In this document: in pieces, positions 1-64,000 of the stretch
How the letters are laid out: every line of letters starts with the position of its first letter
How positions within the stretch are numbered: the stretch's first letter is position 1
From: Methylotenera sp.
GTDB lineage: Bacteria; Pseudomonadota; Gammaproteobacteria; Burkholderiales; Methylophilaceae
Direction: 5' to 3'
Assembly: GCF_029945535.1 (NCBI RefSeq)
Contig: NZ_JAQSCU010000010.1
Coordinates: 567,290-631,289, forward strand
DNA: 64,000 bases
Notes under the pieces: model-generated
Told to the model about the DNA's origin: nothing
Seen by the model: the letters and a program-made list of their open reading frames with translations, nothing else
Database searches by the model: none
Position numbers and translations under genes: made by a program

Positions 1-419
1 TCTTTATGATTGTCACTGCCAATGGTGATGTGTTGCCATGTCACTCAGCACGTGTTTTGCCGAATATGGCATTTCCAAATGTGCGCGAAAAAGGTCTGGA
101 GTACGCTTGGAAAGAATCACCAGCCTTTAATAAATATCGCGGCACCGCTTGGATGAAAGGTCCATGCGTGACGTGTCCAGAAAAAATGAATGACTTAGGC
201 GGTTGTCGTTGCCAAGCATTTTTACTAACGGGTGATGCAGAAGCCGCAGACCCAGTGTGTTCACTTTCACCTCATCATCATTTAATTGAGAAGGCGATTG
301 AAGACAGCAAAAATCCAGTAATAGCTAATCAACCAATTATTTTTAGAACCGATAAGAACTCTAAGAAATATGTAGCGGGTGATAAAGAGCGGGTAGAAGA
401 GTTTCATGCTTTGCCTTAA
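1..419 (+). CDS. pqqE: PqqE, PQQ biosynthesis radical SAM protein, C-terminal part
   Basis: Partial gene, open at the left edge (frame continues as TTT ATG from base 3). PqqE is the radical SAM enzyme that cross-links Glu and Tyr of the PqqA peptide in PQQ synthesis. What is visible is the C-terminal SPASM region: a PCHSA cysteine, then GPCVTCPEK, GGCRCQAF and DPVCSLSP, the cysteine set that binds the auxiliary iron-sulfur clusters. The GDAEAADPVCSLSP stretch is typical of PqqE rather than other SPASM proteins. PQQ is the cofactor of the XoxF dehydrogenase encoded about 11 kb downstream. A strong terminator follows, so this is the last gene of its transcript. The radical SAM core lies outside the window. 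Confidence 0.93.
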   Translation, partial: FMIVTANGDVLPCHSARVLPNMAFPNVREKGLEYAWKESPAFNKYRGTAWMKGPCVTCPEKMNDLGGCRCQAFLLTGDAEAADPVCSLSPHHHLIEKAIEDSKNPVIANQPIIFRTDKNSKKYVAGDKERVEEFHALP

Positions 420-438
420 GCTTTAACAGATATAATAG

Positions 439-473
439 AAAGCGCGCAGCAACATAAGCTAGCGCGCTTTTTT
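439..473 (+). terminator. Rho-independent terminator after pqqE
   Basis: AAAGCGCGC (439-447) pairs with GCGCGCTTT (462-470) around a 14-base loop, followed by a T-rich run. It lies 20 bases after the pqqE stop and just before the MFS gene, so it separates the two transcripts. Confidence 0.85.
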
Positions 474-485
474 ATTTACGAATAT

Positions 486-1700
486 ATGAAAACTCAATCT
501 AATCTCTCTCCGCACTCAACCTCGACACATTCCAACCTTTTAGTCTATGTGCTAGCAAGCCTTGCCGCGCTTGCACCCTTTGCTATTGACACCTATCTGC
601 CGGCGTTCCATGTGATGGGCGCACAGCTAGGTGCAACTGATGTGCAAGTTCAGCAAAGCCTCACTTTTTATCTCTTGCCTTATGCGCTCATGACTTTATG
701 GCATGGTGCAATTTCAGATTCAATCGGTCGGATTACAACCATTAAATGGGGGCTAGGTGTTTTCGTACTGGCGTCTATAGGCTGTGCATTTGCACCTAAT
801 ATCGAGACGCTGTGGTTCTTTCGCGCCTTGCAGGGGATATCTGGTGGGGCTGGTAATGTAGTTGCGCGCGCCATGGTGCGCGATCTGTTTGAGGGGGCAC
901 AGGCGCAGCGCGTGATGGCGACAGTACAGATGTTATTTGGTATTGCCCCAGCAATAGCACCCATTATTGGTGGGGTGTTGCTGGGCATATACTGGCAAGC
1001 TATTTTTATCTTTTTAGCCTTCTATGCAGCGCTGAGTCTGTGGGCAGCTATTCGCTATTTGCCAGAAACAGTACCCGTCGAGAAACGTTTGCCGTTATCT
1101 GCAAAACAAGTGATTAAAGACTACAAAGTGATATTTGGCGATAAGGAATTTAATTACGTTGTATTAGCACTCAGTGCAAATTTTGCAGGTTTTTTTCTAT
1201 ACGTATTAGCCAGTCCTGTATTTTTAGTTAAGCAGCTAGGTTTTACTCAACATCAATTTGGCTACATGTTTATCCCTACCGTTTGTGGCATGATTTTGGG
1301 TTCATATCTAGCAAAACGAGCAGCGGGGCGCTATGCAAGGCAAAAGGTAGTTAAAATAGCCTATCTTTGGATGGCGGCAATGGTCATCTTGAATGTGCTG
1401 ATTTGCTATGCATTGCCCACAAGGCCTTTATACAACATCCTGCCGATTGCTCTGTTTAACATCGGCATGGCATTGGCAATGCCCATACTTTCACTTGTCG
1501 CCCTTGACCGACATCCCAAAATCAGGGGCACTGCGGCTTCAGGTCAAGCATTTATACAAATGCTATTGTCGACAGTATCTGCTGGTTTGATTGTGCCATT
1601 AGTCTGGTATGCACCGTCTGGATTGGCGTTAGCGATGGCGGGTTATTTGATATTTGGCTGGCTGATGATACGTAAGAGCAAGTTTTATAGCCATCAATAA
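486..1700 (+). CDS. Bcr/CflA family multidrug efflux MFS transporter
   Basis: 404 residues with about 12 hydrophobic membrane segments, the usual size for drug:proton antiporters of the Bcr/CflA subfamily. The N-terminal segment reaches APFAIDTYLPAF, the family's signature in helix 1. The loop after helix 2 has GAISDSIGR (about residues 74-82), a version of MFS motif A, and RALQGISGGAGNVVARAMVRD is the conserved stretch in helix 4. It probably exports small toxic compounds across the inner membrane; the substrate cannot be read from the sequence. The ATG at 486 has no clear ribosome binding site but gives the proper family N-terminus. It is convergent with the YgjP-like gene and seems to be a single-gene transcript. 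Confidence 0.9.
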   Translation: MKTQSNLSPHSTSTHSNLLVYVLASLAALAPFAIDTYLPAFHVMGAQLGATDVQVQQSLTFYLLPYALMTLWHGAISDSIGRITTIKWGLGVFVLASIGCAFAPNIETLWFFRALQGISGGAGNVVARAMVRDLFEGAQAQRVMATVQMLFGIAPAIAPIIGGVLLGIYWQAIFIFLAFYAALSLWAAIRYLPETVPVEKRLPLSAKQVIKDYKVIFGDKEFNYVVLALSANFAGFFLYVLASPVFLVKQLGFTQHQFGYMFIPTVCGMILGSYLAKRAAGRYARQKVVKIAYLWMAAMVILNVLICYALPTRPLYNILPIALFNIGMALAMPILSLVALDRHPKIRGTAASGQAFIQMLLSTVSAGLIVPLVWYAPSGLALAMAGYLIFGWLMIRKSKFYSHQ

Positions 1701-1749
1701 GAGAATGCTTTGATTTCAGAGCAGCTAAGCGATGATTAAACTTATATTT

Positions 1750-2247
1750 TTAGCTCTCTATTTTCCAAAGTAAATAAACGCGACAATCAAATTCTAGTTG
1801 GTGGTAGTTTGGCTCCATGTGCTGACAAAGTTGGTAGAATGCTTTGTCATGGTTGCGTTCCTTTAGATGTGCAAGTTCATGCACAACAATCATTTTTAAA
1901 AAATCAGCGGGCGTTTCTTTAAAGAATGAAGAAATTCGTATTTCTTTTTTAGCTTTAAGCTTTCCACCCTGCACGCGCGAAACTGCCGTATTCAGTCCTA
2001 GTGCATGATGATCGATAGTTAAACGGTTGTCATAATGCACTTTGTCCAACAATGGCGCATTGCGCAAAAAAGCTTGCTTGAGCTCGTTACTATAAACATA
2101 TAACGCCTTGTCAGTTTGAATCTGATGCGACTCTGGATAACGTTGTACGATGTATTCACCCAGCATATTTTGAGATTGCAACTGTCGGATTTTATCCTGC
2201 AACGAAGCAGAGTAATGTTGCAGATATTTGAGAGGGGGTGGTGTCAT
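1750..2247 (-). CDS. YgjP-like (DUF45) putative zinc metallohydrolase
   Basis: 165 residues. The C-terminal half has VVHELAHLKERNH (HELAH at residues 123-127, H133), the HExxH-x5-H zinc-site pattern of the YgjP/WLM-type metallopeptidase-like family. The family is near-universal in bacteria but its substrate is not settled. No signal peptide, so it should be cytoplasmic. The protein is shorter than typical YgjP (about 240 residues) and lacks part of the usual N-terminal region, yet the zinc site and the motif after it (FYQLCQHMEPNY) are intact. It is convergent with the MFS gene. Confidence 0.8.
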   Translation of the reverse strand: MTPPPLKYLQHYSASLQDKIRQLQSQNMLGEYIVQRYPESHQIQTDKALYVYSNELKQAFLRNAPLLDKVHYDNRLTIDHHALGLNTAVSRVQGGKLKAKKEIRISSFFKETPADFLKMIVVHELAHLKERNHDKAFYQLCQHMEPNYHQLEFDCRVYLLWKIES

Positions 2248-2472
2248 AGGTTGTTAATTATTATACAAATATTAACTAAATTTTAGATATATTTGAAGTT
2301 GCTTATCTAGTCATCCAAGCTCAATCCAAGTAATAAAGTGCTACTGATACCCGTTTTTGTTCTTTCAATTGAAATGTTTGCTATTAATTTAAAATACATT
2401 ATATCTTGAGTATTAGTTAGTTAATTTAGATTTTATTGATACGTCGAGCAGTGGTATCAGAAAGCAGAGCAG

Positions 2473-3144
2473 ATGATGGTTATTAGTCGTGAACATATCG
2501 CATTGAGTGCATACCTTAATCTTTTGGAGCGTAAGGGTTTCACCAAAATTGAGCTTCGGCAGCGTGAGGTGATTATACTGAAACTTATCCCATGGATTGA
2601 AAGTATTCATTGTGATGGCAACGCATTTAGGGATGCGGTTGATCAGCTATTTAAAAACTTGGACAAATCGCTATGGTTTAATTATTTACCAGTGATCAGA
2701 GAGTTTTTTTCGTTTTGGATAGACGATATCAAAGCCATTGTGGCCATGAATCAAGACAATGCTTTTGGTGCCAATTTAATCAAATGGAAACCAGGCGATA
2801 GTGATTTAAAAGATTTGTGGAATTCATTGGACAGGCATACTTTAACAAAGCTAGAAATGCAGCCATTAGATGAATATGAGAAGGTTCTACGTGGCAATGG
2901 TGTAGAGGATTTCGTAATTAATGCATGTAAAAAGCTAGCCAAGCTTCTATTGATTTTATTGCGAAATGCACCACATAAACAGCCCGTCGCCTATCGACAC
3001 GCACTGGATGCTAATTTGACTTTATTTTCATCAAATGAAGCTTATAAGGTGACACTAAAAGTCGGGCGGGAGTTCTATTACTTCTGGAAGAATGGTGTTC
3101 ATGTCATTGATTCTCCTCAACCGACCCTTGCTTATGCAGCCTAG
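2473..3144 (+). CDS. Hypothetical protein of unknown family
   Basis: 223 residues that I do not recognise. It has no signal peptide and no clear membrane segment. It is rich in Leu, Lys and aromatic residues, with long amphipathic stretches (for example EDFVINACKKLAKLLLILL), suggesting an all-helical soluble protein. Two adjacent ATGs (2473 and 2476) can start it; the spacing to the purine-rich AGCAGAGCAG fits either. It stands alone between a minus-strand gene upstream and a bidirectional terminator downstream. Codon use resembles the neighbours, so it is likely a real gene. Function cannot be assigned. Confidence 0.6.
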   Translation: MMVISREHIALSAYLNLLERKGFTKIELRQREVIILKLIPWIESIHCDGNAFRDAVDQLFKNLDKSLWFNYLPVIREFFSFWIDDIKAIVAMNQDNAFGANLIKWKPGDSDLKDLWNSLDRHTLTKLEMQPLDEYEKVLRGNGVEDFVINACKKLAKLLLILLRNAPHKQPVAYRHALDANLTLFSSNEAYKVTLKVGREFYYFWKNGVHVIDSPQPTLAYAA

Positions 3145-3173
3145 TTATTAATTCAACAAGCGAGAGTGAGTGT

Positions 3174-3203
3174 AAAAAAAGGAGACTTTCGTCTCCTTTT
3201 TTA
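3174..3203. terminator. Bidirectional terminator between hypothetical gene and fdxA
   Basis: A-run, then GGAGAC (3181-3186), loop TTTC, GTCTCC (3191-3196), then a T-run. A-tract and T-tract flank the stem symmetrically, so it can stop transcription from both convergent genes. Confidence 0.9.
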
Positions 3204-3250
3204 TTTTCATGCTATGTTAATTCAATATCTTAAATGAATCAGCCTGATAT

Positions 3251-3574
3251 TTACTCAATTAACAAATCACGCTTACCAGGTACGCCGTTCATTGCTTCTG
3301 CGTCTTCTAACGCAGCTTTACGCGATGTAATCACTGGCCATAATTCAGCTAAGCGCGCATTTAAGGCGATAAATTCTTGTTGGTCTGCTGGTACATCATC
3401 TTCGGCAAAAATCGCTTCGGCAGGGCACTCTGCAACGCATAGGGTGCAGTCAATACACTCATCTGGATTAATCGCTAAGAAGTTAGGGCCTTCTACAAAG
3501 CAATCTACAGGGCAAACATCAACGCAATCAGTAAATTTGCATTGAATACAGTTTTCAGTGACGACATAGGTCAT
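3251..3574 (-). CDS. fdxA: FdxA, seven-iron ferredoxin (3Fe-4S/4Fe-4S)
   Basis: 107 residues, the family length. Cysteines C9, C17 and C50 fit the 3Fe-4S site, and C21, C40, C43 and C46 the 4Fe-4S site of Azotobacter-type ferredoxin I. After the cluster domain comes the long C-terminal tail typical of FdxA, ending near GVPGKRDLL. It is a cytoplasmic one-electron carrier. The start has a good AGGAC ribosome binding site. It lies 96 bases downstream of cysN on the same strand, so it may be partly co-transcribed and could supply electrons to sulfite reduction; that is inference. Confidence 0.95.
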
Positions 3575-3670
3575 TTTTAGGTCCTTAACAGCTATAAAGC
3601 GTAAAACGCTATTTTATTTGAATTTGAATTATTTTGCATCGCTAAATTGTTGCGCTATATCAAGTAGCGC

Positions 3671-4945
3671 TTAAACAATCATTCCAGCGCCAACCGTATT
3701 ATTAGTACTTTCGTCGATGACAATAAACGCACCAGTGGCGCGGTTAGTGTTGTAACTATCTATCATCAGTGGCTGCGCGAGTTTGAAGGTAATGCGCGCA
3801 ATATCATTCATTTTAAGGTCGGTAGTCGCTTGTTCTTCAAGTGTATTTACATCGACCTTATACGCAATAGTGCCAACTTTCGCTTTAGATTCACGAGTAG
3901 TGTGACGAATCACATAAGTGCGAGCAGGGGATAATGGGGTTTCTGACAGCCAGCAAACAAATGCTTCGATTTGTTTAACAGGTTCAATAGTGCTGCCTGT
4001 TTTAACAATCATATCGCCGCGAGAGGTATCAATTTCATCTTCTAATAATAGTGTGATACTTTGCTCGGTTTGGGCGCTTTGTAACTGTTCATCGCCAATT
4101 TGAATGGCTTTGACTTTAGATTGATAGCCATTTGGTAGCACAGTAACAGCGTCGCCTACGGCAATGTTACCGCTTTCGATTCTGCCCATAAAGCCTCTAA
4201 AGTCATGCAAGTCAGCATCTGCACTTGCATGCGGACGGCATACAAATTGCACGGGGAAGCGGAATTCTTCATCGCCTTCAGTATGCGCTGCCGGTGCTTT
4301 TTCCAGCATCTCTAGTAGCGTTTCGCTTGTGTACCAAGGCATGTTCTCTAGGCGGTCAACCAGCATATCGCCAGCCAACGCCGAGATAGGGATGAACTTA
4401 ATATCTCTAGCTTGTGCAAAGCCAATTTCATTTGCAAAAGTTAGATAGTCTGAACATATCTTTTCATAGGTTGCTTGATCATAATTCACCAAGTCCATTT
4501 TGTTGACGGCAACAACAATGTGTTGAATACCAACCAAATGTGCTAAATAGCTGTGACGACGTGTTTGCGTTAAAACGCCACGGCGAGCATCAATTAAGAT
4601 AATTGCCAAGTTGGCGGTAGAGGCTGCAGTTACCATGTTACGGGTATATTGTTCATGACCTGGCGCATCGGCAATAATGTATTTACGTGTACCTGTGCTG
4701 AAGTAGCGATAGGCTACGTCAATGGTAATGCCTTGCTCACGCTCAGCTTGCAAGCCATCGGTAAGTAGAGATAAATCCACCGCTTCCATACCGCGCTTTT
4801 TCGAGGTATTCGAAATTTGCGTTAATGTATCGGCCAAAATGGTTTTGGTATCAAATAGCAAGCGGCCGATGAGCGTGCTTTTGCCGTCATCGACAGAGCC
4901 GCAGGTCATAAAACGCAAAAGTGAATCGTTGTGTTGTGTTGTCAT
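3671..4945 (-). CDS. cysN: CysN, ATP sulfurylase GTPase subunit
   Basis: 424 residues. This is the GTP-hydrolysing large subunit of sulfate adenylyltransferase, which with CysD makes adenosine 5'-phosphosulfate (APS) from sulfate and ATP. GTPase motifs are present: G1 GSVDDGKS (residues 16-23), G3 DAPGHEQ, G4 NKMD. EF-Tu-like beta-barrel domains follow. The protein stops at the normal CysN length, without the CysC (APS kinase) extension found in CysNC fusions. This agrees with an APS reductase-type CysH in the same cluster, which makes PAPS unnecessary. It is the last cys gene, 76 bases after cysD, and a REP-like hairpin lies in that gap. Confidence 0.96.
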   Translation of the reverse strand: MTTQHNDSLLRFMTCGSVDDGKSTLIGRLLFDTKTILADTLTQISNTSKKRGMEAVDLSLLTDGLQAEREQGITIDVAYRYFSTGTRKYIIADAPGHEQYTRNMVTAASTANLAIILIDARRGVLTQTRRHSYLAHLVGIQHIVVAVNKMDLVNYDQATYEKICSDYLTFANEIGFAQARDIKFIPISALAGDMLVDRLENMPWYTSETLLEMLEKAPAAHTEGDEEFRFPVQFVCRPHASADADLHDFRGFMGRIESGNIAVGDAVTVLPNGYQSKVKAIQIGDEQLQSAQTEQSITLLLEDEIDTSRGDMIVKTGSTIEPVKQIEAFVCWLSETPLSPARTYVIRHTTRESKAKVGTIAYKVDVNTLEEQATTDLKMNDIARITFKLAQPLMIDSYNTNRATGAFIVIDESTNNTVGAGMIV

Positions 4946-4970
4946 ATTTTAATTTTAAATAATTGATTTA

Positions 4971-5020
4971 TTGTAGATTGGACTTCAGCCCAATAAGTCG
5001 GTTTAAAGAACGACCTACAA
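4971..5020. repeat. REP-like element 1 in the cysD-cysN gap
   Basis: Ends are TTGTAG and CTACAA. Inside are two short hairpins: ATTGG (4977-4981) with CCAAT, then GTCG with CGAC. The architecture (TTGTAG, hairpin, linker, hairpin, CTACAA) matches the element at 27942-28010 and its right end matches that at 23274-23345. It nearly fills the 76-base gap inside the operon, where it could stabilise or separate the cysD and cysN messages. Confidence 0.65.
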
Positions 5021-5021
5021 T

Positions 5022-5966
5022 TTAAAAGTAGCCTTCTTTTTTACGTTGTTCCATTGATGCATCAGAGGTTTGGTCATCAAGCCTTGTCGCGCCACGTTCT
5101 GTAATGGTTGATGTTGCTGTTTCAAGTACAATTTTTGATACGGTGTCTGCGTCTGAAATCACAGGTGCTGTGCAGCTAATATCGCCAACGGTTCTAAAAC
5201 GTACTTGCATCTTGATGATTTCTTCGCCGGCTTTTACTGGGTTGGTCACTTCGCCATTCACGAGTGGCACATTCACTGGCACAATCGAGCCAGCGCGCAT
5301 CACAACATCGCGTTGATGTGCGAAGTAAATGCTTGGTAATTGTAGTTTTTCACGTTCGATATATTGCCAAACGTCCATCTCAGTCCAGTTGGAAATAGGG
5401 AAGGCACGAATGTTTTCGCCTTTGTGTGAACGAGCATTGTACAAACTCCACAATTCTGGGCGCTGATTTTTTGGATCCCATTGACCGAACTCATCACGGA
5501 AACTCATGATACGTTCTTTAGCGCGCGCTTTTTCTTCATCACGGCGTGCGCCGCCAATACAGCAATCAAAGCCAAACTCTTCAATCGCTTCAAGCAAGGT
5601 CACTGATTGATGTTTGTTGCGTGACTCGTCAGCTGATTTCAATACGACTGTACCGCGTTTCATCGAGTCTTCAACTGAACGTACAATTAATCGTTCGCCC
5701 AATTCAGCGGCGCGTTGATCACGGAAATCAATTACTTCTTGGTAATTATGACCAGTATCAATGTGCATTAATGGAAACGGAAAGCGTCCTGGGCGAAAAG
5801 CTTTTTCAGCTAAACGTAAAATACACAGGGAATCTTTACCACCTGAGAACAGCAATACCGGGTTAGAGCACTGTCCAGCGACCTCACGCAGAATGTAAAT
5901 GGCTTCTGACTCTAGCCAATCTAAATGCGACAAAGGTTGATGGTTTGATTTTTCTTTATTTAACAT
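5022..5966 (-). CDS. cysD: CysD, ATP sulfurylase catalytic subunit
   Basis: 314 residues from the ATG at 5966; a TTG two codons upstream would add only Met-Asn. It is the adenylyl-transferring small subunit that works with CysN. The PP-loop LLFSGGKDS (about residue 40) is the PAPS-reductase-like superfamily ATP-binding motif, and GGARRDEEKARAKER and NWTEMDVWQYI are CysD hallmarks. The C-terminus ends in the usual REGYF-like form (KKEGYF). It sits in the tauE-cysI-DUF934-cysH-cysD-cysN run, 74 bases after cysH. No clear Shine-Dalgarno sequence is seen. Confidence 0.96.
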   Translation of the reverse strand: MLNKEKSNHQPLSHLDWLESEAIYILREVAGQCSNPVLLFSGGKDSLCILRLAEKAFRPGRFPFPLMHIDTGHNYQEVIDFRDQRAAELGERLIVRSVEDSMKRGTVVLKSADESRNKHQSVTLLEAIEEFGFDCCIGGARRDEEKARAKERIMSFRDEFGQWDPKNQRPELWSLYNARSHKGENIRAFPISNWTEMDVWQYIEREKLQLPSIYFAHQRDVVMRAGSIVPVNVPLVNGEVTNPVKAGEEIIKMQVRFRTVGDISCTAPVISDADTVSKIVLETATSTITERGATRLDDQTSDASMEQRKKEGYF

Positions 5967-6040
5967 ATTCAATAGCTTACTTTATATAATTAATTCAAAA
6001 CTTTAAGTCTGGTTTAACTTTACATTTTTATTTTTACCAA

Positions 6041-6799
6041 CTACTTTTTAACGTGAAGTCCACATTCTTTGTTAAGTGGGTCTTCCCACCACCATCTGCC
6101 AGCGCGAACATCTTCACCCATGGCAATTGCACGTGTGCATGGCGCACAGCCTATACTTGGGTAAAATTGATCGTGAAGTTGGTTATATGGTACTTCGTGC
6201 ATGCGGATATACGCCCAAACTTCTTGCTCAGTCCAATCGCTTAGTGGATTGAATTTTTCTAGTTTGTTACCTTCGTCAAATTCGCGCACTGGTAAGCTAG
6301 TTCTTGTCGTTGCCTGTGCCGCACGCATACCAGTCACCCATGCATCTTTGTCTTTAAGTGCACGTTGCAAAGGCTCTACTTTACGCATGTGACAGCAGCT
6401 TTTACGAAGCTCGATTGACTCGTAAAAAGCATTGATACCATTGGTTTTAACGTAAAACTCAACAGTGGCAGCTTGCGGAAAATACACGTTCAGTTTTGTG
6501 CTGTAGTGCTTTTCAGTTTCTGCAATCAAGTCATAAGTTTCAACAGGCAAGCGACCTGTATCAAGTGAAAAAATCTCAATAGCCACCTGATTTTTAAGAA
6601 TGATGTCAGTCAAGACCATGTCTTCCGCACCAAAGCTGTTAGCAAAGGTAATGGCTTTTAACTCAGCGCTAGCATCACGAAGTAACGCTAATACGGCAGC
6701 CGTTTTTGCGTTCACGCTGGCAACAAGCGTATCAGTCAATTCTGGCTTGGTTGCAGGGTTGCTTGCCGCTGGTTTTAGCATAGAAACAGAGTTATTCAT
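6041..6799 (-). CDS. cysH: CysH, assimilatory APS reductase (iron-sulfur type)
   Basis: 252 residues. It reduces adenylylated sulfate to sulfite with thioredoxin or a similar thiol donor. The cysteine pairs C135-C136 (KSCCHMRK) and C218/C221 (GCAPC) are the CC...CxxC ligands of the 4Fe-4S cluster in APS-using enzymes; PAPS-specific enzymes lack them. The ECGLH-type C-terminal motif with the catalytic cysteine is present as NKECGLHVKK. The ATG overlaps the DUF934 stop by one base (TAATG), so translation is probably coupled. With no CysC domain on CysN, this fits a pathway that goes directly from APS to sulfite. Confidence 0.95.
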   Translation of the reverse strand: MNNSVSMLKPAASNPATKPELTDTLVASVNAKTAAVLALLRDASAELKAITFANSFGAEDMVLTDIILKNQVAIEIFSLDTGRLPVETYDLIAETEKHYSTKLNVYFPQAATVEFYVKTNGINAFYESIELRKSCCHMRKVEPLQRALKDKDAWVTGMRAAQATTRTSLPVREFDEGNKLEKFNPLSDWTEQEVWAYIRMHEVPYNQLHDQFYPSIGCAPCTRAIAMGEDVRAGRWWWEDPLNKECGLHVKK

Positions 6800-7416
6800 T
6801 ATGCAACTCGGTTATAGCGTTTAAACACAGGGCGAGGTTCATCAACCGCACCTTGGTAAGGGTTGGTAAAGTCATTCAAGCTTGCCAATGCTTCTGTTGC
6901 AGAGCGATCGGCACGAATGAGGTAGCTGGTAAACCCGCTACGCTTAAAGAAGTACAATTGGTCACGCAATACATCACCGATAGCGCGTAATTCATTTTTA
7001 AAGCCATAACGTGTGCGTAATAAGGTACCTAGTGAGAAAATGCGACCATCAGCAAAGCGTTCAACATGTACAGCAATGATTGGTAAGCTATTTAAATCGC
7101 TTACGCTACTCACTAAATCCTCTAAAACTTCATGTGTATCAACCCACACACCAATTTGATTGCTGGTCATACGGTCTTGTAGCTCGGCTTTGCGCGCAAT
7201 AAAGACGCTTAATGGCACAATAATTTTGCCCGCGCTTGGAATCTCGGTAGTAGCAATTTGCTCTGCAGAAACAGTTTTTTCACCTGTAAGCTTGAATAAA
7301 ACAACTTTACCAGCTTGCTTACGTTCTTCCACTTGGCTAGCTGGCAGTTTAATGATGGTCCATTCATTTTCTGAAATGGCGGCAACGCCGTTATTTAGCG
7401 TGATTAAATTACTCAT
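6799..7416 (-). CDS. DUF934 protein of the sulfate reduction operon
   Basis: 205 residues, soluble. It belongs to the DUF934 family, which in Proteobacteria is encoded next to the CysI-type sulfite reductase; the role is not firmly known, although an accessory or electron-transfer partner of sulfite reductase has been considered. Recognisable features are GVWVDTHEVLEDL, the motif VERFADGRIFSLGTLLRTRYGF in the middle, and a later GDVLRDQLYFFKRSGF. The start (ATG, with AGAGGTGA upstream) overlaps the cysI stop by four bases, and its own stop overlaps cysH by one base. This tight packing argues for coordinated synthesis of the three proteins. Confidence 0.88.
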   Translation of the reverse strand: MSNLITLNNGVAAISENEWTIIKLPASQVEERKQAGKVVLFKLTGEKTVSAEQIATTEIPSAGKIIVPLSVFIARKAELQDRMTSNQIGVWVDTHEVLEDLVSSVSDLNSLPIIAVHVERFADGRIFSLGTLLRTRYGFKNELRAIGDVLRDQLYFFKRSGFTSYLIRADRSATEALASLNDFTNPYQGAVDEPRPVFKRYNRVA

Positions 7417-9095
7417 GCTGTCACCTCTGGTTTTGCTGTATTTTTATCTGCATACACGTGTGCTTTGAATGGTGCAACACCTAGGCGGCGTGCGGTATCA
7501 ATAAAGCGTTCTTCTGGTGTGCGCTCTTGAATGTAAACATCAATCAGCTTTTGCACTACCGCTGGCATTTCATCGGCTGAAAATGATGGCCCAATCACAG
7601 AGCCCAAACTTGCGTCGTTGCCTTGGCTACCACCAATGCTAACTTGATACCATTCAGAACCATCTTTATCGACACCTAAAATACCGATGTGACCAATATG
7701 GTGATGACCACAGGCGTTCATGCAGCCTGAGATATTGAGTTCAATATCGCCAATGTCATGCAGGTAATCTAGATTATCAAACTGCATTTGGATGGCAGTT
7801 GCAATGGGGATGCTCTTTGCGTTAGCCAATGAGCAGAAATCGCCACCTGGGCAGCAGATAATATCAGTTAACAAGCCAATGTTTGGGGTGGCTAAACCAT
7901 TTGCACGGGCTTTTTCCCATACCGCAAATAGGTCGCTGAGCTTGATATCAGCCAAAATTAAATTTTGTTCATGTGAAACGCGCAATTCGCCAAAGCTGTA
8001 TTGGTCGGCAAGATCAGCAACGACATTCATTTGCTCACTAGTTGCATCGCCAGGTGCTGTGCCATGTGGTTTTAATGAAAGTGTAACGGCGCGATAACCC
8101 GCAACTTTGTGCGCATGCACACTGCGTTTAACCCATGCAGCAAACGCTGGGTTGCTTGCAATAGCCGCATCAAAGCCCGCATCATGTGCTGGCAGTGTTT
8201 CATAAGGCATAGCCTCAAAATGCTTACTAACGCGCTCTAACTCACCTTCTGGAATCGTGTTAGGTGCATCTTTTAGGTGTGACCACTCTTCTTCGACTTG
8301 GCGTTTAAACTCTTCGATGCCAAGTGCTTTTACTAAAATTTTGATACGTGCTTTGTATGCGTTGTCGCGGCGACCATGTAAATTGTAAACGCGGATAATC
8401 GCTTCGCAATAGGTGAGGGCATGTTGCCACTCTAAATGCTCGCGAATCACTGTGCCTAAAATCGGGGTACGGCCTAAACCACCGCCCACCCACACTTTAA
8501 TAGCAACCTTGTTATTGCTGTCTTTATAGAACTCCATACCGATATCGTGCATTTGCACCACAGCACGGTCATCGCGAGTGCCAGACACAGCAATTTTGAA
8601 TTTGCGCGGTAATAACGCAAACTCAGGGTGGAATGTACTCCATTGACGCATGATTTCAGCCATGACGCGTGGATCAATAATTTCATCTGGCGCAACGCCG
8701 GCGAATTGGTCGGTAGTAATGTTACGGATACAGTTGCCTGATGTTTGAATGGCATGCATTTCAACAGTAGCTAACTCAGCTAAAATTTCGGGCACATCTT
8801 CTAGTTTAGGCCAGTTTAATTGCAAGTTCTGACGAGTGCTGAAATGACCATAGCCTTTGTCGTACTTGCCTGCAATGTCGCCTAACTTACGTAATTGCTT
8901 GCTTGAGAGCATCCCGTAAGGCACGGCAATACGCAACATAGGCGCTTGGCGTTGAATATACAGGCCGTTTTGTAAGCGTAGTGGACGGAATTCGTCTTCG
9001 CTTAATTCGCCAGCTAAATAACGACGTGTTTGATCACGATACTGCGCAACGCGCTCATCGACGAGTGTTTGGTCTATTTCATCATACTTATACAT
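7413..9095 (-). CDS. cysI: CysI, siroheme sulfite reductase hemoprotein
   Basis: 560 residues. It carries the six-electron reduction of sulfite to sulfide. The C-terminal half has the siroheme/4Fe-4S ligands in CCPGGDFCSLA and SGCMNACGHHHIG, the C-x5-C...C-x3-C pattern of nitrite/sulfite reductases. The N-terminal half has the ferredoxin-like repeat with LRIAVPYGML and the substrate-binding GHFSTRQNLQLNW. The cys operon context favours sulfite over nitrite. No flavoprotein CysJ gene is nearby, so electrons may come from ferredoxin or another carrier (inference). It lies 72 bases after tauE and overlaps DUF934 by four bases. Confidence 0.94.
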   Translation of the reverse strand: MYKYDEIDQTLVDERVAQYRDQTRRYLAGELSEDEFRPLRLQNGLYIQRQAPMLRIAVPYGMLSSKQLRKLGDIAGKYDKGYGHFSTRQNLQLNWPKLEDVPEILAELATVEMHAIQTSGNCIRNITTDQFAGVAPDEIIDPRVMAEIMRQWSTFHPEFALLPRKFKIAVSGTRDDRAVVQMHDIGMEFYKDSNNKVAIKVWVGGGLGRTPILGTVIREHLEWQHALTYCEAIIRVYNLHGRRDNAYKARIKILVKALGIEEFKRQVEEEWSHLKDAPNTIPEGELERVSKHFEAMPYETLPAHDAGFDAAIASNPAFAAWVKRSVHAHKVAGYRAVTLSLKPHGTAPGDATSEQMNVVADLADQYSFGELRVSHEQNLILADIKLSDLFAVWEKARANGLATPNIGLLTDIICCPGGDFCSLANAKSIPIATAIQMQFDNLDYLHDIGDIELNISGCMNACGHHHIGHIGILGVDKDGSEWYQVSIGGSQGNDASLGSVIGPSFSADEMPAVVQKLIDVYIQERTPEERFIDTARRLGVAPFKAHVYADKNTAKPEVTA

Positions 9096-9167
9096 GTTGT
9101 GCTTTTCTTAATCCCAAAAACTTAACTAATAATCTCTATGGCATATGGAGCTAGGTAACTCGCTATT

Positions 9168-9938
9168 TTAATGGAAAACGAGTTTTAAGCCCACAAAAAT
9201 CAATATTAATGCAAGTGCAATGCGCACCCAGTGCTCAGCCATTTTTGAGCTTAAGTGACTGCCAATCCAAATGCCAGGGATTGAGCCGATTAACAAAGTG
9301 CCGAGTAAGTTGTAGTCTACCGTGCCAATGCTTGCATGGCCAAGCCCCGCAACCAGAGTAAGCGGTACTGCATGAGCAATATCTGAACCAATAATAGTAA
9401 GAATTGGCCTACGCGGATAAATGATTAATAAGGCTGTTACCCCCAATGCACCTGCGCCCACCGAAGTTAGCGTGACTAATGCACCTAAAACTAAGCCTAA
9501 TATTATGGTTAAATAAGGTGTCCATTTTTCATTCACTAGATGTTCTTTTGTTGAAAATTTAACCAACTGATTACGGAATAACACAGAAAGTGACGTCACT
9601 AATAATGCAATTCCGAGCCAAAATTTAATTGTATTTACTGCCGCATCTGAAGCGATGTCTTGGTTACGCAAATATAGTGTGGTTAGAATAGAGGCGGGTA
9701 CACTACCATATGCTAACAGCCGTACTATTTTCCAATCGATATTGCCTAGTTTGCCGTGTGCAAAAATACCTACACTTTTTGTTACTGAGGCGTAGAGCAA
9801 ATCAGTGCCTACAGCTAAAGCGGGTTTGATGTGAAAAAACAGCACGAGAATCGGCGTCATGAGTGAACCGCCACCAACACCAGTCAAACCAACCAACATG
9901 CCGACCACAAAGCCAGCAATAATGTAACCAAATTCCAT
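9168..9938 (-). CDS. TauE/SafE family membrane permease
   Basis: 256 residues, almost wholly hydrophobic with about eight membrane segments. The family signature repeats are visible: GMLVGLTGVGGGSLMTPIL near the N-terminus and GALVTLTSVGAGALGVTALL in the second half, the two homologous halves of TauE/SafE (DUF81) transporters. Members move sulfite, sulfonates or other anions. As the first gene of the cys run and divergent from cysB, it is probably part of the sulfur regulon, either importing a sulfur source or removing excess sulfite. Direction and substrate cannot be told from the sequence. Confidence 0.85.
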   Translation of the reverse strand: MEFGYIIAGFVVGMLVGLTGVGGGSLMTPILVLFFHIKPALAVGTDLLYASVTKSVGIFAHGKLGNIDWKIVRLLAYGSVPASILTTLYLRNQDIASDAAVNTIKFWLGIALLVTSLSVLFRNQLVKFSTKEHLVNEKWTPYLTIILGLVLGALVTLTSVGAGALGVTALLIIYPRRPILTIIGSDIAHAVPLTLVAGLGHASIGTVDYNLLGTLLIGSIPGIWIGSHLSSKMAEHWVRIALALILIFVGLKLVFH

Positions 9939-10017
9939 ATGGAGTATCCGTTAATTAAAGCAATTTATTGAACATTTTCTTAAGCATCGGCACTATATCA
10001 GGTCTAAATAATTTTTT

Positions 10018-10044
10018 TAGAATATGTTATTCTATATGTATAAT
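10018..10044 (+). promoter_or_regulatory. Candidate LysR-type operator and -10 box before cysB
   Basis: TAGAATA (10018-10024), TGT, TATTCTA (10028-10034) is a perfect 7-bp inverted repeat with the T-N-A spacing common in LysR-type sites. It is followed by TATAAT (10039-10044). The pair sits in the 148-bp divergent gap between tauE and cysB, where CysB could control itself and the cys operon. No good -35 box is seen. Confidence 0.4.
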
Positions 10045-10086
10045 TTTTAGTTATATTGAATTGCTCAAAATTGAAATGACAGGACT

Positions 10087-11016
10087 ATGAAACTACAACA
10101 ATTACGCTACCTTAATGAGGTTGCTCGTCAAGATCTTAATATTACCAGTGCTGCTGATGCTTTATATACCTCGCAGCCGGGAGTGAGTAAGCAGATTCAG
10201 TTATTTGAAGAAGAGATCGGTTTGCAAGTATTTTTACGCAACGGAAAGCGACTTACGGGTATTACTGAGCCGGGTGAGCAGATATTATCTTTGGCTGCAA
10301 AAGTCATGCATCAAATAGATAATATTAAACGTGTGGGTGATGAGTTTAGTAATATTGAAACAGGTACCTTAACCATTGCGACTACGCATACTCAAGCGCG
10401 TTACAAATTACCTGCTGTAGTCAAATCGTTTATGACAGCTTATCCACATGTTAAATTAAATATTCATCAAGGTAATCCCAGTCAAGTGGCTGAGCAAGTG
10501 GCGAAGGGCGATGCCGATGTTGGTATTGCTACTGAATATATCAGTGATTTTGAGAATCTATTGTGCTTACCTTGTTATGAGTGGAATCGTTGCGTGGTGG
10601 TGCCACATGGACATCCTTTGCTATTAGATGGCGCGTTGACACTTGAGAAGTTAGCTGCGTATCCTTTGATTACCTACGATTTTGGCTACACAGGTGGTAG
10701 CTTGGTATCAAAAACATTTAGCGAAGCTGGCGTTTCACCAAACGTTGTATTGACGGCCATTGACGCTGACGTGATTAAAACCTATGTGACATTGGGGCTG
10801 GGCGTTGGTTTACTAGCGAATATGGCGTATGACCCTGAGCGCGATTCAAATTTAGCGATGGTAGATGTCAGCCATTTATTCCCTAATAGCACGACTTATT
10901 TAGGTGTTCGTAAAGACGCCTTCTTGCGTGGTTATATGTACGGCTTCATTGAGCTTATGGCGCCAAGCTTTAATCGTAAAGCGGTGAATGAAGCACTTAA
11001 AATAAGCGGTACATAA
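10087..11016 (+). CDS. cysB: CysB-type LysR transcriptional regulator
   Basis: 309 residues. The N-terminal winged helix-turn-helix (MKLQQLRYLNEVARQDLNITSAADALYTSQPGVSKQI) is very close to CysB, including TSQPGVSKQIQLFEEE. The rest is a periplasmic-binding-like effector domain with TATHTQARYKLP, where CysB/Cbl proteins bind sulfate or acetylserine-type ligands. It probably activates the divergent tauE-cys operon under sulfur limitation. It is followed after 26 bases by a lipoprotein gene that may be co-transcribed. An inverted repeat and a TATAAT lie 43-69 bases upstream of its start. Confidence 0.93.
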   Translation: MKLQQLRYLNEVARQDLNITSAADALYTSQPGVSKQIQLFEEEIGLQVFLRNGKRLTGITEPGEQILSLAAKVMHQIDNIKRVGDEFSNIETGTLTIATTHTQARYKLPAVVKSFMTAYPHVKLNIHQGNPSQVAEQVAKGDADVGIATEYISDFENLLCLPCYEWNRCVVVPHGHPLLLDGALTLEKLAAYPLITYDFGYTGGSLVSKTFSEAGVSPNVVLTAIDADVIKTYVTLGLGVGLLANMAYDPERDSNLAMVDVSHLFPNSTTYLGVRKDAFLRGYMYGFIELMAPSFNRKAVNEALKISGT

Positions 11017-11042
11017 TTCACTTTCAAATTTGGAGTGTCGCG

Positions 11043-11597
11043 ATGCAGAAACATTTTTTACTTGCAGCTTTATTGATAACAGTCATTGGCTGTAGTACCG
11101 TAAAGCCAGCAATCTCAGAGAAAGTTGAGTTGTCAGGACAGGTGCGAGCAGGCATGCCACCGATAGACAACACTACTGCGATTTATGAGTTGGCGGTGCA
11201 TGATGGGGTGAGTTATCAAGATGTGGTGGATAGTCTTAAAAGCCTCTCTGAAGGCAAGAACTTTGTTAATCCTGCCAACTTTCCTATTGGCGAACACATC
11301 AAAAAACGTGGTATAGATCCGCAAGGCATCAAGGAAGTGCATAGCTTCTGTAATTTGAGTTTGGGCACTGATATTTTCTTAGATCATCCCGAGTTTTTGG
11401 TATTCGCACCTTGTCGCATAGCGATATATGAAAAGCCAGATGCAAACAAAAAGCTAAAACTGTTCATTGGTTTAGCAAGACCAACGTTTGATTTAAAAAG
11501 TATCAAAAATCCAACGCCACGCGCCCAAAAAGCTGCTCAAGAGCTAGAAAATACCTTGCTGGAAATTATAGATAAAGCGAGCAAGGGAGATATTTAA
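11043..11597 (+). CDS. Hypothetical lipoprotein
   Basis: 184 residues. It starts with a lipoprotein signal (MQKHFLLAALLITVIGCS), with the lipobox Cys at residue 17, so it should be anchored to a membrane facing the periplasm. The mature part is soluble and I recognise no family. It has two cysteines (CNLSLGTD... and APCRIAIYEK) that could form a disulfide. A GGAG ribosome binding site precedes the ATG. It follows cysB closely and ends before a bidirectional terminator, but nothing in it points to sulfur metabolism. Confidence 0.7.
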   Translation: MQKHFLLAALLITVIGCSTVKPAISEKVELSGQVRAGMPPIDNTTAIYELAVHDGVSYQDVVDSLKSLSEGKNFVNPANFPIGEHIKKRGIDPQGIKEVHSFCNLSLGTDIFLDHPEFLVFAPCRIAIYEKPDANKKLKLFIGLARPTFDLKSIKNPTPRAQKAAQELENTLLEIIDKASKGDI

Positions 11598-11638
11598 TAA
11601 GTTGTAATGTTTGCGTGGTTAAAACTACTGTTGATAAA

Positions 11639-11669
11639 AAAAGAGCCAACTTATTAGGTTGGCTCTTTT
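11639..11669. terminator. Bidirectional terminator between lipoprotein gene and xoxF
   Basis: AAAAGAGCCAAC (11639-11650), 7-base loop, GTTGGCTCTTTT (11658-11669). The A-tract and T-tract flank a perfect stem, so it serves both convergent genes. Confidence 0.92.
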
Positions 11670-11690
11670 AGTTTACTTATTGCTTATCAA

Positions 11691-13577
11691 CTACAAGCTA
11701 AATACGTTCATAGCGCCGCCACCTGGCGCAGCGTTGTACTTAGTTAATTCTTTGTAACCACCAGCAGCACCAAGGCCATCGGTTTCATTGGTTAAGCCAA
11801 GGTTCATTGCCACGCCAGCCCAGCCACCAATACCTGATAGCACGGCAACGTATTGTTTACCTTTGTGACCGTATGTAATGGCATTACCAACCACGCCAGA
11901 ACCTACTTGGAATTTCCAAAGCTCTTTACCTGTTTTGGCATCAAGCGCTTTTACCCAGCGATCTAATGTACCGTAGAACACTAAATCAGAAGCCGTAACT
12001 AAAGCACCGCCCCAAGCTGAGAACTTCTCTTTGTTATACCAAGCAGATTTACCAGTTAGACCGTTCCATGCCATGAAGCCACCCATCACGCCATCAGGGC
12101 CTGCAAACATGGTCAGGGTTGAACCAACCCATGGTTGACCAGCTACGTATTTAGATTCAACTGGCTCATAAGTCATACATACATGGTTAAGCGGCACGTA
12201 AAACATTTTGGTTTTAGGTGAGAACGCTGAGGGTTGTTCATCTTTAACACCTAAAGCTGACGGGCAAATGCCTTTAGCGTTGTAGTCTTGGTGAGTTGAG
12301 TATTTTGGATCTTTAATCGGCACACCTGATTTCATGTCGATAGAAGTTGCCCAGTTCACGAATGGGTTCATTTTTTGCGCAACTAACAAAGTGCCGTTAG
12401 TGCGGTCAAATGTATAACCAAAGCCGTTACGGTCAAAATGTGAAGCTAGTTTCTTGCCATTAGCATCCCATAATACAATCTCATTCATGCCGTCATAATC
12501 CCACTCATCATGTGGCGTCATTTGGTAGCCCCATTTTGCCACGCCAGTGTCTAAGTCACGTGCAAAAATCGTCATAGACCATTTGTTATCACCTGGACGT
12601 ACATCCGGATTCCAAGTGCCAGGGTTACCTGTACCGTAGTACATCAAATTAAGTGCTGGATCATATGAGTACCAACCCCATGTAGGGCCGCCACCAGTTT
12701 GCCAACCATCTTTTCTAGCTTGTGGTTTTAACCAAGTTCTTACACCTAGATTAGCTTCTGGGTATTTTAAGTTTTCTTTAGGAATAGCTTTGAATGAACC
12801 ACCTAGCTTATTACCACCATTCACATCTTCATAAACTGATAATGCGCTGTAGTGCGGATTTTCTTTATTGAAGTCTTTGCCAATTAACATTTCATCATCT
12901 GGGCCTGTGCTGTATGCACGCCAAACCAACGCACCATCTTTAATGTTATAAGCTGAGATGTAGCAGCGTACGCCAAACTCACCACCTGAACAGCCAGTGA
13001 TTACTTTGTCTTTAAACACGTGTGGAGCATTGGTGTTTGATGAGCCTGATTTAGGATCAGTCACTTTAGTATCCCAAATGGCTTTACCTGTTTTGGCATC
13101 TAATGCAACTAAAACACCGTCATTCTGTTGCAGGAAAATCTTGCCATCGCCGTAACCTAAGCCTTTGTTCACGTTGTCGCAACATAATACTGCTTGAACG
13201 CTAGCATCTTGTTTTGGAAAGTATGACCAAACAATTTTTTGATCATTGTTTAAGTCCAAAGCATATACGTTATTTGGAAATGCAGTATGGACGTACATAA
13301 TGTCGCCAACAACTAATGGTGCACCTTCGTGACCACGGTTAACACCTGTGGCGAATGTCCAAGCAAGTTTTAACTTTTTAACATTGCTTTTGTTGATTTG
13401 TGACAAACGGCTATAACCTGTGTTGCTGTAATCTTTACGTGGTTGAGTCCACTGATTATCATCGTTCATCAGTTTTAATTGTTCGTCATCAGCAAAAGCG
13501 GGTGTGCTCATTAAGCCAAAAAGTCCTGCGCTTAACACTAGGCCGGCACCAAATTTACGTTTAAATTGATGGTTCAT
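11691..13577 (-). CDS. xoxF: XoxF4-type lanthanide-dependent methanol dehydrogenase
   Basis: 628 residues from the ATG at 13577, which has an AGGA ribosome binding site; an upstream in-frame TTG at 13589 is less likely. This periplasmic PQQ enzyme oxidises methanol to formaldehyde or formate. A Sec signal peptide ends at PAFA (about residue 29). The vicinal disulfide CC is in QAVLCCDN, and the beta-propeller tryptophan-docking repeats (such as LDAKTGKELWKF) are present. In HDEWDYDGMNE, D360 is the expected catalytic base and D362, two residues on, is the extra aspartate that marks lanthanide-using XoxF; calcium MxaF has Ala there. Methylophilaceae XoxF4 is my best subgroup guess. No xoxG, xoxJ or mxa genes are adjacent. 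Confidence 0.93.
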   Translation of the reverse strand: MNHQFKRKFGAGLVLSAGLFGLMSTPAFADDEQLKLMNDDNQWTQPRKDYSNTGYSRLSQINKSNVKKLKLAWTFATGVNRGHEGAPLVVGDIMYVHTAFPNNVYALDLNNDQKIVWSYFPKQDASVQAVLCCDNVNKGLGYGDGKIFLQQNDGVLVALDAKTGKAIWDTKVTDPKSGSSNTNAPHVFKDKVITGCSGGEFGVRCYISAYNIKDGALVWRAYSTGPDDEMLIGKDFNKENPHYSALSVYEDVNGGNKLGGSFKAIPKENLKYPEANLGVRTWLKPQARKDGWQTGGGPTWGWYSYDPALNLMYYGTGNPGTWNPDVRPGDNKWSMTIFARDLDTGVAKWGYQMTPHDEWDYDGMNEIVLWDANGKKLASHFDRNGFGYTFDRTNGTLLVAQKMNPFVNWATSIDMKSGVPIKDPKYSTHQDYNAKGICPSALGVKDEQPSAFSPKTKMFYVPLNHVCMTYEPVESKYVAGQPWVGSTLTMFAGPDGVMGGFMAWNGLTGKSAWYNKEKFSAWGGALVTASDLVFYGTLDRWVKALDAKTGKELWKFQVGSGVVGNAITYGHKGKQYVAVLSGIGGWAGVAMNLGLTNETDGLGAAGGYKELTKYNAAPGGGAMNVFSL

Positions 13578-13640
13578 ATTTATCCTCAAATATAATATTT
13601 TTTAAGTTGTGTATTGCTCATGTCGCGCATTGAACGATAT

Positions 13641-13663
13641 TTGTAACAATGTGACTGTTGCAA
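13641..13663. repeat. Inverted repeat near the predicted xoxF transcription start
   Basis: TTGTAACA (13641-13648), 7 bases, TGTTGCAA (13656-13663), matching at 7 of 8 positions. It covers the start site predicted from the sigma-54 element (about 13662), so it could be an operator or part of the leader. A further ATTGAAC half-site lies at 13629-13635. Confidence 0.4.
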
Positions 13664-13672
13664 TGTAGTTAT

Positions 13673-13689
13673 TGCAATTGATGTGCCAA
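13673..13689 (-). promoter_or_regulatory. Sigma-54 (-24/-12) promoter of xoxF
   Basis: Read on the minus strand: TTGGCACATCAATTGCA. This matches YTGGCACGRNNNTTGCW at all of TTGGCAC and TTGCA with exact spacing; only the two bases between the blocks' conserved cores differ. It puts transcription start near 13662, giving a leader of about 85 bases before the xoxF ATG. The divergent gene encodes a sigma-54 activator with the GAFTGA loop, which strongly supports the call. Confidence 0.85.
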
Positions 13690-13814
13690 CATCAAAAATT
13701 GGCAATATAAAGTAGTTTTAACGGAATAAAATGGTTTAAAATCAATCAACTATTTTTATTAAATGCTCGTATGCGTTGGTGAGATATTCATTAATTTTTT
13801 AATACTGTGTCAAT

Positions 13815-13847
13815 ATTGAACAATGTGTTACGTGACAGTTGTTCAAT
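13815..13847. promoter_or_regulatory. Candidate upstream activator site for the sigma-54 regulator
   Basis: ATTGAACAA (13815-13823), 15 bases, TTGTTCAAT (13839-13847) is a perfect 9-bp inverted repeat. The spacer contains TGTTACGTGACA, itself near-palindromic (10 of 12). The site is about 150-185 bases upstream of the predicted xoxF start and 37-69 bases before the regulator's ATG. That suits both enhancer activation of xoxF and autoregulation of the divergent gene. Confidence 0.5.
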
Positions 13848-13883
13848 TAAGTTGCTCACCCGAATTGGAAGCTTTACTAGGTC

Positions 13884-15809
13884 ATGAATCATTTTTCGAT
13901 AGATCGCACGCAGAGCGTTTCGCAAGCCAGAAACGACTTCTTAACCAAAGGCAATGTTGAGCAAGGCAGTATTGCCGAAGCCATAGAGCGCTCGTGGCGG
14001 CGTTGTCTTGCCAATGGCGTGAATGCCCATTCACCATCTAATTTGGAAGTCATTACAGCTCAAGAACTCGCGCTGAAGCGTGAGCAAAATCGCCAGTTGC
14101 TTTCACTTGCTCTACCCGAAATGGAAACCCTGAACGAGCAAATTGCGCATACGCGGAATATTGTGATTTTGACTGATGACCAAGGGGTGATTTTAAATAG
14201 CCTAGGCGGCCATCATTTGCTAAGAGAAGAGCAACGCATTGCCCTGTCGCCGGGCGCATCTTGGCGTGAAGACCATCGTGGGACCAATGCCATCGGCACC
14301 GTGTTGATAGAGCAATCTGCCATGACAGTGCAGGGTGCCGAACACTTTATGGCTTACCATCACTCGCTGAGTTGTTCTGCTGTGCCTATCTTTGGCGCCA
14401 AAAATCAACTGATTGCCACACTAGATGTATCGAATGACTCGAACACTTCGCAGCAGCACACGTTGGCGTTAGTCAAAATGTCTGCGCAGATGATTGAAAA
14501 TAGGCTTTTCTTAGCCAGCCATCAAAGCGATATCGTCTTACATTTTCATGCGAGGCCTGAGTTTATCGGTACCTTGTGGGAAGGCGTTGCTATGTTTACT
14601 GAAACTGGACAATTAGTGGCGAATAATCGTAGTGGGCAATTTCAACTCAGCCTAAATTCGCAAAATAGTCAGCCAATTGATTTTGAAAATATTTTTGATA
14701 TTCCGCTCGCAAATTTACTCAGACAAATGAATGGTGCTGATAAGTTAATCGTGCCATTACGATTGAATAACGGTGCGCGACTTTATGTGAAAGTAGAAAC
14801 GTTGCATAAACAGCAGCAATCCGCAGTGGCTACACGTGAAGTGAAAAGAGCTAGTGCGGCTAATTTAGATTTATTGAATAGCGGCGATGCTAAAGTTGCG
14901 CATGCGATTCAACAAATTAAAAAAGTGTTGAACCGTGATATTCCTATTTTGATTCAAGGTGAAACTGGCGTGGGTAAAGAGCTATTCGCTCGTGCGATTC
15001 ACGAGGCAAGCCCGCAACACAAAGGGCCGTGGATAGCAGTCAACTGTGCAGCCTTGCCAGAAGGCTTGATTGAAGCGGAGTTATTCGGCTACGAAGAAGG
15101 CGCATTTACTGGCGCTAAGCGTAAGGGTAGTGCGGGTAAAATAGAGCAAGCAGATGGCGGAACGCTATTTTTGGACGAAATCGGTGATATGCCGCTGGCC
15201 TTGCAAGCACGCCTATTACGCGTTCTTCAAGAACGCAAAGTCACTCCTTTAGGCAGCACAAAGTCTATTCCAGTGAACTTTGGATTGGTAAGCGCCACTA
15301 ATCAAAAGTTGAAAGAAAAAGTAGAATCTGGCGAGTTTAGAAGTGACTTGTATTATCGTCTAAATGGTTTGAGTGTGGCTTTGCCAGCATTGCGAGACCG
15401 TACTGACTTGCAGGCACTTATTGATGTCATTCTTCAGGTTGAGCAAACAAGTGACATTAATATTTCTTCTGAAGTGATGGTGGTTTTTAAAACGCATCCT
15501 TGGCCAGGTAATATTCGTCAATTACACAATGTGTTAAGAACTGCTTTAGCACTTGCAGATGGCGATGAGATTAGTGAGACACACCTTACGCAAGATTTTA
15601 TAGATGAGTTTCAAGGCCTAAATTTAGGCACTCTGCTACAACCTAAAATAGCCTCACCAAAAACTTTGGCGTTAGATTATTTAGCCGAAGATGCCATACG
15701 CTCGGCTATGCAACAACACGTTGGCAATATCTCAGCAGTGGCGCGTCAGCTTGGTATTAGCCGTAATACGTTGTATCGAAAATTGAAATTAATCGGGCTG
15801 GTTTCTTAG
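13884..15809 (+). CDS. AcoR-type sigma-54 dependent transcriptional activator
   Basis: 641 residues. Domains in order: an N-terminal helical segment with SWRRC, a GAF-like sensor (about 70-220) with the AcoR-type signature SWREDHRGTNAIGTVL and CSAVPIF, an AAA+ domain (about 325-545) with Walker A GETGVGKE near residue 359 and the sigma-54 contact loop GAFTGA near 405, and a C-terminal Fis-type helix-turn-helix (about 615-638, ISAVARQLGISRNTLYRKLK). AcoR-like proteins sense small metabolites such as acetoin or aldehydes. The gene is divergent from xoxF, which has a sigma-54 promoter, so it is probably the xoxF activator and may sense methanol, formaldehyde or metal state (inference). GGAAG, about 11 bases before the ATG, is a weak ribosome binding site. 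Confidence 0.9.
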   Translation: MNHFSIDRTQSVSQARNDFLTKGNVEQGSIAEAIERSWRRCLANGVNAHSPSNLEVITAQELALKREQNRQLLSLALPEMETLNEQIAHTRNIVILTDDQGVILNSLGGHHLLREEQRIALSPGASWREDHRGTNAIGTVLIEQSAMTVQGAEHFMAYHHSLSCSAVPIFGAKNQLIATLDVSNDSNTSQQHTLALVKMSAQMIENRLFLASHQSDIVLHFHARPEFIGTLWEGVAMFTETGQLVANNRSGQFQLSLNSQNSQPIDFENIFDIPLANLLRQMNGADKLIVPLRLNNGARLYVKVETLHKQQQSAVATREVKRASAANLDLLNSGDAKVAHAIQQIKKVLNRDIPILIQGETGVGKELFARAIHEASPQHKGPWIAVNCAALPEGLIEAELFGYEEGAFTGAKRKGSAGKIEQADGGTLFLDEIGDMPLALQARLLRVLQERKVTPLGSTKSIPVNFGLVSATNQKLKEKVESGEFRSDLYYRLNGLSVALPALRDRTDLQALIDVILQVEQTSDINISSEVMVVFKTHPWPGNIRQLHNVLRTALALADGDEISETHLTQDFIDEFQGLNLGTLLQPKIASPKTLALDYLAEDAIRSAMQQHVGNISAVARQLGISRNTLYRKLKLIGLVS

Positions 15810-15880
15810 ATTAATTCATCCATACTTTTATAGACTTATGGCTAATGTCTAAATAAATTTATATGACTTAATATTTAGTT

Positions 15881-15896
15881 TGTTATAATAAATTCA
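15881..15896 (+). promoter_or_regulatory. Candidate Zur box overlapping a -10 element
   Basis: TGTTATAATAAATTCA. The left half agrees with the proteobacterial Zur core GTTATAATATAAC over nine bases; the right half is degenerate. It contains TATAAT (15884-15889), so a bound repressor would block the promoter. The start site would fall at or next to the ATG at 15896, and there is no ribosome binding site, suggesting a leaderless message. Confidence 0.4.
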
Positions 15897-16240
15897 TGAT
15901 TCGTCGTTCATTTCTGACCTTATTCTTTGCTGTGCTGCTCGTATTTGGGCAGCAACAGGCGATGGTGCATGCTTATGTGCATACGGCAGACCTGCAACAA
16001 AAGACTTCCAATCAGCAGACTTTAAATCAAAAGTCTTCAAGTGAAGATAAGTCTAGCAATCATGCTGAAGTGTGCGGAAAGTGCTTATCACTTGCTGGCC
16101 TCACTGCGGCTATTGGTTCGCAAGCGCATATTCTCAATATTGCTTCAGGGCAATTTGAACTGTTGACGGCGTTACACCAGTCCGTCATTTCCACACGTTT
16201 CTCTTCTTACCGTTCTCGCGCTCCGCCTATCCTCGCTTAG
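15896..16240 (+). CDS. Small exported His/CxxC protein, DUF2946-like
   Basis: 114 residues. A signal peptide (MIRRSFLTLFFAVLLVFGQQQAMVHA) is followed by a Gln/Ser/Lys-rich linker, then HAEVCGKCLSLAGL. The H-x3-C-x2-C group resembles the DUF2946-type small proteins found beside copper and zinc transport genes and could bind a metal in the periplasm. It is the first gene of an operon with an outer-membrane barrel and a metal ABC binding protein and permease. A Zur-like palindrome overlaps its start region. Assignment to DUF2946 is tentative; the metal link comes from the neighbours. Confidence 0.7.
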   Translation: MIRRSFLTLFFAVLLVFGQQQAMVHAYVHTADLQQKTSNQQTLNQKSSSEDKSSNHAEVCGKCLSLAGLTAAIGSQAHILNIASGQFELLTALHQSVISTRFSSYRSRAPPILA

Positions 16241-16306
16241 TACTTAAATCTTAATCCATTCCTGTTAAGGCATGGTTTTATTTATTTTTGCAACGACGAG
16301 GTTCAC

Positions 16307-17653
16307 ATGTTCAATCAAAAAGTATTGGTGCGCGCCATTGCGCTTACCTTCCTGCTGCCTGCTGCAGCAAAAGCAAACGATAGCAACGAATTAGAAGCAT
16401 TACGCGCTGAAATTCAGCAAATGAAACAGAGTTATGAGTCGCGTATTCAAACCTTAGAATCACGGTTACAAACGACTGAAACAGTCGCGGGTGAGGCGGG
16501 TAAAAAGGCTGAAGAAGCCTCTGTACAAGCGAGCGCCAGACCAACTGCCAGCAATGCGCTTAATCCTGATATTTCTTTAATCTTATCGGGTACTTATGCT
16601 AACCGTTCTCAAGACTCTAAGTATCACATCACGGGTTTTCAGGCAGGTGGTGAAATTGGACCTGGCACCAAAGGATTTAATTTAGGTGAATCTGAATTGG
16701 GTGTTTATGCCAGTGTAGACCCTAATTTTTATGGCGGCCTTAACTTAGCCTTAGCGCCAGACAATACCATAGGCGTGGAGGAGGCTTTTATACAAACAAC
16801 CACCTTGCCTTACGGCGTCACGCTTAAAGCCGGACGATTCTTTTCCAGCATTGGTTATCTAAATGACCAACATGCTCATACTTGGGATTTTGTAGATAAC
16901 CCATTGGCTTATCAGGCTTTCCTTGGCACTCAGTTTGGTGATGATGGTATACAACTGAAATGGTTAGCACCGACTGATATGTTTCTGGAACTTGGTGCTG
17001 AATATGGTCGTGGACGCATAGCTGATACAGAAGGCCGAGATAAAAATGGTGGCGGCGCTGGTTCAATATTTGCCCATGTAGGGGGTGATTTAGGTATTAA
17101 CAGTAGTTGGCGCGCAGGTTTGTCATATCTAGAGGTTTCACCTAAAGATAGGCAGTCTGACGACTTGGATGCCTCAGCTGCTGAAGTGACCAATAGCTTC
17201 ACAGGCAATAGTAAAGTTTGGCTAGCCGACTTTGTATGGAAATGGGCGCCTAATGGTAATGCAACTAATACCAGCTTTAAGTTGCAGGGTGAATATCTGC
17301 ATCGTAAAGAGAGTGGCGATTTGACTAACGACAGTGGTATTAATAATTACAATGCATCGCAAGATGGCTGGTACTTACAAGGTGTTTATAAATTCTTGCC
17401 ATACTGGCGCGCTGGCTTGCGTTACGACCAATTGAACAGCGGGAGTGTTAATTATGGTGATAACGCAGCTAATCTAGCGAATAGTAGCTACGACCCTAAA
17501 CGCGTCAGTGCCATGTTGGATTTTAGCCCAAGCGAATTCTCACGCATCCGCTTACAGGTCTCTAGCGATAAATCCCGCCAAGAAGCTACCGACAATCAAA
17601 TATTCATCCAGTACCAAATGAGCCTAGGCGCTCATGGCGCACACAAATATTAA
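16307..17653 (+). CDS. Outer-membrane beta-barrel protein of the metal uptake operon
   Basis: 448 residues. A signal peptide ends at AKAN (about residue 24). A coiled coil follows (about 27-60, ELEALRAEIQQMKQSYESRIQTLESRLQ), as in trimeric porins that carry an N-terminal periplasmic helix. The remaining 360 residues alternate as amphipathic strands with Gly/Asn/Asp loops, and the protein closes with a terminal strand ending in aromatic and basic residues (FIQYQMSLGAHGAHKY). It is not TonB-dependent: there is no plug or TonB box. Its place between a CxxC periplasmic protein and a zinc-type binding protein suggests a channel that lets zinc or a zinc complex cross the outer membrane. RBS is GAGG. 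Confidence 0.8.
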   Translation: MFNQKVLVRAIALTFLLPAAAKANDSNELEALRAEIQQMKQSYESRIQTLESRLQTTETVAGEAGKKAEEASVQASARPTASNALNPDISLILSGTYANRSQDSKYHITGFQAGGEIGPGTKGFNLGESELGVYASVDPNFYGGLNLALAPDNTIGVEEAFIQTTTLPYGVTLKAGRFFSSIGYLNDQHAHTWDFVDNPLAYQAFLGTQFGDDGIQLKWLAPTDMFLELGAEYGRGRIADTEGRDKNGGGAGSIFAHVGGDLGINSSWRAGLSYLEVSPKDRQSDDLDASAAEVTNSFTGNSKVWLADFVWKWAPNGNATNTSFKLQGEYLHRKESGDLTNDSGINNYNASQDGWYLQGVYKFLPYWRAGLRYDQLNSGSVNYGDNAANLANSSYDPKRVSAMLDFSPSEFSRIRLQVSSDKSRQEATDNQIFIQYQMSLGAHGAHKY

Positions 17654-17664
17654 GGAGATCTTAG

Positions 17665-18570
17665 ATGAAATATATATTCAAAGCATTATCACTAGCTGTA
17701 TTACTAGCTACAGCACAATCTGCACAAGCTGCACTTAATGTATTTGCCTGCGAGCCAGAGTGGGGTGCGCTTGCGCAAGAGCTTGGTGGCGATAAAGTCA
17801 CTGTATTTACCGCAACTAATGCCCTGCAAGATGTTCACCATATTGAAGCTAAACCTAGCCTAGTTGCGCAGTTGCGCAAGGCTGATTTACTGGTATGTAC
17901 AGGCTCTGAACTGGAGATTGGCTGGCTGCCTGTATTGCTACGTCAAGCAGGCAATACCAATGTATTAGCTGGCAAGGCGGGTAATTTTGAGGCTGCGCAT
18001 TATGTGCGCATGTTAGAAATACCAAGCCGTCTAGACCGTGCGGATGGTGACGTGCATCCAGGTGGCAATCCGCATATTCAAACTGACCCGCGCAATATTT
18101 CTAAAGTGGGTGATGCCTTGTCTCAGCGACTTGCTGAAATCGATGCGCCTAATGCTTTGTTTTACCAAGCTAAGCATAAAGATTTTGCGCAACGCTGGCA
18201 AGATGCAAGCAAGCGTTGGGAAGCTCAGGCAGCACCGCTTAAAGGCATGGCTATCGTCGTGCAGCACAAAGGCTTTCCCTATTTAGAAGATTGGCTGGGC
18301 TTACGTGAAGTAGCAACGCTAGAGCCAAAACCAGGCGTTGAGCCAACCAGTAGCCACCTTAACGAGGTACTTACGCAGTTGGAGCGTCAGCCTGCGAAGA
18401 TGGTGATTAGAGCGGCATACAACAGCGAGCGTCCATCGCAATGGCTATCAGAGAAAGCTAAGATTCCAGCGGTAGCGTTGCCATTTACAGTAGGCGGGTC
18501 AGATCGTGCCAAAGACCTGTTTTCTTTATTTAACGACACCGTGCAACGTCTTTTAGATGCGGCTAAGTAA
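17665..18570 (+). CDS. Zinc/manganese ABC transporter substrate-binding protein (ZnuA-like)
   Basis: 301 residues of the cluster A-I (TroA/ZnuA) binding-protein family. The signal peptide ends at QSAQAA. Metal-ligand candidates are the histidines in QDVHHIEAKPS, H in GNPHIQTDPRN, H in QHKGFPY, and an acidic residue near the C-terminus. It lacks the long His-rich loop of E. coli ZnuA. AGGAG precedes the ATG, 12 bases after the barrel gene, so the two are co-translated. It would hand zinc to the permease encoded next. No ATP-binding subunit is encoded in the cluster. Confidence 0.9.
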   Translation: MKYIFKALSLAVLLATAQSAQAALNVFACEPEWGALAQELGGDKVTVFTATNALQDVHHIEAKPSLVAQLRKADLLVCTGSELEIGWLPVLLRQAGNTNVLAGKAGNFEAAHYVRMLEIPSRLDRADGDVHPGGNPHIQTDPRNISKVGDALSQRLAEIDAPNALFYQAKHKDFAQRWQDASKRWEAQAAPLKGMAIVVQHKGFPYLEDWLGLREVATLEPKPGVEPTSSHLNEVLTQLERQPAKMVIRAAYNSERPSQWLSEKAKIPAVALPFTVGGSDRAKDLFSLFNDTVQRLLDAAK

Positions 18571-18620
18571 AGCTTGATGATTATTTGGATTGCTAATAGA
18601 TTGACCTACGGAGCGTACTA

Positions 18621-19388
18621 ATGAATCTTGATACCTTAAATCTTAATATCCTTGGCCCAGCGTTTTTAGCTGGCTTATTAGTACTGGCAACGCATGTGCC
18701 ACTCGGTCAGCAAGTGCTTAAGCGAGGCATCGTATTTATCGACCTCGCGGTGGCACAAATTGCTGCTTTGGGAGTGATTGCTGCCGATGCCATGGGCTGG
18801 GAGCCGCAAGGTATCAAGGTGCAAATTGCGGCAGTGAGCGCTGCTTTACTGGGCGCGTTACTACTCACTTGGACAGAGAAAAAGTGGCCAGAAGTTCAAG
18901 AGGCATTAATCGGTGTATTTTTTGTGTTGGCAGCCAGTGCAGGCATATTGTTACTGGCTAACAACCCGCACGGCGGCGAGCATTTAAAGGACTTGCTAGC
19001 TGGTCAGATTCTTTGGGTTAGCATGAGCCAGTTATTACCTGTTTCAATACTGTCAGTGCTTATATTAGCCGTATGGTTTGGCTTAAAAGATAAAATGGGT
19101 CGTGCGGGTTTTTATGGTTTGTTTGCTCTAGCTGTCACCGCTTCAGTGCAAATGGTAGGCATCTATTTAGTGTTTTCCAGCTTGATTATTCCAGCACTTG
19201 CTGTACGAAATTGGCCTGAATCCAGAAAAATGATAGGTGCATATTTAATTGGCTCAGCAGCTTATATATTCGGTTTAGCGTTATCAGCTATATTTGATTT
19301 GCCTTCAGGCGCTGTTATTGTTTGGTGTCTGGCGGCGGTGGGCGTGTTAGCTAATGTGTTTATTGTTAAATCTAAAGTCAGTGTTTAA
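18621..19388 (+). CDS. Metal ABC transporter permease (ZnuB-like)
   Basis: 255 residues with about seven to eight membrane helices, typical of the ABC-3 family (ZnuB/MntB/TroC). The conserved sequences QVLKRGIVFIDLAVAQIAALG and VGIYLVFSSLIIPALAVRNW, the latter close to the region that couples to the ATPase, are present. It follows the binding protein by 50 bases with a GGAG site. The operon ends here at a bidirectional terminator, so the energising ATPase must be encoded elsewhere or be shared with another transporter. Confidence 0.88.
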   Translation: MNLDTLNLNILGPAFLAGLLVLATHVPLGQQVLKRGIVFIDLAVAQIAALGVIAADAMGWEPQGIKVQIAAVSAALLGALLLTWTEKKWPEVQEALIGVFFVLAASAGILLLANNPHGGEHLKDLLAGQILWVSMSQLLPVSILSVLILAVWFGLKDKMGRAGFYGLFALAVTASVQMVGIYLVFSSLIIPALAVRNWPESRKMIGAYLIGSAAYIFGLALSAIFDLPSGAVIVWCLAAVGVLANVFIVKSKVSV

Positions 19389-19461
19389 CAGAGCTCTTCG
19401 CACTGGTAATCGGCATTTACGTTGGGTTTATTGATTATTAAGACATCGGTGCTTAATAACT

Positions 19462-19488
19462 AAAACGGGAGCTTTAGCTCCCGTTTTT
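19462..19488. terminator. Bidirectional terminator after the metal permease gene
   Basis: AAAACGGGAGC (19462-19472), loop TTTA, GCTCCCGTTTTT (19477-19488). A perfect stem with flanking A and T tracts between two convergent genes. Confidence 0.93.
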
Positions 19489-19507
19489 CATGCTGAAACT
19501 CTAGTTA

Positions 19508-20122
19508 TTACACCTGATTATTTTTGCGTCTACGAGCCATAAAACCCATTAAACCCAAACCAGCTAGCATCATGCCGTAGGTTTCTGGCTCTGGTACGGC
19601 TGAAACGTTAACATTGTCTAAACTGCCGCCGTAAGAGTCATTCGCACCCAGAGCATCGAACAACAGTTTATCGCTCCCTGTACCTAGCACTTTGAATGAA
19701 TAACTAGCCCAGCTGTTACCAGAACCTAGAGGGCCACCATCACCTTTAAGCGGTGGGCTTGTTAGTAGATCATGGTTCCACCAAACCTTAATTTGATTTG
19801 ATTCAGCTGACACACCCTCACGTGGTGAATAATCAAATGACAAGGTATACCAAGTATCTGCAGACGTGCTAACTATTTGATACATTGAACTATTTTTAGT
19901 AGTATCAAGCTCCACAAAGTTAACGCCATCAGAAGCCGCACCAGCAACATTATTACGTAACTCTATACCTGATCTACCACCAGTCCAGCCAGTTAGGTTG
20001 TCGTAGATATTCCAAGTTCCTGCTGCCTGTGTATCCGACTCAAAAGAACCATTTACTACTAAATTTGCATTTGCCAATGTAGGTAAAAACGCCAATGCCA
20101 ATACTATCGCACTTTTTTTCAT
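19508..20122 (-). CDS. PEP-CTERM sorting domain protein
   Basis: 204 residues. The signal peptide ends at ANAN (about residue 20). The mature part starts LVVNGSFESD and forms a jelly-roll-like module (SMYQIVSTSADTWYTLSFDYSPR) of the kind common in exported PEP-CTERM proteins. The C-terminus is the sorting signal: VPEPETYG, a hydrophobic stretch, then RRRK. Exosortase would cleave there and link or release the protein at the surface. No exosortase gene is in the window, but the EPS-associated MarR regulator at 42.9 kb belongs to the same kind of genome. The partner role of this protein (biofilm or matrix) is inference. Confidence 0.9.
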   Translation of the reverse strand: MKKSAIVLALAFLPTLANANLVVNGSFESDTQAAGTWNIYDNLTGWTGGRSGIELRNNVAGAASDGVNFVELDTTKNSSMYQIVSTSADTWYTLSFDYSPREGVSAESNQIKVWWNHDLLTSPPLKGDGGPLGSGNSWASYSFKVLGTGSDKLLFDALGANDSYGGSLDNVNVSAVPEPETYGMMLAGLGLMGFMARRRKNNQV

Positions 20123-20537
20123 GACTCTCTCCTTAGCTTCATTATTAATGTGGCTGCATTAATCATTGCGGCCTACATTTTTTTATGCGGCTACTTTAGA
20201 TTAGCCGAGAAATCATTATCAACCGACCAGTTTTTAGAACAATAGCCCGAATGGGCTAAGAAAATAATAAATTACACGAGGATTTATATTGTAACTATAT
20301 GTTTTATTGAGGTTATTGTAAATTTATATGGAATTTACAGTTTAAGTTAATGCTAATTTAGAGCATACAGATTCTGATCACTTATTTTACTTAGTAAATT
20401 AGGCTATAGCCTGATTTACTAGCATATACCCCTTGTATTCCCAAGATTAAATACAGACTTCATGTAGTTAAATAAGTGTGTGCTAATTTTAGTCAGTGTA
20501 TTGAATGTGTTGCACAATAATCTTGGGAATGATCGAA
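20123..20537. other. 415-bp AT-rich gap between PEP-CTERM and chemoreceptor genes
   Basis: It holds the divergent promoters of the two flanking genes. I see one small hairpin, TAGCCC (20243-20248), GAAT, GGGCTA (20253-20258), with no T-run on the plus side. I found no flagellar sigma-28 (TAAAGTTT/GCCGATAA) promoter for the chemoreceptor. Nothing else is evident. Confidence 0.5.
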
Positions 20538-23213
20538 ATGAAAATAGCTACACGTATAAAAGTCCTCGCATCCATTGCGGCATTGGGCATTGTTTCTTTA
20601 ATAGCAATGTCTGAATACACGGTTAATCGTGTGTTTGCTGAAGTTAATTACGCAAACTTAAATAGTATTCCCTCCATTTCTAAGTTAGCCGAAGCGAATG
20701 AGTATTTTTTGCGCTTGCGAATTAGCTTGCAGCGCCACGTCATTCTTGATGATGCTAATGAAAAGAAAAGCGAAGAGAAGTCTATAAACTCAAAAAAAGA
20801 AAAAGTTGACGAAGCTATTAGTAGCTACAAGTCGCTCATTTCAGATGAAAAAGACAAGTCTATGTATGACGCAGAGTCTAACAAACTATCTATGTATTAC
20901 CAGGCAATGGCTACAGTCATCGATATTTCAAGCAGCAATGCTCAAAAAATACTCTCGGTAAAGCCAACGGATAAAGTCGCATTACAAAATAGACTGGACA
21001 CTGCACTAAAAAATGCAGATGCTGTCGGTAAAGATGTGACCAAATTAATGGATCAACATGCTGACTACAAGATGCAGCTTGCAAAACAGAATGCAGTTAA
21101 TGCGGTTTCATCTAAAGCTACTGCCCGAACAATCTCTATGATTTTTGGTGCCTTGGTGTTGCTTACGGTGTTAGGTATGGTCGCTTTAACCCTACGTACT
21201 TTAATGCGTCAGTTGGGCGCAGAGCCTAGTGATTTAGCTGAGTTATCAAGTAACTTCGCGCAAGGTGATTTGAACCAGAAAATTGTGGTTCAAGAAAACG
21301 ATAAAACAAGCGTTGCTTACTCTATTAAGTCTTTACAAGATACGCTTCATTCAATAGTCCAGTCTTTCAATCACGTCAGTACGCAGCACGATGCTGGTGA
21401 TATTGATGTTGATGTAGACGTCAGTCGATTTAAAGGTGGTTATGCAGACATGGCTGCGGGTGTGAATAAGATGGTCGCTGGTCATATTGACATGAATAAA
21501 AAAGCCCTTGCTTGTGTGAAGCGTTTTGGCGAAGGTGATTTAACTGCAACACTAGAACAGTTTCCAGGTAAAAAAGCCTTTGTAAACGAAGCCATTGAAC
21601 AAGTGCGCAACAATATTAATGCGTTGGTGACCGATGTAAATGTGCTTTCTGCATCCGCTGTCGCTGGCAAACTCAGTACACGTGCTGACGCAAGTAAGCA
21701 TCAAGGTGATTTCCGCAAAATTGTGCAGGGTCTAAATGATACGTTAGATGCGGTCATTAACCCGCTTAATGTAGCCGCAAGCTATGTAGATAGTATGGCT
21801 AAAGGCAATATACCAGCTCAGATTACTGATACTTATCATGGTGACTTTAATCAATTAAAAGACAATCTTAACCAATGCATTACAGCGGTTAATAGTTTGG
21901 TGAATGATGCAAACACCCTATCTCAAGCTGCTGAGCAAGGCAAACTGTCGACCCGTGCAGACGCAAGTAAACACCAAGGCGACTTCCGCAAGATTATTGA
22001 AGGCGTAAACAACACATTGGATTCAGTGGTAGGGCCGCTCAACGTCACTGCAGATTGCGTAGAGCGCATTTCAAAGGGCGATATTCCAGACAGTATTACT
22101 GCGCACTACAACGGCGACTTTAACAACATTAAAGACAACTTGAACACCTGTATTAGAGCAATCAATAATCTGGTGATTGACGCCAACCTACTAGCAGAAG
22201 CCGCCGCAGATGGACGTGTAACCGTACGTGCTGACGCCACAAAACACCAAGGCGACTTCCGCAAAGTTGTAGAAGGCGTCAACGCCACACTAGAAACCAT
22301 CGTCACCCCAATTATCGCCGTCAAAGAAGCCATCGAAACCATTACCACCGCAGCCAATGAAATTGCCACAGGTAATAACGACCTCTCACAACGCACCGAA
22401 CAACAAGCCTCAAGCCTAGAAGAAACCGCCGCGAGTATGGAACAACTCGCCTCAACCGTTAAAAACAACGCTGAGAACGCCAAACAAGCCAACCAACTAG
22501 CCGCAGCCGCCTCAGGCGTCGCGGTAAAAGGTGGCGAAGTGGTCGGTCAAGTCGTTTCTACCATGAGCGCCATCAACAGCAGCGCTAAAAAGATTGAAGA
22601 TATTATTTCTGTCATTGATGGCATCGCCTTCCAAACCAACATCCTTGCACTCAATGCCGCTGTTGAAGCTGCCCGAGCCGGCGAACAAGGCCGAGGCTTT
22701 GCCGTCGTCGCAGGCGAAGTACGCAACCTCGCGCAACGCTCAGCCAGCGCAGCCAAAGAAATTAAAGAACTCATCTCAGACTCAGTCAGCAAAACCGCCG
22801 AAGGCACAACACAAGTAGAACAAGCTGGTAAAACCATGCAAGAGATCGTCGCCTCAGTACAGAGAGTGACCGACATCATGGGAGAAATCACCGCCGCCTC
22901 AAGTGAGCAAAGTGCAGGCATCGACCAAGTTAACGCAGCAGTCACCAGCATGGACGAAACCACCCAGCAAAATGCCGCCTTAGTAGAACAAGCGGCAGCC
23001 GCAGCTGAAAGCTTAGTAGAACAAGCGATACAACTCGCCGATGTAGTCAGTGTATTCAAGTTGAACAACGGCAGTGGAGCTAATGATAACCGTCGCGCAG
23101 TGAATAGCCCGTTACGCGCCCCAGTCAAAAAAATGCATGCGGTAGCCAGCAGGCCTGCGCCTAAAGCGGTGGCTAAAACGGGTACTAATGATGATGAGTG
23201 GGAAGAGTTTTAA
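20538..23213 (+). CDS. Methyl-accepting chemotaxis protein with multiple HAMP repeats
   Basis: 891 residues from the ATG at 20538 (GGGA upstream); in-frame ATGs at 20505 and 20529 are less likely. Domains: membrane segment 1 (about 8-25), a helical periplasmic sensor of the four-helix-bundle type (about 30-190), membrane segment 2 (about 195-220), a long HAMP-rich part (about 225-590), then the signalling hairpin (about 600-840) with the tip at about residue 695 ([31 protein letters not shown]). The HAMP part contains three copies of a 91-residue module sharing [12 protein letters not shown]. The last residues, DDEWEEF, resemble the NWETF-type pentapeptide that tethers CheR/CheB. The signal sensed is unknown. 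The 3' part of the gene uses codons very unlike the 5' part. Confidence 0.92.
21672..22265 (+). repeat. Three 273-bp in-frame repeats coding HAMP modules
   Basis: Equivalent positions fall at 21672, 21945 and 22218, an exact 273-bp (91-codon) period. Shared coding includes [TV]RADA(S/T)KHQGDFRK and GDFN..K.NLN.CI.A.N. DNA identity is clear but with many synonymous differences, so the duplications are not recent. Confidence 0.8.
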
Positions 23214-23221
23214 GATACAAG

Positions 23222-23251
23222 CTGGCATGGTGAATGAGTTCGCAATGCCAG
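23222..23251 (+). terminator. Possible weak terminator after the chemoreceptor gene
   Basis: CTGGCAT (23222-23228) pairs with ATGCCAG (23245-23251) across a 16-base loop. The following TGAGTTTGTT is only partly T-rich, so termination is uncertain. Confidence 0.4.
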
Positions 23252-23273
23252 TGAGTTTGTTAGGCAAGACAAA

Positions 23274-23345
23274 TAGGGTGGGTTCAACCCATGCGTCACC
23301 AACCTTGAAATATTGAACCGCGTGGGGTTAAAACCCCAACCTACA
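23274..23345. repeat. REP-like element 2
   Basis: TAGGGTGGGTT with AACCCA forms the first hairpin (from 23274), then comes a linker, then GGGGTTAAAACCCC (23324-23337) followed by AACCTACAA. The right end shares CCTACAA with the other two elements, and the GGGTT...AACCC cores are alike. It lies between the chemoreceptor and GGDEF-EAL genes, within a 283-bp gap that otherwise holds nothing clear. Confidence 0.7.
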
Positions 23346-23496
23346 AAAGCGAGTCAGTGAATTTTTCTAAAGTCTCACTTTGGCCATGATGTCGTATCTA
23401 AATATTATAAATAACTAATTTTCAATGGTAGTTGTTGAGATAGATTAAAGTTAAGCTATCATTTCGTTACAAAATGTAAATGAGTTGTAAGTCAAT

Positions 23497-26298
23497 ATGA
23501 TTAATAAAATATCCACAATATGGCGCTTCATTCTGCCCGTGCTAATTCTTTTAGCGGCAGCGCCATTTGTGTTGATTACACAACAGACTTCGCAGCAACT
23601 CGATAGTATTCAAGCTGACGCACATGAACAAGCTAAGACCTTGGTTCGTCTTATTGACGTCACGGATGAATTAGTCTCGGATAAAGCTGATTTATCCATG
23701 CGGCTTTTAAAAGAGCAAAGTCAAATTATGGGTGAGCCGTCTATAGACGGTCAGGTCAACTCGCAAGGTAAGGTTGTTCCTAACTTAATGTTTGGCAGTA
23801 CCTCTGTCACTAATCTTTTTAAACTGGTTGATGATTTATCTAGCTTAGCTGGCGGTACTGCGACTATTTTTGTAAAAGATGGTCATGATTTTGTACGAGT
23901 GTCCACCAATGTTTTAAAAACCAATATGTCTAGAGCAACAGGTACCGTATTAAACCCAAATACCAAGGCTTTTAATGCGCTTAGTCTAGGAAAGACATTT
24001 CATGGTGTTGTGGATATTCTGGATGAGCCTTATATCACGCGTTACGACCCTATGTATGACGCGAATGGCGCTGTGATAGGTGCTTATTACGTTGGCTATA
24101 AAGTCGATATGAAAGTGATTCGCGATGCGGTGCGCAATACGCGACAGCTTAAAAGCGGTTTTGCCATGGTACTTGATGGTAATAGTAAAATTCGATTTTA
24201 TTCAGCCCATGTGCCACTTGCCGAGGCGGAGCGCTTATTTTATGAACAACCTGAAAGTTGGAAATTTATCACAGAAGAAATCCCTAATTGGGGCTTCAAA
24301 GTGGTGGTTGCCTATCCATTAAGCGAAGCTCGTTCAATTGGCTTAGCACATTCGTGGTTCGTTATCATTACCGCTGTGGTAATGGGGGCAATACTTGTTG
24401 TGATTATTTTATGGCAGTTGCGACGTTTGATTGTTAATCCTATTGGCGGCGACCCGGCTTTGGCTATTGATGTCGTCAAGCGTATTGCAGATGGCGATCT
24501 TGAAAATGATGGTTTAGAAGCTAAGCCTAATACTCTAATGTCCAATGTGCTCAGTATGCGTCATAAATTACGCGAGAGTATGGCTGCCTTACGAGAAAAC
24601 TCTGAACGCATGGCGCTTTCTGCCAGTGTGTTTGAGCATGCGCACGACGGTATACTGATAACCGATGTTGACCTAAATATTTTAAAAGTTAACCCTGCGT
24701 TCTCTAGAATTACTGGCTATAGCCGCGAGGCTGTACTTGGCGCTCACCCAAAAAATATCGGCTTTGTGAATAATGACCCTCAGTTTTTTGAAAAAATACA
24801 GCAGGAGTCTGAATATGCTGGAGAGTGGAGGGGCGAAGCAAAAAACTTGAGCGATAAAGGTGAAAGTTATGACGCTTGGATAGATATTTTTGCTGTGCGC
24901 GATCATGCACAAACTATTACCAATTTTGTATGTTTGTTTTCTGACATTACCGAGAGTAAACAGGCCGCAGACGAAATTGAGCATTTAGCTTTTTATGACT
25001 CACTGACGCATCTAGCCAACCGACGCATGCTGATTGATAGATTAAAACGCGCGTTCTTTGCTAGTAAACGTAGTGGTAGAGACGGTGCTTTGCTATTTAT
25101 CGACCTTGACCACTTTAAAACGCTGAACGATACACTTGGTCATGATATAGGTGACTTACTATTGCAGCAGGTGGCTTTACGATTAACAGAATGTTTGCGC
25201 GGAGGTGATACGGTGGCAAGGGTTGCGCGCTTAGGAGGTGATGAGTTTGTCGTCATGCTTGAGGATTTAAGCAGCCATACAATAGAGGCTGCAGCGCAGG
25301 CTGAGGCAGTCGGTCAAAAGATTCTGGCTACGCTTAACCAACCCTATCAACTTGCTACACATGAATACCATAATACGGTCAGTATAGGCGTGGCGTTATT
25401 TGGCGATCATGTAGATGCACAAGATGACTTAGTCAAACATGCAGATATTGCCATGTACCAAGCCAAAAGAGCTGGTAGAAATACTATGCGATTCTTTGAT
25501 CCCTTGATGCAAGAAGCTATTAACACGCGAGCAGATTTAGAGCGTGAGTTGCGCAAAGCCATCGATAAACAGCAGTTTCAGCTGTATTACCAAATTCAGG
25601 TCGATCAGTTGAATAAACCGCTAGGCGCAGAAGCTTTAATCCGTTGGATACACCCCGAACGCGGCCTTATTCCGCCCCTTAATTTTATCTGTTTAGCAGA
25701 AGAGACTGGCTTGATTCTGCCTATAGGCGAGTGGGTGCTTGATACTGCCTGTGCTCAAATTAAAGCTTGGCAGATGAATGAACTGACTCATGACCTGACT
25801 ATCTCAATCAATGTCAGCGCCAAACAGTTTTACCAAAATAATTTTGTAGATCAGGTGCAGGCTGCTGTATATCGCCATGGCATTAACCCCAATTTACTCA
25901 AGCTTGAACTGACTGAGAGCATGTTGCTGGAAAACATTGAAGATACGATTGTTACCATGACCGCATTGAAAGAAATTGGCATCAGGTTTTCATTGGATGA
26001 TTTTGGCACGGGTTACTCGTCATTGCAGTACCTTAAACGGCTGCCACTTACACAGTTAAAAATAGACCAGTCATTCGTGCGAGACATTGTCTGTGATAGT
26101 AGTGACAAAGCGATTGTGCGGACGATTATTGCCATGGCGAAAAGTATGGAGCTGGAAGTGATTGCCGAAGGTGTTGAGACGAAAGATCAGCAAGATCTCC
26201 TTTTAAAAATACACTGTAAGCAATTTCAAGGGTACTTGTTTGGTAAGCCGATAAGCATAGATGAGTTTGACACAGCTTTAAAAACAAGTTTTCACTAG
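23497..26298 (+). CDS. Cache-PAS-GGDEF-EAL cyclic-di-GMP enzyme
   Basis: 933 residues. Domains: membrane segment (about 10-27), a large periplasmic Cache (Cache_3-Cache_2 type) sensor, second membrane segment (about 288-310), a HAMP-like linker, PAS (about 370-490), GGDEF and EAL. The cyclase motif is intact (LGGDEF, about residue 579), and so are the phosphodiesterase motifs EALIRW (about 711), ELTESMLLEN, DDFGTGYSS, KIDQSFV, AEGVET and QGYLFGKP. Both activities are therefore possible. An RGGD that looks like the inhibitory I-site lies three residues further from GGDEF than usual because VAR is duplicated (TVARVARLGGDEF). It is probably a single-gene transcript bounded by a REP-like element and a strong terminator. 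Confidence 0.94.
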   Translation: MINKISTIWRFILPVLILLAAAPFVLITQQTSQQLDSIQADAHEQAKTLVRLIDVTDELVSDKADLSMRLLKEQSQIMGEPSIDGQVNSQGKVVPNLMFGSTSVTNLFKLVDDLSSLAGGTATIFVKDGHDFVRVSTNVLKTNMSRATGTVLNPNTKAFNALSLGKTFHGVVDILDEPYITRYDPMYDANGAVIGAYYVGYKVDMKVIRDAVRNTRQLKSGFAMVLDGNSKIRFYSAHVPLAEAERLFYEQPESWKFITEEIPNWGFKVVVAYPLSEARSIGLAHSWFVIITAVVMGAILVVIILWQLRRLIVNPIGGDPALAIDVVKRIADGDLENDGLEAKPNTLMSNVLSMRHKLRESMAALRENSERMALSASVFEHAHDGILITDVDLNILKVNPAFSRITGYSREAVLGAHPKNIGFVNNDPQFFEKIQQESEYAGEWRGEAKNLSDKGESYDAWIDIFAVRDHAQTITNFVCLFSDITESKQAADEIEHLAFYDSLTHLANRRMLIDRLKRAFFASKRSGRDGALLFIDLDHFKTLNDTLGHDIGDLLLQQVALRLTECLRGGDTVARVARLGGDEFVVMLEDLSSHTIEAAAQAEAVGQKILATLNQPYQLATHEYHNTVSIGVALFGDHVDAQDDLVKHADIAMYQAKRAGRNTMRFFDPLMQEAINTRADLERELRKAIDKQQFQLYYQIQVDQLNKPLGAEALIRWIHPERGLIPPLNFICLAEETGLILPIGEWVLDTACAQIKAWQMNELTHDLTISINVSAKQFYQNNFVDQVQAAVYRHGINPNLLKLELTESMLLENIEDTIVTMTALKEIGIRFSLDDFGTGYSSLQYLKRLPLTQLKIDQSFVRDIVCDSSDKAIVRTIIAMAKSMELEVIAEGVETKDQQDLLLKIHCKQFQGYLFGKPISIDEFDTALKTSFH

Positions 26299-26331
26299 TT
26301 TAAACCTGTATTAATTGATAGTTTTTAATTT

Positions 26332-26375
26332 AAAAAATGGCTGAAGATATTTAATTATCTTCAGCCATTTTTTTG
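26332..26375 (+). terminator. Strong rho-independent terminator after the GGDEF-EAL gene
   Basis: ATGGCTGAAGATA (26337-26349), short AT loop, TATCTTCAGCCAT (26356-26368), then a run of seven T. It is preceded by an A-run as well, so it could work both ways. Confidence 0.94.
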
Positions 26376-26468
26376 TATTTTTAAGTCTGATTACTTTCAT
26401 GTTGCTCCAGCTTAGTTTTGCTACAATGTTGTATCTGCTTGCACCCAAAGTTATAGGACAATAAAAAA

Positions 26469-27941
26469 ATGTCAGAACCCTTATTAATTGCCAAAAACAG
26501 TGAAACTTCTAGTTTTGTATTGCCTAAAATGGCCAATCGACATGGTCTAATTGCTGGTGCAACAGGCACTGGTAAAACTGTTACATTACAAAGTTTAGCT
26601 GAGCAATTTTCAAACATAGGCGTGCCAGTGTTCATGGCAGATGTGAAGGGTGACTTAGCTGGGATGAGCCAAATGGGTGGCGGCAACCCCAAGGTGGAAG
26701 CTCGCGTTCAACAGCTTGCCTTAAATGAATTTAGTTATAAAAAATGCCCAGTGACATTTTGGGATGTATTCGGTGTAAAAGGACATCCAGTTCGCACTAC
26801 CATGGCCGAGATGGGACCGTTGTTATTAGCGCGTTTGCTAAGTTTAAATGAAGTGCAAAGCGGCGTTTTGAACTCTGTATTCAAGATAGCCGATGATAAA
26901 GGCTGGTTGCTACTGGATTTAAAAGATTTACGCGCAATGATGCAACACGCTGCAGAAAATGCGGCTGAATATCAAACTAATTACGGCAATATCTCAGCGG
27001 CTAGCGTAGGTGCAGTACAGCGTGCTTTGCTTGAGCTTGAAACACAGGGAGCAGATCAATTCTTTGGTGAGCCTGCGCTTAATTTAGATGACATCATGCA
27101 GACGGACTCGCAAGGTCGCGGTATCGTCAATATTTTAGCCAGTGATAAGTTGTTTAACTCACCGCGCATCTACGCAACATTGTTGTTGTGGCTCTTATCA
27201 GAATTATTTGAAAAAATGCCAGAAGCAGGTGATTTAGATAAACCAAAATTAGTATTTTTCTTTGATGAAGCGCATTTGTTGTTTAGCGATGCGCCAGACG
27301 CGTTATTGCAAAAGATTGAGCAAGTGGTACGTTTGATTCGCTCTAAAGGTGTGGGCGTTTATTTTGTTAGCCAAAATCCGCTCGATATTCCCGATATGGT
27401 GCTTGGCCAATTAGGTAACCGCGTGCAACATGCTTTGCGTGCCTTTACGCCGCGTGACCAGAAAGCCGTTAAATCTGCCGCGGATACTTTCAGAAGTAAC
27501 CCAAAAGTAGATGTGGCTACCGCCATTACTGAATTAGGTGTGGGTGAGGCCTTGGTTTCATTTTTAGATGAAAAAGGCATTCCTACACCAGTAGAGCGTA
27601 CCTTTATTTGCCCGCCAGGCAGCCGTATTGGGCCTATTTCAGATGCCGAGCGCACCAATGTTGTGAACACCTCAAATGTCGCAGGGTTTTATGAGAAGTC
27701 AGTAGACCGTGAATCTGCTTATGAAATACTCAAGGTAAGAACAGAACAAGCGGCGACTGAAGCTAAAGCTGATGAAGGATTTGATTGGGGCGGTATGTTC
27801 GGCGGTAGTAAAAAGACTGGAAGTCGTTCAGACGGTGTATTGGAAGCTGCAGCTAAAAGCGCAGCGCGTGCGATAGGCTCGCAACTAGGGCGTCAAATTG
27901 TTCGTGGTGTGTTAGGCAGTATTCTTGGCGGACGCAAATAA
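26469..27941 (+). CDS. HerA/DUF853-family ATPase
   Basis: 490 residues. It is a cytoplasmic AAA-like ATPase of the HerA-FtsK superfamily, DUF853 subgroup (E. coli YjgR-like). Walker A is GATGTGKT (residues 30-37), Walker B is [13 protein letters not shown], and an arginine-finger-like [19 protein letters not shown] follows. The C-terminus has a Gly-rich GGMFGG linker and a basic tail ([17 protein letters not shown]). HerA proteins translocate DNA with NurA nuclease in archaea; the bacterial DUF853 role is not established and no NurA gene is nearby. AGGA precedes the ATG. A REP-like element follows the stop. Confidence 0.85.
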
Positions 27942-28010
27942 TTGTAGGTCGGGTTTTAACCCGACAAAGCCGCTAATATTGCAATTGTCGGGTTAAAACC
28001 CGACCTACAG
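27942..28010. repeat. REP-like element 3 between the HerA-like gene and fhs
   Basis: Two 24-base arms (27943-27966 and 27986-28009) are perfect inverted repeats of each other, with a 19-base centre. Each arm is itself a hairpin: GTCGGGTT...AACCCGAC. The outer ends are TGTAGG and CCTACA. It is the most symmetric of the three elements in the window. Confidence 0.85.
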
Positions 28011-28026
28011 TCTAAGGACAACCTTT

Positions 28027-29712
28027 ATGAAGTCTGATATTGAAATCGCACAAGCAGCAACACTCAAGCCGATTTTACAAGTTTCATCAAAGCTCGATCT
28101 AAACCATGATGATTTAATTCCCTATGGACAACATATTGCAAAGCTTAGCGCGGCTTGCATTCAAAAGTTAGAAGCTCAAACTGATGGTCAATTAATTCTT
28201 GTTACAGCTATCAGCCCAACGCCAGCAGGTGAGGGTAAAACGACGACCACAATCGGGTTGGCTGATGCATTGAATCAAGTGCTTGCCAATAAAAATCAAC
28301 ACGCAATGGTGTGTATGCGTGAACCTTCGCTAGGCCCTGTGTTTGGCCTAAAAGGTGGCGCAACAGGCGGAGGTTATTCGCAAGTAGTCCCGATGGAAGA
28401 CATTAATTTGCATTTCACGGGTGATTTTCATGCCATCAGCAGTGCTAATAACTTACTTGCCGCGTTGATTGACAATCATATTTATCAAGGTAACGTGCTA
28501 GATATTAATCCTGCAAGCGTTACTTGGCGACGTTGCTTAGATATGAATGACCGTGCTTTGCGCGACATTACGCTAAATGGTCATAATAAAGACGGTTCAT
28601 CTTTAGAGCAGCAAACGGGCTTTGATATTACCGTAGCCAGTGAGGTGATGGCGATATTTTGCTTGGCGACTTCGTTAGATGATTTGCAAACGCGCCTAGG
28701 TAATATTCAAATTGGCTTAACTAGCGCGAATAAGCCGGTATTAGCCAGTGATTTGCAAGCCGAAGGCGCAATGACTGCATTGTTAAAAAATGCTTTTCAA
28801 CCAAATGTGGTGCAAACTTTAGAGCATACCGCTGCCTTAGTGCACGGCGGGCCATTTGCTAACATTGCGCATGGTTGCAACTCAGTAGTTGCGACAAAAG
28901 CCGCATTGAAGTTGGCTGATTTTGTGGTGACTGAAGCGGGTTTTGGTGCCGACTTAGGTGCAGAGAAGTTCATTGATATTAAATGCAGAAAATCAGGCTT
29001 GCAACCAGCCGCTGTGGTATTGGTGGCAACAGTACGTGCGCTTAAATATCATGGCGGTGCCGATGTTGCATCGTTAAATCAAGAAAATCTGACCGCCTTA
29101 AAAAATGGCATGGCAAACTTAAAAAAGCATATAGAAAATCTTCAGCAGCATTTTGGTTTAAAAGTTGTCGTGGCTATCAATCATTTTCTAAGTGATAGCG
29201 ATGCTGAAATTGTATTGTTACAAAATGAAACTGCCAATTTTGGCGTTAAAGCCATGGTGTGTAAGCATTGGGCGAGTGGCGGTGCAGGCGCTGTAGACTT
29301 GGCACATGAAGTCATCAGCATGACTGAGCAACCTCAAAATAACTTTAAATTGCTTCACCCAGATGAAATGCCCCTTCTAAAAAAAATCGAGACCATAGCA
29401 CAGAAAATATATGGTGCGAGCCATGTTGAGTTATCTGTAGAAGCACAGCTAGCACTTGTTGAATTAGAAAGAAATTATAGTCATTACCCTGTATGTATTG
29501 CAAAAACACAGTACTCATTTTCATCTGATCCAACACTGCGCGGTGCCCCAACGGCACATGTGTTAAAAGTACGTCAATTAAGGCTATCTCGTGGTGCTGA
29601 GTTCATTGTGGCCATCTGTGGCGACATCATGACCATGCCTGGCCTACCAAAACAGCCAGCAAGTGAGCGTATTGGCGTGAATCAGGCAGGTAGTATTGTT
29701 GGCTTAAATTAG
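28027..29712 (+). CDS. fhs: Formate-tetrahydrofolate ligase
   Basis: 561 residues, the normal length. It joins formate to tetrahydrofolate with ATP, giving 10-formyl-THF for C1 assimilation, purines and formyl-methionine. The P-loop region [14 protein letters not shown] (about residues 65-78) and [35 protein letters not shown] are family signatures, and the C-terminal [18 protein letters not shown] is intact. In a methylotroph it links formate from methanol oxidation to biosynthesis. AAGGAC provides the ribosome binding site. The YigZ-type gene starts 12 bases after its stop, so the two are probably co-transcribed. Confidence 0.97.
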
Positions 29713-29724
29713 TTAGAAGGTACA

Positions 29725-30297
29725 TTGTTAGTTCTTACACAAGCAGGTTTCGCTGAGCAAACCATTAATAAATCCCGTTTTATCGCAATGGCGCTAACTT
29801 GCGCGGATGAGCGTGAAGTCGGGCAGGCGCTACGTGCGTTTGCAGCACAGCATCAAAGTGCGCATCATTTGGCTTATGGATTCAGACTCAAAACAGAGCA
29901 GGGCATCGTCCCGAGATTTTCAGATGCCGGTGAACCTTCAGGTACCGCAGGTATGCCTGTGTTGAAGTTGATTGAGGGGCGAGATTTAATTAACGTATGT
30001 GTTGCAGTAATTCGCTACTATGGTGGCATCAACTTAGGTACTGGCGGGCTCGCACGTGCTTATGGAGGCACTGCTAAGTTGGCTTTAGATGCCGCTAAAA
30101 CCAGCGATTTTGTTGAAATGAAATCTTACGCATTAACGATTACTTACAAGCAAATGGACTTAATGACGAATGCTTTGCAAAAGTGTAACGGCAGCATCGT
30201 GAGCAAGGCTTTTAACGATCAAATTGAGTTGGTGGTTTTATTACCAGTGGCCGAATCGGCTAACTTTCTAAATCGTTTTAAGCCGCATGGTGGGTAA
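29725..30297 (+). CDS. YigZ/IMPACT family protein
   Basis: 190 residues. The start is the TTG at 29725, with AGAAGG 5 bases upstream; the next ATG is at residue 22 and would remove the conserved NKSRFIA. Signatures of the UPF0029/IMPACT domain are visible: HHLAYGFRL, RFSDAGEPSGTAGMPVLKLIEGRDL and VAVIRYYGGINLGTGGLARAYGG. A C-terminal DUF1949 ferredoxin-like domain follows. In eukaryotes IMPACT affects translation control; the bacterial role is unclear. It follows fhs closely. The stop codon lies inside an 18-bp palindrome (30294-30311). Confidence 0.9.
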   Translation: MLVLTQAGFAEQTINKSRFIAMALTCADEREVGQALRAFAAQHQSAHHLAYGFRLKTEQGIVPRFSDAGEPSGTAGMPVLKLIEGRDLINVCVAVIRYYGGINLGTGGLARAYGGTAKLALDAAKTSDFVEMKSYALTITYKQMDLMTNALQKCNGSIVSKAFNDQIELVVLLPVAESANFLNRFKPHGG

Positions 30298-30311
30298 AAG
30301 TTAACTTTTAC
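30294..30311. repeat. Perfect 18-bp palindrome at the end of the YigZ-type gene
   Basis: GTAAAAGTTAACTTTTAC, overlapping the stop codon. There is no loop and no T-run, so it is not a normal terminator; it may be a chance AT-rich dyad or a protein site. Confidence 0.5.
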
Positions 30312-30373
30312 AGATTTAGCACGTAGGCGATGTGTGTTATTGTTAATCTAAACGTTAAAGGAAAGTACGCTGC

Positions 30374-31408
30374 ATGACTAAAATTTCACAACTATTACCA
30401 GTATCAGTATGCGAAAAAGCTGCTTGGCTGATTGCCGCATGTGCTTTAATTTTTGTACTTAAATTTAGTTTACTACCTGCTTTGCTTTCTGGCTTATTAG
30501 TGTATGAGTTGGTGCATATTATTACGCCTCTTATTGCACGTAAGTTTCCAACAAAGAAACCTAGCAATCGCTCTAAACTTTGGGCCGTAGGGATTTTAGT
30601 CGTGATTGTTGTCAGTCTGCTCGCCCTTGTAGGTGCTGGTTTAGTGGCGTTTTTTAGGTCAGATGCTGGCAGCCTGACGGTGTTGCTCGCTAAAATGGCG
30701 CAGATTATTGAAGATTCACGCAAGATACTGCCTAGTTGGATAGTCGAACATTTGCCAGCGGACGCGATAGCATTTAAAGAGCAAGCCGCGGCGTGGTTGC
30801 GCACCCATGCTGATGAATTACAAGGCGTTGGAAAAGAGGCTGGGCGTATCACCGCACATGTCATCATTGGTATGATTATCGGCGGCATTCTAGCCGTGCG
30901 CGAGGCGGTAGCAATGGATAACTTTAAACCATTCGCTCGTGCCTTAGCAGGACGCGGTGAGTTGTTTAGCGATGCATTTAGACGTGTGGTATTCGCACAG
31001 TTGCGTATAGCAGCTATTAACACCACATTTACAGCAATTTATTTAGCGGTAGTGCTGCCGTTGATGGGCATACACCTGCCATTAGTGAAAACGATGATTG
31101 CCATTACGTTCGTGATTGGTTTGATTCCGGTGATAGGTAATTTAATCTCTAACACTATGATTGTAGTCGTGAGTTTAAGCCACACACTGGGCGTTGCTAT
31201 TGCATCTTTAGCTTATTTAGTGATTATTCATAAGTTTGAGTATTTTTTAAATGCGCGCATCGTTGGTAGTCAAATTCGCGCGAATGCATGGGAGTTGTTG
31301 ATTGCAATGTTATGTATGGAAGCCGCATTTGGTCTAGCAGGCATAGTCGCAGCGCCTATTTACTATGCCTACATTAAGTCTGAGCTACGCGCTAGAAACT
31401 TGGTTTAA
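30374..31408 (+). CDS. AI-2E/PerM family membrane protein
   Basis: 344 residues with about seven to eight hydrophobic segments. The pattern fits the AI-2E (PerM/YdiK) family: paired N-terminal helices, a soluble loop with amphipathic helices (about 100-165), then FRRVVFAQLRIAAINTTFTAIYL and IGLIPVIGNLISN. Members include putative AI-2 exporters and sodium/proton antiporters, so the substrate is open. The ATG follows an AAAGGAAAG purine run. It is convergent with the MscS-related gene, with only 19 bases between the stops. Confidence 0.86.
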   Translation: MTKISQLLPVSVCEKAAWLIAACALIFVLKFSLLPALLSGLLVYELVHIITPLIARKFPTKKPSNRSKLWAVGILVVIVVSLLALVGAGLVAFFRSDAGSLTVLLAKMAQIIEDSRKILPSWIVEHLPADAIAFKEQAAAWLRTHADELQGVGKEAGRITAHVIIGMIIGGILAVREAVAMDNFKPFARALAGRGELFSDAFRRVVFAQLRIAAINTTFTAIYLAVVLPLMGIHLPLVKTMIAITFVIGLIPVIGNLISNTMIVVVSLSHTLGVAIASLAYLVIIHKFEYFLNARIVGSQIRANAWELLIAMLCMEAAFGLAGIVAAPIYYAYIKSELRARNLV

Positions 31409-31427
31409 GTAAAGGCTAGTTTCAAAT

Positions 31428-32093
31428 TTAACGTTTTTGCCTATCGTTGATGATTTTAGCTGCCCACTCTCTGCCACCAAGGCCAAATGCAATTGCTAGC
31501 GCTAAAAATACTGCGCCAAACATAATGACAAATAACGCAGTAATCAGTTGAGTACCAATATCCAATTGCTCAAGCGCCACAAAAATTGCAAATATTTGCA
31601 CTAAATATTCTGCAGAAGTGCTAATCGCTAGCGCACCATCAAACTTAATACTATGCAGCCAAGCAAAAACCAGACGGTTGATAAAGCGGCTCAATAAGGT
31701 ACCAAATATCAACACAACAATCGCCACGATTATTTTTGGTAAGTAATTAGCCAGTTGATTGAGCATGATGGCGACCTCTGTCATACCTAAGGCATTGGCG
31801 CCAGTAATCACGAACAGCAAAATCACCAGCCAGTAAACGACTTGGCTAACAATGCCGCTCAATGAAACGTCAAAATCATCATTCTTTAAAAAGGCTTCTA
31901 AACCAGATTTGCCAGCATATTGATCAAATTTCACCAGCTTCAAAATTCGTTTTACAGCTAAGCGCCCCACTTTAGCCACTAACCAGCCACAAAATAAAAT
32001 GACAATCACAGCTAGAAGCTTTGGGAAGAACATGGCCACTTGTTGCCAGAATTGATTGAGGGAAAAAAGAAAAGTATCAATTTGATGTTGCAT
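31428..32093 (-). CDS. MscS-related small membrane protein (TM-helix repeat family)
   Basis: 221 residues with four to five membrane segments. It contains the conserved TM-helix repeat found in small mechanosensitive-channel-like proteins (LPKLLAVIVILFCGWLVAKVGRLAVKRIL and LPKIIVAIVVLIFGTLLSRFINRLV), arranged as two homologous halves. A pore-lining-like AIAFGLGGREWAAKII ends the protein. It lacks the cytoplasmic beta domain of full MscS, so a channel function is likely but not certain. A GAGCAC stretch precedes the ATG. It lies 282 bases downstream of the M48 gene on the same strand. Confidence 0.75.
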   Translation of the reverse strand: MQHQIDTFLFSLNQFWQQVAMFFPKLLAVIVILFCGWLVAKVGRLAVKRILKLVKFDQYAGKSGLEAFLKNDDFDVSLSGIVSQVVYWLVILLFVITGANALGMTEVAIMLNQLANYLPKIIVAIVVLIFGTLLSRFINRLVFAWLHSIKFDGALAISTSAEYLVQIFAIFVALEQLDIGTQLITALFVIMFGAVFLALAIAFGLGGREWAAKIINDRQKR

Positions 32094-32286
32094 ATAGTGC
32101 TCCTCGATAGATTTTTTAGTTGAATCTATTGCGCTGAAAAGGGTGTTGCCCCAATAACGACTAATTCCATAAAAGTTAAATTTATGTTTTAGTTCGAAGA
32201 ATAATAACGTTGCGAACTGATTATCGCTTAATTGATGATGTGCCGCAATGGTTGGATTAATTTGCTGTTTAAGCGAGGTTATTCAC

Positions 32287-32329
32287 ATCTATTCAGTCAC
32301 CAATTATTAGGGTTGATGGCTGAATAGAT
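32287..32329. repeat. Inverted repeat downstream of the M48 gene
   Basis: ATCTATTCAG (32287-32296) and CTGAATAGAT (32320-32329) pair perfectly across 23 bases. It lies after the end of the CHASE2-SH3-M48 operon (minus strand), where it might act as a weak terminator or stabilise the message; no T-run follows. The rest of this 282-bp gap holds nothing clear. Confidence 0.4.
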
Positions 32330-32375
32330 AGGATAAATTGAGGTGTTAAAATATGTGAAGCAGAGTTCCAATTAA

Positions 32376-33356
32376 CTAGTTCTTAAGTTTATAAAACCTA
32401 TTTTCCAGCGTTTTCCCATTGGTAATATTATCAAGCTTGTTGCCAACAGCATCTCCCAATGAAGCCAACCTTTCATCAGGCAGAGGGTGAGTTTTAAATA
32501 ATAAAGCGACGCTATTGTCATTTGGATTTGCCTGCCCTAGTATTTGCAACACATCGGTTAAGCCAAATGGCTCGTATCCCGCGCGCGTCGCATAGCTTAA
32601 GCCTAGTCTGTCGGCTTCAAACTCCGCATTTTTATCTAAACTTCTCGCACTAATTTCAGCGCCGCTGCCGATTGCTTTGCTTATGATTTTGTTATCTTTA
32701 GCTAGTTTTTTGCTGAGGAAGCTAGCACCCATATTAAGTAGCTGTTGTTTTTGCAAAACCTTGAGTTGATGTTTTGCGACTACGTGACCAATTTCATGGC
32801 CAAGCACACCTGCTAACTGCGCCTCGTTGCTCATTTTTCGGTACAACCCTTTAGTCACCATCACATAACCACCAGGCGCTGAAAATGCATTTAAATCGTC
32901 ACTTTCAATGACGCCGAAGTGCCAAGGCAAATCAGGTCTTTCTGATTGTGAAGCGACCCAGCGACCTACAGAGTTGACGTATTTCTGTAAAGCTTCATCT
33001 TTTACTAATGGCGCCGCACCTAGTAAATTACCTGTAATTTCACGACCTAACGCAATCTCTTCGGCTTTACTTGGACTTTTCCAGTTGATGGTTGGTTGAG
33101 CTTTTTCAGTAGAGTCTGCCGCTACGGTGCTGGTCGTATTGTTTGGCACAGTTGTTGTTGTTTGATTGTCCGTGGTGGGTGTTTGCTGTGATTCAGTTTG
33201 TCCCGTTTGTTGTTCAATTTGTTTTTTTACCGCATCTTTTAAAGCGTCATTTAAATCAAATGCCTCGCTATTCATACTCATGCCAGCAAGTATGCTTGCA
33301 ACTAGCGTTGGAATGAGTATGTTTTTTCTTAGATTTATTGTGCGCGTTAGACTCAT
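32376..33356 (-). CDS. Periplasmic M48 family metalloprotease
   Basis: 326 residues. An N-terminal signal peptide (basic residues then ILIPTLVASILAGMSMNSEAF) is followed by a Gln/Thr-rich linker (about 45-90). The peptidase domain has GHEIGHVVAKHQ (HExxH) and the third-ligand glutamate in NAEFEADRLGLSYATRAGYEP, as in BepA/LoiP-type outer-membrane quality-control proteases. It lacks the BepA TPR domain. Its ATG overlaps the SH3 gene stop by four bases, so the two are translationally coupled. With the SH3 and CHASE2 proteins it makes a three-gene envelope unit. Confidence 0.9.
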   Translation of the reverse strand: MSLTRTINLRKNILIPTLVASILAGMSMNSEAFDLNDALKDAVKKQIEQQTGQTESQQTPTTDNQTTTTVPNNTTSTVAADSTEKAQPTINWKSPSKAEEIALGREITGNLLGAAPLVKDEALQKYVNSVGRWVASQSERPDLPWHFGVIESDDLNAFSAPGGYVMVTKGLYRKMSNEAQLAGVLGHEIGHVVAKHQLKVLQKQQLLNMGASFLSKKLAKDNKIISKAIGSGAEISARSLDKNAEFEADRLGLSYATRAGYEPFGLTDVLQILGQANPNDNSVALLFKTHPLPDERLASLGDAVGNKLDNITNGKTLENRFYKLKN

Positions 33357-33868
33357 TTTGAGCCTCCATTCACTGCTTTTAAGTTAGGAAAAGAAATGGT
33401 CTTTAAGTTGCCAGCATTGGCGAATTGGTGGCCTTGCTCCGCGCTTTGCGTATAGCTTTCTAAAGCTTTTACTTCAGATTCATTAAATTTTGCTGCTTTA
33501 AGCTCTTCTGCACTCAAGCCGCGTATACCAGTAGTAGAAACTACTTGCCCAGTACCAGCGCGACCACTGGCTGCGGCTAATACGCCACCTACTTGATTGT
33601 TAGAGCTAGAACTGCCACGTTTGACTGAAAGTAAACGCACCCAGCCTGCGCTTTTCTTTGATTTTACTTGTAGCCAAGCGCCTTTCTTACTAATAATCTC
33701 AAGGCTATCACCACGGCTCAGCGTGCCTGTAACCTTAGCATCTGCAAATGGCTCGAAGCGAATGCTGTCGTTTTTAAGTGCGCTACCTGTTTCTGCCGCC
33801 ATACTAATATTGGCTAATAGCAATGCTGGTAAGCTTGCTGCGATTAGCAGTTTGGTTAAGTTTCTCAT
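33353..33868 (-). CDS. Exported bacterial SH3-domain protein
   Basis: 171 residues. The signal peptide ends at SMAAE (about residue 25). An SH3b domain (about 28-85) has the typical VTGTLSRGDSLEIISKKGAWLQVKSKKSAGWVRLLSVKRG. A Ser/Gly linker and a C-terminal helical part (RGLSAEELKAAKFNESEVKALESY) follow. SH3b domains usually bind peptidoglycan or peptides. It lies 27 bases downstream of the CHASE2 gene and overlaps the M48 gene by four bases, so the three proteins very likely work together. Confidence 0.88.
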   Translation of the reverse strand: MRNLTKLLIAASLPALLLANISMAAETGSALKNDSIRFEPFADAKVTGTLSRGDSLEIISKKGAWLQVKSKKSAGWVRLLSVKRGSSSSNNQVGGVLAAASGRAGTGQVVSTTGIRGLSAEELKAAKFNESEVKALESYTQSAEQGHQFANAGNLKTISFPNLKAVNGGSK

Positions 33869-33895
33869 TTGAGTTGTTCTCTCTTTTTTTTAAAG

Positions 33896-35593
33896 CTAGT
33901 TTTCTAAAATATCCAGTTTAATAATGGCCTGCGCGAATAAACCACGCCATTGGCTATCCATTGCTTTTTCGGCATTCAGTACGCCTGTATGATGGATATA
34001 ACGCACGGTAGTATCGTTTGGCATACCTGTATTTTGCAGTATAGATTTTAATTGCAGGCCTAACTGTGTAGCGTCAGCACTCGCTTTTTCCGCTTCCATC
34101 GCATTGTCATGCTGGTAAGCCCAGCTAACCGTAATCATGTCAGTAAACAGCCCCCATATGCCGCTTTGTGTGCCTTTTAATATTTCCACAGTGGCAGGCA
34201 GGGTGCAGCCTTGTGCAATGCTGTTTTGCAGAATTTTTAGCATATTGTCGCTAAACGGTACTTCGCTATCAATCACAATCGGCATCAACAATATAGCAGC
34301 ACCTTTTTTACCTGATTCAATATCGTTAGCTAGCAGCCTTTGCATGGCGCGGTCGTTAGCTAATGCATATATTTTTGCCACACTGAAATACATGATCGCC
34401 CAAGTAATAGGGCCAGTAATATCAAAATAAGTATTGCTTAAGTTAAGTACAACGTAAGAAAGACCTAGCAGAGAAATCTGACTACTGCCAAAAACCTTGG
34501 TTACTTTGTCGCGGTCGACATTGCGGTAAAAAGCTAAAGCAGTGAGCCATATAAGTATCAGACTCATTAACACATACGGCGTAGTACCGCGCCATACATG
34601 TAAGTAGTCGACGTGTTTTACGTTATCAATCGCAGTGGCTAAAATCTCTACACTAGGAAACTCTTTTGCCATAGCTGTTGCTTTAATGTCAAACAGTGAA
34701 GGTGCAGTCGAGCCAATAATGACGATTTTATTAGTAAATTCATCTGGAGCGCGTTTTTTGACTTTACTTGCCATGTCCGCATATACATCGCTAAAGCTCA
34801 CGTAAGGGTAAGTAAACGCTTTGCCGCGCCAGTTAATCAACATGTCTTGTGGTGGTGGCATTGAGTTCATTTGCGCAAAACTGCCCACTGCCAGCGGCAG
34901 TGATGGTAATAGCCAACCATTTTCATTATGCCAAAGTCTGTATTCTCGTGCGATACCATCTGCATCGGCATAAATGTTATGTGTGCCGAGTCGCTTGGAA
35001 TTAAGCGCGGCTTCAAAATGTGGCAATACGATGGCGATAGGCTTCTTAACTACTGAGACAGGCTCACCATCAACGTTTTTAAATTGACGTTTGATGCCAG
35101 GAATCATATCTGGCGTGATTTTGCTTAAATTGTCACTGGCTGGTGATAAGCGTAGCATAGGGAAAAACGTATTATTAGTCTCAGCAATTACGTCATTAAA
35201 ATAGGTATCGCTATCAGGGTTGTACACGTCCGCATCACTAAACAAAATATCAAACACAATCGCTTTTGGATTTTGACTTTCAATATTCTCTATAAACTCG
35301 CCAAACACTTGGCGTGGCCACGGCCAGCGGCCATATTCCTTTGCCATGGCGTTGAGGGAGGCTTCGTTAATATCAACAATCACAATGTCTGGGTCAACTT
35401 TAGCTTTTACGATGCGATTTTTCACCATCAAATCAAATGCGCGGTTACGCATGTTCTCGCCAATGTGAAATAGGCTAGCATCCAATAAAATCAGCACAGA
35501 AAGTAACGCGCATAAGTACAAATAAAAGTTATTTTGTAACTTGCGAGTAATACTAACTAGCCATTGAGTGAGAATTAATTTGAGTTTAATCAT
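33896..35593 (-). CDS. CHASE2-domain membrane protein with unassigned C-terminus
   Basis: 565 residues. Membrane segment 1 (about 22-42) precedes a large periplasmic CHASE2 sensor (about 45-335) with DIVIVDINEASLNAMAKEYGRWPWPR, PKAIVFDILFSD and NKIVIIGSTAPSLFD. Three C-terminal membrane helices follow (about 340-415), as usual for CHASE2. In most relatives the next domain is a guanylate/adenylate cyclase or kinase. Here the last 150 or so residues (from RAMQRLLANDIESGKKGAAILLMP) show no cyclase metal-binding or kinase motif. It is the first gene of the CHASE2-SH3-M48 operon; a ligand or stress signal is unknown. Confidence 0.88.
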   Translation of the reverse strand: MIKLKLILTQWLVSITRKLQNNFYLYLCALLSVLILLDASLFHIGENMRNRAFDLMVKNRIVKAKVDPDIVIVDINEASLNAMAKEYGRWPWPRQVFGEFIENIESQNPKAIVFDILFSDADVYNPDSDTYFNDVIAETNNTFFPMLRLSPASDNLSKITPDMIPGIKRQFKNVDGEPVSVVKKPIAIVLPHFEAALNSKRLGTHNIYADADGIAREYRLWHNENGWLLPSLPLAVGSFAQMNSMPPPQDMLINWRGKAFTYPYVSFSDVYADMASKVKKRAPDEFTNKIVIIGSTAPSLFDIKATAMAKEFPSVEILATAIDNVKHVDYLHVWRGTTPYVLMSLILIWLTALAFYRNVDRDKVTKVFGSSQISLLGLSYVVLNLSNTYFDITGPITWAIMYFSVAKIYALANDRAMQRLLANDIESGKKGAAILLMPIVIDSEVPFSDNMLKILQNSIAQGCTLPATVEILKGTQSGIWGLFTDMITVSWAYQHDNAMEAEKASADATQLGLQLKSILQNTGMPNDTTVRYIHHTGVLNAEKAMDSQWRGLFAQAIIKLDILEN

Positions 35594-35618
35594 TAATATT
35601 TACTTGAGAAATTGGTCT

Positions 35619-35657
35619 ACCTAAAATCATAAATGGCCCCATAAATGATTTTTAGGT
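35619..35657. promoter_or_regulatory. Inverted repeat in the divergent CHASE2/hemD-like gap
   Basis: ACCTAAAATCAT (35619-35630) pairs with ATGATTTTTAGGT (35645-35657) with a single-base bulge, and the centre contains ATGGCCCCAT. It sits 26 bases upstream of the CHASE2 start and could be an operator. An extended -10 (TGTTATACT, 35668-35676) faces the hemD-like gene. Confidence 0.4.
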
Positions 35658-35680
35658 GTCAGGGATTTGTTATACTGAAA

Positions 35681-35706
35681 ACTTAAACCAAAAACTTAAA
35701 CTAAAA
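35681..35706 (+). repeat. Tandem 13-bp repeat upstream of the hemD-like gene
   Basis: ACTTAAACCAAAA followed directly by ACTTAAACTAAAA, one mismatch. It starts just after the extended -10 box, so it would be at the beginning of the leader. Confidence 0.6.
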
Positions 35707-35817
35707 ACCAATAAAACGCACGCATTAATTGCAAGGTCATTTAATTAAAGTCATTAAATTTTTAGCCAAAAAACTCCTTGGCTGATGCCTTTCTGTCTAG
35801 TACCTAGGAATTGTACA

Positions 35818-36615
35818 TTGAAAAATAAAACCATTGCCATTTTAGAAAACCGTGCAGGCGAGCAACTTGCCGACTTGGTAAGGAAATATGGCGGTACGCC
35901 TTTTTCGGCGCCAGCATTGGCAGAGATTCCAGATATTGATCCTGCATTAATCACGAGTTTAATTAATGATTGGCAGAAAAATGCGCCTGACATCTTTATT
36001 TTTCAAACAGGCGTTGGCGTTAAAGCTTTATTTGCTGCTACTGACACATTAGGCATTACCGAGAAGCTTAAGCAGATTCTTGAATCCTCAATTGTGATTG
36101 TTAGAGGCATTAAACCATCGTCAGCATTACGCTCATATAAAGTAAGGATAGATGCAACTGCGGGTGATCCTTTTACAACAACGGAAGTGTTGGCTGAGTT
36201 AGATAAATACACTATTAAAGGCAAGCGAGTAGCGGTGCAACGCTATGGCGATGTCAACTTGGAGCTTCAGCAAGCCTTAGATGCAAGAGGCGCTATAGTC
36301 ACTGAGATTGCCACTTATCGTTGGAGCTTGCCCGCAGATACGCAACCGCTGGTTGACTTAATGGATGCGTTAGATGCCGGTAAGGTTGATATGGTGTGTT
36401 TTACCAGCGCATCGCAAGTCTATAACTTTTTTACAGTAGCAGAAGCACTTGGTCGTCATCAAGCATTGCTAGCAACGCTCAATAAAAGCATGGTGGCTTC
36501 TATTGGCCCAGTGTGCACCGTTGCGCTGAATAAATTTGGCATCAAAGTCGATGTTGAACCACACCCCCCCAAGCTAGGTCCTTTTATTACGGCGATTAAT
36601 AGCAAGTTTGCTTAA
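35818..36615 (+). CDS. hemD: Uroporphyrinogen-III synthase family protein
   Basis: 265 residues from the TTG at 35818, with AGGA 8 bases upstream; an in-frame ATG at 35785 would add eleven atypical residues. HemD-family features are FTSASQVYNFF, SMVASIGPVCTVALNKFGIKVDVEPHPPKLGPFI and the two-lobed Rossmann-like pattern starting KTIAILENRAGEQLADL. It would cyclise hydroxymethylbilane to uroporphyrinogen III for heme, siroheme (needed by CysI) and cobalamin. No hemC or other tetrapyrrole gene is adjacent, and a second hemD may exist elsewhere, so the enzymatic role is not certain. Confidence 0.8.
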   Translation: MKNKTIAILENRAGEQLADLVRKYGGTPFSAPALAEIPDIDPALITSLINDWQKNAPDIFIFQTGVGVKALFAATDTLGITEKLKQILESSIVIVRGIKPSSALRSYKVRIDATAGDPFTTTEVLAELDKYTIKGKRVAVQRYGDVNLELQQALDARGAIVTEIATYRWSLPADTQPLVDLMDALDAGKVDMVCFTSASQVYNFFTVAEALGRHQALLATLNKSMVASIGPVCTVALNKFGIKVDVEPHPPKLGPFITAINSKFA

Positions 36616-36676
36616 TTCACTTCTGAGTTGGTCTTTCTTGGAGATTTATTCTAAAAACGGAGTAATCCGCATCAGG

Positions 36677-36682
36677 TATAAT
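36677..36682 (+). promoter_or_regulatory. -10 box placed for a leaderless rmuC message
   Basis: TATAAT ends 8 bases before the rmuC ATG at 36691, so transcription would start within two or three bases of the ATG. No Shine-Dalgarno sequence is present. No good -35 is seen. Confidence 0.4.
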
Positions 36683-36690
36683 CTCGCCTT

Positions 36691-38031
36691 ATGATACAAA
36701 TATTAATTTTAGTGGTGGCAGTTGCCATCTTATTGCTGATGATTTGGCAGGTTTTGCGCGTCAATCAGCTTGATAAAAATACCGATGTGATACAACAGGC
36801 AATTTTGCAGCAGTTAGAAGAAAAGCACCGTGCGATGTTGCTAGATTTTAACGATGGTTTAAACAAGCTGGGCGATCGCTTAAGTACATCTTCTAATGAA
36901 ACCAGCGAGCGTTTGCGTTCTAGTGTCGCTGCTGAGTTACAAGCTACTCGTGACGCCATGCAGGCGCTCCAATTAGCGCAAAATAACAGCTTGTCGTTAA
37001 CGCGTGAAACGGTGTTAGAAAAACTACATACGACTTTAAGCGAGCAGGGCAAGTCACAACAGGTGCTTATCAACGACACTATGTTGAAAGCAACTACTAC
37101 GCTAACGCAGAGCATTGAAAGCCTAACCAAAGCTGTTGATGGACGTCTTGAGCAAATTGGTGGAAAAGTTTCAGAGCGTTTGGATGAAGGCTTTAAAAAG
37201 ACCAACCAAACCTTTGTGGATGTGATGGCGCGTCTTGCGACCATTGATGAGGCGCAAAAGAAAATTGATGGCTTAACAACCAATGTTGTAAGTTTGCAAG
37301 AGCTACTGGGCGATAAACGCAGCCGTGGCGCGTTTGGTGAAGTGCAACTGGAGGCCTTGGTGCGCAATGTATTGCCGGTCAACTCATTCGCCATGCAATA
37401 TACATTTGAAAATGGCACGCGCGCAGATTGCGCTTTGTTTTTGCCTGACCCAACAGGTACGGTAGCTGTAGATAGCAAATTTCCACTTGAAAACTATCAC
37501 CGCATGTTTGATAGTAAATTGAGCGATATTGAACAGCTAGCTGCAGAAAAGCAATTCAAGTCTGATGTTAGAAAACATGTAGATGACATTGCTAATAAAT
37601 ACATCATCTCAAACGTGACGTCTGATGGCGCAGTGATGTTTATACCCGCTGAGGCAGTGTTTGCTGAGCTGCACGCTTATCACAACGATGTGATTGAATA
37701 CGCCATGAATAAACGCGTCTGGGTGGTTTCACCAACTACGCTGATGGCAGTGCTCAATACCGCACGCGCCGTGCTGAAAGATGTTGAAACGCGTAAGCAA
37801 GTACACGTGATTAAAGAAGAGTTAGGTAAACTCAGTAAGGACTTTGGTCGCTTTGATCAACGTATGAAAAAGCTTGCAGACAATATCCGCCAAGCGCATG
37901 AAAACGCACAAGAAGTGCATATTAGCAGTCAAAAAATATCTAATCGCTTTGCTCAAATTGAGCGCGTAGAATTAGCAAATAAACCACTTGATGTGCTGGA
38001 TATTATTGATGATAAAGAAGATGAAGTTTAA
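36691..38031 (+). CDS. rmuC: RmuC family DNA recombination protein
   Basis: 446 residues. An N-terminal membrane helix (MIQILILVVAVAILLLMIWQVL) is followed by a long coiled coil (about 25-200) and the RmuC nuclease-like domain (about 205-400) with RGAFGEVQLEALVRNVLP, DCALFLPD, VAVDSKFPLENY and FIPAEAVFAELHAYH. RmuC limits inversion at short inverted repeats and belongs to the PD-(D/E)XK nuclease-like fold. It is probably followed in the same transcript by moaD (11-base gap), an unrelated function. Confidence 0.93.
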   Translation: MIQILILVVAVAILLLMIWQVLRVNQLDKNTDVIQQAILQQLEEKHRAMLLDFNDGLNKLGDRLSTSSNETSERLRSSVAAELQATRDAMQALQLAQNNSLSLTRETVLEKLHTTLSEQGKSQQVLINDTMLKATTTLTQSIESLTKAVDGRLEQIGGKVSERLDEGFKKTNQTFVDVMARLATIDEAQKKIDGLTTNVVSLQELLGDKRSRGAFGEVQLEALVRNVLPVNSFAMQYTFENGTRADCALFLPDPTGTVAVDSKFPLENYHRMFDSKLSDIEQLAAEKQFKSDVRKHVDDIANKYIISNVTSDGAVMFIPAEAVFAELHAYHNDVIEYAMNKRVWVVSPTTLMAVLNTARAVLKDVETRKQVHVIKEELGKLSKDFGRFDQRMKKLADNIRQAHENAQEVHISSQKISNRFAQIERVELANKPLDVLDIIDDKEDEV

Positions 38032-38042
38032 TTGTTAACACT

Positions 38043-38312
38043 ATGAAAATTAAAATATTATATTTCGCAAGGTTGAAAGAAACACTCAAATTTTCCACTG
38101 AAGATTTAGAGTTGCCAAACGATGATTTTGCGCGCACGCTGACCATACTAAAACTAAAAGCTTACCTAGCAAAACGCAACGACACTTGGCAACAAATGCT
38201 GATGGGTAAGTTAAAAGTAAGAGGCGCAATTAACCACGAATTGGTCGATGACAATGCACCAATTACTGATGGCGACGAGGTGGCTTTTTTCCCACCAGTG
38301 ACGGGCGGATAG
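38043..38312 (+). CDS. moaD: MoaD, molybdopterin synthase sulfur carrier subunit
   Basis: 89 residues with a ubiquitin-like fold. The C-terminal VAFFPPVTGG ends in the Gly-Gly that is adenylated and converted to thiocarboxylate, the sulfur donor for molybdopterin. Its partner MoaE is encoded 16 bases downstream. The central region is a little unusual (KAYLAKRNDTWQQM) but the family ends are typical. The two subunits form the cytoplasmic molybdopterin synthase. Confidence 0.93.
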   Translation: MKIKILYFARLKETLKFSTEDLELPNDDFARTLTILKLKAYLAKRNDTWQQMLMGKLKVRGAINHELVDDNAPITDGDEVAFFPPVTGG

Positions 38313-38328
38313 GCTGTAAGATTTAGTC

Positions 38329-38778
38329 ATGACGGTACGCACACAAACACAAGATTTTGATACAGGCTTTGAACTGAGCCAGCTGCGTAATGCCCGTAAA
38401 GATACTGGTGCTGTTGTTAGTTTTATTGGGCAAGTGCGCGATTTGAATGAAGGTGGTACCGTTTCGCAGCTGACCTTAGAGCATTATCCGGGGATGACGG
38501 AAAAGGCACTCGAAGCGATTGTGAGCCAAGCCCAAAGCCGTTGGGATATATTCGATGCCCTTGTGATTCACCGTGTTGGAATTTTGCAGCCGACAGACCA
38601 AATTGTATTGGTGGCGGTAAGTAGTGCACATCGTGGCGAAGCTTTTAAGGCCTGTGAATTCATCATGGACTACTTAAAAACTGAAGCGCCGTTCTGGAAA
38701 AAAGAAGTGACAAGTCAAGGTGAGCGCTGGGTGGATGCCAAACTTACAGACGATGACGCGCGTGAGCGCTGGAAATAA
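38329..38778 (+). CDS. moaE: MoaE, molybdopterin synthase catalytic subunit
   Basis: 149 residues. Hallmarks are GAVVSFIGQVRD, LEHYPGM, the conserved VSSAHRGEAFKACEFIMDYLKTEAPFWKKE with the catalytic lysines, and a C-terminal WVDAK. It transfers sulfur from two MoaD thiocarboxylates to precursor Z. It overlaps no neighbour; the Lon-like gene starts 64 bases later after an AT-rich gap. Confidence 0.96.
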   Translation: MTVRTQTQDFDTGFELSQLRNARKDTGAVVSFIGQVRDLNEGGTVSQLTLEHYPGMTEKALEAIVSQAQSRWDIFDALVIHRVGILQPTDQIVLVAVSSAHRGEAFKACEFIMDYLKTEAPFWKKEVTSQGERWVDAKLTDDDARERWK

Positions 38779-38842
38779 AATCAGTTCCAAAAAGTAACAC
38801 AAATATATACGAAATTAACACTTAAATAATTAGCAAGGCGCC

Positions 38843-40984
38843 ATGTCAACCTCTACTCAATCTCAATCAACAAGTTCGACTTTGTTATCCCCTCAGCAAT
38901 TAACGCTTAACATTTCTGCTAAGCAATTTAACTTTGCTGATACTTCAGAGCTCATTGCGGCAGATAGTAAAAGTGCGCAGCATCAAGCATGGGTAGCACA
39001 ATCAGAGGCGAAAAAAGCCGCTGAGTTTGGTTTGAATTTGCAACAAGCTGGTTTTAATCTGCTTGCGCTTGGTGAGCCTGGAACAGGGCGTACAACGCTA
39101 ATGTTAAGTGCTATGCATGAAGCAGCTTCTAAGCAAGTTGCGCCTTCTGACTTAATAGCACTTCATCAGTTTGATAGCAATACTAAGCCGCTGTTTTTAA
39201 AATTGCCTGCTGGCGTGGGTATGCAGTTGAAGCAAGGCTTAGATCAGTTTGTGCGTCAATTAGCAAAAGAATTGGCGAATCTGTTAGAAGCTAAAATTAA
39301 AGATAACGCTACAACGTTAATTCAAGATTTCTTAAATGCTCAGATAAGTACTATCAAAGCAAATATTCCACAAATTCAAGCGGACAAGCAGCTCACCCAA
39401 TATTTTGAGTTATTGCAAAAAGACATTTTAGATACTTTAGAGGCTTGGCAGCCTAGCGCCAGTGCTGATTCTGATAACAATTTAGACGCACTGATGAGCG
39501 AAGGTTTCTTTGGGCGTTATCGCGTCAATGTACTTGTAGAGCATGCTGCAAACCAATATGCGCCTGTTATTTACGATAATGACCCAAGTTTGCAATCATT
39601 ATTCGGCGGCATTGAGAGTGCTGGTGATTCAAGCACTACGCCAGATTTTATGCGATTAAGAGCAGGTAATCTCTTGCGTGCAGATGGCGGTACCTTGTTA
39701 TTGCATCTGCGCGATATTTTGGCTGATGAACAAAATGGCTCTCAATTACTTGAAAAATTGCATCGCTTTTTACGCAATGGCACCTTGCAAATTGAAGATT
39801 TGACCAGCAGTAGTAGTCAAGGCTCTAGTTTTGTCAGTGCACAAGATGCGATACCAGTTTCAGTGAAGCTAGTTTTAGTGGCAACGCGAGAAGATTACTA
39901 TGAGTTGATTGATGAGAAATACGATTTTTTCAGCTATTTCCCTATCAAAATAGAATTCGCTGAGAAAGTAAAAGCAAACGCAGAAAATTATTCAGCGTAT
40001 GCTGCTTTTATCGCGCAAAAATGTCAGCAGTTCAACTGTAGTCACTTCACAGCAGAAGCAGTCGTGTCCTTGTTGCAAGCTATGCACAGGCTAGAAGAAG
40101 ACCAAACACGCATCAGTACCAAGTTTGCTGTTTTAGAAAAACTCATGCTCGAAAGTGCCGCTGCCGCTGAGTTACGCGGAGCAAAGTCGGTAGAGCAGGA
40201 AGATGTAAAAGCTGCGATTAATCGCAAATATGCCCGCCATAGTTACATTGAGGCGCATGCGCGTGACTCTATTGTCGATAACGAATTGATGATTAACGTG
40301 CATGGTGAAACAGTAGGGCAGATTAACGGACTCACGCACATAGACCTTGCTGACGCGAGCTTTGGCTCACCAGTGCGGATCTCAGCAAATTGTTATGCGG
40401 GTCGATTAGATGTACTCACCATAGATCGCGAAGTGTCTATGAGCGGCCCCACGCATGATAAAGGCGTGATGATATTGCAGAGTTGGCTACATACTAACTT
40501 TGCACAATTCAACCCATTAAACCTCACAGCTTCATTGGTATTTGAGCAAGAGTATAACGGCGTAGATGGCGACTCAGCATCATGCGCGGAGTTGTTTGCC
40601 CTGCTGTCAGCATTAACGCAACTGCCCATTAAACAAGGCATCGCCGTCACTGGTGCGCTTAATCAACATGGCGAAGTGCTGCCAGTCGGTGGCTTAAACG
40701 AAAAAATTGAAGGCTACTTTAGAGTCTGCAAAGATATAGGTTTAGATGGCACGCAAGGAGTATTAATCCCTCAACGCAATATGCGACACCTGATGCTACG
40801 TGATGAAGTTGTCGATGCCGTTGCCAATGGCCAATTCCACATCACTACGATGAACAATGTAGCTGAAGGTATTTTGCACATCACTGGCCATACTCTGCAA
40901 GAAATCAATAAACTTGCCGAAACAAAGCTAATAACATTCAAAAAAATATTAGAAGCTAACTCCCCTAAAATATTGACCAAGTAA
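38843..40984 (+). CDS. Lon-like ATP-dependent protease (AAA_32/LonB-type)
   Basis: 713 residues. The N-terminal part has a P-loop-like LLALGEPGTGRTTLM (about residues 73-87), with GR in place of the usual GK of the Walker A motif, followed by a long AAA_32-type middle (about 100-470) with a helical insert. The C-terminal protease domain carries Ser578 (DGDSASCAEL) and Lys621 (GGLNEKIEGYF), spaced 43 apart as in Lon. It lacks the Lon N-terminal substrate domain and is soluble. Substrates are unknown. It is the first of a run with Hsp15 directly downstream, which suggests a stress or quality-control role (inference). Confidence 0.9.
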   Translation: MSTSTQSQSTSSTLLSPQQLTLNISAKQFNFADTSELIAADSKSAQHQAWVAQSEAKKAAEFGLNLQQAGFNLLALGEPGTGRTTLMLSAMHEAASKQVAPSDLIALHQFDSNTKPLFLKLPAGVGMQLKQGLDQFVRQLAKELANLLEAKIKDNATTLIQDFLNAQISTIKANIPQIQADKQLTQYFELLQKDILDTLEAWQPSASADSDNNLDALMSEGFFGRYRVNVLVEHAANQYAPVIYDNDPSLQSLFGGIESAGDSSTTPDFMRLRAGNLLRADGGTLLLHLRDILADEQNGSQLLEKLHRFLRNGTLQIEDLTSSSSQGSSFVSAQDAIPVSVKLVLVATREDYYELIDEKYDFFSYFPIKIEFAEKVKANAENYSAYAAFIAQKCQQFNCSHFTAEAVVSLLQAMHRLEEDQTRISTKFAVLEKLMLESAAAAELRGAKSVEQEDVKAAINRKYARHSYIEAHARDSIVDNELMINVHGETVGQINGLTHIDLADASFGSPVRISANCYAGRLDVLTIDREVSMSGPTHDKGVMILQSWLHTNFAQFNPLNLTASLVFEQEYNGVDGDSASCAELFALLSALTQLPIKQGIAVTGALNQHGEVLPVGGLNEKIEGYFRVCKDIGLDGTQGVLIPQRNMRHLMLRDEVVDAVANGQFHITTMNNVAEGILHITGHTLQEINKLAETKLITFKKILEANSPKILTK

Positions 40985-41001
40985 AATGCGTGAATCCAAA
41001 C

Positions 41002-41412
41002 ATGTCAAAATCCGCAGAAAATGATGATGCTAAGTGCAGGCTAGACAAATGGTTATGGGCTGCACGCTTCTTTAAAACCCGCAGTTTAGCAACTGCAGCC
41101 ATTGAAACTGGCAAGGTTCACGTCGACGGCGACCGAGTTAAACCCGCTAAAGAAGTACATATAGGGCAAGTCATTCATATTCGTAACCGAGATTTTGAAA
41201 TTGAAGTTAATGTTCTTGCGCTATCAAACATCCGTAGAGGTGCCCCAGAAGCGGCACTTTTATATACTGAAACTCAGACAAGTATTACCAAGCGTGAACA
41301 TGATAAGGTAACAGGTGAAGGCGAATATGCTCTAAGAGATCGAGGTGCTGGACGCCCGACTAAGCGGCAGTTGAGAGATATTAAGAAATTTACTGGTGGA
41401 ACTGTTGGCTAA
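41002..41412 (+). CDS. hslR: Hsp15-like S4-domain RNA-binding protein
   Basis: 136 residues from the ATG at 41002; a GTG at 40990 could add four residues. The S4 domain (about 10-75) has the Hsp15 signature [32 protein letters not shown] and the basic linker [10 protein letters not shown]. Hsp15 recycles stalled 50S subunits carrying peptidyl-tRNA. The tail is basic ([17 protein letters not shown]). It follows the Lon-like protease gene and overlaps slightly with an upstream GTG of the phosphomannomutase gene. Confidence 0.92.
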
Positions 41413-41413
41413 T

Positions 41414-42820
41414 ATGACTATGAACTCCAATCAACAAGCAAAGCTCACCTGCTTCAAAGCTTACGATATACGTGGCAGGCTGGGCGATGAACTGAATGAA
41501 GATATTGCCTACCGAATTGGGCGGGCTTATGCAGTTTACTTGCAACCTAAGTCAGTCGTGATAGGAGCAGATATTCGCCTTAGCAGTGAGAGCCTCAAAG
41601 TAGCGCTTGCCAATGGATTGATGGATGAGGGTGTGAATGTCATTGATATAGGGTTGGCTGGTACTGAAGAAGTTTATTTCGCGACATTTCATCTTAAAGT
41701 TGATGGCGGTATTGAGGTGACAGCAAGCCATAACCCTATGAATTATAACGGCATGAAATTGGTCAAAGAGGGTTCGAAACCCATCAGCGGCGATACAGGC
41801 TTGCGTGAAATCCAAAAAATTGCAGAAGCAAACCGATTTTTAGCAGTTAACCAAAATCCTGAAGTAAAACAACATGGTACTTATGTTAAGCAAGATGTGT
41901 TACCAGCTTTTGTCGAGCATCTACTTACTTATATCAACGTAGATAAGTTACGTCCACTCAAATTGGTTGTAAATGCTGGTAATGGCGCAGCAGGACATGT
42001 CATTGACGCAATAGAACGTGTTTTTAAGCAGAAAAAAATTCCTATTAGTTTTATTAAAATTCACCACGATGCTGATGGTAACTTTCCTAATGGCATTCCA
42101 AACCCATTGCTATTGGAAAATCAAGCGGTAACCTCTGATGCGGTTATCGCACATAAAGCCGAAATGGGTATTGCTTGGGATGGTGATTTTGACCGTTGTT
42201 TTTTATTTGATGCAGATGGCCAATTTATTGAAGGTTACTATATTGTAGGCTTACTTGCGGCTGCGTTTCTAGCAAAACATCCTAGCGAGAAAATTATTCA
42301 TGATCCGCGCCTCACATGGAATACGGTAGATATCGTGACTAACGCTGGTGGTCAGGCCGTGATGAGTAAAACCGGTCATGCGTTTATTAAAGAGCGTATG
42401 CGGTTAGAAAATGCTATTTATGGAGGTGAAATGAGTGCGCATCATTATTTTAGAGATTTTGCATACTGTGATAGCGGCATGATTCCTTGGTTGCTCGTTT
42501 GCGAGCTTTTAAGTCAAACGAGGAAATCATTATCAGCGCTTGTTGCAGAGCGCATTAGCTTGTTTCCATGCAGTGGGGAGATTAACTTTAAGGTTGTTAA
42601 CGTAGCAGATGCTATACAGAAAATTAAAGATTACTTTATGGGTCAATCACCTGTTCTAGAAGATACCGACGGGCTGAGTATGACTTTTGAGAACTGGAGA
42701 TTTAATTTGCGTGGTTCGAACACTGAACCGCTGTTACGTTTAAACATAGAAGCGCGAGCTGACGCAGAATTAGTGCAACAAAAGGTTAAAGAAATTACAG
42801 GCTTAATCGGTAGCTTATAA
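41414..42820 (+). CDS. manB: Phosphomannomutase/phosphoglucomutase
   Basis: 468 residues from the ATG at 41414; a GTG at 41396 overlaps the Hsp15 gene and gives an odd N-terminus. It interconverts mannose-6-phosphate and mannose-1-phosphate, feeding ManC. The catalytic phosphoserine loop is [13 protein letters not shown], the metal loop is [12 protein letters not shown], and the sugar-binding EMSAHHYF and phosphate-binding [11 protein letters not shown] are intact. With manC downstream it supplies GDP-mannose to the polysaccharide locus; some relatives also act on glucose phosphates. Confidence 0.95.
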
Positions 42821-42917
42821 CGTCGAAAATTCTTTTTGTAGAATTGGTTGCCAGTTGGTTAGTTTTTTTGATAGACTTGCGTTCATCTTATGAACGCATA
42901 AATCACGTAGATTTAAA

Positions 42918-43310
42918 ATGCTAACTGACGAGTATAGATACAAGATTCTGAAATTAGTAGAGGCTAAGCCTGAGATTAGTCAGCGAGAGCTTGCCAGAAG
43001 CTTGGGTATTAGTCTTGGTAAAGCTAACTTTTGTCTTAAAGCCTTAATTGAAAAAGGTTTTCTCAAAGCCACGAATTTTCGTAATAGCCAAAACAAATTG
43101 GCATATATGTATTTGCTCACACCAAATGGGATTGAAGAAAAATCCAGCATTACGCTAAGGTTTTTAAAAATTAAAATGCAGGAATATGAGTTGCTTAAGG
43201 CAGAGATCAGCTTGCTAGTTCAAGAAACAAAGTCGGTGTTAACTACAGATGCAACATCAGATCTAGAGAAAACTGCTATTCAAATGAAAGTCATCAATCT
43301 TGAAAAATAA
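42918..43310 (+). CDS. MarR-type EPS-associated transcriptional regulator
   Basis: 130 residues. The N-terminal winged helix (MLTDEYRYKILKLVEAKPEISQRELARSLGISLGKANFCLKALIEKGFLKA) is close to the EPS-associated MarR-like regulator family found in polysaccharide regions of exosortase/PEP-CTERM organisms. A C-terminal coiled coil (about 85-125) should dimerise it. It overlaps manC by 11 bases and so is coupled to it, which supports a role in controlling this locus. The signal is unknown. Confidence 0.86.
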   Translation: MLTDEYRYKILKLVEAKPEISQRELARSLGISLGKANFCLKALIEKGFLKATNFRNSQNKLAYMYLLTPNGIEEKSSITLRFLKIKMQEYELLKAEISLLVQETKSVLTTDATSDLEKTAIQMKVINLEK

Positions 43311-44721
43311 TTATGCTGTCATTCTTTGTGGTGGTTCTGGCACAAGACTATGGCCTTTATCTCGTACGTTGAGGCCCAAGCAGCTGTTGGCGCTTAATGG
43401 AGAGCAAACCTTGTTACAGCAAACAGCTCAGCGTTTAGCTCGGCATATTGATCCCGCTAATTTATTCACTGTGACGCATGAAGATCATAAGTTTGAAGTA
43501 AAAGGACAGTTGGCCGAACTTTTCCCGCAGGCCGTCACCAATGTTTTGGCTGAACCCATTGCCAGAAATACTTTACCCGCCATAGCTTGGGCAGCCTACC
43601 AAATATATAAAATAGATGCGTCTGCAATGATAGGCGTATTTGCTTCAGATCATTCTATTGACAATGAAGATGCTTTTTTAAGCGCATGGCAAACTGCAGA
43701 ACTACTAGCAGAACAAGACTACTTGGTGTTGCTAGGGATCAAACCGCACGAGCCCGCTACAGGTTATGGTTACATTAAACCAAATCAACAAATACCATTA
43801 AATGGCGCATTACCAGTACATCAGGTGGCACAGTTTGTAGAAAAACCAGACTTGGAAAATGCAAAGCAATTTGTAAGTGATGGTTACTTATGGAATAGTG
43901 GCATGTTTGTGTTCAAAGCTAGCACTTTTATGCAGATGCTCGCTCAATTTCAGCCTGAAATTTATGAGCAAGTTTGTGCTATGAATCATGAAAACTTGGC
44001 AGAAAGTTATGCTAACTTCCCAAGTTTATCAATGGATTATGGCTTGGCCGAAGTATTGGCAAAGCATGCTGGTAAAATAGCCGTAGTGCCTGTTGACATG
44101 AGCTGGAGTGATTTAGGCAGTTGGGACTCTATCTACGCGCGACATGAAAAAGATGAAAGTAACAATGTCACGCATGGTGATGTAGTAAGTTTAGATACCC
44201 AAAATAGTTTAATTTGGACTGAAACTGGATTGTTAGCTACATTAGGTTTAAACAATGTGGTGGTGATTCAAACTGCGGATGCGACTTTAGTTTGCGATAG
44301 AAGCCGTGCCGAAGATATAAAGTTATTGGTAGCAGAAGTAAAAGCACAAAAACCTGAGCTTACAGAGATTCATCAGACAGTTTATCGTCCATGGGGCAGT
44401 TATACAGTGTTAGAAGAGCGCATCAATTTTAAGATTAAACGCATTGTTGTAAATCCCGGCGCAAAACTCTCCATGCAAATGCATAAGCATCGTTCTGAGC
44501 ATTGGGTGGTAGTTTCAGGGATTGCGACCATCAACAATAATGATATTGAATATAGTTTACAAGAGAATCAATCTACGTATATTCCTCAAACTCATCGACA
44601 CCGCTTAGCAAATAATGGAGCAGAGCCTTTAAGCATTATTGAAGTACAATGCGGCGAATATGTTGGTGAAGATGATATTGTGCGGTTTGATGATAATTAT
44701 GGAAGATTAACTACAAAGTGA
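43300..44721 (+). CDS. manC: ManC, mannose-1-phosphate guanylyltransferase/mannose-6-phosphate isomerase
   Basis: 473 residues starting with TTG at 43300, inside the end of the regulator gene; the N-terminus (NNYAVILCGGSGTRLWPLSR) is the pyrophosphorylase signature, so no later start is possible. The N-terminal half makes GDP-mannose (FVEKPD is the sugar-nucleotide motif); the C-terminal cupin (PWGSYTVLEE, MQMHKHRSEHWVVV) is the type II isomerase. It is bifunctional, as in CpsB/AlgA. The GDP-mannose would feed the O-antigen cluster that follows after a 325-bp gap. Confidence 0.95.
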   Translation: MKNNYAVILCGGSGTRLWPLSRTLRPKQLLALNGEQTLLQQTAQRLARHIDPANLFTVTHEDHKFEVKGQLAELFPQAVTNVLAEPIARNTLPAIAWAAYQIYKIDASAMIGVFASDHSIDNEDAFLSAWQTAELLAEQDYLVLLGIKPHEPATGYGYIKPNQQIPLNGALPVHQVAQFVEKPDLENAKQFVSDGYLWNSGMFVFKASTFMQMLAQFQPEIYEQVCAMNHENLAESYANFPSLSMDYGLAEVLAKHAGKIAVVPVDMSWSDLGSWDSIYARHEKDESNNVTHGDVVSLDTQNSLIWTETGLLATLGLNNVVVIQTADATLVCDRSRAEDIKLLVAEVKAQKPELTEIHQTVYRPWGSYTVLEERINFKIKRIVVNPGAKLSMQMHKHRSEHWVVVSGIATINNNDIEYSLQENQSTYIPQTHRHRLANNGAEPLSIIEVQCGEYVGEDDIVRFDDNYGRLTTK

Positions 44722-45046
44722 CTAAAGCTGTTTTTGTCATAGGGGTAATTATCCCTAAAACCAGTCGCAACATATTAATTTATCATATCAAGTGTGATTC
44801 AGAAGTATGTGCAACATTATTTAGCCCTGAACTGATTTGACCAATATAAATATTTCTAATTAATCGTCAAATATAACTTAATGAAATTAACCAATCAGAT
44901 TGCCTTTCAAATAGGCAGTAGTCGCTACTTTTCAACATGCTTTGCAGAGTGCGGCAATTGAAAGTTTAACCGCGAATGTTTAGAGCCTAAAATACTACAC
45001 CTAGATTTTCTCAACCAATAATAATTTAATAAGCGAAGAGCTAAAC
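44722..45046 (+). other. 325-bp leader-like gap before wzx with ops-like sequence
   Basis: AT-rich, no gene. It contains GGCAGTAG (44914-44921) directly followed by TCGCTACT, so AGTAG and CTACT form a small hairpin. GGCAGTAG matches 7 of 8 bases of the ops core GGCGGTAG used by RfaH in polysaccharide leaders. A near-palindrome AGGGGTAATTATCCCT is at 44741-44756. No terminator is clear. Confidence 0.4.
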
Positions 45047-46342
45047 TTGTCTATAAGAAATAACACTCTATGGAATCTATTCGGATCTGCAAGCCCATTT
45101 ATTGTTGGGATTTTTGCTTTACCGTACTTACTGCATAAAATTGGTATGGAGAGGCTAGGGGTCCTAACATTAATATGGACTTTAATAGGATATTTCAGCA
45201 TCTTTGATTTTGGCCTAGGTAGAGCGTTAACACACCAAGTTTCAAATCTCAGAGCGCAAAATACTCCAGATGAAATATTAGCGACTGTTAAAACAGGCTT
45301 GTTTTTGATGTTGGGATTTGGCTTTTTGGGGGCAGCAATCGTTGCAATGTCCACTTATTTCGGAGCATTGCACTGGTTAAATTTAAGCTCAAGTATTTAT
45401 CAGGAAACATATAATGCAATTATGATAGCCGTGATCGGCGTGCCACTGACTATACTTACATCAGGTTTTAAGGGGGTGCTAGAGGGGTTCGAGGAGTTTC
45501 AAGTAGTTAACATTTTAAAATCAGTTTTAGGTATAGCAAATTTTGCATTACCTGTTGCAGTTGTTCATTTTTTTAACTCTTCACTTTCAGGCATAGTACT
45601 TGGGCTAGTTGTTGCTAGATTCTTTGTTTTCTTGTTACACGTACAATTAACAAATAATAGTATTCCACTAATGCAAATAATATATTCGCATAGCAGTAAG
45701 GGGCGGACTAAGTTGCTAAAATTTGGTGCTTGGATGACAGTCTCAAATGTAATTAGCCCATTAATGGTAGTGGCTGATAGATTTATTATTTCACATTATA
45801 TAGGGGCTGCTGCAATTGCATTTTATACAGTGCCATTTGATTTTTTGTTTAGGTTTTTAATTCTGCCTGCAGCACTAACTACAACTTTATTCCCTAGAGT
45901 TACGTATCACTTTACTGCGGATAAGCATCGAGCAAAGCAACTATATCTTAAGAGCTTGAAAGTGATAGCTATTTTAATGTTTCCAATTTGCTTTTTGGCA
46001 TCTCTCTTATCATATCGAGGTTTAGACTTTTGGTTAGGATCCAACTTTGCCCAAAGCTCATATTTGGTTGCCTCTATAATTGCCATAGGAATTTTCTTTA
46101 ACAGCATTGCTCAAGTGCCACTTATGGTGCTTCAGGCGTCAGGTGATGTTAAAAGAACATCGTTAATTCATCTGTGTGAATTCTTGATATACGCACCCAT
46201 ACTTGTTTATGCCGTAATGAAGTTTGGACTTATTGGCGCGGCTTGCAGTTGGTTGTTGCGAGTAGCCGTAGACTTTTTTCTGTTACAGACATTCGCAATG
46301 CAAAAATTTGATGATTTAAAAGAAAAATCTAATGCAATATAA
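45047..46342 (+). CDS. wzx: Wzx-type oligosaccharide flippase
   Basis: 431 residues, 12 or so membrane segments. The start is TTG at 45047, with GAAGAG 7 bases upstream; no ATG exists near the N-terminus. The sequence SIRNNTLWNLFGSASPFIVGIFALPYLLHKIG is the usual first segment of polysaccharide-biosynthesis (Wzx/MATE-like) flippases. It would move the lipid-linked repeat unit to the periplasmic side. It overlaps the next glycosyltransferase gene by 11 bases. The region from here to 57 kb is clearly more AT-rich than the rest, as is common for exchangeable O-antigen genes. Confidence 0.93.
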   Translation: MSIRNNTLWNLFGSASPFIVGIFALPYLLHKIGMERLGVLTLIWTLIGYFSIFDFGLGRALTHQVSNLRAQNTPDEILATVKTGLFLMLGFGFLGAAIVAMSTYFGALHWLNLSSSIYQETYNAIMIAVIGVPLTILTSGFKGVLEGFEEFQVVNILKSVLGIANFALPVAVVHFFNSSLSGIVLGLVVARFFVFLLHVQLTNNSIPLMQIIYSHSSKGRTKLLKFGAWMTVSNVISPLMVVADRFIISHYIGAAAIAFYTVPFDFLFRFLILPAALTTTLFPRVTYHFTADKHRAKQLYLKSLKVIAILMFPICFLASLLSYRGLDFWLGSNFAQSSYLVASIIAIGIFFNSIAQVPLMVLQASGDVKRTSLIHLCEFLIYAPILVYAVMKFGLIGAACSWLLRVAVDFFLLQTFAMQKFDDLKEKSNAI

Positions 46343-47150
46343 TTTTGCTATTGGATTCGTCACATACAATCCCACGCTAGAGTTTCTGTGTCGCCTAGAA
46401 TTACTTAATCGAATGGGGTGCAAAGCGTACTTGTACGATAACTCTCCCGAATGTGAAGAAACAAGGCAGCTAGTTAAAACCTTGGAGCATACTAGCTACA
46501 TCACAGCAGGCAAAAATCTTGGCCTAGGAGTCGGACTTTCAACCGTATGTGCCCAAGCATATTATGATTCATTTCCAACACTATTGTTTTTTGATCAAGA
46601 TACGGTGTTCAACGAAGAAACAATCAATTATATACAAGAGTTTATAGAAGAGAATCTTAGCAACATACAAGATAAATATACGGCAGTTGTATTTGGCGCA
46701 AGTAGTCATACCAATCAGAGAAATACAAATGATGCTGAACTGAAAAAGTTTGATTTTTTTAACGTCACCTTAGCAATCAGCAGTGGCAGTTTATTTATTT
46801 TAAAAAATTTAAAAAAAATAGGATGGCATAATGAAACATACTTTGTAGATTGTGTAGATTATGAAATCTGTCTTAAATCTATCGTTAATAATTTTAAAAT
46901 TGGAAAATGTTTAAATGCCCCAGGTTTTGATCACTCAAGTGAGCAGCCAGACAAAATTTATACTATTTTAGGCACATCAATATCGCTTAGACGCTATTCA
47001 TTTTTTAGAATTCTAGACACAACAAAATCCAGTACAAGGTTATTTTTCTCATCTTTGAAAATGAGGCAGTTTAAATTCGCATTGAGCATCCTTAGAAGTT
47101 ACGGGATCTATTCAGCAGCACAAATTTTGGCAAGAATCTTCAGTAAATGA
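46332..47150 (+). CDS. Family 2 glycosyltransferase
   Basis: 272 residues, GT-A fold, resembling rhamnosyltransferases of O-antigen loci. It has the nucleotide-binding start FAIGFVTYNP, NLGLGVGLSTV, the metal-binding FFDQDTVF (DxD) and SGSLFILKNLKKIGWHNETYFVDCVDYEICLK with the probable catalytic aspartates. No membrane segment, so it acts at the cytoplasmic face. The donor sugar is unknown. It overlaps wzx by 11 bases. Confidence 0.86.
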   Translation: MQYNFAIGFVTYNPTLEFLCRLELLNRMGCKAYLYDNSPECEETRQLVKTLEHTSYITAGKNLGLGVGLSTVCAQAYYDSFPTLLFFDQDTVFNEETINYIQEFIEENLSNIQDKYTAVVFGASSHTNQRNTNDAELKKFDFFNVTLAISSGSLFILKNLKKIGWHNETYFVDCVDYEICLKSIVNNFKIGKCLNAPGFDHSSEQPDKIYTILGTSISLRRYSFFRILDTTKSSTRLFFSSLKMRQFKFALSILRSYGIYSAAQILARIFSK

Positions 47151-47160
47151 GATAAAACTT

Positions 47161-48393
47161 ATGAATACAATTAATCAATTAACAAATAAAGAAGTGGCTG
47201 TTTTTACAGTGTGCAATTTAGCATACCTACCAAGAGCTTTGGTTTTAGCTGACTCTTTGAGTCGTCACAATAGTGGACGCTTGAAAGTCATAATTTTTGA
47301 TAAAAAAATAGAGTTGCCAGACGCTACCAGAATCGCCGATATTATCTGGATAGAAGATATTGGCGTACCTAAGTTATCTGAATTGGCCTTCATGTATGAC
47401 ATTATTGAATTTAGTACCAGTCTAAAGCCTTTCATTGCTTTAAAGCTACTACAGACCCATCAATCAGTGATATTCATGGATCCTGATACCTGCTTATTCG
47501 CTTCATTAGCGCCTATCATTGAAGAACTTCAACAGTCCCCAATTATCCTCACACCTCATTACACAACACCGCAACCCAACACTGCGCATGAATCAGATTT
47601 GGCAATGATGCGATTCGGCTCATTTAACCTTGGATTTTTTGCCGTTAATAACTCATCAGAGGCTAATAGCTTCTTAGCATGGTGGTCAGAAAGATGCATC
47701 GCGTTTAGCTTTATGGAAAGCCAATTTGGACTTTCCACTGATCAAAAGTGGGTCACTATTGCGCCATGCTTATTTAAAGATATTCACATATCTTTTAACC
47801 TTGGTTATAACGTAGCGCCTTGGAATACATACGAGCGGCAGATAACAAAGACCGATGCTGGCAACTATATTGTTAATAATTTGTACCCATTAGTGTTTTT
47901 CCACTTTAGCAACTTTGTAGCTGCCGACCCTGAGTATTTGAATAAAAGAGCTAGTTGTGAAGCGGGTGAGCGTAAACCAGTATTGTTGGAGCTAGGCCTG
48001 TTTTATAAGGAGGCTTTGCAAGAGATGACGGCTAAAGTGGGGTTGTCAAAATACTCCTATGATTACATGTCCGATGGCGCTTATATTTCGCCAACTTTAA
48101 GAAGAGCGTATGCTGCAGTCCGTTCTGAGTTAGCGCCTAATCACGACCCTTTTGATGTTCAAGGCCCTGTTGGAAATTTTGCTAGAAAAAATCATTTGTT
48201 AGAAAAAACTGAAAGTAAGTATGTGCCTCAGGGTACAAAAGATGCGGAAAATCATGGCTTAACATTCACTTTGATCTACTTCATAATGCGCCAAATATTA
48301 CGCTTTGTAGGACCTAATAAATTTTATAATTTATCAAGACTTTTCGTATATCTGTCAGCGTACAGAAAAAACAGAGCATTATGGAAATTGTAA
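47161..48393 (+). CDS. Glycosyltransferase with DPD motif (GT8-like)
   Basis: 410 residues. The N-terminus has a GT-A-like start (VAVFTVCNLAYLPRALVLADSL), and QSVIFMDPDTCLF carries the DxD metal motif. SFNLGFFAVNNSSEANSFLAWW and the later DQKWVTIAPCLF are typical of a GT8-like group found in polysaccharide loci. The C-terminal part after about residue 330 is basic and may contact the membrane (TFTLIYFIMRQILRFVG). Donor and acceptor are not readable. It begins 10 bases after the previous gene. Confidence 0.75.
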   Translation: MNTINQLTNKEVAVFTVCNLAYLPRALVLADSLSRHNSGRLKVIIFDKKIELPDATRIADIIWIEDIGVPKLSELAFMYDIIEFSTSLKPFIALKLLQTHQSVIFMDPDTCLFASLAPIIEELQQSPIILTPHYTTPQPNTAHESDLAMMRFGSFNLGFFAVNNSSEANSFLAWWSERCIAFSFMESQFGLSTDQKWVTIAPCLFKDIHISFNLGYNVAPWNTYERQITKTDAGNYIVNNLYPLVFFHFSNFVAADPEYLNKRASCEAGERKPVLLELGLFYKEALQEMTAKVGLSKYSYDYMSDGAYISPTLRRAYAAVRSELAPNHDPFDVQGPVGNFARKNHLLEKTESKYVPQGTKDAENHGLTFTLIYFIMRQILRFVGPNKFYNLSRLFVYLSAYRKNRALWKL

Positions 48394-48515
48394 ACAATAT
48401 ATGAGTTTCAAGCAGACGCAGATATGGATAGACTTTGCTCTATTTAAAATTCCAAGTTTTATGTGTAAGTTTTTTGGGAGGAGTGAACATATAACTAAAG
48501 CCACTCTTTTCAAGC

Positions 48516-49853
48516 ATGCTTGAAATCGCTGAAAAGTTATTGGCGATACTATTTAGTCTTCTAATCTTTGGCCAAGCATATTTAATTAGGCGGACTTTTG
48601 GTACTTACCTTATACCAGCCGCTTTATTTTCATTGGCTTGGTTCTTATATACGATTATTCCATTGGTCGTTCTCTTTAGTGTGCCCATTAATCCACTTTC
48701 TATTTTTTATATTTTGATATGTGTTTCTGCATTTTCATTGAGTTCACTACCTTTTAATTGGATCAAAGCGCTCAAAAACAACGCATTAAAAACGACTTCT
48801 GATTACAACCAATTTAATAGTAAGTTTATCTACTATTTGTTTTACATATCAATTTCTTCATCCCTTATCTTTACAATAGCGGCGGCAGTCTCCAATGGAT
48901 TTGATCCTTATTCAATGGTATTTAATCTTATGGAAACAAGCGGTGAATATGCAACGATGCGTGGGCATGGTGAGCTGGACTATGGTAATTTGGGGCGTTT
49001 AAGTATACTTTTTACTTATATAACACCTATATTAGGTGGGTTCATTTCTCACCATCAAAAAAATAGAGCATCTCAATTAACGATCTTATTACTGTCCTTT
49101 ACTCCAACTTTGTTTCTGATGCTCACGCAATCTACGAAGATTATATTATTTGTTTCTATCGGATTTTATTGTGCAGCTATTTTTTTAATGAAAATATATT
49201 CAAAAAAACTTGAGCTCTTTAATTGGCGCTTAATTTTAAGATTTGTTGGATTGATTCTATTAGTATTTCCACTGATATCCATTTCATTCTTATCAAGAGA
49301 TCATTTTTCAGATTTCGATGACGCAGAAAAAGTAATTAGTCAATTGAGTACATCTGTTAACGCTTATGCTTTTGGGCAAATATATGCATTTTCAGACTTT
49401 TTTACGCACTATTTAGGGTTTGATACTGAGTTAAATTACGAGGATAGTTATAACTCATATGGCTATTACACTTTTAAGTCTATATTAGACTCATTAGGTG
49501 GCGATAAAGAATTTCCTATTGGAATTTTTGAGGAAGGATATTCTTATAAAGAGGTTGTTGCTACGAATATTTACACAATATTTCGTGGGCTTATTTACGA
49601 CTTTGGTGGCGTTGGTGCAATATGCTTTATGTTTGCTTTCGGCTTATTGATACATACTTTCTTTTATAGAGTTCTTAATTCTCGCAATTCATGGTTTGCT
49701 TGCTCAGTATTTATCGTGTCAGTTGTTTTTATACAATTTACATATCTTATGAGTCTATTTATGGCTAGATATGCTTATTTAATTTTAGTAGCTCTTGGTA
49801 TTACTCTTTGGGCTAATAATAAATATTGGATGAAATCATACAATCATGAATGA
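48516..49853 (+). CDS. wzy: Wzy-type O-antigen/oligosaccharide polymerase
   Basis: 445 residues, about 11 to 12 membrane segments with a large loop (about 275-350) between late helices, containing DYEDSYN-like acidic residues, as in Wzy. Overall sequence conservation of Wzy is always low, so the call rests on topology and place: it follows wzx and glycosyltransferase genes in a locus that also encodes a chain-length protein and a ligase. It overlaps the next gene by 8 bases. Confidence 0.82.
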   Translation: MLEIAEKLLAILFSLLIFGQAYLIRRTFGTYLIPAALFSLAWFLYTIIPLVVLFSVPINPLSIFYILICVSAFSLSSLPFNWIKALKNNALKTTSDYNQFNSKFIYYLFYISISSSLIFTIAAAVSNGFDPYSMVFNLMETSGEYATMRGHGELDYGNLGRLSILFTYITPILGGFISHHQKNRASQLTILLLSFTPTLFLMLTQSTKIILFVSIGFYCAAIFLMKIYSKKLELFNWRLILRFVGLILLVFPLISISFLSRDHFSDFDDAEKVISQLSTSVNAYAFGQIYAFSDFFTHYLGFDTELNYEDSYNSYGYYTFKSILDSLGGDKEFPIGIFEEGYSYKEVVATNIYTIFRGLIYDFGGVGAICFMFAFGLLIHTFFYRVLNSRNSWFACSVFIVSVVFIQFTYLMSLFMARYAYLILVALGITLWANNKYWMKSYNHE

Positions 49854-50943
49854 TGTTCAATTGAAAGCAGTTGTTGTTTCTAGAAACTTTAATCCAGGAC
49901 ATTATTCTCATCTCCTAGCAAGTTACAAAGTGCTTTCTGAAAATAATATTAATACCTATATGTATCACCATGCACTTTTTAATAATATGGGTGTTATCGA
50001 AAAGAAACGAGTATTTAACAATATTTATGAATTGAAAGCCTTAGGGAAAATTGATTTGGCAATATTTTGGTTTCCTAGCTTCAAAAATATAATAGACACT
50101 ATTTTTCTTCGTATTTTTTATCGAACGCAGGTCGTTTATGTCTTTCATGAGCCTTATGAATCTGTTCGAGCTTATCTTGATGCTGGTTTTGGGTATTTAA
50201 AGACTTTTAAAATACTACTAATAAGTGTGGTCAACTATTTATTGGTTTTACTTTCCAACAAAGTTGTATTGCCCTCAAGAAAATCCTTCAATACATTTGA
50301 AACCAAGTATTTGCATACCAATAAAAAGTACGTGCTTATTCCTTTGCTATTCGATGATGAGGCGGTGCAAATAAAGAATGGTAGTGAGCGTTTTAATATT
50401 TCGTATATAGGTACAGTTGCTGAAGACCATGCATTTGATGAGTTTGTCACGTTTGCGGTTCATGCCATAAAAAATAATTGGTTTCCCAAATATAAGTTTT
50501 TAATTGCGACAAAGAGTAATCTACCACTTGCCCAACGTATAGCATTAACTCCATATATCACTTCTGGCAATGTTGTGATTGAAGAGGGTAAGCCTATGAG
50601 TAATGAGGTGATCAATAAGCACTATAATAATAGCGTCGTTGTCTGGAATGCTTATAGGCGATCAATGCAAAGTGGTGTTTTGCCAAAAGCATACATGTTT
50701 GGAACGCCATTAATTGTATCGTCATCTAATTTAAGTGAGTTTTTTCAAGACCGCCAACATGGGGTTGTGATAAATAGCAAATACGATATTAATGAACTAA
50801 GAGAATCAGTTAACAATGTTATCGTTAACTTTGAAAAGTATTCACTGAACTGTAGAAGTACATTTATGACCACCTTTTACTATAAGGCTTATGAGAAAAT
50901 ACTTATGGATTTTATTATGGATGAAAAGAAAGTTGAACTGTAA
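49846..50943 (+). CDS. Glycosyltransferase of GT-B fold
   Basis: 365 residues, two-domain GT-B layout. The N-terminal lobe begins LKAVVVSRNFNPGHYSHLLASYKVL; a hydrophobic segment about 120-145 may attach it to the membrane. The second lobe begins near FNISYIGTVAEDHAFDEF and has VVVWNAYRRSMQSGVLPKAYMFGTPLIVSSSNL, the region that binds the nucleotide sugar in GT4-like enzymes, although the classical E-x7-E is not clear. Donor unknown. It overlaps wzy by 8 bases. Confidence 0.75.
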   Translation: MNDVQLKAVVVSRNFNPGHYSHLLASYKVLSENNINTYMYHHALFNNMGVIEKKRVFNNIYELKALGKIDLAIFWFPSFKNIIDTIFLRIFYRTQVVYVFHEPYESVRAYLDAGFGYLKTFKILLISVVNYLLVLLSNKVVLPSRKSFNTFETKYLHTNKKYVLIPLLFDDEAVQIKNGSERFNISYIGTVAEDHAFDEFVTFAVHAIKNNWFPKYKFLIATKSNLPLAQRIALTPYITSGNVVIEEGKPMSNEVINKHYNNSVVVWNAYRRSMQSGVLPKAYMFGTPLIVSSSNLSEFFQDRQHGVVINSKYDINELRESVNNVIVNFEKYSLNCRSTFMTTFYYKAYEKILMDFIMDEKKVEL

Positions 50944-50946
50944 ATA

Positions 50947-51657
50947 ATGACCAAAACCAGTGTTGATCTTGAGTCCCCATCACCCTATATTGAGACAGGC
51001 TCATTTTTCTATAAAATTAAACGTAAGTTAACCTACGCATTTGCTATAAATGCGATTAAGAATATAAAAAATAAAGAAGAAGCCTTTTCCTTACTTGAAA
51101 TAGGAACTGGATCAGGCTATTTTTTATCATTTATACATTCGGAGTTTCCACATGCTTCGCTGGCTGGCATAGAGTATGACCCAAGGTTGCTTGAGGTGAC
51201 GAAAGAAAAAGTACCTTTTGCAAACTGTTTAAAGGGTAATGCTGAAGTGTTTGATTTTGGTGATGAAAAATTTGACGTCATTGTCTCTTTTCAAGTGATT
51301 GAACATCTCTACGAACCTGAAGCTATGCTTGAGCGTGTTAAAAGTCACTTAAAACCAAACGGGATATTTATTCTTACCACTCCTAATCTAGATGGTTTGG
51401 GTGCCCGAGTTATGGGTAAGAAATGGCATGGATACCGAGATGATCACGTTTCGCTAAAGGGTTATAACGATTGGCGTGCATTATTAGAGAAAAATGGTTT
51501 CGTAGCCACATATTGTGGTTCAACTTTTTTTTCAGGTATTCCAATTCTTAATAGATTCCCACTAGGCTTGGTTAACTGGATGTTGTTAGTAGTTTTTGGA
51601 ACGGCTCGTTGGAAAAAAGGCGAGTCTTTCGTTGGTATTTTTAAAGCTTTAGATTGA
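50947..51657 (+). CDS. Class I SAM-dependent methyltransferase
   Basis: 236 residues. Motif I is LLEIGTGSGYFLSF (about residues 48-61), followed by an acidic residue in LAGIEYDPR, the NAEVFDFGDEKFDVIVSFQVIEHL stretch and LKPNGIFILTTPN. This is the Methyltransf_23/11 group common in O-antigen loci, probably methylating a sugar of the repeat unit (inference). It starts 3 bases after the previous gene stop. Confidence 0.85.
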   Translation: MTKTSVDLESPSPYIETGSFFYKIKRKLTYAFAINAIKNIKNKEEAFSLLEIGTGSGYFLSFIHSEFPHASLAGIEYDPRLLEVTKEKVPFANCLKGNAEVFDFGDEKFDVIVSFQVIEHLYEPEAMLERVKSHLKPNGIFILTTPNLDGLGARVMGKKWHGYRDDHVSLKGYNDWRALLEKNGFVATYCGSTFFSGIPILNRFPLGLVNWMLLVVFGTARWKKGESFVGIFKALD

Positions 51658-51681
51658 TATATTACATTTGATGGGGCAAGC

Positions 51682-52731
51682 ATGAGTTTTTTAACATCAT
51701 TTCAAGGTAAGTCTTTACTAATCACAGGTGGGACAGGTTCATTTGGAAATGCCGTACTAAATCGTTTCCTGAACACTGACATTTCGGAAATTAGAATTTT
51801 CAGTCGAGATGAGAAAAAGCAAGACGATATGCGTAAGCATTATAATAATCCCAAGTTAAAGTTTTACATTGGGGATGTTAGAGATCAGCGTAGTCTTGCT
51901 CAAGCTTTGCGCGGTGTGGATTATTGTTTCCATGCCGCGGCTTTAAAGCAAGTTCCGTCTTGTGAGTTTTATCCTATGGAGGCTGTTCGTACTAATGTAA
52001 TGGGTACGGAAAATGTACTTGAAGCTGCAATTGAAAATGGAGTGAAACGAGTAGTTTGCTTAAGTACAGACAAAGCTGTTTACCCAATCAATGCGATGGG
52101 TATTTCCAAGGCCATGATGGAAAAGGTGATGGTGGCCGCCTCACGTAATTTAGAGCATTGCCAAACAGTGATATGCGGTACACGTTATGGCAATGTAATG
52201 GCTTCTCGTGGCTCGGTTATTCCACTTTTTGTAGATCAGGTCTTAGCAGGAAAGCCTATTTCAATTACCGACCCCAACATGACAAGATTTATGATGACAT
52301 TGGAGGATGCCGTAGATTTAGTTCTCTATGCTTTTGAGCATGGTGAAAATGGCGATATCTTTGTGCAAAAAGCACCGGCAGCCACTGTAGGAGTGTTGGC
52401 TGAGGCGCTATTACAGATTATGGGTAAGTTAAGTCATGATGTGCAGGTAATCGGTACCCGGCATGGGGAGAAATTGTACGAAGCTTTACTTAGCCGAGAG
52501 GAGCGGGTGGCAGCCCAAGATTTAGGTGGGTATTATCGCATTCCACCTGATTTGCGTGATTTAAATTACGGTAAATACGTTGAGCAAGGTGAGGTGCAGA
52601 TTTCTGAGGCAGTTGACTACAACTCCCATAACACAACAAGATTAGATGTTAATGCGATGAAGGAGTTGTTACTTAAACTTCCATTCATGCAAGCCGTTGC
52701 TCGTGGTGAATTTGCTCAAACGGAGGGCTAA
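51682..52731 (+). CDS. fnlA: UDP-GlcNAc 4,6-dehydratase/5-epimerase (FnlA/CapE)
   Basis: 349 residues. It catalyses the first step of UDP-L-FucNAc synthesis. The NAD(P) motif is TGGTGSFGN (about 15-23). The active-site segment is STDKAVYPINAMGISKAMMEK, in which Met replaces the usual SDR Tyr of YxxxK, as in the inverting 4,6-dehydratases (FlaA1, CapE, WbjB). RYGNVMASRGSVIPLF is also conserved. It is adjacent to fnlB (stop TAA then ATG) and fnlC, the standard gene order of FnlABC/CapEFG operons. Confidence 0.94.
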   Translation: MSFLTSFQGKSLLITGGTGSFGNAVLNRFLNTDISEIRIFSRDEKKQDDMRKHYNNPKLKFYIGDVRDQRSLAQALRGVDYCFHAAALKQVPSCEFYPMEAVRTNVMGTENVLEAAIENGVKRVVCLSTDKAVYPINAMGISKAMMEKVMVAASRNLEHCQTVICGTRYGNVMASRGSVIPLFVDQVLAGKPISITDPNMTRFMMTLEDAVDLVLYAFEHGENGDIFVQKAPAATVGVLAEALLQIMGKLSHDVQVIGTRHGEKLYEALLSREERVAAQDLGGYYRIPPDLRDLNYGKYVEQGEVQISEAVDYNSHNTTRLDVNAMKELLLKLPFMQAVARGEFAQTEG

Positions 52732-53835
52732 ATGCGAGTACTGGTTACAGGTGCGAATGGATTTATTGGTAAAAATCTAATCGTGCATCTTCACGAGCAA
52801 GGCATTGAGTCGGTATTGTTTACTCATGATATGCCAATATCGGATTTGGATAGCATGCTGGATATTGTCGACTTTGTGTTTCATTTAGCTGGAGTTAATC
52901 GACCTAATGATGACATGGAGTTCGCTGAAATTAATGCAGGTTTAACTGAGAAGCTTTGTGATTTTATTCGCACAAGTGGTCGATCAATCCCAGTACTTTA
53001 TACCTCTTCAATTCAAGCAAAAGCTGACAATCGTTATGGGTTGAGTAAGTTGGCTGCTGAAAACTCACTACAAATGCTGGAGAAGGATACAGGTTCACCT
53101 GTATACCTATATCGTTTACCGAATGTATTCGGCAAGTGGAGCAGGCCAAACTACAACTCAGCTGTAGCAACGTTTTGCTATAACATTGCAAATGACTTAC
53201 CTATTCAAATCAATGATCCTTCCGCATTAGTGCATTTAGTTTACATTGACGATGTGATTAAAGACTTTTTACAAGTATTGGAAGAGCGGCCCGTTGGGGT
53301 AGTTCGTCCCGAAGTAATGCCAAGTTACACAATTACTGTAGGTGAAATGGCTGCTCAAATTAAGAGTTTCAGAGCAAGCCGAGAGTCAATGATTACGGAG
53401 CCAGTTGGATCTGGTTTAGTAAGGGCGTTATATTCTACTTATTTAAGTTTTTTTAAACCGGAACAGTTCTCATATTTGCTTAGTGCACATGCTGATCCAC
53501 GCGGTCGATTTGTAGAAATGTTGAAAACAAAAGATTCCGGTCAGTTTTCATTTTTTACAGCACATCCAGGAGTCACTCGCGGTGGTCATTACCACCATTC
53601 AAAAAACGAGAAGTTTTTGGTTATTCAAGGCAGCGCAAAGTTTGGTTTCCGCCATTTAGTTACGGGTGAAACATATGAGAAATTCACGGATGGTGAGAGG
53701 CCTGAAGTGGTTGAAACGGTTCCAGGTTGGTCACATGACATTACTAATATAGGCAGTAACGAAATGATTGTGTTGCTTTGGGCTAACGAGATTTTCGATC
53801 GTCAACACCCGGATACAATTACACATAAGGTTTGA
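52732..53835 (+). CDS. fnlB: UDP-2-acetamido sugar reductase with cupin domain (FnlB/CapF)
   Basis: 367 residues. The N-terminal SDR domain (about 1-245) has [11 protein letters not shown] and [10 protein letters not shown] (YxxxK). The C-terminal cupin (about 250-365) has [25 protein letters not shown] with histidines that bind zinc in CapF. The enzyme does C3-epimerisation and C4-reduction to give UDP-L-talosamine-type product, the second step to UDP-L-FucNAc. It starts immediately after the fnlA stop. Confidence 0.94.
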
Positions 53836-53836
53836 T

Positions 53837-54970
53837 ATGAAGAAATTAAAAGTAGTCTCAGTTGTCGGAACTCGTCCAGAAATTATTCGATTATCCCGTG
53901 TATTAGCAAGCTTAGATGAGCATTGTGATCACATTCTTGTTCATACGGGTCAAAACTACGACTATGAGTTGAATCAGGTTTTTTTTGATGACCTAGGTGT
54001 ACGTAAACCCGACCATTTTTTAAACTGTGCCGCTAACAGTAATAGTGCAGCACATACTATTGGAAATATGATTATAGCTGTAGATCAAGTGTTGGCCGAT
54101 GAACAGCCAGAGGCAATGTTGGTTTTAGGAGATACCAATAGCTGTCTGTCTGTGATTCCGGCAAAACGGCGCAAAATCCCAATTTTTCACATGGAAGCAG
54201 GAAATCGTTGCTTCGATATGCGCGTGCCGGAAGAAATAAATCGGCGTATTGTTGATCATACTGCCGATATAAATTTGACTTATAGCACGATTGCTAGAGA
54301 TTATTTGCTAAGGGAGGGATTGCCCCCTGACATGGTAATAAAAACAGGTAGCCCAATGTTTGAAGTGCTAACGTATTATCGACCCCAAATTGACGCTTCT
54401 GATGTATTGACACGTCTGGGTCTTGCAGAAGGGAGTTATTTTGTAGTCAGTGCGCATCGTGAAGAAAATATTGAAGCTCCTCAAACCTTTGCTAAATTGG
54501 TACGCATCATAAATATTATTGCAGAAGATTATAATTTGCCAGTGATTGTATCGACACATCCGCGCACTCAAAAGCGGATTGATTCAACAAACTCTAAGTT
54601 TCATCCCCAAGTGCGACTGTTAAAACCTCTCGGCTTCCATGACTATGTGAAATTACAATTGTCGGCTCGTACAGTACTATCTGATAGTGGCACCATTAAT
54701 GAGGAGTCGTCTATTCTCAATTTCCCCGCATTGAATATTAGAGAGGCGCATGAGCGTCCGGAAGGCATGGAAGAGGCTGCGGTAATGATGGTTGGACTTG
54801 AGGTTGAGAGAGTGCGGCAAGGGTTGGCAATCTTGGCTACTCAGTCACGTGGCGAAGATCGTAGTATGCGACAAGTTAGTGACTACAGTATGCCTAATGT
54901 GTCTGATAAGGTGGTGCGAATAATTCATAGCTATACCGACTATGTGAATAGAAATGTATGGAAATTATAA
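53837..54970 (+). CDS. fnlC: UDP-N-acetyl sugar 2-epimerase (FnlC/CapG)
   Basis: 377 residues from the ATG at 53837 with AAGG six bases upstream; an in-frame ATG at 53768 inside fnlB would add 23 poor residues. The WecB-type epimerase features are [65 protein letters not shown] and [13 protein letters not shown]. It does the last step to UDP-L-FucNAc. The next gene begins directly at its stop. Confidence 0.95.
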
Positions 54971-56203
54971 ATGGTTGATTCCCCCAAGGGCGATTTAGAA
55001 CGTAGCAATAAATCTCGATTATTTATTATTTCAGAGTTTGTTGATTGCACTCAAAATTCTACTGGATATTACTGGTCAAAGATTATTCATGGGCTATCTG
55101 AAAGATTCAATGACGTTTGTGTTATTGCACCTAAATCTAGTTATCATAAAGTTGAGAATGCCTCCGATTTTGTGACTTATATCCTTGTAAAGGATATTGT
55201 TTATAACAAAAAAAATTTAGTTACTCGCTTGTTCGGGCAGGTTGCTCAGTCCTTATTTTTTGCTAAGGCAATTATTCAAAATGTTCATCGTGGGGATGTG
55301 GTTTTTTCTGGCACCAATCCAGCGCTACTACTTGTTCTAATTTCAGTCTTAAAAGTAATAAAGGGCTTTAAATGGATGCTTCTTGTTCATGATGTTTTTC
55401 CTGAAAATTTGATAGCTGCAAAAGTTATTGGGCAAGCAAGCGTATTGTACCGACCTGTAAAACAATTGTTTGATAAGGTTTACTCTTCAGCTGATACTCT
55501 TATAGCGATTGGTCGCGATATGCTTATATTATTAGCTAAGAAGACAAAGGAGTCGAATAAGATTGAATATGTAGCAAACTGGGTCGACCCGAGGGATATA
55601 GTGCCTTTGCCGCGAGATAGTAGTGAGCTTATTTGTAAACTTGGCGCAGATGAGAAAATAATTTTTCAGTTTTTTGGAAATCTTGGGCGATTGCAGGGTA
55701 TTGATAATTTATTAAATGCTATTTTATTGGTTAAAAACAATAAAGCAGCTTTTGTTTTTATTGGATCTGGGTCTGAGGAAGCTCTAATTTTAAACTTCAT
55801 AAAGAATAATCCTGATAGGAATATCATTCATCTTTCTGGCATGCCATTTAGCCGCAATAATGTCGTGTTATCCTCATGTGACATTGCAATAGTGTCACTT
55901 GCTGAAGGCATGAATGGCTTAGGCGTTCCTAGTAAGGCATACTTTTCACTTGCCGCAGATAAACCTTTACTAGTTGTTACTGAAAAAGATTCTGAACTTT
56001 TCAGCCTAGTATCTGAAGAAGAGTCAGTGGGCTGGTTTTGCGAGCCATGCAACCCTACAAAACTTGCATCTTTGATCGATGATATCTGTAAGGATGATCT
56101 TTTTATCTCCCAGGGAAGTCGCCGGGCTGTATTGATTAAAAAGTATGGATATGAGTATGCAATTAAGAAGTACTTCAAATTAATCTCTGAATTGACGTCA
56201 TGA
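54971..56203 (+). CDS. Family 4 glycosyltransferase, WbuB-like (probable L-FucNAc transferase)
   Basis: 410 residues, GT-B. The sequence runs SEFVDCTQNSTGYYWSKIIHGLSERF, a membrane-like segment ALLLVLISVLKVIKGFKWML, then VHDVFPENL, and in the second lobe IFQFFGNLGRLQGIDNLLNA and GMNGLGVPSKAYFSLAADKPLLVV. This matches WbuB-type enzymes. In E. coli O26 and relatives wbuB follows fnlABC and is assigned to L-FucNAc transfer; the same order here supports that role. It starts at the base after the fnlC stop. Confidence 0.82.
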   Translation: MVDSPKGDLERSNKSRLFIISEFVDCTQNSTGYYWSKIIHGLSERFNDVCVIAPKSSYHKVENASDFVTYILVKDIVYNKKNLVTRLFGQVAQSLFFAKAIIQNVHRGDVVFSGTNPALLLVLISVLKVIKGFKWMLLVHDVFPENLIAAKVIGQASVLYRPVKQLFDKVYSSADTLIAIGRDMLILLAKKTKESNKIEYVANWVDPRDIVPLPRDSSELICKLGADEKIIFQFFGNLGRLQGIDNLLNAILLVKNNKAAFVFIGSGSEEALILNFIKNNPDRNIIHLSGMPFSRNNVVLSSCDIAIVSLAEGMNGLGVPSKAYFSLAADKPLLVVTEKDSELFSLVSEEESVGWFCEPCNPTKLASLIDDICKDDLFISQGSRRAVLIKKYGYEYAIKKYFKLISELTS

Positions 56204-56277
56204 TATTCTGGGAAGTCCATAACCTAACTTTGAAAAATGTTTAGATTAAATATCTACTTCAGGAGAGGCATTGAAAT

Positions 56278-57012
56278 ATGCATAAAAAGATTAAGCTGGT
56301 ATTGAAAAGTCTTGCTCGGGTTTATGGTGCAATAGCTACACTCCCGTTTCGTTTTAAAAGCAATAAAATTGATTTTCCAGAAAATGTATCTCACTCTGAC
56401 TGGGTAGATTTTTTGTCTAAAAAATTTAATAAAAAAGGCATTCGAGTTCTTGAAATTGGCTCTAGAAATTTTACTGGCGCGAATCTTCGTTCAAAATTCT
56501 CTGATGCAGACTATACTGGATTTGATTTTTATGCGGGTGAAAATGTAGACGTTGTCGGTGATGCACATAAATTATCAAGTTATTTTAAAAGTCAGCAAAA
56601 ATTTGACTTGATATTCTCGTCTGCTGTTTTTGAGCATCTACATATGCCATGGATTGCCGCTATGGAAATCCAGAAGATGCTGAAAGTTGATGGTTTTGTT
56701 TTTATAGAGACACATTTTTCTTTTTCATCTCATGAGCGCCCGTGGCATTTTTTTCAGTTTTCAGATATGGGGTTGAGAGCTTTGTTCAATGATTCACTTG
56801 GCTTTGATTTAGTCGATAGTGGGATGAGCAATCCAATCTCAGGTTATTTTTCTCATAATGCGGATGTTTACCTAAGGCATTTACCAATTACTGAGTTGTA
56901 TTGTCATAGCGAGATACTTTGCAAGAAGCGATGCGAGGTCGATAGTTTCGAGTGGAGCAGGGTTACTATTGATGGGATAGTTGAGGGCACACGATATCCA
57001 ATGCCAAAATAG
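56278..57012 (+). CDS. SAM-dependent methyltransferase (second)
   Basis: 244 residues. Motif I is VLEIGSRNFTGANLRS (about 59-74), with YTGFDFYAGENVDVVGDAHKLSSYF and FDLIFSSAVFEHLHMPWIAAMEIQKMLK as motifs II and III. The N-terminus is basic. It is unlike the methyltransferase at 50.9 kb, so the two probably act on different positions of the glycan. AGGAG lies 12-16 bases before the ATG. Confidence 0.8.
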   Translation: MHKKIKLVLKSLARVYGAIATLPFRFKSNKIDFPENVSHSDWVDFLSKKFNKKGIRVLEIGSRNFTGANLRSKFSDADYTGFDFYAGENVDVVGDAHKLSSYFKSQQKFDLIFSSAVFEHLHMPWIAAMEIQKMLKVDGFVFIETHFSFSSHERPWHFFQFSDMGLRALFNDSLGFDLVDSGMSNPISGYFSHNADVYLRHLPITELYCHSEILCKKRCEVDSFEWSRVTIDGIVEGTRYPMPK

Positions 57013-57294
57013 TAGTGAGCTGAATGTATTATCAATAAAATAAATGTTGACTGCTTATAAGTTGGTCAATTGAGACATATGAGCAAGGACAAGTTGCTCT
57101 GATTTTGAAGCTTACAAAAATCTCTATATTCAAGATATGCCCATTAGGTTCTAACTTAATCGTTTTATAGGAGTAGCATGCTGTATAAACATAATTATGT
57201 ATCACTGATGTTTATCATACTGATATTAGTCTAAAGCTATATTGACGAATTGCTGATGAGTAGCATGCACACTGCAATATTAAGACTTCGTTAT
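57013..57294. other. 282-bp convergent gap with an 11-bp direct repeat
   Basis: GAGTAGCATGC occurs at 57171-57181 and 57258-57268. No gene and no clear terminator, although the gap separates a plus-strand from a minus-strand gene. Confidence 0.5.
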
Positions 57295-58608
57295 TTATTT
57301 TTGAGTGTAATGTTTAGTTAAAGATGCCAATATGGTGCCACATAGGCTTGCGATTAGTAGCGCTGATAGTGCTGCAGTAAACTTTAAATTCCAGACCTCA
57401 GTGCTCATTGCACTTGCTAGTTCACATACCATGTAAGCAATGCCAAACATAGCTAACCTTGGTTGAGTAGAGCTCCGCATAGTGCTAATGAATAGTATTA
57501 AAGGCGCAAAAAATAAAAGGCAAGTTGAAATTAATCCCCAGATGCCTGAACGTACTGCATTGGTCGTAAATTCATTATGAAAGCCAGCGTGGAGATTGGA
57601 TTCACGCACGGCAAGTTGAGAAAATCGTGAAATTTCAGGGTCATTAATATGCTCTTTAAATCCTTGATCTCCCCATCCTGTCAACGGCTTAAGAGTAAAG
57701 TAGTAGATTCCCATGCGGAAAAATGACAGGCGCTGTCCAATTGATGTAATTGGACTGACAGAGTCAAGCTGGTAGACTGAGATATCTTTTATTGCCTCAT
57801 TAGTTCTGTTTTTAACGACATCTACAAACTGATAGGCTGCAAGGCATCCCCCCACTGCAATTGCTGTTGCCAGTAGTGCTGTCATGATTTTATTTTTGAA
57901 GTGAACGCGATTGAAACACCATATTGCCAAGACTAATGGTATAGCCATCCATCCTGTGCGACTACCGGATTTTATGGACAGATAAACACCAATAACAAAG
58001 CCAATAAATTTTAGAAGTAGTAGCGCCCAAGAATCTTTTCCTCGTAGGTTCATTGCATATAAGCAGAGAAGCCCAATTGTCAAAGTGACATGACCAAAAG
58101 TGAGTGGATCGACAAAATAGCTCGTAACTCGCTCTGCACTGCCGCTCCATCCCCCAGAAGTGATATGCGGAAGCAATGCCAAAGTTAGTATAGTCATGAC
58201 TGGAAAGCTATATTGAAAAAGTGCTATAGTGTCAATTTTTTTGTTGTAAATGTACAAAAATACTGGAATTGCTAGTAGGAAACGAGATGGCGCATCATAA
58301 TATCGCCATGTCCAGTCGTCCCTCAATGCTTGACTAATAAGAATTGCTAGAATTGGTAGAGCTAGGGATAAAGTTATGATTAAAACCCATCGCATTTGCT
58401 TTGCTGGCGTTAACTGAAATTGCTTTTGAGGATAACTATAAGTTTCGCTGCCTATCCAGTCCCATACTAATAGTGTTATTGAAAGTAGGGAAGCTAAAGC
58501 CAGTGTATAGCCTGACCAACCCTTCACTGTGAGCGCAAAGAGTGGGGCGATAGCTAATGTGATGAGTAATGCTATATATATAGACTGCTTTATAAACTTC
58601 TTTTGCAT
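57295..58608 (-). CDS. O-antigen ligase family protein (WaaL-like)
   Basis: 437 residues, about 11 to 12 membrane segments. The large periplasmic loop (about 285-350) has HAGFHNEFTTNAVRSGIWG, the conserved His/Asn region of the Wzy_C/WaaL ligases, and ITSIGQRLSFFRMGIYYF precedes it. It would join the finished polysaccharide to lipid A-core. It is the only minus-strand gene in the locus, which suggests separate control or a later insertion. A Wzy role is also possible from topology alone, since these families share a domain; an uninterrupted wzy exists at 48.5 kb. Confidence 0.8.
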   Translation of the reverse strand: MQKKFIKQSIYIALLITLAIAPLFALTVKGWSGYTLALASLLSITLLVWDWIGSETYSYPQKQFQLTPAKQMRWVLIITLSLALPILAILISQALRDDWTWRYYDAPSRFLLAIPVFLYIYNKKIDTIALFQYSFPVMTILTLALLPHITSGGWSGSAERVTSYFVDPLTFGHVTLTIGLLCLYAMNLRGKDSWALLLLKFIGFVIGVYLSIKSGSRTGWMAIPLVLAIWCFNRVHFKNKIMTALLATAIAVGGCLAAYQFVDVVKNRTNEAIKDISVYQLDSVSPITSIGQRLSFFRMGIYYFTLKPLTGWGDQGFKEHINDPEISRFSQLAVRESNLHAGFHNEFTTNAVRSGIWGLISTCLLFFAPLILFISTMRSSTQPRLAMFGIAYMVCELASAMSTEVWNLKFTAALSALLIASLCGTILASLTKHYTQK

Positions 58609-58902
58609 TCAAAAAGCCTTGTTTTTAAGAGTTGATATATTAATTGTCATAGTGCTGCAAAAGTATTAAACACTTTATTTCTATGATACGTTAAAAGTGG
58701 ATAGCTTGATATCTAGGCAGTTGCTAGGTAATGGGAGTTTCACATATTTGCTTTATGAATAGATATCGATCTATAAGCTACTTTTGTTAGAGGATGATCA
58801 TTGTTTATATACTTTTAGTTAACGATTTTAGAGGGTAATGATCGTGCGTTAGCTGTTTTTGATTTCTGTGCAGTCGTTTGTAGATGGCTTCATTTTTTAA
58901 TT
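58609..58902. other. 294-bp AT-rich divergent gap between ligase and wzz-like genes
   Basis: No gene, terminator or strong promoter pair stands out. The wzz frame is open from 58819 with no ATG or GTG. Confidence 0.5.
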
Positions 58903-59802
58903 TTGTTTGGTTGTTTAATTATAGAAAGAAGTAAAAAAATTAACATTTCTAAAAAAAGAGCATTAGCTCAGTATGACGAGGATACATCTTCTATTGATTT
59001 TGTGAAGTTTATACGACGAAATTTTCGTATATTACTAACTAGTATCTTAATGTGTGTTGTTTTAGGTATTATTGTTTCATTTGTAGTGCCAAAAAAGTGG
59101 GAAGCAACGGCTTTGATTCGCGTAGGGCAGATAGGAGATGTGGAGAGTCGGATAGAAACTCCTTTGGCATTAGTCGATAGAATGAAAAGTACGTCTTTTC
59201 AAAATAATGTGTTGAAAAGGTTGGGAATATCAGTTGTAGAACAGGATCCCGACTCGAGCAACTTCCGTGAAACATTCAAAGTCAAGTTAAGTAAATCTGA
59301 ATTAATAAATTTGACTTTGAGAGGCACTTCTCATGATGGCGTTATTTTGCAAATGACAGAGGTGATTAATGAATTGAAGGCCGTACATAACGGTATTTCT
59401 GCGCCAGCTCTGAATCGATTGCAGCAAGAGTTGGCTATAATCGATTCGGAGTTAAAACGTAGTAATGAGGAGGTTGAATTGTTAAAAAAACTTATACACG
59501 GTTCATTAGCACAGAACACTGAAAACTTTTCGCAATCTGTATTAGTTAGTAGTGTTCTTCTGGCGAGTGACGGGGAGTTGCGATCTTGCCGTGATCGTAA
59601 GCGCATTATTGAAGCACAACTAAGTTCAGAACGAACCTTTCCTACTGATGTTTTGGGTAAGGTCGAAGTTTCCTCAACGCCAGTATTTCCTAAAAAGTCA
59701 CTCTTTGCGATTGTTGGCTTGTTTGTAGGATTACTTTTTGGCGTAGTCTTCTCAATTTTGAAGTCAATTGATTACTCAAAAGGCTCTAATCAAGAAAACT
59801 AA
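58903..59802 (+). CDS. wzz: Wzz-type chain length determinant protein
   Basis: 299 residues. A basic N-terminus is followed by membrane segment 1 (about 43-65, ILLTSILMCVVLGIIVSFVVPKKWEATALI), a mainly alpha-helical periplasmic part and membrane segment 2 (about 265-290, LFAIVGLFVGLLFGVVFSIL), preceded by the proline-rich FPKKS. There is no tyrosine kinase domain, so it is of the O-antigen Wzz type. The start is doubtful: the frame has no ATG before the first membrane segment; TTG at 58903 is listed. No good ribosome binding site precedes it; ATT at 58939 follows GAAAGAAG. Confidence 0.82.
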   Translation: MFGCLIIERSKKINISKKRALAQYDEDTSSIDFVKFIRRNFRILLTSILMCVVLGIIVSFVVPKKWEATALIRVGQIGDVESRIETPLALVDRMKSTSFQNNVLKRLGISVVEQDPDSSNFRETFKVKLSKSELINLTLRGTSHDGVILQMTEVINELKAVHNGISAPALNRLQQELAIIDSELKRSNEEVELLKKLIHGSLAQNTENFSQSVLVSSVLLASDGELRSCRDRKRIIEAQLSSERTFPTDVLGKVEVSSTPVFPKKSLFAIVGLFVGLLFGVVFSILKSIDYSKGSNQEN

Positions 59803-59908
59803 ATTAATGTATAGTTTTTATATGCATTGACTAGCCTCCCAAAAATTGCATCATGCAGGATTCTAAGCAGTCGCTGAAATAGCTATAGTTACTTTTCAAG
59901 AATAGAAT

Positions 59909-59929
59909 AACGCCCTTTTGTGGGCGGTT
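59909..59929 (+). promoter_or_regulatory. Hairpin in the leader of the WbpV-like gene
   Basis: CGCCC (59911-59915), loop TTTTGT, GGGCG (59922-59926), with AA/TT extending the stem. Only AATCCTAAAA follows, so it is not a clear terminator. It is 29 bases before the mini-ORF. Confidence 0.4.
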
Positions 59930-59954
59930 GAATCCTAAAAACTTAGGTAGGACT

Positions 59955-59990
59955 ATGAATAAGCTCATTAATCGGGATCGACAGCAATGA
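59955..59990 (+). CDS. Eleven-codon mini-ORF coupled to the WbpV-like gene
   Basis: ATG at 59955, 11 codons (MNKLINRDRQQ), stop TGA at 59988-59990. The preceding TAGGTAGGA (from 59944) is a strong purine-rich Shine-Dalgarno site, while the larger gene has only a weak one. The ORF's stop overlaps the ATG of the WbpV-like gene (ATGA), so it could be a translational coupling leader. It could also be chance. Confidence 0.35.
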   Translation: MNKLINRDRQQ

Positions 59991-60943
59991 AAATACTTGT
60001 TACCGGCGCTAACGGTTTTGTTGGACGCGCGCTTTGTGCTGAGCTATCTCGACAGGAGTATCTGGTTATAGCAGCATTACGCAAAGGGAGAGCAGAGGTT
60101 GATGGCTTGATACAGACTACTGTCATTTGCTCTATTGATAATAATACAGATTGGTCAGCCGCATTGCAGAATGTCGATGTGGTCATCCACCTCGCAGCTC
60201 GTGTACATATAATGAGTGATCATGCCGCAGACCCACTTGCCGAGTTTCGCAAGGTTAATGTCGAGGGTACTTTAAGTCTTGCGTTGCAGGCCACTAAGGC
60301 AGGTGTGAAGCGGTTTGTTTTCATTAGCTCTATTGGAGTTAATGGTAATGTAACTTCTTCACATCACCCATTTACTGCTGAAGATATGCCAGATCCATAC
60401 GATGCCTATAGTACTAGTAAGTATGAAGCAGAGCAGGGGTTGCTTAAGCTAGTTGCGATTGCTGGATTTGAAGTTGTCATCATCCGTCCCCCATTAGTTT
60501 ATGGATGTGGTGCTCCAGGCAATTTTAGACGCATAATTAGCGCTTTAAAAAATCACTATCCCTTGCCATTAGGTGCCATTAAAAATAAACGTAGTTTTGT
60601 TTATATCGATAATTTAGTGAGCCTAATTGTGAGGTGCATTGATCATCCAGCAGCTGCAAATCAAGTTTTTTTAGTGTCTGACGGGAATGATTTATCTACA
60701 ACTGAGTTGTTGCGAGCTTGCGCTGGTGCGCTGAGTTTAAAATCAAGACTTGTGCCTATTCCACAAAAATTGATAGAGGTTTTTGCTGCATTGATTGGTA
60801 AAGAAAATGTTGCACAAAGATTGTGTGGTAATTTGCAGGTGGATATTACTAAAGCACGTACATTGCTTGATTGGACGCCACCAACAACTGTCGAAGATGG
60901 CTTGAAGGCAACAGCAATCGGTTTTAATAAGGTAAATAAGTGA
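59987..60943 (+). CDS. NAD-dependent sugar epimerase/4-reductase (WbpV-like)
   Basis: 318 residues, extended SDR. NAD motif VTGANGFVGRA (about 5-15), FISSIGVNG, catalytic YSTSKYEAE (YxxxK, about 147-155) and RPPLVYGCGAPGN. This is the WbpV/WcfX-type group that reduces the 4-keto sugar made by WbpM-like dehydratases, giving UDP-D-FucNAc or UDP-D-QuiNAc. The next genes, a phosphoglycosyl transferase and a WbpM-like dehydratase, fit that route. It overlaps the transferase gene by 4 bases (GTGA). Confidence 0.88.
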   Translation: MKILVTGANGFVGRALCAELSRQEYLVIAALRKGRAEVDGLIQTTVICSIDNNTDWSAALQNVDVVIHLAARVHIMSDHAADPLAEFRKVNVEGTLSLALQATKAGVKRFVFISSIGVNGNVTSSHHPFTAEDMPDPYDAYSTSKYEAEQGLLKLVAIAGFEVVIIRPPLVYGCGAPGNFRRIISALKNHYPLPLGAIKNKRSFVYIDNLVSLIVRCIDHPAAANQVFLVSDGNDLSTTELLRACAGALSLKSRLVPIPQKLIEVFAALIGKENVAQRLCGNLQVDITKARTLLDWTPPTTVEDGLKATAIGFNKVNK

Positions 60944-61503
60944 TAAAACGTCTTTTTGATTTCTTGCTGGCATTATCTGCAATATTGTTTTTGATTATTC
61001 CGATTATAGTCGTTGCGATCATGGTTCGATTGACTTCAGTTGGCCCAGTAATGTATTGGTCTGACCGAATAGGGCGTAATAACCATATATTCAGAATGCC
61101 AAAATTTCGCACTATGTGTATTAATACTCCAGCAGTTGCGACGCATTTGTTACCTGATCCCAAACAATATTTAACGCCTGTAGGTTCTTTTTTGCGCAAA
61201 TCTAGCTTAGATGAGTTGCCGCAACTTTGGAGTATTATTAAGGGCGATATGAGCTTTGTGGGGCCACGCCCTGCATTGTTTAATCAGGATGATTTGGTCG
61301 CATTAAGAACGGAATATGGTGTTGATAAATTGTTACCTGGTTTGACAGGTTGGGCGCAGATTAATGGTAGAGATGAATTGTCGATTCCAATTAAAGTAAA
61401 GCTTGATGTAGAGTACTTGCATCAGCAGTCTTTTTTACTGGATATAAAAATTATCTTTCTAACCTTCTTAAAGGTGTTGCATAGAGATGGTATTCAACAT
61501 TAA
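60940..61503 (+). CDS. Initiating phosphoglycosyl transferase (small PglC/WcaJ-type)
   Basis: 187 residues. One N-terminal membrane helix (about 5-30, FDFLLALSAILFLIIPIIVVAIMV) is followed by the conserved cytoplasmic bacterial sugar transferase domain: RIGRNNHIFRMPKFRTM, the catalytic Asp-Glu in KSSLDELPQLW, KGDMSFVGPRPA and PGLTGWAQINGR. It transfers a sugar-1-phosphate to undecaprenyl phosphate, starting the repeat unit. The partners upstream and downstream suggest the sugar is D-FucNAc or D-QuiNAc. GTG start, overlapping the reductase gene. Confidence 0.94.
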   Translation: MIKRLFDFLLALSAILFLIIPIIVVAIMVRLTSVGPVMYWSDRIGRNNHIFRMPKFRTMCINTPAVATHLLPDPKQYLTPVGSFLRKSSLDELPQLWSIIKGDMSFVGPRPALFNQDDLVALRTEYGVDKLLPGLTGWAQINGRDELSIPIKVKLDVEYLHQQSFLLDIKIIFLTFLKVLHRDGIQH

Positions 61504-61504
61504 A

Positions 61505-61536
61505 GTAAACATAACATGCATGCATGTTATGTTTAC
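61505..61536. repeat. Perfect 32-bp palindrome before the WbpM-like gene
   Basis: GTAAACATAACATGCA (61505-61520) is followed with no spacer by its exact reverse complement (61521-61536). It begins 2 bases after the transferase stop. The next bases (AGTTATATTG) lack a T-run, so it is not a usual rho-independent terminator; an operator or an mRNA-end structure is more likely. Confidence 0.85.
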
Positions 61537-61603
61537 AGTTATATTGATACAATATAGTTCAAATTGAACTTACAAAATAAATCTATTCTAGCAACCTCAC
61601 CAA

Positions 61604-63505
61604 ATGACCAAGTCACTTATAAATCCTCTAACTTTTTTGGCTTTACTGCATGATATTGCAGTAGCGGCATTTGTTTGGTTTGCAGCGTACTTGTTGCGTT
61701 TTAATTTTGCTATTCCTCCCGAACATCTTCAGTATATGCTGCGATCTATCGTCTGGGTTGCAATAATACAAGGAGCTGTTTTTGTATTTTGTGGTTTATA
61801 TCGCGGCATGTGGCGTTTTGCCAGCGTGTCAGATTTGAAGCGTATTTTCTATGCTGTTTGTGCAGCTGCCGTTTTAATTGCCGCCTTATTGTTCATGATG
61901 AGCACGTCAATTCTAATTCCCCGTTCCGTATTGATTTTAGATCCACTTTTACTGATGTTGATGATGGGTGGTAGTCGTTTTGCCTATCGTGCGTGGAAAG
62001 AGCACTCGCTTTATGGAATTGCACGATCGCTAGGTAAACCAACGCTAATATTAGGTGCGGGCGATGCCGCTGTGGCTCTACTTAAAGACTTATCACGTAG
62101 TACACAATGGCGCGTTGTTGGTTTGCTTGATGATGACAAAAGCTTACTGGGGCGTGAGATATTTGGCGTTAAGGTGTTAGGCACAATTGCAACTTTAGCT
62201 GATATGCAAAGACGCTTAGGCGTTCAGCATGTGATTGTTGCGATGCCATCGGCGCATCACCAAAAACGCCGTTCCGCGATAGATTTAGCCAATAATCTAG
62301 GTTTAGAAGTTTTGACTGTGCCAGCTATTGATGATCTGATGAGCGGTAAGGTAAGCGTTTCACAAATTCGCAAGGTGGATGTGGAGGATTTGTTGGGTCG
62401 TGACGCAGTGTTGCTAGATAACTCTGGCTTGCAGCATCTGATTGCGGAGCATGCCGTAATGGTAAGCGGTGCAGGAGGCTCTATTGGTTCTGAGCTTTGC
62501 CGTCAAATATTGAAATTTAATCCTAGTGTATTGATTTGTTTTGATATTTCAGAGTTTTCTCTTTACCAATTAGAACAAGAGCTTAGTGCGTTAAATCTTA
62601 AAGCCAAATTACTTTTTATGACAGGTGACGTTAAAAATAAGCAGCGTGTCAAAAGCTTGCTTGAGCGGTTTCAGCCTGCGGTTGTGTTTCATGCTGCTGC
62701 TTACAAGCACGTGCCTATGATGGAAAATGGTAATGTTTGGGAGGCGCTCTCAAATAACGTGATTGGTACACACACCATAGCTAACGCATGTAAAGAAGCT
62801 GACGTTGAGAAATTCGTGCTTATCTCCACTGACAAAGCGGTTAATCCAACGAATGTGATGGGGGCTAGTAAGCGCCTTGCAGAAATGGTTTGCCAGGGTT
62901 TGCAGGAGAAACTTGCACGCGAAGCAATTGGTACGCGCTTTGTCATCGTACGATTTGGTAACGTGCTAGGTAGTAGTGGTAGCGTCATTCCAAAATTTAG
63001 AGAGCAAATTGCCAGGGGTGGCCCGGTCACTATTACTCACCCTGAAATTACCCGCTATTTCATGTCGATACCTGAAGCTGCCCAGCTAGTGTTGCAAGCT
63101 GGATTAATGGGCAAGGGTGGTGAGATTTTGGTGCTTGATATGGGTGAGCCAGTTAAAATTGCCGCATTAGCCGCTGACATGATTCGTCTTTCTGGTCTTC
63201 AAGCAGATGAAATTAAAATTGAGTATGTAGGGCTGCGGCCAGGCGAAAAGCTTTATGAAGAGCTGCTTGCAGATGATGAGCACACCATGCCAACTCCGCA
63301 TGAAAAGCTACGTATAGCCCAAGCACGTGAAGTTGATATTGCTTGGGTTAAAAAACTATTAAAATGGATTGAAGGCACAGAAAGTGCGGACGAAGCAATG
63401 ATAAAAAATGAATTGAAGCTATGGGTTGAAGAGTACAGTCCTCAGCATCAAGCGAGTGTAGAAAAGCATTTTATATTAGATGTTGATCAAGTGACCTTGC
63501 ATTAG
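61604..63505 (+). CDS. wbpM: UDP-GlcNAc 4,6-dehydratase, membrane-bound (WbpM/PglF-like)
   Basis: 633 residues. Four N-terminal membrane helices (about 5-125), a first Rossmann domain (about 140-270, TLILGAGDAAVALL), and the catalytic extended SDR (about 285-570) with VSGAGGSIGSEL and STDKAVNPTNVMGASKRLAE (MxxxK replaces YxxxK, as in this family). It converts UDP-GlcNAc to the 4-keto-6-deoxy sugar, which the WbpV-like reductase would complete. A separate 4,6-dehydratase (FnlA) exists in the locus, so the two pathways branch from UDP-GlcNAc. Confidence 0.94.
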   Translation: MTKSLINPLTFLALLHDIAVAAFVWFAAYLLRFNFAIPPEHLQYMLRSIVWVAIIQGAVFVFCGLYRGMWRFASVSDLKRIFYAVCAAAVLIAALLFMMSTSILIPRSVLILDPLLLMLMMGGSRFAYRAWKEHSLYGIARSLGKPTLILGAGDAAVALLKDLSRSTQWRVVGLLDDDKSLLGREIFGVKVLGTIATLADMQRRLGVQHVIVAMPSAHHQKRRSAIDLANNLGLEVLTVPAIDDLMSGKVSVSQIRKVDVEDLLGRDAVLLDNSGLQHLIAEHAVMVSGAGGSIGSELCRQILKFNPSVLICFDISEFSLYQLEQELSALNLKAKLLFMTGDVKNKQRVKSLLERFQPAVVFHAAAYKHVPMMENGNVWEALSNNVIGTHTIANACKEADVEKFVLISTDKAVNPTNVMGASKRLAEMVCQGLQEKLAREAIGTRFVIVRFGNVLGSSGSVIPKFREQIARGGPVTITHPEITRYFMSIPEAAQLVLQAGLMGKGGEILVLDMGEPVKIAALAADMIRLSGLQADEIKIEYVGLRPGEKLYEELLADDEHTMPTPHEKLRIAQAREVDIAWVKKLLKWIEGTESADEAMIKNELKLWVEEYSPQHQASVEKHFILDVDQVTLH

Positions 63506-63550
63506 TTTTATAAATATTCATTAACTTTTATCATATGCAATTGAGCTAAA

Positions 63551-64000
63551 TTGAATACACAAAACCCACAAACCTTGCTTGATCAAGCGCAGCTTATTCA
63601 TACGGCGGAGGCTGTTCAAATCGCCATTAGCAAGCTTGGCAAAGACGTCACTTTGCAATTCGAGCATACTTGCCCAATAGTGATCTGCGTGATGGGCGGC
63701 GGAATTGTTTTTGCTGGGCAGTTGCTTACACAGCTGACATTTCCGCTCGAATTAGACTATGTACATGCTAGCCGCTACCAAAATAATACGGTAGGCAATG
63801 CGCTTATCTGGCAATCTTTACCAAAGTTAGATTTAAACAATCGAACAGTATTATTGGTGGATGATATTTTGGATGAGGGCATTACATTATTGGCCATTAA
63901 AGAAAAATGTCTAGCATTAGGCGCTAAAGACGTTTACTCAGCAGTGCTGATAGAAAAGAAGTTGCCACATTCAAAGCCGATTAAAGCTGATTTTGTTGGC
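63551..64000 (+). CDS. hpt: Hypoxanthine-guanine phosphoribosyltransferase, 5' part
   Basis: 150 codons visible, running off the right edge. The start is the TTG at 63551; an in-frame stop lies at 63542-63544 and no ATG is near. The PRPP-binding motif TVLLVDDILDEGITL (about residues 98-112) and VICVMGGGIVFAGQL identify the purine salvage phosphoribosyltransferase family, with DYVHASRY in between. It makes IMP or GMP from hypoxanthine or guanine. It is outside the O-antigen functions but follows on the same strand. Confidence 0.9.
   Translation, partial: MNTQNPQTLLDQAQLIHTAEAVQIAISKLGKDVTLQFEHTCPIVICVMGGGIVFAGQLLTQLTFPLELDYVHASRYQNNTVGNALIWQSLPKLDLNNRTVLLVDDILDEGITLLAIKEKCLALGAKDVYSAVLIEKKLPHSKPIKADFVG

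Follow-up and report, generated by a model that had tools for sequence, protein, structure and literature searches.

What controls transcription of a xoxF gene that lies back to back with a transcriptional activator in a Methylotenera genome? In other lineages, control of lanthanide enzymes has been described as two-component (PMC11845868). The xoxF copies of the Methylophilaceae are expressed differently, as reported in a section that gives no mechanism (PMC3728764). A sigma-54 regulator of the GAF-modulated kind is named for xox clusters in a figure legend whose species list includes Methylotenera mobilis JLW8 (PMC11845868), and thus the xox neighborhood is partly in print already; that legend is silent on promoter, operator, conservation, and mechanism, and in the open-licence PubMed Central text searched we found neither a sigma-54 promoter nor an operator described for xoxF. 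Here, we analyze a 64,000-nucleotide window (i.e., the whole stretch of DNA studied, from a 3.0-Mb Methylotenera sp. genome that is 99.99% complete) and argue that its xoxF gene is very probably read from a sigma-54 promoter that the divergent GAF/AAA+ activator would open via a TGT-N11-ACA operator. Table 1 collects the features on which this reading is built.

Table 1. Features of the xoxF–activator locus, in window coordinates.
Feature	Position	Strand	Basis
xoxF, lanthanide-type PQQ methanol dehydrogenase	11691..13577	-	profile, structure matches, ligand motifs
xoxF ATG	13577..13575	-	
Shine-Dalgarno-like GAGGA preceding the xoxF ATG	13583..13587	-	direct reading
Predicted xoxF transcription start	13662	-	predicted from spacing, 12 nt past the -12 C
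-24/-12 sigma-54 promoter TTGGCACATCAATTGCA	13673..13689	-	spacing; core kept in 42/42 linked loci
IHF-like site in the operator–promoter interval, matching 8 of 9 consensus positions	13744..13756	+	suggestive only
Operator (UAS) unit 1, TGTTCAATATTGACACA	13806..13822	-	Gibbs motif
Operator unit 2 position, degenerate in the window, 19 nt upstream of unit 1	13825..13841	-	offset peak
Palindrome TGTTACGTGACA inside operator unit 2	13826-13837		
9-bp perfect inverted repeat spanning the operator pair, arms 13815-13823 and 13839-13847	13815..13847		
Sigma-54 activator, 641 aa, GAF - AAA+ - Fis-type HTH	13884..15809	+	ORF and domain search
GAFTGA loop, residues 406-411, sigma-54 contact	15099..15116	+	

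The Divergent Gene Pair

The intergenic stretch between the two divergent genes spans 13578-13883 (306 bases). The product of the minus-strand gene belongs to the PQQ dehydrogenase family (TIGR03075, PQQ methanol/ethanol dehydrogenase; 648 bits against a cut-off of 480), has a XoxF enzyme as its best solved-structure match (6oc5; E 2.1e-221), and carries the Glu/Asn/Asp/Asp metal-ligand motifs including the extra Asp, which together place it in the XoxF class. As a Methylophilaceae copy it presumably falls in XoxF clade 4. The genome encodes three full XoxF copies, the other two being 76% and 74% identical to the linked one; judged from sequence, the 74% copy adjoins a gene for an xoxJ-like binding protein and the linked xoxF does not. 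A PQQ-dehydrogenase-like frame with 36–39% identity to XoxF also lies just past the window end (G000:C10:631683-633335).

The plus-strand gene encodes an activator with Pfam matches to GAF (residues 87-208), Sigma54_activat (335-498), an AAA lid, and HTH_8 (604-635), i.e., the GAF, GAFTGA-bearing AAA+, and Fis-type HTH architecture of an AcoR-type enhancer-binding protein. A receiver domain, as a two-component lanthanide switch would have, is absent among its Pfam families, and no NCBIfam sigma-54 activator equivalog (PrdR, DhaR, PrpR, NifA, NorR, etc.) reached its cut-off among the best 25 of 28 rows, the highest scores being those of PrdR (312 bits; 795 needed) and DhaR (307; 551 needed). 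Of 25 representatives, 20 have exactly GAFTGA as their sigma-54 contact loop, and the other 5, all of one genus (L068, L070, L071, L077, L080), have GAYTGA. The source genome has rpoN, as do 141 of 150 family genomes including all 48 with an activator match, a co-occurrence that is consistent with sigma-54 control and constitutes weak evidence for it.

Downstream of the activator, 15896-19388 (+) encodes a DUF2946-like protein (just below cut-off), a ZnuA-type binding protein, an ABC-3 permease, and a protein without Pfam match that is outer-membrane-like in appearance; this is probably a zinc-type metal uptake cluster.

A Probable Sigma-54 Promoter Specific to One XoxF Lineage

A preliminary description of this DNA had reported exact -24/-12 spacing on the minus strand upstream of xoxF and expected transcription to start near 13662. 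Both readings hold: the site has the form TTGGCAC-N5-TTGCA, in which exactly 10 bases lie between the GG and the GC of TGGCAY...TTGC, as a sigma-54 promoter sequence should have, and counting from the -12 element (C13674) gives the same predicted start, 85 nt from the xoxF ATG. The core pattern TGGCAYNNNNNTTGC occurs 58 times in the genome (both strands, 3.0 Mb; reversed-pattern control, 7), and at 58 per genome only ~0.003 matches would be expected by chance on one strand of 13578-13883. Another exact TGGCAY-N5-TTGC at 18687-18701 (-), within the ABC permease gene and antisense to it, is probably a chance match.

Conservation was assessed in 150 family genomes (activator search at E <= 1e-100, with at most eight first-look candidates scored per genome), which yielded at least 55 activator matches in at least 48 genomes and left at most 102 genomes without one; ~9.4 kb around the 54 other matches was compared, less at some contig ends. 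In 42 of the 55 matches, xoxF stands divergent beside the activator. These 42 linked loci are kin and do not amount to 42 independent tests; every one of them has TGGCAY-N5-TTGC facing xoxF, with consensus scores of 10–12 out of 12. TGGCA and TTGC never vary, the base after TGGCA is C in 29 loci and T in 13, and the spacer bases are mixed; constant boxes around a changing spacer are the pattern expected from selection on a sigma-54 promoter. On the opposite strand, the 42 linked intergenic regions have no TGGCAY-N5-TTGC, and first-order Markov shuffles of these regions gave the exact pattern 62 times in 21,000 and a looser score of at least 10 of 12 in 426 of 21,000. The linked XoxF proteins also retain the lanthanide-type metal ligands (42/42; XoxF rows overall, 44/44).

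Decay is apparent in two of the 42 pairs: L057, where the activator has an internal stop and xoxF aligns from residue 151 only, and L100, where the activator aligns over residues 103-394 only and a stop is reported. Three genomes (G010, G053, and G071) hold two xoxF-linked pairs each, the second pair of G071 being decayed.

As a control, we took 52 regions upstream of further xoxF copies, hand-chosen among the matches listed. Three of them (L188, L191, L192) have TGGCAY-N5-TTGC, and their xoxF genes, 82–86% identical to that of the window, are taken as orthologs of the linked xoxF; in L191 and L192 an activator fragment lies upstream, where the contigs end. The exact pattern occurs in none of the remaining 49 regions (L197 alone scores 10 of 12), nor is the -24/-12 element present at either remaining xoxF of the source genome. 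Because it is absent from these 49 non-orthologous regions, the promoter is a feature of one XoxF lineage and not of XoxF generally.

These comparisons bear on whether xoxF is instead transcribed from an ordinary sigma-70 promoter, with the -24/-12 match arising by coincidence. A sigma-70-like match (9 of 12) does overlap the site, but it is the only one in 13500-13950, where 2.0 are expected by chance; moreover, such a coincidence would have to account for both boxes being conserved with a free spacer in 42/42 loci, and for the absence of the pattern from 49/49 non-orthologous control regions. We regard the sigma-70 reading as very improbable and proceed with a sigma-54 promoter.

A Conserved Operator Between Activator and xoxF

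A Gibbs motif search of 31 dereplicated regions upstream of linked xoxF returned TGTTCAATNNTGACACA in Methylotenera and TGT-N11-ACA generally. In 30 of 31 regions this motif stands 101–143 nt upstream of the -24 box; in L064 the search placed it elsewhere. Among its key bases, ACA is kept in 30/30 and TGT in 28/30 (L057 and L058 deviate), and a repeat run gave 18.7 bits, a value to compare with the 10.0 that none of 20 shuffled sets exceeded. A second copy is indicated by a peak of agreement at offset -19 (mean 3.52 of 6 key bases, 31 representatives), the highest on the upstream side, where other offsets range from 0.5 to 2.6 of 6; values of 2.9 and 3.3 at the downstream-side offsets +8 and +10 are read as the motif overlapping itself. 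The unit 2 palindrome was rejected as a specific site on its own (25 genome matches with at most one mismatch against 16 for its control) and, because it stands at genome background, only the longer operator was counted as specific.

In this window the operator pair (~13806-13841) lies some 120–155 bp upstream of the -24 box and 37–78 bp upstream of the activator start, a proximity that makes autorepression possible. Exact TGTTCAATNNTGACACA occurs once in the genome, in the xoxF–activator intergenic region, and allowing two mismatches adds four further matches, the level of the control (6). As the exact operator is single in the genome, xoxF is probably the dedicated target of the activator and its strongest candidate. 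The suggestion of the preliminary description that xoxF has dedicated sigma-54 control is thus supported by conservation, for one of the three xoxF copies; the check it proposed, conservation of the -24/-12 element, found the element retained in 42/42 linked pairs and a matching operator conserved with it.

We propose the following mechanism. The sigma-54 promoter (13689..13673) would remain silent until the activator opens it. The Fis-type HTH would bind the TGT-N11-ACA pair, and the GAF domain would restrain the AAA+ ring until a small effector binds; the ring would then hydrolyze ATP, touch sigma-54 via GAFTGA, and open the promoter by DNA looping. IHF perhaps aids this looping in some genera: among the 31 representatives, perfect IHF-like sites number 8 (0.37 expected) and sites with at least 8 of 9 positions number 16 (7.0 expected), the good ones being mostly in two genera, with a mean per-locus shuffle p of 0.47. 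Helical phasing between operator and promoter was considered from 12 hand-picked distances (Rayleigh p ~0.03, uncorrected for kinship) and is not relied on.

Could the promoter be real and yet be driven by another enhancer-binding protein (e.g., of NtrC type), with the neighbor regulating something else? The genome holds seven strong sigma-54 activator domains, of which only the xoxF-linked one matched the activator query (E <= 1e-100). In one family genome (G018; L188/L242), an orthologous xoxF is preceded by the sigma-54 site and by a pair of TGT-N11-ACA units spaced 19 nt apart, and no activator was found within ~3.2 kb upstream of that xoxF; there, the nearest sister activator, L084, located elsewhere beside an aldehyde dehydrogenase gene, might act in trans. 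Such a division of labor would, however, leave three things to be explained: activator, operator, and promoter are retained together in linked loci, the exact operator is found only at the xoxF locus genome-wide, and TGT-N11-ACA also lies between related activators and aldehyde dehydrogenase genes (below). Control by another activator is accordingly improbable in our judgment, and the adjacent activator remains the favored partner of the promoter.

A converse arrangement is seen in G062, whose two identical activator loci (L078 and L079; 9.4-kb stretches ~143 kb apart) are without xoxF. They retain an operator unit, have no sigma-54 site in 546 bases on one strand, and have, by eye, a phage-tail-sheath-like frame nearby.

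Probable Recruitment from an Aldehyde Dehydrogenase Activator

Where did this activator come from? The preliminary description classed it as AcoR-type with an intact GAFTGA loop; class and loop stand, and we add that its nearest kin adjoin an aldehyde dehydrogenase gene. Among the 13 family matches without xoxF, 11 lie near a gene for a ~506-aa aldehyde dehydrogenase (PF00171), directly adjoining it in 10 (L093 has an intervening reading frame), and the two G062 loci have neither gene. In a scan of GTDB species, the best 80 activator loci comprise 4 Methylophilaceae loci with xoxF and 76 others; in these, no XoxF-like match within the stretch examined exceeds 44% identity. Of the 76, 28 have an aldehyde dehydrogenase match in that stretch, 24 of them at >=67% identity.

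An activator tree (75 rows, quick method, with 25 of the 42 linked activators) unites the xoxF-linked activators and one G062 row in a single group (SH-aLRT 99), followed outward by L084, a family locus beside aldehyde dehydrogenase (SH-aLRT 99), and then by the remaining aldehyde-dehydrogenase-linked family activators (SH-aLRT 90). Because the xoxF-linked activators nest among aldehyde-dehydrogenase-linked ones, the tree points to one recruitment of xoxF within the Methylophilaceae; on its simplest reading, it suggests that an aldehyde dehydrogenase activator recruited xoxF a single time, with duplication afterwards.

The operator would predate this change of target. TGT-N11-ACA lies between related activators and aldehyde dehydrogenase at 17 of 27 loci (15/17 outside the family, 2/10 inside it), against a chance level of ~0.1 per locus obtained by arithmetic and not from a shuffle control, which supports an ancestral operator form. 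The strict -24/-12 pattern occurs in L084 only, of 10 family aldehyde dehydrogenase loci scanned. By eye, L089 and L094-L099 have a weaker AGGCAY-N5-CTGC upstream of aldehyde dehydrogenase, and several of them have TGTCTCA/TGAGACA-like repeats, which suggests that operator and promoter may have changed together with the target at these loci.

Which Effector?

We favor short alcohols and aldehydes of the pathway (methanol or ethanol, formaldehyde or acetaldehyde) as the most likely effectors, by analogy, because the sister activators adjoin aldehyde dehydrogenase. Low expression is reported for the additional xoxF homologs of M. versatilis and M. glucosotrophus (PMC3728764); if these are orthologous to the linked xoxF, methanol may not suffice as the inducer. 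Six positions discriminate the xoxF-linked activators (n = 25) from 49 others, three of them in the GAF region: H89 (25/25), Q150 (24/25), and T179 (25/25), each present in at most 15% of the others. From sequence, these three residues are candidates for effector choice. An AlphaFold model of the activator (15 aligned sequences; mean pLDDT 62, below 50 over residues 128-163) is too weak for the GAF pocket to be read.

The same residues set the xoxF-linked activators apart in a way that a different sensor might require, i.e., a one-component lanthanide switch in which GAF binds the metal or a metal complex. Here, the GAF domain of a recruited aldehyde-pathway sensor would read lanthanide (or lanthanide plus methanol) status and switch xoxF via sigma-54, and the lanthanide-type ligands kept by all 42 linked XoxF proteins would fit such a signal. 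Yet none of the six discriminating residues is acidic, the promoter element is missing from the two unlinked xoxF copies in this genome, and the nearest kin of the activator adjoin a gene for an aldehyde dehydrogenase, a type of enzyme for which no lanthanide requirement is known. We consider lanthanide binding by this GAF domain quite unlikely, and equally doubt that it reads lanthanide status as a recruited aldehyde-pathway sensor. One-component, lanthanide-responsive sigma-54 control of a lanthanide enzyme is not described in the open-licence literature searched. The short alcohol or aldehyde remains our favored effector.

Comparison with Known Systems

The layout of the xoxF locus matches that described for BmoR and P(BMO) of Thauera butanivorans (PMC8899819), in which an alcohol-responsive sigma-54 enhancer-binding protein acts on an upstream inverted repeat; an IHF region is part of that layout too, and the -24/-12 promoter precedes an operon for alkane/alcohol oxidation (PMC8899819, PMC8784404). 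The likeness drawn here is one of described layout; there the target is a butane monooxygenase and the UAS is reported 193 bp upstream. MmoR of the soluble methane monooxygenase is described as combining a sigma-54 promoter with a GAF-type activator in a C1 oxidation operon, and the published mmo promoter consensus, YTGGCACGrNNNTTGCW, resembles the xoxF site; the enzyme is a different one, however, and mmoR sits inside the mmo operon, in methanotrophs (PMC5874634).

Other comparisons share the target class and differ in the regulator. Sigma-54 dependence is reported for exaA, encoding a PQQ alcohol dehydrogenase of Azospirillum brasilense (PMC6115532, citing Singh 2017), but its partner, as described there, is a LuxR-type response regulator and not a GAF/AAA+ protein, and the enzyme is ExaA, not XoxF (PMC6115532). 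MxbDM/MxcQE, MxaY-MxaB, and PedS2/PedR2 also act on genes for PQQ alcohol dehydrogenases, xoxF or pedH among them, and are described as two-component systems or orphan response regulators (PMC11845868); unlike these, the xoxF-linked activator has no receiver domain and faces a sigma-54 promoter. Nearest in the tree are the AcoR-type activators beside ExaC/AcoD-like aldehyde dehydrogenase, which share domain class and divergent layout and differ in that their target is a PF00171 enzyme.

Taken as a whole, the circuit is conserved and, as far as sequence can tell, apparently dedicated to one XoxF lineage; its design is ordinary, even textbook, and its target is new as far as searched. Here a sensor that once served aldehyde dehydrogenase has probably been rewired to a different enzyme, XoxF, and the xoxF locus is a candidate inducible promoter for these methylotrophs. 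For the family, an activator–operator–promoter unit at one xoxF lineage offers a sequence-predicted, testable account of copy-specific control.
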